NCBI RefSeq assembly: GCF_009932435.1
Contig: NZ_BJOU01000010.1
Coordinates: 1 to 16,710 of the forward strand
DNA: 16,710 nucleotides
Source of the DNA: Gordonia crocea
GTDB lineage: Bacteria > Actinomycetota > Actinomycetes > Mycobacteriales > Mycobacteriaceae
Reading direction: 5' to 3'
Shown here: one piece after another, positions 1-16,710 of the stretch
Numbering within the stretch: position 1 is the stretch's first letter
Layout: the number at the start of each line of letters is the position of its first letter
Notes under the pieces: model-generated
The model's input: only the letters and a program-made list of their open reading frames with translations
What the model was told of the DNA's origin: nothing
Database searches by the model: none
Translations under genes and position numbers: made by a program

Positions 1-308
1 GCCGCGGGGTCGAGCTTGCGGTCGGCGAACCGGATGTAGGCGAAGGTGATGGCGAAGGTGGTCACGAACTGCAGCAGCCCCAACACGATGCCCATGTTGA
101 TCCGACCCCACACCTGCGTCGCCATGAATTCGTGGGCGAAAGCGCCGAGCAGGGCGTAAGTCGCGTACCAGACGAGGAAGAAGGCGGTCATCGGGAAGAC
201 GAATCGGAGAAGGATGCGGCGCAAGTGCTCGAACTCGGGGCTCGCGGCGGCGGTGAGGAACTCCTCGCCGGTGGGAACCGACCGCTGGGGGTCGTCGGAT
301 TCGGGCAC
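1..308 (-). CDS. DUF485 family membrane protein (3' end outside window)
   Basis: Reading the minus strand from a GTG at 308 gives a protein whose 102 visible codons run off the left edge. The N-terminus is hydrophilic (PESDDPQRS). It is followed by [20 protein letters not shown], a hydrophobic stretch with [14 protein letters not shown], then a second membrane segment [20 protein letters not shown] ending in DRKLDP. This two-helix layout with a terminal Y-R-x-A-x-x-K/R-L-D-P is typical of DUF485 (YjcH-like) proteins. By family knowledge these are usually encoded just before a sodium/solute (acetate-type) symporter, so such a gene is expected to the left of the window. I chose GTG 308 because a perfect AGGAGG lies at 314-319, five bases upstream. 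An in-frame GTG at 338 has no such site. It is divergent from dapD. Confidence 0.8.
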
Positions 309-367
309 GGGGTCCTCCTGCGGTGTGGCACCGGTCACGTGGTGTGCTGCGAAAGTAGCAGCCCTCC

Positions 368-382
368 CGTCCGATTCGGACG
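368..382. promoter_or_regulatory. Short perfect inverted repeat between divergent genes
   Basis: CGTCCGA-T-TCGGACG is a perfect 7-bp inverted repeat around one central base. It sits in the roughly 93-bp region between the DUF485 start (308) and the dapD start (402). It lies immediately upstream of the putative dapD -10 element, so it could be an operator for either gene. No regulator can be named from this sequence, and a 15-bp palindrome in GC-rich DNA can occur by chance. Confidence 0.35.
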
Positions 383-388
383 CAACGG

Positions 389-394
389 TAGGAT
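389..394 (+). promoter_or_regulatory. Putative -10 element of dapD (leaderless start)
   Basis: TAGGAT fits the actinobacterial TANNNT -10 pattern. It ends seven bases before the GTG at 402, so transcription could begin at or next to the start codon and give a leaderless mRNA. The same bases contain AGGA, eight bases upstream of the GTG, which could instead be a ribosome binding site on a longer transcript. No clear -35 element is visible. Confidence 0.35.
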
Positions 395-401
395 TTCGGC
401 C

Positions 402-1370
402 GTGAGCAACCAAGGAGCCTTCGCCGTAGGCATCGCGACCATCACCATCCCCGACGCCGGGGGCGCCGAAAGCGTCCTGGACACGTGGTTCCCCGAGCCG
501 CAGTTGGGTGTCGTCTCGTCGTCGGGCACCAAGATCCTCGCCGATGCCGACGTTCCGCCGGAACTGGCGCCGCTGGTGGGCACCGACGCCGACCGCGGGG
601 TCCGCACCGTCGCCGTGCGCACCAGCATCGTCGACCTGACCGCCGCGCCCCTCGACGCCCACGACGTCTACCTGCGCCTGCATCTGCTGAGCCATCGGCT
701 GGTCGCGCCGCACGGGGTCAACCTGGACGGCCAGTTCGGCCTGTTGAGCAACGTCGTGTGGACCAACTTCGGCCCGTGCGCGGTCGACGGCTTCGAGCAG
801 GTCCGCGTGAAGCTGCGCGCCCGCGGCAACGTGACCGTCAACTCGATCGACAAGTTCCCCCGCATGGTGGACTACGTGATCCCCGCCGGCGTCCGCATCG
901 GCGACGCCAGCCGGGTCCGCCTGGGCGCCCACCTGGCCGAGGGCACCACCGTCATGCACGAGGGCTTCGTCAACTTCAACGCCGGCACCCTGGGCGACTC
1001 GATGGTCGAGGGCCGCATCTCGGCCGGCGTCGTCGTCGGCGAGGGTTCCGACATCGGCGGCGGTGCGTCGACGATGGGCACCCTGTCCGGCGGCGGCAAG
1101 GAGATCATCACCCTGGGCAGGCGCTGCCTGCTGGGTGCGAACTCCGGCTGCGGCATCCCCCTGGGCGACGACTGCGTCATCGAGGCGGGCCTCTACGTGA
1201 CCGCCGGCACGAAGGTCGTCGGCCCCGACGGCACCGAGGTGAAGGCCCGCGACCTGGCCGGCCAGTCCAACATCCTGTTCCGCCGCAACAGCACCACCGG
1301 CGCAGTCGAGGTCGTGCCGTGGAAGGGTGACGGCATCGCCCTCAACACGGCCCTGCACAAGAACGACTGA
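402..1370 (+). CDS. dapD: 2,3,4,5-tetrahydropyridine-2,6-dicarboxylate N-succinyltransferase
   Basis: This 322-residue protein matches the actinobacterial DapD family, whose M. tuberculosis member is about 317 residues. DapD transfers succinyl from succinyl-CoA to tetrahydrodipicolinate in the cytosol. This is the committed step of the succinylase branch to meso-diaminopimelate (peptidoglycan) and lysine. The N-terminal half is the family-specific alpha/beta region, including [20 protein letters not shown]. From about residue 160 a left-handed beta-helix of hexapeptide repeats is visible ([20 protein letters not shown], then [16 protein letters not shown] and [20 protein letters not shown]). 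The conserved [15 protein letters not shown] stretch precedes the repeats that line the active site. The open frame extends upstream to 132, but that part overlaps the DUF485 gene and lacks family similarity, so GTG 402 is the start. It converges on dapC, which acts in the next step of the same pathway. Confidence 0.94.
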
Positions 1371-1378
1371 GGTCTTCC

Positions 1379-1438
1379 TCCCGCACCGATTCGCATTTCC
1401 CGACGGAATAACCGCGGGAAGTGTGGATCGGTGCGGGA
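1379..1438. terminator. Nested inverted repeat between convergent dapD and dapC
   Basis: The outer arms 1379-1390 (TCCCGCACCGAT) and 1427-1438 (ATCGGTGCGGGA) are perfectly complementary over 12 bp. Nested inside, TTCCCG (1397-1402) pairs with CGGGAA (1415-1420). With one bulged A, CGG (1404-1406) then pairs with CCG (1412-1414) around an AATAA loop. The structure starts nine bases after the dapD stop and lies between two convergent genes, so a bidirectional transcription terminator is the simplest role. There is no U-tract, so it is not a classical intrinsic terminator. It could also be a dispersed repeat element. The rest of the 149-bp gap (1439-1519) shows nothing recognisable. Confidence 0.5.
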
Positions 1439-1519
1439 TAAGCACCGGCCCCGCCCTGCAAACGGTCGGCGTCAAGGGCTGGGACGGCTTCGCCATCGCC
1501 CTCGTGCGCTGAGCCTGGG

Positions 1520-2629
1520 TTATCCGCGCAGGCGTCGGGCCGCTTCGGCGATCTGCTCGTCGGAGGCGGTGAGTGCGATGCGCACGTGCGTCGCACCGGC
1601 CGGGCCGTAGAAGTCGCCGGGGGCGGCGAGGATTCCGCGCTGCGCCAACCAGTGGTGCGTGACGCGCGCATCCTCGTCGCGGGTCGCCCACAGGTACAGC
1701 CCCGCCTCCGAGTCGTCGACGCGCATCCCCGCCTCGATCACCGCCGGCTTGAGGACCTCTCGGCGCGCCCGATAGCGCTGGGCCTGCTCCTCGACGTGCC
1801 GGTCGTCGGCGAGTGCCGCGGTCATCGCCGCCTGGATCGGGAAGGGCACGATGAGTCCGGAGTGCTTGCGCACCGCCAGCAGTTCGGCGATCAACCCGCG
1901 ATCGCCGGCGAAGAAGCCCGCGCGGTACGACGCGAGGTTGGAGATTTTGGACAGCGAGTGCACGGCCAGCAGTCCGGTGGTGTCACCGTCGCAGACGCGC
2001 GGGTCGAGCACCGACACCGCCTCGGCCTCCCAGGCCAGGCCCAGGTAGCACTCGTCGGACACGACGATCGCGCCGCGCTCGCGGGCCCACGCAACGGCGG
2101 CGCGCAACTCGTCGACGCCCAGCACCGCGCCGGTGGGGTTCGACGGGGAGTTCAGGAAGACGAGGGCGGCCTCGGCCAGGTCGGCGGTACCCGAATCGTC
2201 GGCACGAACCGGAGTCGCACCCGCGAGCAGCGCGCCCACCTCATAGGTCGGGTAGGCGATCTTCGGCAGCACGACCGTCGAACCGGACTGCAACCCCAGG
2301 GTCGAGCAGACCCCGGCGATCGCCTCCTTGGTCCCGATGACCGGCAGGATCTGCTCACCGGCCAATTCGACGGTGTCGTAGCGCCGGTGAAGCGCCGCCG
2401 CGGCGGCGGCGCGCAACTCGCCGGTACCGACGGTCAGCGGATAGCCGGGGAACTCCGAGGCCGCGGCCAACGCCTCGCGGATGAGCGGGTCGACCGGGTC
2501 GACGGGGGTGCCGACGGAGAGGTCGACGATCCCGCCCGGATGCGCGGCGGCCGTGCTTCGGGCACCGGCGATGGTGTCCCACGGGAAGTCCGGCAGCGAG
2601 GCGCTGACCGGTATGCGACTGGCCGCCAC
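1520..2629 (-). CDS. dapC: Succinyldiaminopimelate transaminase (class I/II aminotransferase)
   Basis: This is a 369-residue PLP-dependent fold-type I aminotransferase. It is close in length to M. tuberculosis DapC, which converts N-succinyl-2-amino-6-ketopimelate to N-succinyl-LL-diaminopimelate with glutamate as amino donor. Visible landmarks are the N-terminal DLSVGTPVDPVDPLIREAL region, SPSNPTG with the cofactor-binding Asn164, SDECY with Asp192 that contacts the pyridine nitrogen, SLSKISNLASYRAGF with the Schiff-base Lys228, and a C-terminal HVRIALT carrying the carboxylate-binding arginine. The GTG start at 2629 lies five bases after the fdxA stop. An AGGAGG ten bases upstream is inside the last fdxA codons, so the two are translated from one mRNA. 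The fdxC-dapC pairing is conserved in mycobacteria. Together with convergent dapD, two succeeding DAP-pathway enzymes lie side by side here. Confidence 0.94.
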   Translation of the reverse strand: MAASRIPVSASLPDFPWDTIAGARSTAAAHPGGIVDLSVGTPVDPVDPLIREALAAASEFPGYPLTVGTGELRAAAAAALHRRYDTVELAGEQILPVIGTKEAIAGVCSTLGLQSGSTVVLPKIAYPTYEVGALLAGATPVRADDSGTADLAEAALVFLNSPSNPTGAVLGVDELRAAVAWARERGAIVVSDECYLGLAWEAEAVSVLDPRVCDGDTTGLLAVHSLSKISNLASYRAGFFAGDRGLIAELLAVRKHSGLIVPFPIQAAMTAALADDRHVEEQAQRYRARREVLKPAVIEAGMRVDDSEAGLYLWATRDEDARVTHHWLAQRGILAAPGDFYGPAGATHVRIALTASDEQIAEAARRLRG

Positions 2630-2634
2630 CCGGG

Positions 2635-2961
2635 TCAGTCCTCCTCGCCCATCGGCGGCAGCTCCTTGACGAACGGCGGGTCGTAGTCGGTCTTGCCGAC
2701 CTTGCTCGCGCCGCCCGGGGAGCCCAGATCATCGAAGAAGTCGACATTGGCCGCCACGTACGGTTCCCACTCGTCGGGGACGTCGTCCTCGTAGAAGATG
2801 GCCTCCACCGGGCAGACCGGCTCACAGGCACCGCAGTCCACGCACTCGTCGGGCTGGATGTAGAGGCTGCGACCACCCTCGTAGATGCAATCCACCGGGC
2901 ATTCTTCGACGCAGGCCTTGTCCATGACGTCGACGCAGGGCTCGGCGATGATGTAAGTCAC
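2635..2961 (-). CDS. fdxA: Seven-iron ferredoxin (3Fe-4S / 4Fe-4S)
   Basis: This 108-residue ferredoxin is an electron carrier of the FdxA/FdxC type. The cysteines fit the 7Fe pattern of Azotobacter FdI shifted by one residue. Cys9, Cys17 and Cys50 would bind the 3Fe-4S cluster. Cys21, Cys40, Cys43 and Cys46 would bind the 4Fe-4S cluster, and Cys25 would be the free cysteine. The motifs CVEECPVDCIYEGG and CVDCGACEPVCPVEAIFYED are plain, followed by the usual acidic tail (FFDDLGSPGGASKVGKTDYD). I chose the second of two tandem GTG codons (2961). It gives the family's MTYIIAEPC N-terminus and a six-base gap to the AAGGAG at 2968-2973. The first GTG (2964) would add one residue. It lies upstream of dapC. 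The redox partner cannot be told from the sequence. Confidence 0.95.
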   Translation of the reverse strand: MTYIIAEPCVDVMDKACVEECPVDCIYEGGRSLYIQPDECVDCGACEPVCPVEAIFYEDDVPDEWEPYVAANVDFFDDLGSPGGASKVGKTDYDPPFVKELPPMGEED

Positions 2962-2988
2962 CACGGTCTCCTTAACGATGCGGGCTCA

Positions 2989-3014
2989 CGGCGCCGACAT
3001 CGAAGGCGGCGCCG
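2989..3014 (-). other. Hairpin upstream of fdxA
   Basis: Two copies of the self-complementary octamer CGGCGCCG (2989-2996 and 3007-3014) are separated by 10 bases, giving an 8-bp GC-only stem. It lies between the fbiC stop and the fdxA ribosome binding site. It could terminate fbiC transcripts, stabilise the fdxA message, or do nothing, since GC-rich palindromes are common here. There is no U-tract. Confidence 0.3.
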
Positions 3015-3045
3015 GGCGTCACGGCTATGGGCTGGGCCGCGGCGC

Positions 3046-3080
3046 CCCGGGTTACAAAAGTCTTCGGTCCCAGGTTACAA
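3046..3080. repeat. Two direct repeats TTGTAACC(T/C)GGG, 23 bp apart
   Basis: On the + strand, CCCGGGTTACAA (3046-3057) and CCCAGGTTACAA (3069-3080) differ at one of 12 positions and repeat with a 23-bp period. The right copy includes the fbiC stop codon (3075-3077). The pair sits upstream of fdxA-dapC, where a promoter would be expected. GTTAC-type direct repeats are described for MtrA in actinobacteria, but the spacing does not let me assign a regulator. Confidence 0.4.
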
Positions 3081-5666
3081 GTCATAGGCCACGGCCAGCG
3101 AAATCGGGGCACCACCTGCATGGCGCAGGTCACCCCGATCGACCTGAACGCGCCCGTACTCGGTGGTCCGCTGCCGGGCCCGACGACCGATTCCCGCGGC
3201 AATCTCGTGCAACTCGGCAACCGTCTTCTCCGACCCGTGCATCGACCCCGCCATGCGCGAGATGGTCTCTTCCATCAGGGTTCCGCCGAGGTCGTTGGCC
3301 CCGCCGTTGAGCATCGCCCGGGTACCGTCGACGCCGAGTTTGACCCAGCTCGTCTGGATGTTGTCGATGCGTCCGTGCAACATGATCCGCGCCAGCGCGT
3401 GGACGGCCCGGTTGTCGCGGCGGGTCGGCCCCGGCCGCGATGCCCCGGCCAGGTACAGCGGCGAACTCTGGTGGACGAACGGCAGCGGCACGAACTCGGT
3501 GAAACCGCCGGTCTCGTCCTGGATCGACCGCAGCGTGTTGAGGTGGCCCACCCAGTGCCTCGGCGCGTCCACGTGGCCGTACATCATCGTCGAACTCGAG
3601 CGCAGGCCCACGCTGTGCGCGGTGGAGATCACCTCGATCCACGTCGCGGTCGGCAGCTTGCCCTTGGTGAGGACCCAGCGGACCTCGTCGTCGAGGATCT
3701 CCGCGGCGGTACCGGGGATCGTGTCCAACCCGGCCTCGCGCAGCGCGACCAACCAATCGCGGACCGACTGGCCGCCGCGGGACGCACCGTTGACGATCTC
3801 CATCGGGCTGAACGCGTGGACGTGCATCGACGGCACGCGCGCCTTCACCGCGCGCACCAGGTCGGCGTAGCCGGTGACCGGCAGTTCGGGGTCGATGCCG
3901 CCCTGCATGCAGACCTCGGTGGCCCCGGCGACATGGGCCTCCCAGGCCCGGTCGGCCACCTCGTCGGCGGACAGCGTGAAGGCGTCGGCGTCGCCCTTGC
4001 GCTGGGCGAAGGCACAGAACCGGCACCCGGTGTAGCAGATGTTGGTGAAGTTGATGTTCCGGTTGACGACGTAGGTCACGTCGGGGCCGACCACCTCGGC
4101 GCGCAATGAATCCGCCAGCGCGACAACCGCTTCCAGGTCATCGCCGTCGGCGGTGGCCAGCGCGAGATAGTCCGCGTCACTGCACCCGGCCGGGTCGGCC
4201 TCGGCGCGGCGCAGCGCGGCGACGACCTCCGACGACAACCGGCTCGGCGCGCCGGACTCCGCGTCGGCGAGCGCGGCCACCTGGCTGCGGACGGTCTCCC
4301 AGTCGCCGAAGGCCGAACCCAGGTCGCTGCGGGTCTCGGTGCGCCGGCCCTCGCCGTCGATCTCGGTGTTGAGGTCGACCCGCCCGGTCGACTCCCATTC
4401 CTCGTCGGGCTCCTGCCACGGCCGCCCGACCGGCATCGCCCCGTCGGCGGCCAGCCCGGTATCCGGGTCGGCCAGCGCGCGCACGTGCCCGGCGACCCTC
4501 GGGTCGATCCACGGCGACCCGGCGAGGATGTAGGGCGGCTGCGCGGTGAGGCGCTCGGTCAAGGTGAACCCGCTGGCCGCGGTGATGTCGGCCAGGGTGT
4601 CCAGGTTCGGCCACGGCCGTTCCGGATTGACGTGGTCGGGGGTCAACGGCGACACCCCGCCCCAGTCGTCGATACCCGCGGCGATCAGGTCCGCACACTC
4701 CCCCGCGTCGACGAGGTTCGGCGGCGCCTGGATCCGCATCGCCGGTCCGAGCAGCAGTCGGGACACCGCGATCGCCGCCCGGTACTCGGCCAGATCCGCG
4801 TCGGGTACCGACCGCATGGCGGTGTCCGACTTGGCCCGGAAGTTCTGGACGATGACTTCTTGGATGTGGCCGTAGGCCTTGTGACTGGCGCGGATCGCCA
4901 TGATCGACTCGGCGCGCTCGACCCGGTTCTCGCCGATCCCGACGAGGATCCCGGTGGTGAACGGCACCGACAACCGGCCCGCGTCGGTGAGCACCTGCAG
5001 GCGCACCGACGGATCCTTGTCCGGACTGCCGTAGTGCGGCTGCCCCTTCTCCTCGAACAGCCGCCGCGACGTGGTCTCCAGCATCATCCCCATCGACGGG
5101 GCGACCGGCTTGAGTCGTGAGATCTCCTCCCACGACATGACTCCGGGGTTGAGGTGCGGCAGCAGGCCGGTCTCCTCCAGCACCCGGATCGCCGCGGCGC
5201 GCACGTATTGCAGCGTCGAGTCGTAACCGCGGGCGTCGAGCCACTCGGCGGCCTGCGGCCACCGGTCCTCCGGACGGTCGCCGAGCGTGAACAGCGCTTC
5301 CTTGCATCCCAATGCGGCGCCGGCCCGGGCGATCTCGAGGACTTCGTCGATCTCGAGGAACATGCCCTTGCCCTGGCCGGCCAGCTTGCCCGGCACGGTG
5401 ACGAACGTGCAGTAGTGACACCGGTCCCGACACAGGTGCGTCAGCGGGATGAAGACCTTGCGCGAGTAGCTGATCTGGCCGTCGCGGCCGGCCGCTTTCA
5501 ACCCGGCGTCACGGACACGCGCGGCGGAGGCGGTGAGATCGGCGAGGTCGTCGCCGGTGGCGGCCAGCAGTACTGCGGCTTCGTCGACGTTGAGTGTCGC
5601 ACCGTCACGAGCGCGCCGGAGCGCACGTCGCATGGCCGCCGCGGAGGGGCGTTCATCGGTCACCAT
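3075..5666 (-). CDS. fbiC: 7,8-didemethyl-8-hydroxy-5-deazariboflavin (Fo) synthase, fused CofG/CofH
   Basis: This 863-residue protein matches actinobacterial FbiC (about 856 residues in M. tuberculosis). It makes Fo, the deazaflavin chromophore of coenzyme F420, from tyrosine and 5-amino-6-ribitylamino-uracil. It carries two radical-SAM domains. The first has the cluster motif CRDRCHYC with Cys79, Cys83 and Cys86 and corresponds to CofG. The second has CYTGCRFC with Cys544, Cys548 and Cys551 and corresponds to CofH. CofH-type sequences such as [16 protein letters not shown] and [14 protein letters not shown] follow. The linker between domains (roughly residues 410-530) is less conserved-looking. 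Both cluster motifs are intact, so it should be functional. It starts at ATG 5666, 28 bp after the small membrane protein gene, and seems to have its own leaderless promoter. Upstream mshB makes this a redox-cofactor neighbourhood. Confidence 0.97.
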
Positions 5667-5670
5667 CCCG

Positions 5671-5676
5671 ATAGTA
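5671..5676 (-). promoter_or_regulatory. Putative -10 element of fbiC
   Basis: On the minus strand TACTAT lies four bases before the ATG at 5666 and seven bases before a second in-frame codon, GTG 5663. No ribosome binding site is visible, so a leaderless transcript starting at or near the start codon is likely. The element lies in the 28-bp gap after the preceding gene. No convincing -35 was found. Confidence 0.4.
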
Positions 5677-5694
5677 GACCGACTCTCCGAACTG

Positions 5695-6099
5695 CTACCG
5701 CCCCCGGGCCGCCCGGTCGATGTCGCGGCGCGCCGCCTCCTCGACCCGGCGACGGGTCTGCAGGAACGACGCCAGTGCGGCCGGGACGGCCACCCCGGCG
5801 AGGATCAGCGCCACGACCCGCCAGTCGGACAGGAACAACACGTCCCCGCCGGGCCCCCCGCCCAGGGCGATGACCAGTACCAGCCCCCAGCCGAACACCG
5901 GCAGCCAACTGAGCGGCGCCCGGGCATGGGCCGAGGCGAGCCAGAGCAGCAGCGCATTGCCCACCGCGGCGATGAGGATGCCGATCGGCGCGACGACCGT
6001 GCCGAGGTAGAGGTTGAGGAAGGCCACCGAGAGGATCCCGACGATCAGCCCGTCGATGAACAGCAATGCCAGCATTGCCCTATCGCCGCCGCGCTTCAT
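5695..6099 (-). CDS. Small four-helix membrane protein of unknown function, downstream of mshB
   Basis: This 134-residue protein has about four hydrophobic segments, at roughly residues 9-31, 34-56, 63-80 and 94-113. It ends in a charged cytoplasmic-looking tail ([20 protein letters not shown]). I recognise no catalytic motif. The start ATG (6099) overlaps the mshB stop by four bases (ATGA), so it is probably translationally coupled to mshB. From memory, mycobacteria carry a conserved hypothetical gene (Rv1171) in the same place after mshB, which makes this the likely counterpart. A link to mycothiol or the envelope is only inferred from position. The longer open frame upstream is a shadow of mshB. 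Confidence 0.85.
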
Positions 6100-6980
6100 C
6101 GGATCCCCTCGAACAGATCGGTTTCGCGCGGCGCCCCGGCCGGTGGTGCCGCGTCGTCGACGCGCCGGAAGTGCTCGACGGCGAAGACCGGCTGCACGAT
6201 GGTGTTGGACAGGGCGTACTCGGTCCCCGACGGCGCCACCGTCACCTGTGTGGCGTGGGCGGCCAGCGCGGCCACCTTGCGGCCGACCACCGCACCGACG
6301 TCGACCTGCGCGGTGATCTCGGCATCGGGATAACTCGGCAACTCGCCGGGCTCGGGCATCCGCCAGCCCGCCGGGACCCGCCCGGCGGCGTCGGCCAGGC
6401 CGCGGCGCAACGCGCTGTCCTCGGTAACCGACTCGTAGACCTTGACCGGGCGCCCGGTGGCCGCGGTGTGTTGCGCCAGCGCCGCGGCGCACACTTCGTG
6501 CACCCGGCGGTGGTCGGGATGGCCGTAGGTGCCGACCGCGTCGTAGGTGACCACCACCTGCGGGTCGAATTCCCGCAACTCGTCGAGCAGCGCGGCCACG
6601 AGGTCGGCCAGTGGCGCCTGCACCAGGGCGCGCGGGTTGCGCGACGACGGCGCGCCCGCCATCCCGGAGTCCCGCCAGCGCCCGGCACCGCCAAGGAACC
6701 GCGGCTGCAGCGGTTCTGCCCCGTCTGGGCTCAACTCGGCCAGTGCCGCGGACAGTTCGCCGATCCGGAATCCGCCGAGTTGGTCGGCTCCCCCGTCGGC
6801 AACCAGGCCGGCCCAGCGCCGGCCGATGACCTCGCCCTCCTCGCCGAGGGTGAACGTCACCACCGCGACCTCGGCCCCCTGCGCGAGATAGTGCGCGATG
6901 GTGCCGCCGGTCATGATCGTCTCGTCGTCGGGATGGGCGTGTACCAGCAGCAGGCGCCGGCCACGTGCGGCACCGGTCAT
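6096..6980 (-). CDS. mshB: N-acetyl-GlcN-Ins deacetylase of mycothiol biosynthesis
   Basis: This 294-residue protein belongs to the LmbE/PIG-L zinc deacetylases and matches MshB. MshB removes acetate from GlcNAc-Ins to give GlcN-Ins, the acceptor for cysteine in mycothiol synthesis. The N-terminal LLLVHAHPDDETIMTGGTIA holds His16 and Asp19 as zinc ligands and Asp18 as the general base, by alignment with M. tuberculosis His13, Asp16 and Asp15. TLGEEGEVIGRRW, diagnostic for MshB, is at 44-56. The C-terminal zinc region YGHPDHRRVH has His154 and His157. ATG 6980 overlaps the stop of the upstream lipoprotein gene by four bases, and the 3' end overlaps the next gene by four. All three are therefore probably one transcription unit. 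A mycothiol cysteine-ligase homologue (Mca) has the same fold but lacks this context. Confidence 0.94.
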   Translation of the reverse strand: MTGAARGRRLLLVHAHPDDETIMTGGTIAHYLAQGAEVAVVTFTLGEEGEVIGRRWAGLVADGGADQLGGFRIGELSAALAELSPDGAEPLQPRFLGGAGRWRDSGMAGAPSSRNPRALVQAPLADLVAALLDELREFDPQVVVTYDAVGTYGHPDHRRVHEVCAAALAQHTAATGRPVKVYESVTEDSALRRGLADAAGRVPAGWRMPEPGELPSYPDAEITAQVDVGAVVGRKVAALAAHATQVTVAPSGTEYALSNTIVQPVFAVEHFRRVDDAAPPAGAPRETDLFEGIR

Positions 6981-8839
6981 TGCGGCAACGCCCAGTCGGG
7001 TGCGCCGGCGAAGATCGAGGTCTGCACGGGCCCGGTGAGGGCGACCCCGACGATCTGGTCGGTCACGACGACGAGTGCGGAGTCCTGGTAGATCGGCAGG
7101 TAGATCGACGCCTCCGCAAGCTGGCCCTCGGCCTGCTCCAGGATCGGCGCCGGGTCGGGGGCCGACACGGCCTGTCGGGCGAGGCCGATCAACGACGCAT
7201 CACACAGTCCGGAGATAGTGCTGGCCAGACCGTTGCGCGCTGCCCCGGACTGTTCGGAGTCGGACTCGTCGGCCTCCTTCTTCGGCTGGTCGCACTCCAC
7301 GAGGGAGGCGAAGGCCGTCGCCGGCGCCACGGCGCCGTCCGACCACCCGACGACGAGGTCGACGCGCGACGAGGTCAGCGCGGTCGAGTACAACTCGCTG
7401 TTGCTCAGTTTGACCACCGTCGCGGCCACCCCGGCCGAACGGAGCTGGTCGGCGATCGACGAGGCCGCGGCCACGGTGCGCGGATCGGTCGCGACCGCGC
7501 CCACCCGCACCCGCAACTGCTTGCCGTCCTTGACGAGCGGGCGGACCCCGGCGCGCAGCGCCTCCCCGCGCGGCGGCGGCTTGGGCGTCGTCGTCGTGGT
7601 CGTGGTCGTCGTCGGCGGGGCCGCGGGCGACGGACTCGGCGCGGGCGACGGTTGCGGGCGCGCCACCGGCTCCGGCGCGGCGCGGCGGTAACCCGCCCCG
7701 AACAGCAAGGACTCCACGGCAGCCGCGCTCGGCCGGGGCCGACCCGGGTCGAAGTAGCGCGGATCCGACGGCCGGAACACGGTGTTGGCGAACGGGGCCA
7801 CATCGTCGTCGCCGGTGGCCGCGAAGCGGACGATCCGCGCGTCGATCATGCCCAGGACGGCGGCCCGGACGTCACGCGGGCGCATGGCCGACGTACGGGT
7901 GTTGACGTGGATGTCGAGGACGCGCGCCTCGAGGTTGCGCCGGGTCGCGGTGTTCGGGATGGCCGCGATCAACCGTTCCTGCGCCGGACCGGCACTGAGG
8001 ACCCCCAGGGCCGAGTCGCCGGTCCGGATCGACTCGACGGTCTGGCTCTGCGTGCCCGGGCGGCGGAAGATGATCTGGTCCAGCTTGGCCGGGGTGCGCC
8101 AGAACCGGTCGTTGCGCACCAGCCGCACCTCGTCGCGGGCCAGGTCGATCCCCACGATGGCGAACGGTCCGCCCGACACCGGCTTGCCCGAATCCATCCC
8201 CGTCTGGAAACCGGTGGGCAGTGCCCGCAACACGTGGCTGGGCAACAGCGATTGGAACAGTTCCCGCCACCGCGGATACTCCTGCGCGAACCGGACGGTG
8301 ACGGTCTTGCCGCCACCACCGGTCTGCACGGATTCGATCAGGCGGTATCCGGCCGGGGACACGGCGTTGGGCTGCCGCGACATCTGTTGCCACAGGTAGG
8401 CGAAGTCGTCGCCGGTGATCGGCAACCCGTCGGACCACTGCGCATTCGTCTGGATCCGGTAGACGACGGTGAACGGCGCCTGCGCGGTCACGGCGGCCGA
8501 GACCAGCAGCGCATCAGACATCCGCCACACCACCCCGCCGTCTGGGGTGGCGACCGGGTCGAAGGCGCTCGGCAGGGTCAAGGTGCCGATCGCGGTGGTC
8601 ACCGGGGACTGGTCGGCGGCCAGGTGCGGGTTGAATCCGGCGCCGATGGAATCGGTTGCGACGTGGATGGTCTTCTCGGTCGGGTACTCGGCCTGAACCG
8701 GCGCCGGCGCACTGGGCTGGACCGGCGGGGGCGGCGAGGCCATACAGCCGGCGAGCAGGAGCGTTGCCGCAACGGTGGACACCGCGGCGATCCGGCGTGC
8801 GCGCTTGCGCGGGTCGCCCACCAACAACGCCTTGCGCAC
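6977..8839 (-). CDS. lpqW: LpqW-like substrate-binding lipoprotein (family 5)
   Basis: This is a 620-residue exported lipoprotein. Arginine- and lysine-rich residues precede a hydrophobic stretch and the lipobox LLAGC, with the acylated Cys32. The mature protein resembles family 5 extracellular solute-binding proteins (EKTIHVATDSIGAGFNPHLA near the N-terminus, then YRIQTNAQWSDGLPITGDDF). No permease or ATPase is adjacent, as expected for mycobacterial LpqW. LpqW acts in control of phosphatidylinositol mannoside/lipoarabinomannan synthesis rather than in uptake, and in M. tuberculosis it also precedes mshB. At about residues 384-424 there is a Pro/Ala/Ser-rich tract with nine consecutive threonines that splits the binding-protein region. 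GTG 8839 is chosen because GAGGAG (8845-8850) lies five bases upstream and it gives a normal signal peptide. The open frame beyond it is not coding. Confidence 0.87.
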   Translation of the reverse strand: MRKALLVGDPRKRARRIAAVSTVAATLLLAGCMASPPPPVQPSAPAPVQAEYPTEKTIHVATDSIGAGFNPHLAADQSPVTTAIGTLTLPSAFDPVATPDGGVVWRMSDALLVSAAVTAQAPFTVVYRIQTNAQWSDGLPITGDDFAYLWQQMSRQPNAVSPAGYRLIESVQTGGGGKTVTVRFAQEYPRWRELFQSLLPSHVLRALPTGFQTGMDSGKPVSGGPFAIVGIDLARDEVRLVRNDRFWRTPAKLDQIIFRRPGTQSQTVESIRTGDSALGVLSAGPAQERLIAAIPNTATRRNLEARVLDIHVNTRTSAMRPRDVRAAVLGMIDARIVRFAATGDDDVAPFANTVFRPSDPRYFDPGRPRPSAAAVESLLFGAGYRRAAPEPVARPQPSPAPSPSPAAPPTTTTTTTTTPKPPPRGEALRAGVRPLVKDGKQLRVRVGAVATDPRTVAAASSIADQLRSAGVAATVVKLSNSELYSTALTSSRVDLVVGWSDGAVAPATAFASLVECDQPKKEADESDSEQSGAARNGLASTISGLCDASLIGLARQAVSAPDPAPILEQAEGQLAEASIYLPIYQDSALVVVTDQIVGVALTGPVQTSIFAGAPDWALPQ

Positions 8840-8861
8840 CCCGGCTCCTCTCCGCTCCCCC

Positions 8862-8877
8862 GACCGACGTGTCGGTC
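8862..8877. promoter_or_regulatory. Inverted repeat between typA and lpqW
   Basis: GACCGAC-GT-GTCGGTC has 7-bp perfect arms and a two-base centre. It lies in the 79-bp gap between the typA stop (8919) and the lpqW start (8839), 23 bases upstream of the GTG. Its form resembles TetR-family operators, but a short terminator or chance occurrence is equally possible. No regulator gene lies beside it. Confidence 0.3.
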
Positions 8878-8918
8878 CCGTCGTCGTTGTCCCTACGGCC
8901 GTGTCTACCCCGGCGCGT

Positions 8919-10844
<1,926 letters not shown>

Positions 10845-10918
10845 AAGCGGGACTTTCTGATGGTGGGCAGGAGTATCGCGATCGGCCCCGCTCCCGGCGC
10901 CGAATCGCCAACCGGGTA

Positions 10919-10949
10919 ATTCTAGCGACGCAAACGCCCCGGAAAACAA
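10919..10949 (-). promoter_or_regulatory. Putative typA promoter
   Basis: On the minus strand a good -10 hexamer TAGAAT (10919-10924) is preceded by TTGTTT (10944-10949) with a 19-base spacer. That spacing is slightly long. Transcription would start near 10912, leaving an untranslated leader of about 68 bases before GTG 10844. The call rests on the hexamers alone. Confidence 0.3.
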
Positions 10950-11008
10950 TCGTCGGCGTGTGGTGAGACCCCGCTCACGTCGGGACCATCGGCCTCCGAC
11001 TGCCTTGA

Positions 11009-11027
11009 TAAGGTTTACCTAGGCTAA
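11009..11027 (+). promoter_or_regulatory. Candidate DtxR/IdeR iron box
   Basis: TAAGGTTTACCTAGGCTAA matches the degenerate DtxR/IdeR consensus TWAGGTWAGSCTWACCTWA at 15 of 19 positions, counted by eye. The left half is nearly perfect. The mismatches are at positions 8, 9, 14 and 15. It overlaps the -10 region of the 59-residue gene that follows, the classic place for repression by iron-loaded IdeR. It is about 80 bases upstream of the typA -10 on the other strand, so typA is a less likely target. Confidence 0.6.
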
Positions 11028-11030
11028 AAT
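11025..11030 (+). promoter_or_regulatory. Putative -10 of the mini-gene (leaderless)
   Basis: TAAAAT is a near-consensus -10 hexamer that ends seven bases before the GTG at 11038, so transcription would begin at or one base before the start codon. No ribosome binding site is seen in CCTTGAC before the GTG, which agrees with a leaderless mRNA. TTGATA (11005-11010) could be a -35, but the 14-base spacer is short. An unusual spacer, or no -35 at all, is possible. Confidence 0.5.
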
Positions 11031-11037
11031 CCTTGAC

Positions 11038-11217
11038 GTGGGCAGTAAGAAAAGCGCGGCCAAGGTGCGCCACCTCAAGCCGAAGAAGAAGTGCTGCCGC
11101 AAAGACGTCCGCTGCCTGCGCTGCCCGGTCGTGGTCCACCGCCTCAACAAGCTCGACCTCGACTCGATGAATCGCAAAAAGCTCGACAAGGCCATCAAAA
11201 AGGCCCGGGTCGCCTGA
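11038..11217 (+). CDS. 59-residue basic Cys-containing protein of unknown function
   Basis: A small ORF starts at GTG 11038 and encodes 59 residues. I do not recognise a named family. The N-terminal half is very basic (GSKKSAAKVRHLKPKKKCC). The cysteines are Cys19, Cys20, Cys26 and Cys29, followed by His35 (CC-x5-C-x2-C-x5-H). That pattern could bind a metal ion or an iron-sulfur cluster. The C-terminal half looks helical and lysine-rich (LDLDSMNRKKLDKAIKKA). It has no signal peptide or membrane segment, so a cytosolic nucleic-acid- or metal-binding role fits best. A strong -10 and a candidate iron box lie directly upstream. Regulation by iron through a DtxR/IdeR repressor is inferred from that. 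Its last 23 bases overlap the 3' end of the convergent Nudix gene. Coding status is supported by the promoter, the organised composition and an uninterrupted frame. Confidence 0.72.
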   Translation: MGSKKSAAKVRHLKPKKKCCRKDVRCLRCPVVVHRLNKLDLDSMNRKKLDKAIKKARVA

Positions 11218-11617
11218 GCAGGTCGACCAACTCGCGAACCCACCCGACGTCGGCGGGGACCATTTCACCGCTGTCCGCCAACCGCACCACCTCGGCGTCG
11301 TCGAACCACCCGAGCGCCCGGTGCTCGACCGCCACCGGTTCCCCGGCTACCCACCGCGCGCGGTAGGCGCGCAGTTCGAGGTCATCCCCCACGGGCACCG
11401 CGTCGCCGATCCGGTCACCGCCGACCACCTCGATCTCCAGTTCCTCGCGCAGTTCGCGTTCCAGTGCCTGCGCCGGCGACTCGCCCTCCTCGACTTTGCC
11501 GCCGGGCAATTCCCACAGCCCGGCCAGGTGCGGCGGATAGGCCCGCTGGGCCAGTAGCACCCGGTTCGCCCCGCCCCACTCCCGGATGACCGCCCCGGCC
11601 ACGACGATGCGGACCAT
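11195..11617 (-). CDS. Nudix hydrolase, MutT2-like
   Basis: This 140-residue protein carries a nearly complete Nudix box: Gly40-x5-Glu46-x7-Arg54-Glu55-Leu56-x-Glu58-Glu59-x-Glu61-Ile62. Only the penultimate glycine is replaced, by Glu61, which is tolerated in the family. Glu55, Glu58 and Glu59 would bind the magnesium. WELPGGK before the box and ALGWFDDAEV near the C-terminus are typical of MutT-type nucleotide pyrophosphatases. The size and region fit M. tuberculosis MutT2, a (d)CTP / 5-methyl-dCTP / 8-oxo-dGTP hydrolase. Its ATG (11617) shares one base with the stop of the upstream ABC ATPase (TGATG), so it is the fourth gene of the transporter operon. That linkage allows another substrate, such as a thiamine-related pyrophosphate. 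The substrate cannot be read from sequence. Confidence 0.9.
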   Translation of the reverse strand: MVRIVVAGAVIREWGGANRVLLAQRAYPPHLAGLWELPGGKVEEGESPAQALERELREELEIEVVGGDRIGDAVPVGDDLELRAYRARWVAGEPVAVEHRALGWFDDAEVVRLADSGEMVPADVGWVRELVDLLRRPGPF

Positions 11618-12696
11618 CAGTCGCCCCGCCCGGTCACGATGCCGGTGCGGGCCCCGACGAGGCGGACGGTTATCCGGTCTCCCGGCCGCGGCGGGGGTGT
11701 GTCGTCGTCGGCGAGGGCGCCGAGCTCGGCCACCGGCGTGTTCAGCGCCGAACCGTCGAGGATGACCTGGGTCCGCTCGGGCAACTCGCGCACCCGCAGC
11801 ACCGGCAGGGCGACCGTGCCGCCGGGTCCAGCACCGACGGGGCGGGCGCGCAGCGACTCGGCCCGGATGGCGACCGCGCCGACCGGGTCGTCGGCGCCGA
11901 TCCCGAGTTGTCGGGTCGGCAGATCACCCAACTCGGTGCGCACCACGTCGCCGATCCGCTCGGCGGCCAACAGGTTTTCCCACCCGAGGAAGTGTGCCGT
12001 CCACTCGTCGGGCGGGTACCGCCAGACGCGGGCGGCGAGGTCGGCGGCGACGACGCCACCGTCGCGCATGACGATGACGGTGTCGCCCATCGTCGCGGCC
12101 TCGTCGTGGTCATGGGTGACGACGATCGTCGGGGTGGCAGTGGCCTCGACGATGCCGACGATGTCGTCGGCCAGCTTGCCGCGCAGGTGGGCGTCGAGAG
12201 CGGCGAGCGGCTCGTCGAGCAGGAGGAGACGGGGCCGCGGTGCCAATGCGCGGGCCAGCGCCACCCGTTGCGCCTGGCCACCGGACAGGTCGTCGACGCG
12301 GCGGCGGGCCATCCCGGGCAGCCGGACCAGGTCGAGCATTTGCGCGACGCGATCGGCGATCTGCTCGCGCGGCCACCTTCGGGCGCGCAGTCCATAGGCG
12401 ATGTTCGCCGCCACCGAGCGGCCCGGGAACAACTGGGCGTCCTGGAACACCATGCCGAAGTCCCGCCGATGCGGCGGGACCGCCGCCAGGTCCTGCCCGT
12501 CGAAGGCGATGGTGCCCGACGCCAGCGGGACCAGACCGGCCACCGCGCGCAACAACGTCGACTTGCCACATCCCGACGGCCCGAGGATCGCCGTCACCGG
12601 ACCCGCCGGCGGCGCCGTCGCGAGGGTCAGCGACACGTCGCGCACCACCCGCGCGTCGCCGTAGTCGACCGCGACCGAATCCACCACGAGCGTCAT
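11617..12696 (-). CDS. thiQ: ABC transporter ATP-binding protein (thiamine type)
   Basis: This 359-residue ATPase energises the adjacent permease. The motifs are intact: Walker A GPSGCGKS at 39-46, Q-loop Gln85, signature LSGGQ at 137-141, Walker B LLLLDEP with Asp161 and catalytic Glu162, and the switch His195 in VVTHDHDEA. After about residue 230 a C-terminal extension with a beta-rich, TOBE-like composition follows. This makes it longer than enteric ThiQ (about 230 residues) and more like the spermidine/iron-type ATPases. ATG 12696 is the start. It overlaps the permease stop by four bases (ATGA). Assignment to thiamine rests on the substrate-binding protein of the operon. On its own it could be called a generic CUT1/PotA-like ATPase. 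Confidence 0.9.
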   Translation of the reverse strand: MTLVVDSVAVDYGDARVVRDVSLTLATAPPAGPVTAILGPSGCGKSTLLRAVAGLVPLASGTIAFDGQDLAAVPPHRRDFGMVFQDAQLFPGRSVAANIAYGLRARRWPREQIADRVAQMLDLVRLPGMARRRVDDLSGGQAQRVALARALAPRPRLLLLDEPLAALDAHLRGKLADDIVGIVEATATPTIVVTHDHDEAATMGDTVIVMRDGGVVAADLAARVWRYPPDEWTAHFLGWENLLAAERIGDVVRTELGDLPTRQLGIGADDPVGAVAIRAESLRARPVGAGPGGTVALPVLRVRELPERTQVILDGSALNTPVAELGALADDDTPPPRPGDRITVRLVGARTGIVTGRGD

Positions 12697-14375
12697 AGCA
12701 GTGCACCCGCGTTCGGCCGGACGGCCTCGACGATCCCGACCGCGACCGCTGTGACGACGACCAGCACCATCGAGCAGGCCATCGCCGCGGCGAGGTTCGC
12801 CTCGCCGGGGCGGTTCAAGGCGGTGCCGATCATCACCGGGAGGGTGGTGGTGTCGACCCGGGCCAGGAAGCTGGTCGCGCCGAACTCGCCCAGACTCAAG
12901 ATGAAGGCGAAACCCGCGGCAACCGCGAACGACCGTCTCACCAGGGGCAGTTCCACCGTGCTGAAGACCCGCAGCGGCCGGGCGCCCAGGGTCGCCGCCG
13001 CCGTGGTCAGGCCGGCCGGGACCTGTTCCAGGGCCGGCACCGCGATCCGGATCACCAGCGGCACGGCGACCAGTGCCTGGACCGCGGCGATCACCCACCA
13101 CGAGTTGGCCAGCGCGCTCGGCCACCCGGCGAACACCAGCGTGTAGCCGAATCCGAGGGTGACCGCGCTGACGCCCAGCGGGATCGTCGCGATCAGTTCG
13201 CCGACTTCGCGCAGCGGGCCGCGCAGCCGGGCGACCACGATCGCGGCGGCCAGCCCGAACACCACGGCCAGGACCGCGGCGACCACCGCGGTGCGCAGTG
13301 ACATCGCTGCCGACGCGAGCGGCGTCATGCCGTTGACCTCGGCACCCAGCGCGCGGTACCCGGCCAGGGTCCAACTCCCCGGCCCCGCCGGGCGCACCGA
13401 CCAGAGGGCCAAGACGACAAGGGGCACCACCAACCACAGTGCCGCCCACAGCGCGGTGAGCACCCCGGCGATCCGGGTCCACCCGCGGACCGGGATCGGC
13501 GACTGCTCGATGGCCCGGTTCCCCGGCACCCGGCGAGAGAGCAGTCGCACGACGGCCAGAGTCGCCACCACCACGCCGATCTGCAGCACCGACAGCGCCG
13601 CCGCCTCCGGCAGGTGGAAGGATCCGACGCCCTCCGTGTAGATGGCGGTCTCGACCGTGTGCAGCTGCCCGTTGCCGAGCACCATGATCACCCCGTAACT
13701 CGTCGTGCAGAACAAGAAGACCAGGGCCGCCGCCGCCGCGATCGCGGGCAGCAGCCGGGGCAGGGTCACCGTCGTGAACGCCCGCACCGGTCCGGCACCG
13801 CTGACCTGGGCGGCCTGTTCGAGCCGCGGGTCCAGTCCGGACCAGGCCGCCGCGACCACGCGCACGACGACGGCCACGTTCAGGAAGACGTGGGCGCACA
13901 GCACCGGGACGAGGCTGGGACCGGCCTCGTCGAGCGCCCCGCCGAGCGCGGCCGGCAGGAAGGACAACGGTCCGGTGAACACCGCCCGAAAGGCCATCCC
14001 CACCACGACGCTCGGCAAGACGAAGGGCAGCGTGACCACCACCAGGAACAAGCGCGAGCCGGGAAACCGGACCCGGGCCACGAGCCAGGTGATCGGCGCC
14101 GCGACGATCAGCGTCAGGACCGTCGAGGCCGCCGCCTGGGCGAGGGTGAATACCAGCAGCGGGCCCGCCCCCGACCGTCGCCACAGGGTGAGGATCCCCG
14201 CACCGTCCCCCGTTCCCGCGGCGCGGTCGAACAGGGCGACCAGGGGCCAGCCGAAAAAGATCACGAGGAAGACGAGCGGAATCGCGCCCAGTAGTGCCAA
14301 TCCGAGGCCGGCGGTGGTGATCCTCGGGCGCCCCACACCGGTGACCAGCCCGATTCCCGGGCGACTGCGGGTCAC
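12693..14375 (-). CDS. thiP: ABC transporter permease with two fused membrane domains (ThiP-like)
   Basis: This 560-residue integral membrane protein is two binding-protein-dependent permease domains fused in tandem, as in ThiP and FbpB. About twelve hydrophobic segments are visible. Two EAA-type loops that dock the ATPase are present: EQAAQVSGAGPVRAFTTVTL near 186-205, and AATLGARPLRVFSTVELPLV near 460-479. The second half ends in SLGEFGATSFLARVDTTTLP, typical of ThiP/FbpB proteins. I chose GTG 14375 because it overlaps the stop of the binding-protein gene as GTGA. The frame remains open to 14456 inside that gene, but the added residues are hydrophilic. It can be told from an iron(III) permease only by its thiamine-like binding protein. 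Confidence 0.9.
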   Translation of the reverse strand: MTRSRPGIGLVTGVGRPRITTAGLGLALLGAIPLVFLVIFFGWPLVALFDRAAGTGDGAGILTLWRRSGAGPLLVFTLAQAAASTVLTLIVAAPITWLVARVRFPGSRLFLVVVTLPFVLPSVVVGMAFRAVFTGPLSFLPAALGGALDEAGPSLVPVLCAHVFLNVAVVVRVVAAAWSGLDPRLEQAAQVSGAGPVRAFTTVTLPRLLPAIAAAAALVFLFCTTSYGVIMVLGNGQLHTVETAIYTEGVGSFHLPEAAALSVLQIGVVVATLAVVRLLSRRVPGNRAIEQSPIPVRGWTRIAGVLTALWAALWLVVPLVVLALWSVRPAGPGSWTLAGYRALGAEVNGMTPLASAAMSLRTAVVAAVLAVVFGLAAAIVVARLRGPLREVGELIATIPLGVSAVTLGFGYTLVFAGWPSALANSWWVIAAVQALVAVPLVIRIAVPALEQVPAGLTTAAATLGARPLRVFSTVELPLVRRSFAVAAGFAFILSLGEFGATSFLARVDTTTLPVMIGTALNRPGEANLAAAMACSMVLVVVTAVAVGIVEAVRPNAGALL

Positions 14376-15415
14376 CGTCCCACTGCGTCGCGCCACTCTT
14401 GCAGCCACTTCTCCCGGTTCTTGGCGATGTAGCCCGGCGGCATGTTGACCGTCCACTCCGGCATCGGCGCGCGGGTCGACCAGCCGTCGGGAAGCGGGGT
14501 GTCACGCGTCACCGGGTAGACGAACATCGACGCCGGCAGTGCCTTCTGGACACTCGGACCGAGGAGGAAGTCGATCACTTTGCGCGCCCCGTCCACGTTG
14601 GCCGCCCCCTTGAGGATGCCCGCGTACTCGACCTGCCGGAAGCAGGTCTCCAGCAGCGCCTCGGTGCCCGGCGTCGCCACCGGCGACGAGGCGTAGGACA
14701 CGACGATCGGCTTGGACCCGCGGCCGGCACCCGCACTGAACAGCTGGTTGTAGGCGATCTCCCAGCCCGAGACGATGGTGGCACCGTTGGCGACCACCTT
14801 GCGCCAGTAGTCCTCCCACCCCCGCCGCTTCTGGCCGATCGTCGTCAATAGGAAGGAGATACCGGGCGAGGAGGTGCGCGGGTCGAGCAGTGCGGCCTGG
14901 TTGCGGTAGGCGGGCTTCGTCAGGTCGTCGAGGGATTGCGGCGGCTGGGCATCCCGGCGCTCGTACCATGACGAGTCGATGTTGAGGCAGACATCGCCGC
15001 GGCTGACCGCAGTCAGCAGGTCGGGCGCGGATTTCAGCGCATACTCGGATGCGCCGTTGGCCGCAGCCGGCGACACGTACGGCATGAGGGCCCCGGCTTC
15101 GATGGGGCGGGCGGCGAAGGTGTTGTCGATGCCGTAGACCAGGTCGCCCTTGGGTGACCCCGGGGTCAGCGAGATCTGCGACGCGATCTTCCCCGAGTCG
15201 CCGGACTTGGCGATCTTGAGGGTGATGCCGGTGGCGGCGTGGAACTCGTCGATGACCGACGAGGGCAGGTCGAAGGAGTCGTAGACGAGCATCGTGACGC
15301 TGCCGCGGTCGTCGGATCCGCCGCAGCCGACCACGCCGACGGCCACCGCCGCGGCCAGGAAAGCACTACCGATCCGACGGGTCGACGACGCCGCCGCGAA
15401 GTGTCCGATTCGCAT
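14372..15415 (-). CDS. thiB: Thiamine-type ABC transporter substrate-binding lipoprotein
   Basis: This is a 347-residue exported lipoprotein. A basic N-terminus and hydrophobic stretch end in the lipobox VVGC with Cys31. The mature protein follows the ThiB layout: TMLVYDSFDLPSS at 41-53, GDLVYGIDNTFAARPIEAG at 90-108, LDDLTKPAYRNQAALLDPRT at 162-181 leading into SSPGISFLLTTIG, DYWRKVVANGATIVSGWEIAY at 202-222 and VVSYASSPVATPG at 238-250. It ends with the pattern VYPVTRDTPLPDGW. It would capture thiamine, or a phosphate ester, outside the membrane for the ThiP/ThiQ machine. ATG 15415 starts a normal lipoprotein signal. The longer open frame to 15535 adds a non-signal stretch. Its ribosome binding site is weak. 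I found no TPP riboswitch core in the upstream 227 bp. Confidence 0.88.
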   Translation of the reverse strand: MRIGHFAAASSTRRIGSAFLAAAVAVGVVGCGGSDDRGSVTMLVYDSFDLPSSVIDEFHAATGITLKIAKSGDSGKIASQISLTPGSPKGDLVYGIDNTFAARPIEAGALMPYVSPAAANGASEYALKSAPDLLTAVSRGDVCLNIDSSWYERRDAQPPQSLDDLTKPAYRNQAALLDPRTSSPGISFLLTTIGQKRRGWEDYWRKVVANGATIVSGWEIAYNQLFSAGAGRGSKPIVVSYASSPVATPGTEALLETCFRQVEYAGILKGAANVDGARKVIDFLLGPSVQKALPASMFVYPVTRDTPLPDGWSTRAPMPEWTVNMPPGYIAKNREKWLQEWRDAVGR

Positions 15416-15500
15416 GGCTCGATCTAACCACCAGGCGTCGGCGCCGACCCCTGCGATGGGCCCGACCAATGCCCGAGACGGTGAACGAGCCGGAAACCAG

Positions 15501-15528
15501 ACAGTAACAATTGAATCACCAGCCACAA
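15501..15528 (-). promoter_or_regulatory. Putative promoter of the thiB operon
   Basis: On the minus strand TTGTGG (15523-15528), a 16-base spacer and TACTGT (15501-15506) form a plausible -35/-10 pair. Transcription would start near 15494, giving a leader of about 79 bases before ATG 15415. The rest of the 227-bp gap (15416-15642) shows no aptamer-like structure. Confidence 0.33.
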
Positions 15529-15570
15529 TAGCCACATGCTCCAGGGGTTATGGTGCTGGCTGCGGACGCG

Positions 15571-15601
15571 TTCGACCCATGGTGGTCGCGGCACATAGAC
15601 T
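15571..15601 (+). promoter_or_regulatory. Weak candidate promoter of the secreted-protein gene
   Basis: TAGACT (15596-15601) fits TANNNT and is preceded by TTCGAC (15571-15576), but the 19-base spacer is long. Transcription would start near 15608. This leaves a short leader with AAGGA about nine bases before the GTG at 15643. It is divergent from the thiB promoter. Confidence 0.25.
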
Positions 15602-15642
15602 GACGCGCGATCCCGCTTCGCCGACGATAAGGACCTAACCCC

Positions 15643-16533
15643 GTGCGACCGACCCTCCCGCGCCTTGCGGCCACCGTCGCCATCTCCGCGGGCCTGCTGG
15701 CCCCCGCCGCCCCCGCGTTGGCCGCACCGGCCGCGCCCGTCGCGTCGCCGGACGGCTTGACCTCCGCACTGGCCGCGGTCCCCACCAAGGTCGACCGACA
15801 GGTGCTCGATTCCCTCGGCGCCTTCGCGCCGGCCATCATCGGCTCGATGGCCACCCCCGGCCCGGACGGCAAGGTCAACCCGGCGCTGTTCGCCGACGCC
15901 AACACCCTCGGGTCCAACCCCAACCTCCCGCCGCAGGTGCGCGAGGTGTGGCGCGAGATCATCGACTTCCTCGGCGAGCCGGGCAAGCGCAGCGTCGCCG
16001 CATACCACCGGACGAACCGGCTGCCGGTCGCCAAGAAGAAGGCCAAGCCCGGCGATCCGGAGATCCCGCGCGGCCCGGGCGCGCCGCGCATCCAGGAGTT
16101 CCTCTACCCGACGATCGGCATCGGCTGCATGCCCGAGTCGGCGACCGGTTCGCTGGGCTCGCTCGGCGGCGGCAACTCGCTGGGGCGCGCCCTGGTCACC
16201 GCCGGCCCCCAGAAGGCCCCCGCCCCCGGCCCGAAGCGCGGGCAGGTCGGCTACGTCTACACCAGCCTCGGCACCGGCCCCGCGGTGAACAACCGCGCCC
16301 GGCCCCTGATCGCCCAGTGGCTCAACCTCGACACCGGCCGCACCGGCATCATCAACCTGCGGCGCAACCCGAAGATCAACGCCACCGACGGCCCCGGCAC
16401 CTTCACCGCCATCGCGAGCACCGGCCGCGGCCGCGTGCTGACCGTGATCTCCGGCGACGTCACGGTGAAGACGAAGTCCAAACGCGTGGTGTCCTGCGGG
16501 ATCGTTCCGGTCATCGGTATCGCCTACGTCTGA
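15643..16533 (+). CDS. Secreted protein of unknown function (Rv1157c/Rv1158c-like by position)
   Basis: This 296-residue protein has a clear Sec signal peptide: MRPTLPRLAATVAIS, then a hydrophobic Ala/Leu stretch, with likely cleavage after ALA27. I recognise no enzyme motif. The mature protein has a Pro/Ala-rich start and a lysine-rich linker (VAKKKAKPGD, near 129-138). It also has a conserved-looking core (PRIQEFLYPTIGIGCMPES, near 148-166) and a predicted beta-rich C-terminal half with VGYVYTSLGTGPAV and IAQWLNLDTGRTGIINL. Only two cysteines exist, Cys162 and Cys285, which could form one disulfide outside the membrane. The GTG start is preceded by AAGGA about nine bases upstream. From memory, M. 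tuberculosis has Ala/Pro-rich exported proteins (Rv1157c, Rv1158c) near mutT2, and this may be a relative. It stands alone on the plus strand. Confidence 0.85.
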   Translation: MRPTLPRLAATVAISAGLLAPAAPALAAPAAPVASPDGLTSALAAVPTKVDRQVLDSLGAFAPAIIGSMATPGPDGKVNPALFADANTLGSNPNLPPQVREVWREIIDFLGEPGKRSVAAYHRTNRLPVAKKKAKPGDPEIPRGPGAPRIQEFLYPTIGIGCMPESATGSLGSLGGGNSLGRALVTAGPQKAPAPGPKRGQVGYVYTSLGTGPAVNNRARPLIAQWLNLDTGRTGIINLRRNPKINATDGPGTFTAIASTGRGRVLTVISGDVTVKTKSKRVVSCGIVPVIGIAYV

Positions 16534-16549
16534 CGCAACCCTGCCGACG

Positions 16550-16633
16550 GGGCCCACTCGACGAGAATCAGGGCCCAGTCGGCGGATTTGAGGGCCCAGT
16601 CGGCGGATTTGAGGGCCCAGTCGGCGGAGAGTC
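16550..16633. repeat. 21-bp tandem repeat array, four units
   Basis: The unit GGGCCCAGTCGGCGGATTTGA occurs exactly twice (16571-16591 and 16592-16612). A third unit keeps its first 16 bases (16613-16628). An upstream degenerate unit in perfect register (16550-16570) matches at 14 of 21 positions. Each unit holds the palindrome GGGCCC, and the 21-bp period equals two helical turns. The array starts 16 bases after the stop of the secreted-protein gene, so it is non-coding for that gene. The remaining 77 bases to the window edge hold no recognisable gene. Confidence 0.85.
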
Positions 16634-16710
16634 GCTGTCTACGGCCGATTGCGGCCCGATCACAGGTCGGACTCGTCGATTGCACGTCTAGTCACATGCG
16701 TGTTGTTCTA

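Follow-up and report, generated by a model that had tools for sequence, protein, structure and literature searches.

The window analysed here (the whole stretch of DNA, 16,710 nucleotides, which is one whole contig of a Gordonia-like genome) carries on its plus strand a mini-gene (11038-11217, with a GTG start at 11038 and a TGA stop at 11215-11217) for a 59-aa basic protein containing CC-x5-C-x2-CP, and a predicted IdeR/DtxR-type operator (TAAGGTTTACCTAGGCTAA, 11009-11027, plus strand) overlaps its -10 element. What could such a mini-protein do under the control of an iron regulator? The best explanation as a whole, to which we assign a probability of about 0.45, is that the mini-gene is leaderless and IdeR-repressed and that its product would be a metal-binding accessory in the storage of iron by ferritin. 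Sequence comparisons support the box, the leaderless promoter, the protein family and the ferritin adjacency in relatives. The observation behind the preliminary description of this locus is confirmed, and its interpretation is partly supported overall.

The mini-protein and its predicted leaderless start

With a pI of 10.7 and 21 K+R as compared to 4 D+E residues, the mini-protein is very basic, and its Cys/His pattern is CC-x5-C-x2-C-x4-H. The preliminary description had read x5 before the histidine, which miscounts the spacing, and the histidine itself is not conserved (107 of the 180 listed homologues); the four cysteines stood, CC-x5-C-x2-CP being kept in 180/180 of these homologues, which were chosen by shared words and profile score in a way that favours the Cys core. 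Their median pI is 10.65. For alignments A3 and A4 the loci were picked by Cys pattern, so the Cys conservation seen in them is biased.

Homologues, for which the preliminary description had proposed a search, are found in 34 of the 37 genomes of the genus (34/61 relatives in all), which rules out a chance ORF, as well as in 126/397 genomes of the same order, 77/394 genomes of the class (own order included), 144/293 genomes of another order of the same class and 18/396 genomes drawn over the phylum. Profile searches collected 951 and 2898 proteins, and for the 120 top-ranking proteins of either search, the annotations shown read 'hypothetical' or 'uncharacterized'. Searches of the mini-protein and its homologues against Pfam, NCBIfam and PDB sequences gave zero relatives above a cut-off, and calling it an unusual regulon member, as was done earlier, is fair; among the matches listed from open-licence literature (typA with IdeR, and small DtxR/IdeR/iron proteins), none names the family. 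Judging from these comparisons, the mini-protein represents a real, widespread and conserved four-cysteine family. An apparent duplicate of the gene (C11:81-257) was set aside as most likely assembly redundancy between contigs C10 and C11: C11:1-3000 (L022) is identical to window positions 10958-13957 at 3000/3000 compared bases.

AlphaFold2 models from two alignments have pLDDT values of 80.5 and 77.7 and pTM values of 0.61 and 0.57. The predicted fold places a Cys loop (residues 12-29) between helices (7-11, 30-38 and 46-58), and the more distant alignment (pLDDT 77.7) gives the helices of the first model; a fold search with that first model returned 0 Foldseek matches and none from VIA-align. 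The cysteines resemble the EndIII/MutY iron-sulfur loop (PF10576) in C-x6-C-x2-C and in their P-R-C / C-P context, as seen in the genome's own MutY-type sequence, but the mini-protein lacks the fourth Cys and has an extra adjacent one. PF10576 matches just 1/39 and 1/32 homologues (E 0.0016) and does not match the window protein, and membership in the EndIII_4Fe-2S loop (C-x6-C-x2-C-x5-C) was rejected, with the first three Cys only being present. Since C-x6-C-x2-C stands without a fourth Cys, either an Fe-S or a zinc site is possible.

The -10 element TAAAAT (11025-11030, plus strand) ends seven bases before the GTG, as had been described, and TANNNT lies 4-8 nt before the start in 45/45 distinct Gordonia loci. 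By eye there is no Shine-Dalgarno-like run before the GTG, in agreement with the earlier claim that a ribosome binding site is missing, and no consensus -35 is visible because a strict sigma-70 promoter scan gave 0 hits at the mini-gene. In our set of distant loci (96 loci; 19 more were dropped, their core not being found by the filter), TANNNT ends 4-8 bases before the start in 73/96, as compared to 6/96 and 2/96 for shifted controls placed 24-28 and 44-48 bases upstream. The leaderless spacing is missing in Williamsia (0/9), Rhodococcus (0/5), Hoyosella (0/3), Lolliginicoccus (0/3) and the named mycobacteria (0/26), and occurs in only 1/12 loci of family f14. For the mini-gene itself, these patterns support a leaderless start.

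The iron box in the window and in relatives

We scored the box with a matrix built from 31 DtxR sites of C. glutamicum (PMC1382209), i.e. from iron-regulator sites; in that study, 30/31 of them were shifted in vitro and the cg1120 site was not. On recounting, TAAGGTTTACCTAGGCTAA matches the degenerate consensus TWAGGTWAGSCTWACCTWA at 15/19 positions (mismatches at 8, 9, 14 and 15), the figure given in the preliminary description, and the strict consensus TTAGGTTAGSCTAACCTAA at 14/19. The matrix score, which had been suggested as a check, is 21.1 bits and falls inside the range of the 31 published sites (12.0-27.1 bits). Among non-overlapping sites, the highest score in the 16.7-kb window is 5.6 bits, two registers that overlap the box reach 14.4 and 8.0 bits, and 4 Mb of first-order random sequence contained 0 sites at 21.1 bits. 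A box in the same register, at 19.7-19.9 bits, is found in loci L003/L038, L004 and L037.

The closer loci (own family) number 146 including repeated fetches, which reduce to 121 distinct upstream sequences, 119 of them with a choosable start codon. A box of at least 15 bits is present in 37/119 of these and in 58/96 distant loci. None of 1000 permuted palindromic matrices was as good on the closer loci (mean 0.5, maximum 16) and none of 500 on the distant loci (maximum 24), and shuffled promoters reached 15 bits in 9/5950 and 3/4800 cases, respectively. In an earlier and weaker rank test, the promoter held the best site of its locus in 66/119 loci; the mean with permuted matrices was 18.5, and 66 was attained once (the maximum of 300).

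By genus, boxes of at least 15 bits are found in Williamsia (9/9), Nocardia (3/3), Lolliginicoccus (3/3), Hoyosella (2/3), Tsukamurella (1/1) and Rhodococcoides (1/1), in 2/2 records with doubtful organism labels and in 8/17 loci of an unnamed order sample, and are missing in Rhodococcus (0/5), Mycobacterium (0/12), Mycolicibacterium (0/14), and Antrihabitans, Aldersonia, Smaragdicoccus and a Nocardiaceae MAG (0/1 each). In Gordonia, 8/45 loci reach at least 15 bits, 19 more have 10-15 bits and 18/45 stay below 10 bits, as do 4/5 Rhodococcus loci and 26/26 named Mycobacterium/Mycolicibacterium loci scored. By this measure the box is lost in the named mycobacterial loci scored and weak in Rhodococcus and much of Gordonia, so that the check proposed earlier, whether the box is conserved upstream of homologues, is positive for part of the closer and distant loci and negative for the mycobacterial ones.

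A single-dimer site, TTAGG-N4-SCTAA, lies over the -10 in Gordonia, exact in 22/45 loci and with at most one mismatch in 29/45; among the other spacings from 0 to 10, exact matches were seen only for N9 (3/45), which is the outer pair of the full box. With at most one mismatch, the site is also found in 23/45 loci from other genera of the same family and in 0/29 mycobacterial loci, and 9000 block shuffles gave 0 exact matches and 27 with at most one mismatch. The window box is the full-length form, and its half site carries two mismatches. In PMC8464063, a half site was shown to be bound by one IdeR dimer, and TTAGGNNNNCCTAA was proposed. The matrix score, the permuted-matrix controls, the N4 spacing and the distant loci rule out a chance box. 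Separately, in family f61 (L290-L294 and L267), boxes of 20.6-23.2 bits run into a putative leaderless -10 in 6/6 loci examined, with no ferritin or typA neighbour.

The genome encodes IdeR (L241, which matches NF053665 at 339.6 bits, cut-off 290); it encodes two DtxR-family proteins, and L242 scores best with MntR models, below their cut-offs. IdeR regulation of the mini-gene is well supported at the sequence level, and control of the predicted operator by IdeR appears very probable. Because the -10 is covered by the box here and in Gordonia, and directly follows it in the seven f41 loci inspected, iron-loaded IdeR should act as a repressor and not as an activator. The arrangement resembles the IdeR/DtxR/DmdR1 regulons in having an encoded IdeR and a 19-bp box that covers or adjoins the core promoter, and differs from them in that the mini-gene is leaderless and falls outside the uptake, siderophore, storage and known iron-enzyme genes.

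Neighbouring genes in the window and in distant loci

Divergent from the mini-gene in the window is typA (8919-10844, minus strand, start at 10844; TIGR01394 above cut-off), which encodes a translational GTPase. The same divergent upstream position is seen in 143/146 closer loci (the exceptions are two at a contig edge and L139) and, head-to-head, in 11/12 loci of family f14, 5 of those 11 having a box of at least 15 bits. In Mycobacteriales, the two genes stand head-to-head. Outside f14, typA is nearby in 0/84 distant loci, and the box stays where typA is absent, which rules out the box as typA's own. Between the two genes lies a palindrome, GTGAGACCCCGCTCAC (10963-10978), and a similar TGAGA-N5..7-TCAC is found upstream in 28/45 distinct Gordonia loci; we take the palindrome to be CRP/GlxR-like in look, perhaps serving typA. 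On the other side, a Nudix gene (11195-11617, minus strand) is convergent with the mini-gene, and the 3' ends of the two overlap by 23 bases (11195-11217). Frames of a thiamine/iron-type ABC transporter follow on the minus strand (11617-15535), including a substrate-binding protein (14372-15535, minus strand; TIGR01254 above cut-off).

In 42/96 distant loci, the core or stop codon has a ferritin gene no more than 209 bases away, divergent in 22 cases and on the same strand in the others (19 downstream and 1 upstream); the other 54/96 have no ferritin neighbour, and none is found in the window's own lineage. The linked loci come from seven families: f2 (2/2), f16 (2/2), f3 (1/1), f48 (1/3), f56 (1/3), f96 (1/2), and f41, whose 34/53 is not an unbiased rate since the order that was the source of most ferritin cases was chosen after the ferritin link had been seen. 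That one partner recurs in several arrangements speaks for more than a frozen gene order, with the caveat that f41 was enlarged after the link was seen. Boxes of at least 15 bits are present in 30/42 ferritin-linked loci and in 23/43 distant loci with neither ferritin nor typA. The three neighbouring ferritins that were scanned belong to PF00210 and score best with models of non-heme ferritins, whose cut-offs they do not reach; the remaining ones were called by tblastn. By eye, other distant homologues (L231, L240, L226, L235, L237 and L238) lie near mutB-like genes, amino-acid oxidase and DUF952-like genes, or polyphosphate glucokinase-like genes.

In the genome of the window, the ferritin L332 is 51-55% identical to three of the ferritins that neighbour distant homologues, and its locus has no box (best 1.4 bits); a second ferritin-like gene, L333, has a box of 15.6 bits in its locus. 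No stand-alone Bfd was found in this genome, which has only two Fer2_BFD matches, both in one 887-aa frame that we read as NirB-like.

Possible roles of the mini-protein

The ferritin adjacency in other actinobacterial families, which goes beyond the preliminary description, points to iron storage or release. We picture the mini-protein as a small, very basic protein whose four cysteines would bind metal, as an Fe-S cluster or zinc. Iron-loaded IdeR on the box over the -10 would block transcription; when iron falls, the block would lift and the leaderless mRNA would be translated from its first codon. The product would then act in iron storage, most likely as a ferritin accessory that draws iron out, or helps loading, when iron is short, and might work like Bfd, yet it is not a Bfd. 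That the protein has a part in storing or mobilising iron is about as likely as not, and an electron-donor, Bfd-like mechanism, proposed by analogy, is doubtful. The adjacency may also reflect shared control, not partnership. Pairs of mini-gene and ferritin gene on the same strand would be hard to account for by simple repression; according to PMC1382209, DtxR is also able to activate ftn.

The comparison with Bfd gives both likenesses and differences. Bfd has the Cys pattern C-x-C-x31-34-C-x2-C, which differs from the spacing CC-x5-C-x2-C kept in the listed homologues, and Pfam searches with 39 members (E<=0.1) and 32 members (E<=1) gave no match to Fer2_BFD (PF04324); with both the profile and the Cys pattern failing, membership in Bfd was rejected. 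The three neighbouring ferritins scanned also look non-heme, and no ferritin lies beside the window gene. The likeness lies in a small cysteine protein beside an iron-storage gene (for the mini-gene, in some relatives), an iron-regulator box and an expected use when stored iron is needed: in S. coelicolor, SCO2114 (Bfd) neighbours SCO2113 and has a putative DmdR1 site (PMC12161575), and Pseudomonas Bfd mobilises stored iron (PMC7760384).

One alternative, which we consider possible though on the unlikely side, is an IdeR-derepressed, iron-sparing small basic RNA- or ribosome-binder that would work with an sRNA in the manner of FbpA/FbpB/FbpC, or with TypA, and carry structural zinc on its four cysteines. 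The size and pI of the mini-protein fit this, its gene stands head-to-head with that of a ribosomal GTPase in nearly all closer and f14 loci, and the B. subtilis Fbp proteins are very small, basic and under an iron repressor, Fur (PMC12871923), a likeness drawn without sequence comparison. However, typA is not near the mini-gene in the distant loci outside f14, yet the box stays; the ferritin adjacency is left unexplained; and the mini-protein differs from FbpA/FbpB/FbpC in its invariant Cys4 core, in IdeR taking the place of Fur, and in having no known sRNA partner.

The four invariant cysteines, the C-x6-C-x2-C shared with the EndIII/MutY loop and the boxes at distant loci with neither ferritin nor typA would also suit a metal buffer or cluster handler (metallothionein-like, or a small Fe-S carrier) that serves the iron-starved cell with no specific partner. 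Such a role seems quite improbable given the repeated ferritin adjacency, and the protein has just four cysteines and strongly basic tails. As for the regulator, the box could be read by the second DtxR-family protein (MntR-like, for manganese), or by neither, the match then coming from an AT-rich -10, and it is true that L242 leans towards the MntR models and that in Gordonia the box shares the bases of its right half with the -10. Yet the left half, TTAGG, stands at a fixed N4 independent of the -10, permuted matrices and shuffles fail, the box is upstream of the -10 in the seven f41 loci inspected, and the matrix derives from iron-regulator sites, all of which make this very improbable.

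The ferritin-accessory reading can be taken one step further, to a new Actinomycetota-wide ferritin-partner family unrelated to Bfd, in which an IdeR-repressed Cys4 mini-protein would empty non-heme ferritin on iron starvation by supplying electrons or binding iron; this extension is tentative and, on balance, unlikely. The release of iron from non-heme ferritin is less well understood than that by the Bfr-Bfd route, and the family, if real in this role, would fill a gap in lineages that have non-heme ferritins but no stand-alone Bfd. The candidate combines an iron-sensor box, invariant cysteines and repeated ferritin adjacency, and is easy to make. It would add to the actinobacterial iron regulon a conserved gene that is a 'hypothetical protein' in the records seen.

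Other putative iron boxes in this genome were located with the consensus at no more than 3 mismatches, which gave 11 places (matrix scores of 18.0-25.1 bits) and none with the reversed control; the window site is not among the 11 because it has 4 mismatches, but its 21.1 bits fall inside their range of scores. Some of these hits adjoin genes for siderophore-interacting proteins (L147 and L157) or an acyl carrier protein (L148), and L155 and L157 are one sequence repeated on two contigs. At L150 and L153, consensus iron boxes precede short secreted proteins with no Pfam or NCBIfam match that look haemophore-like by eye.
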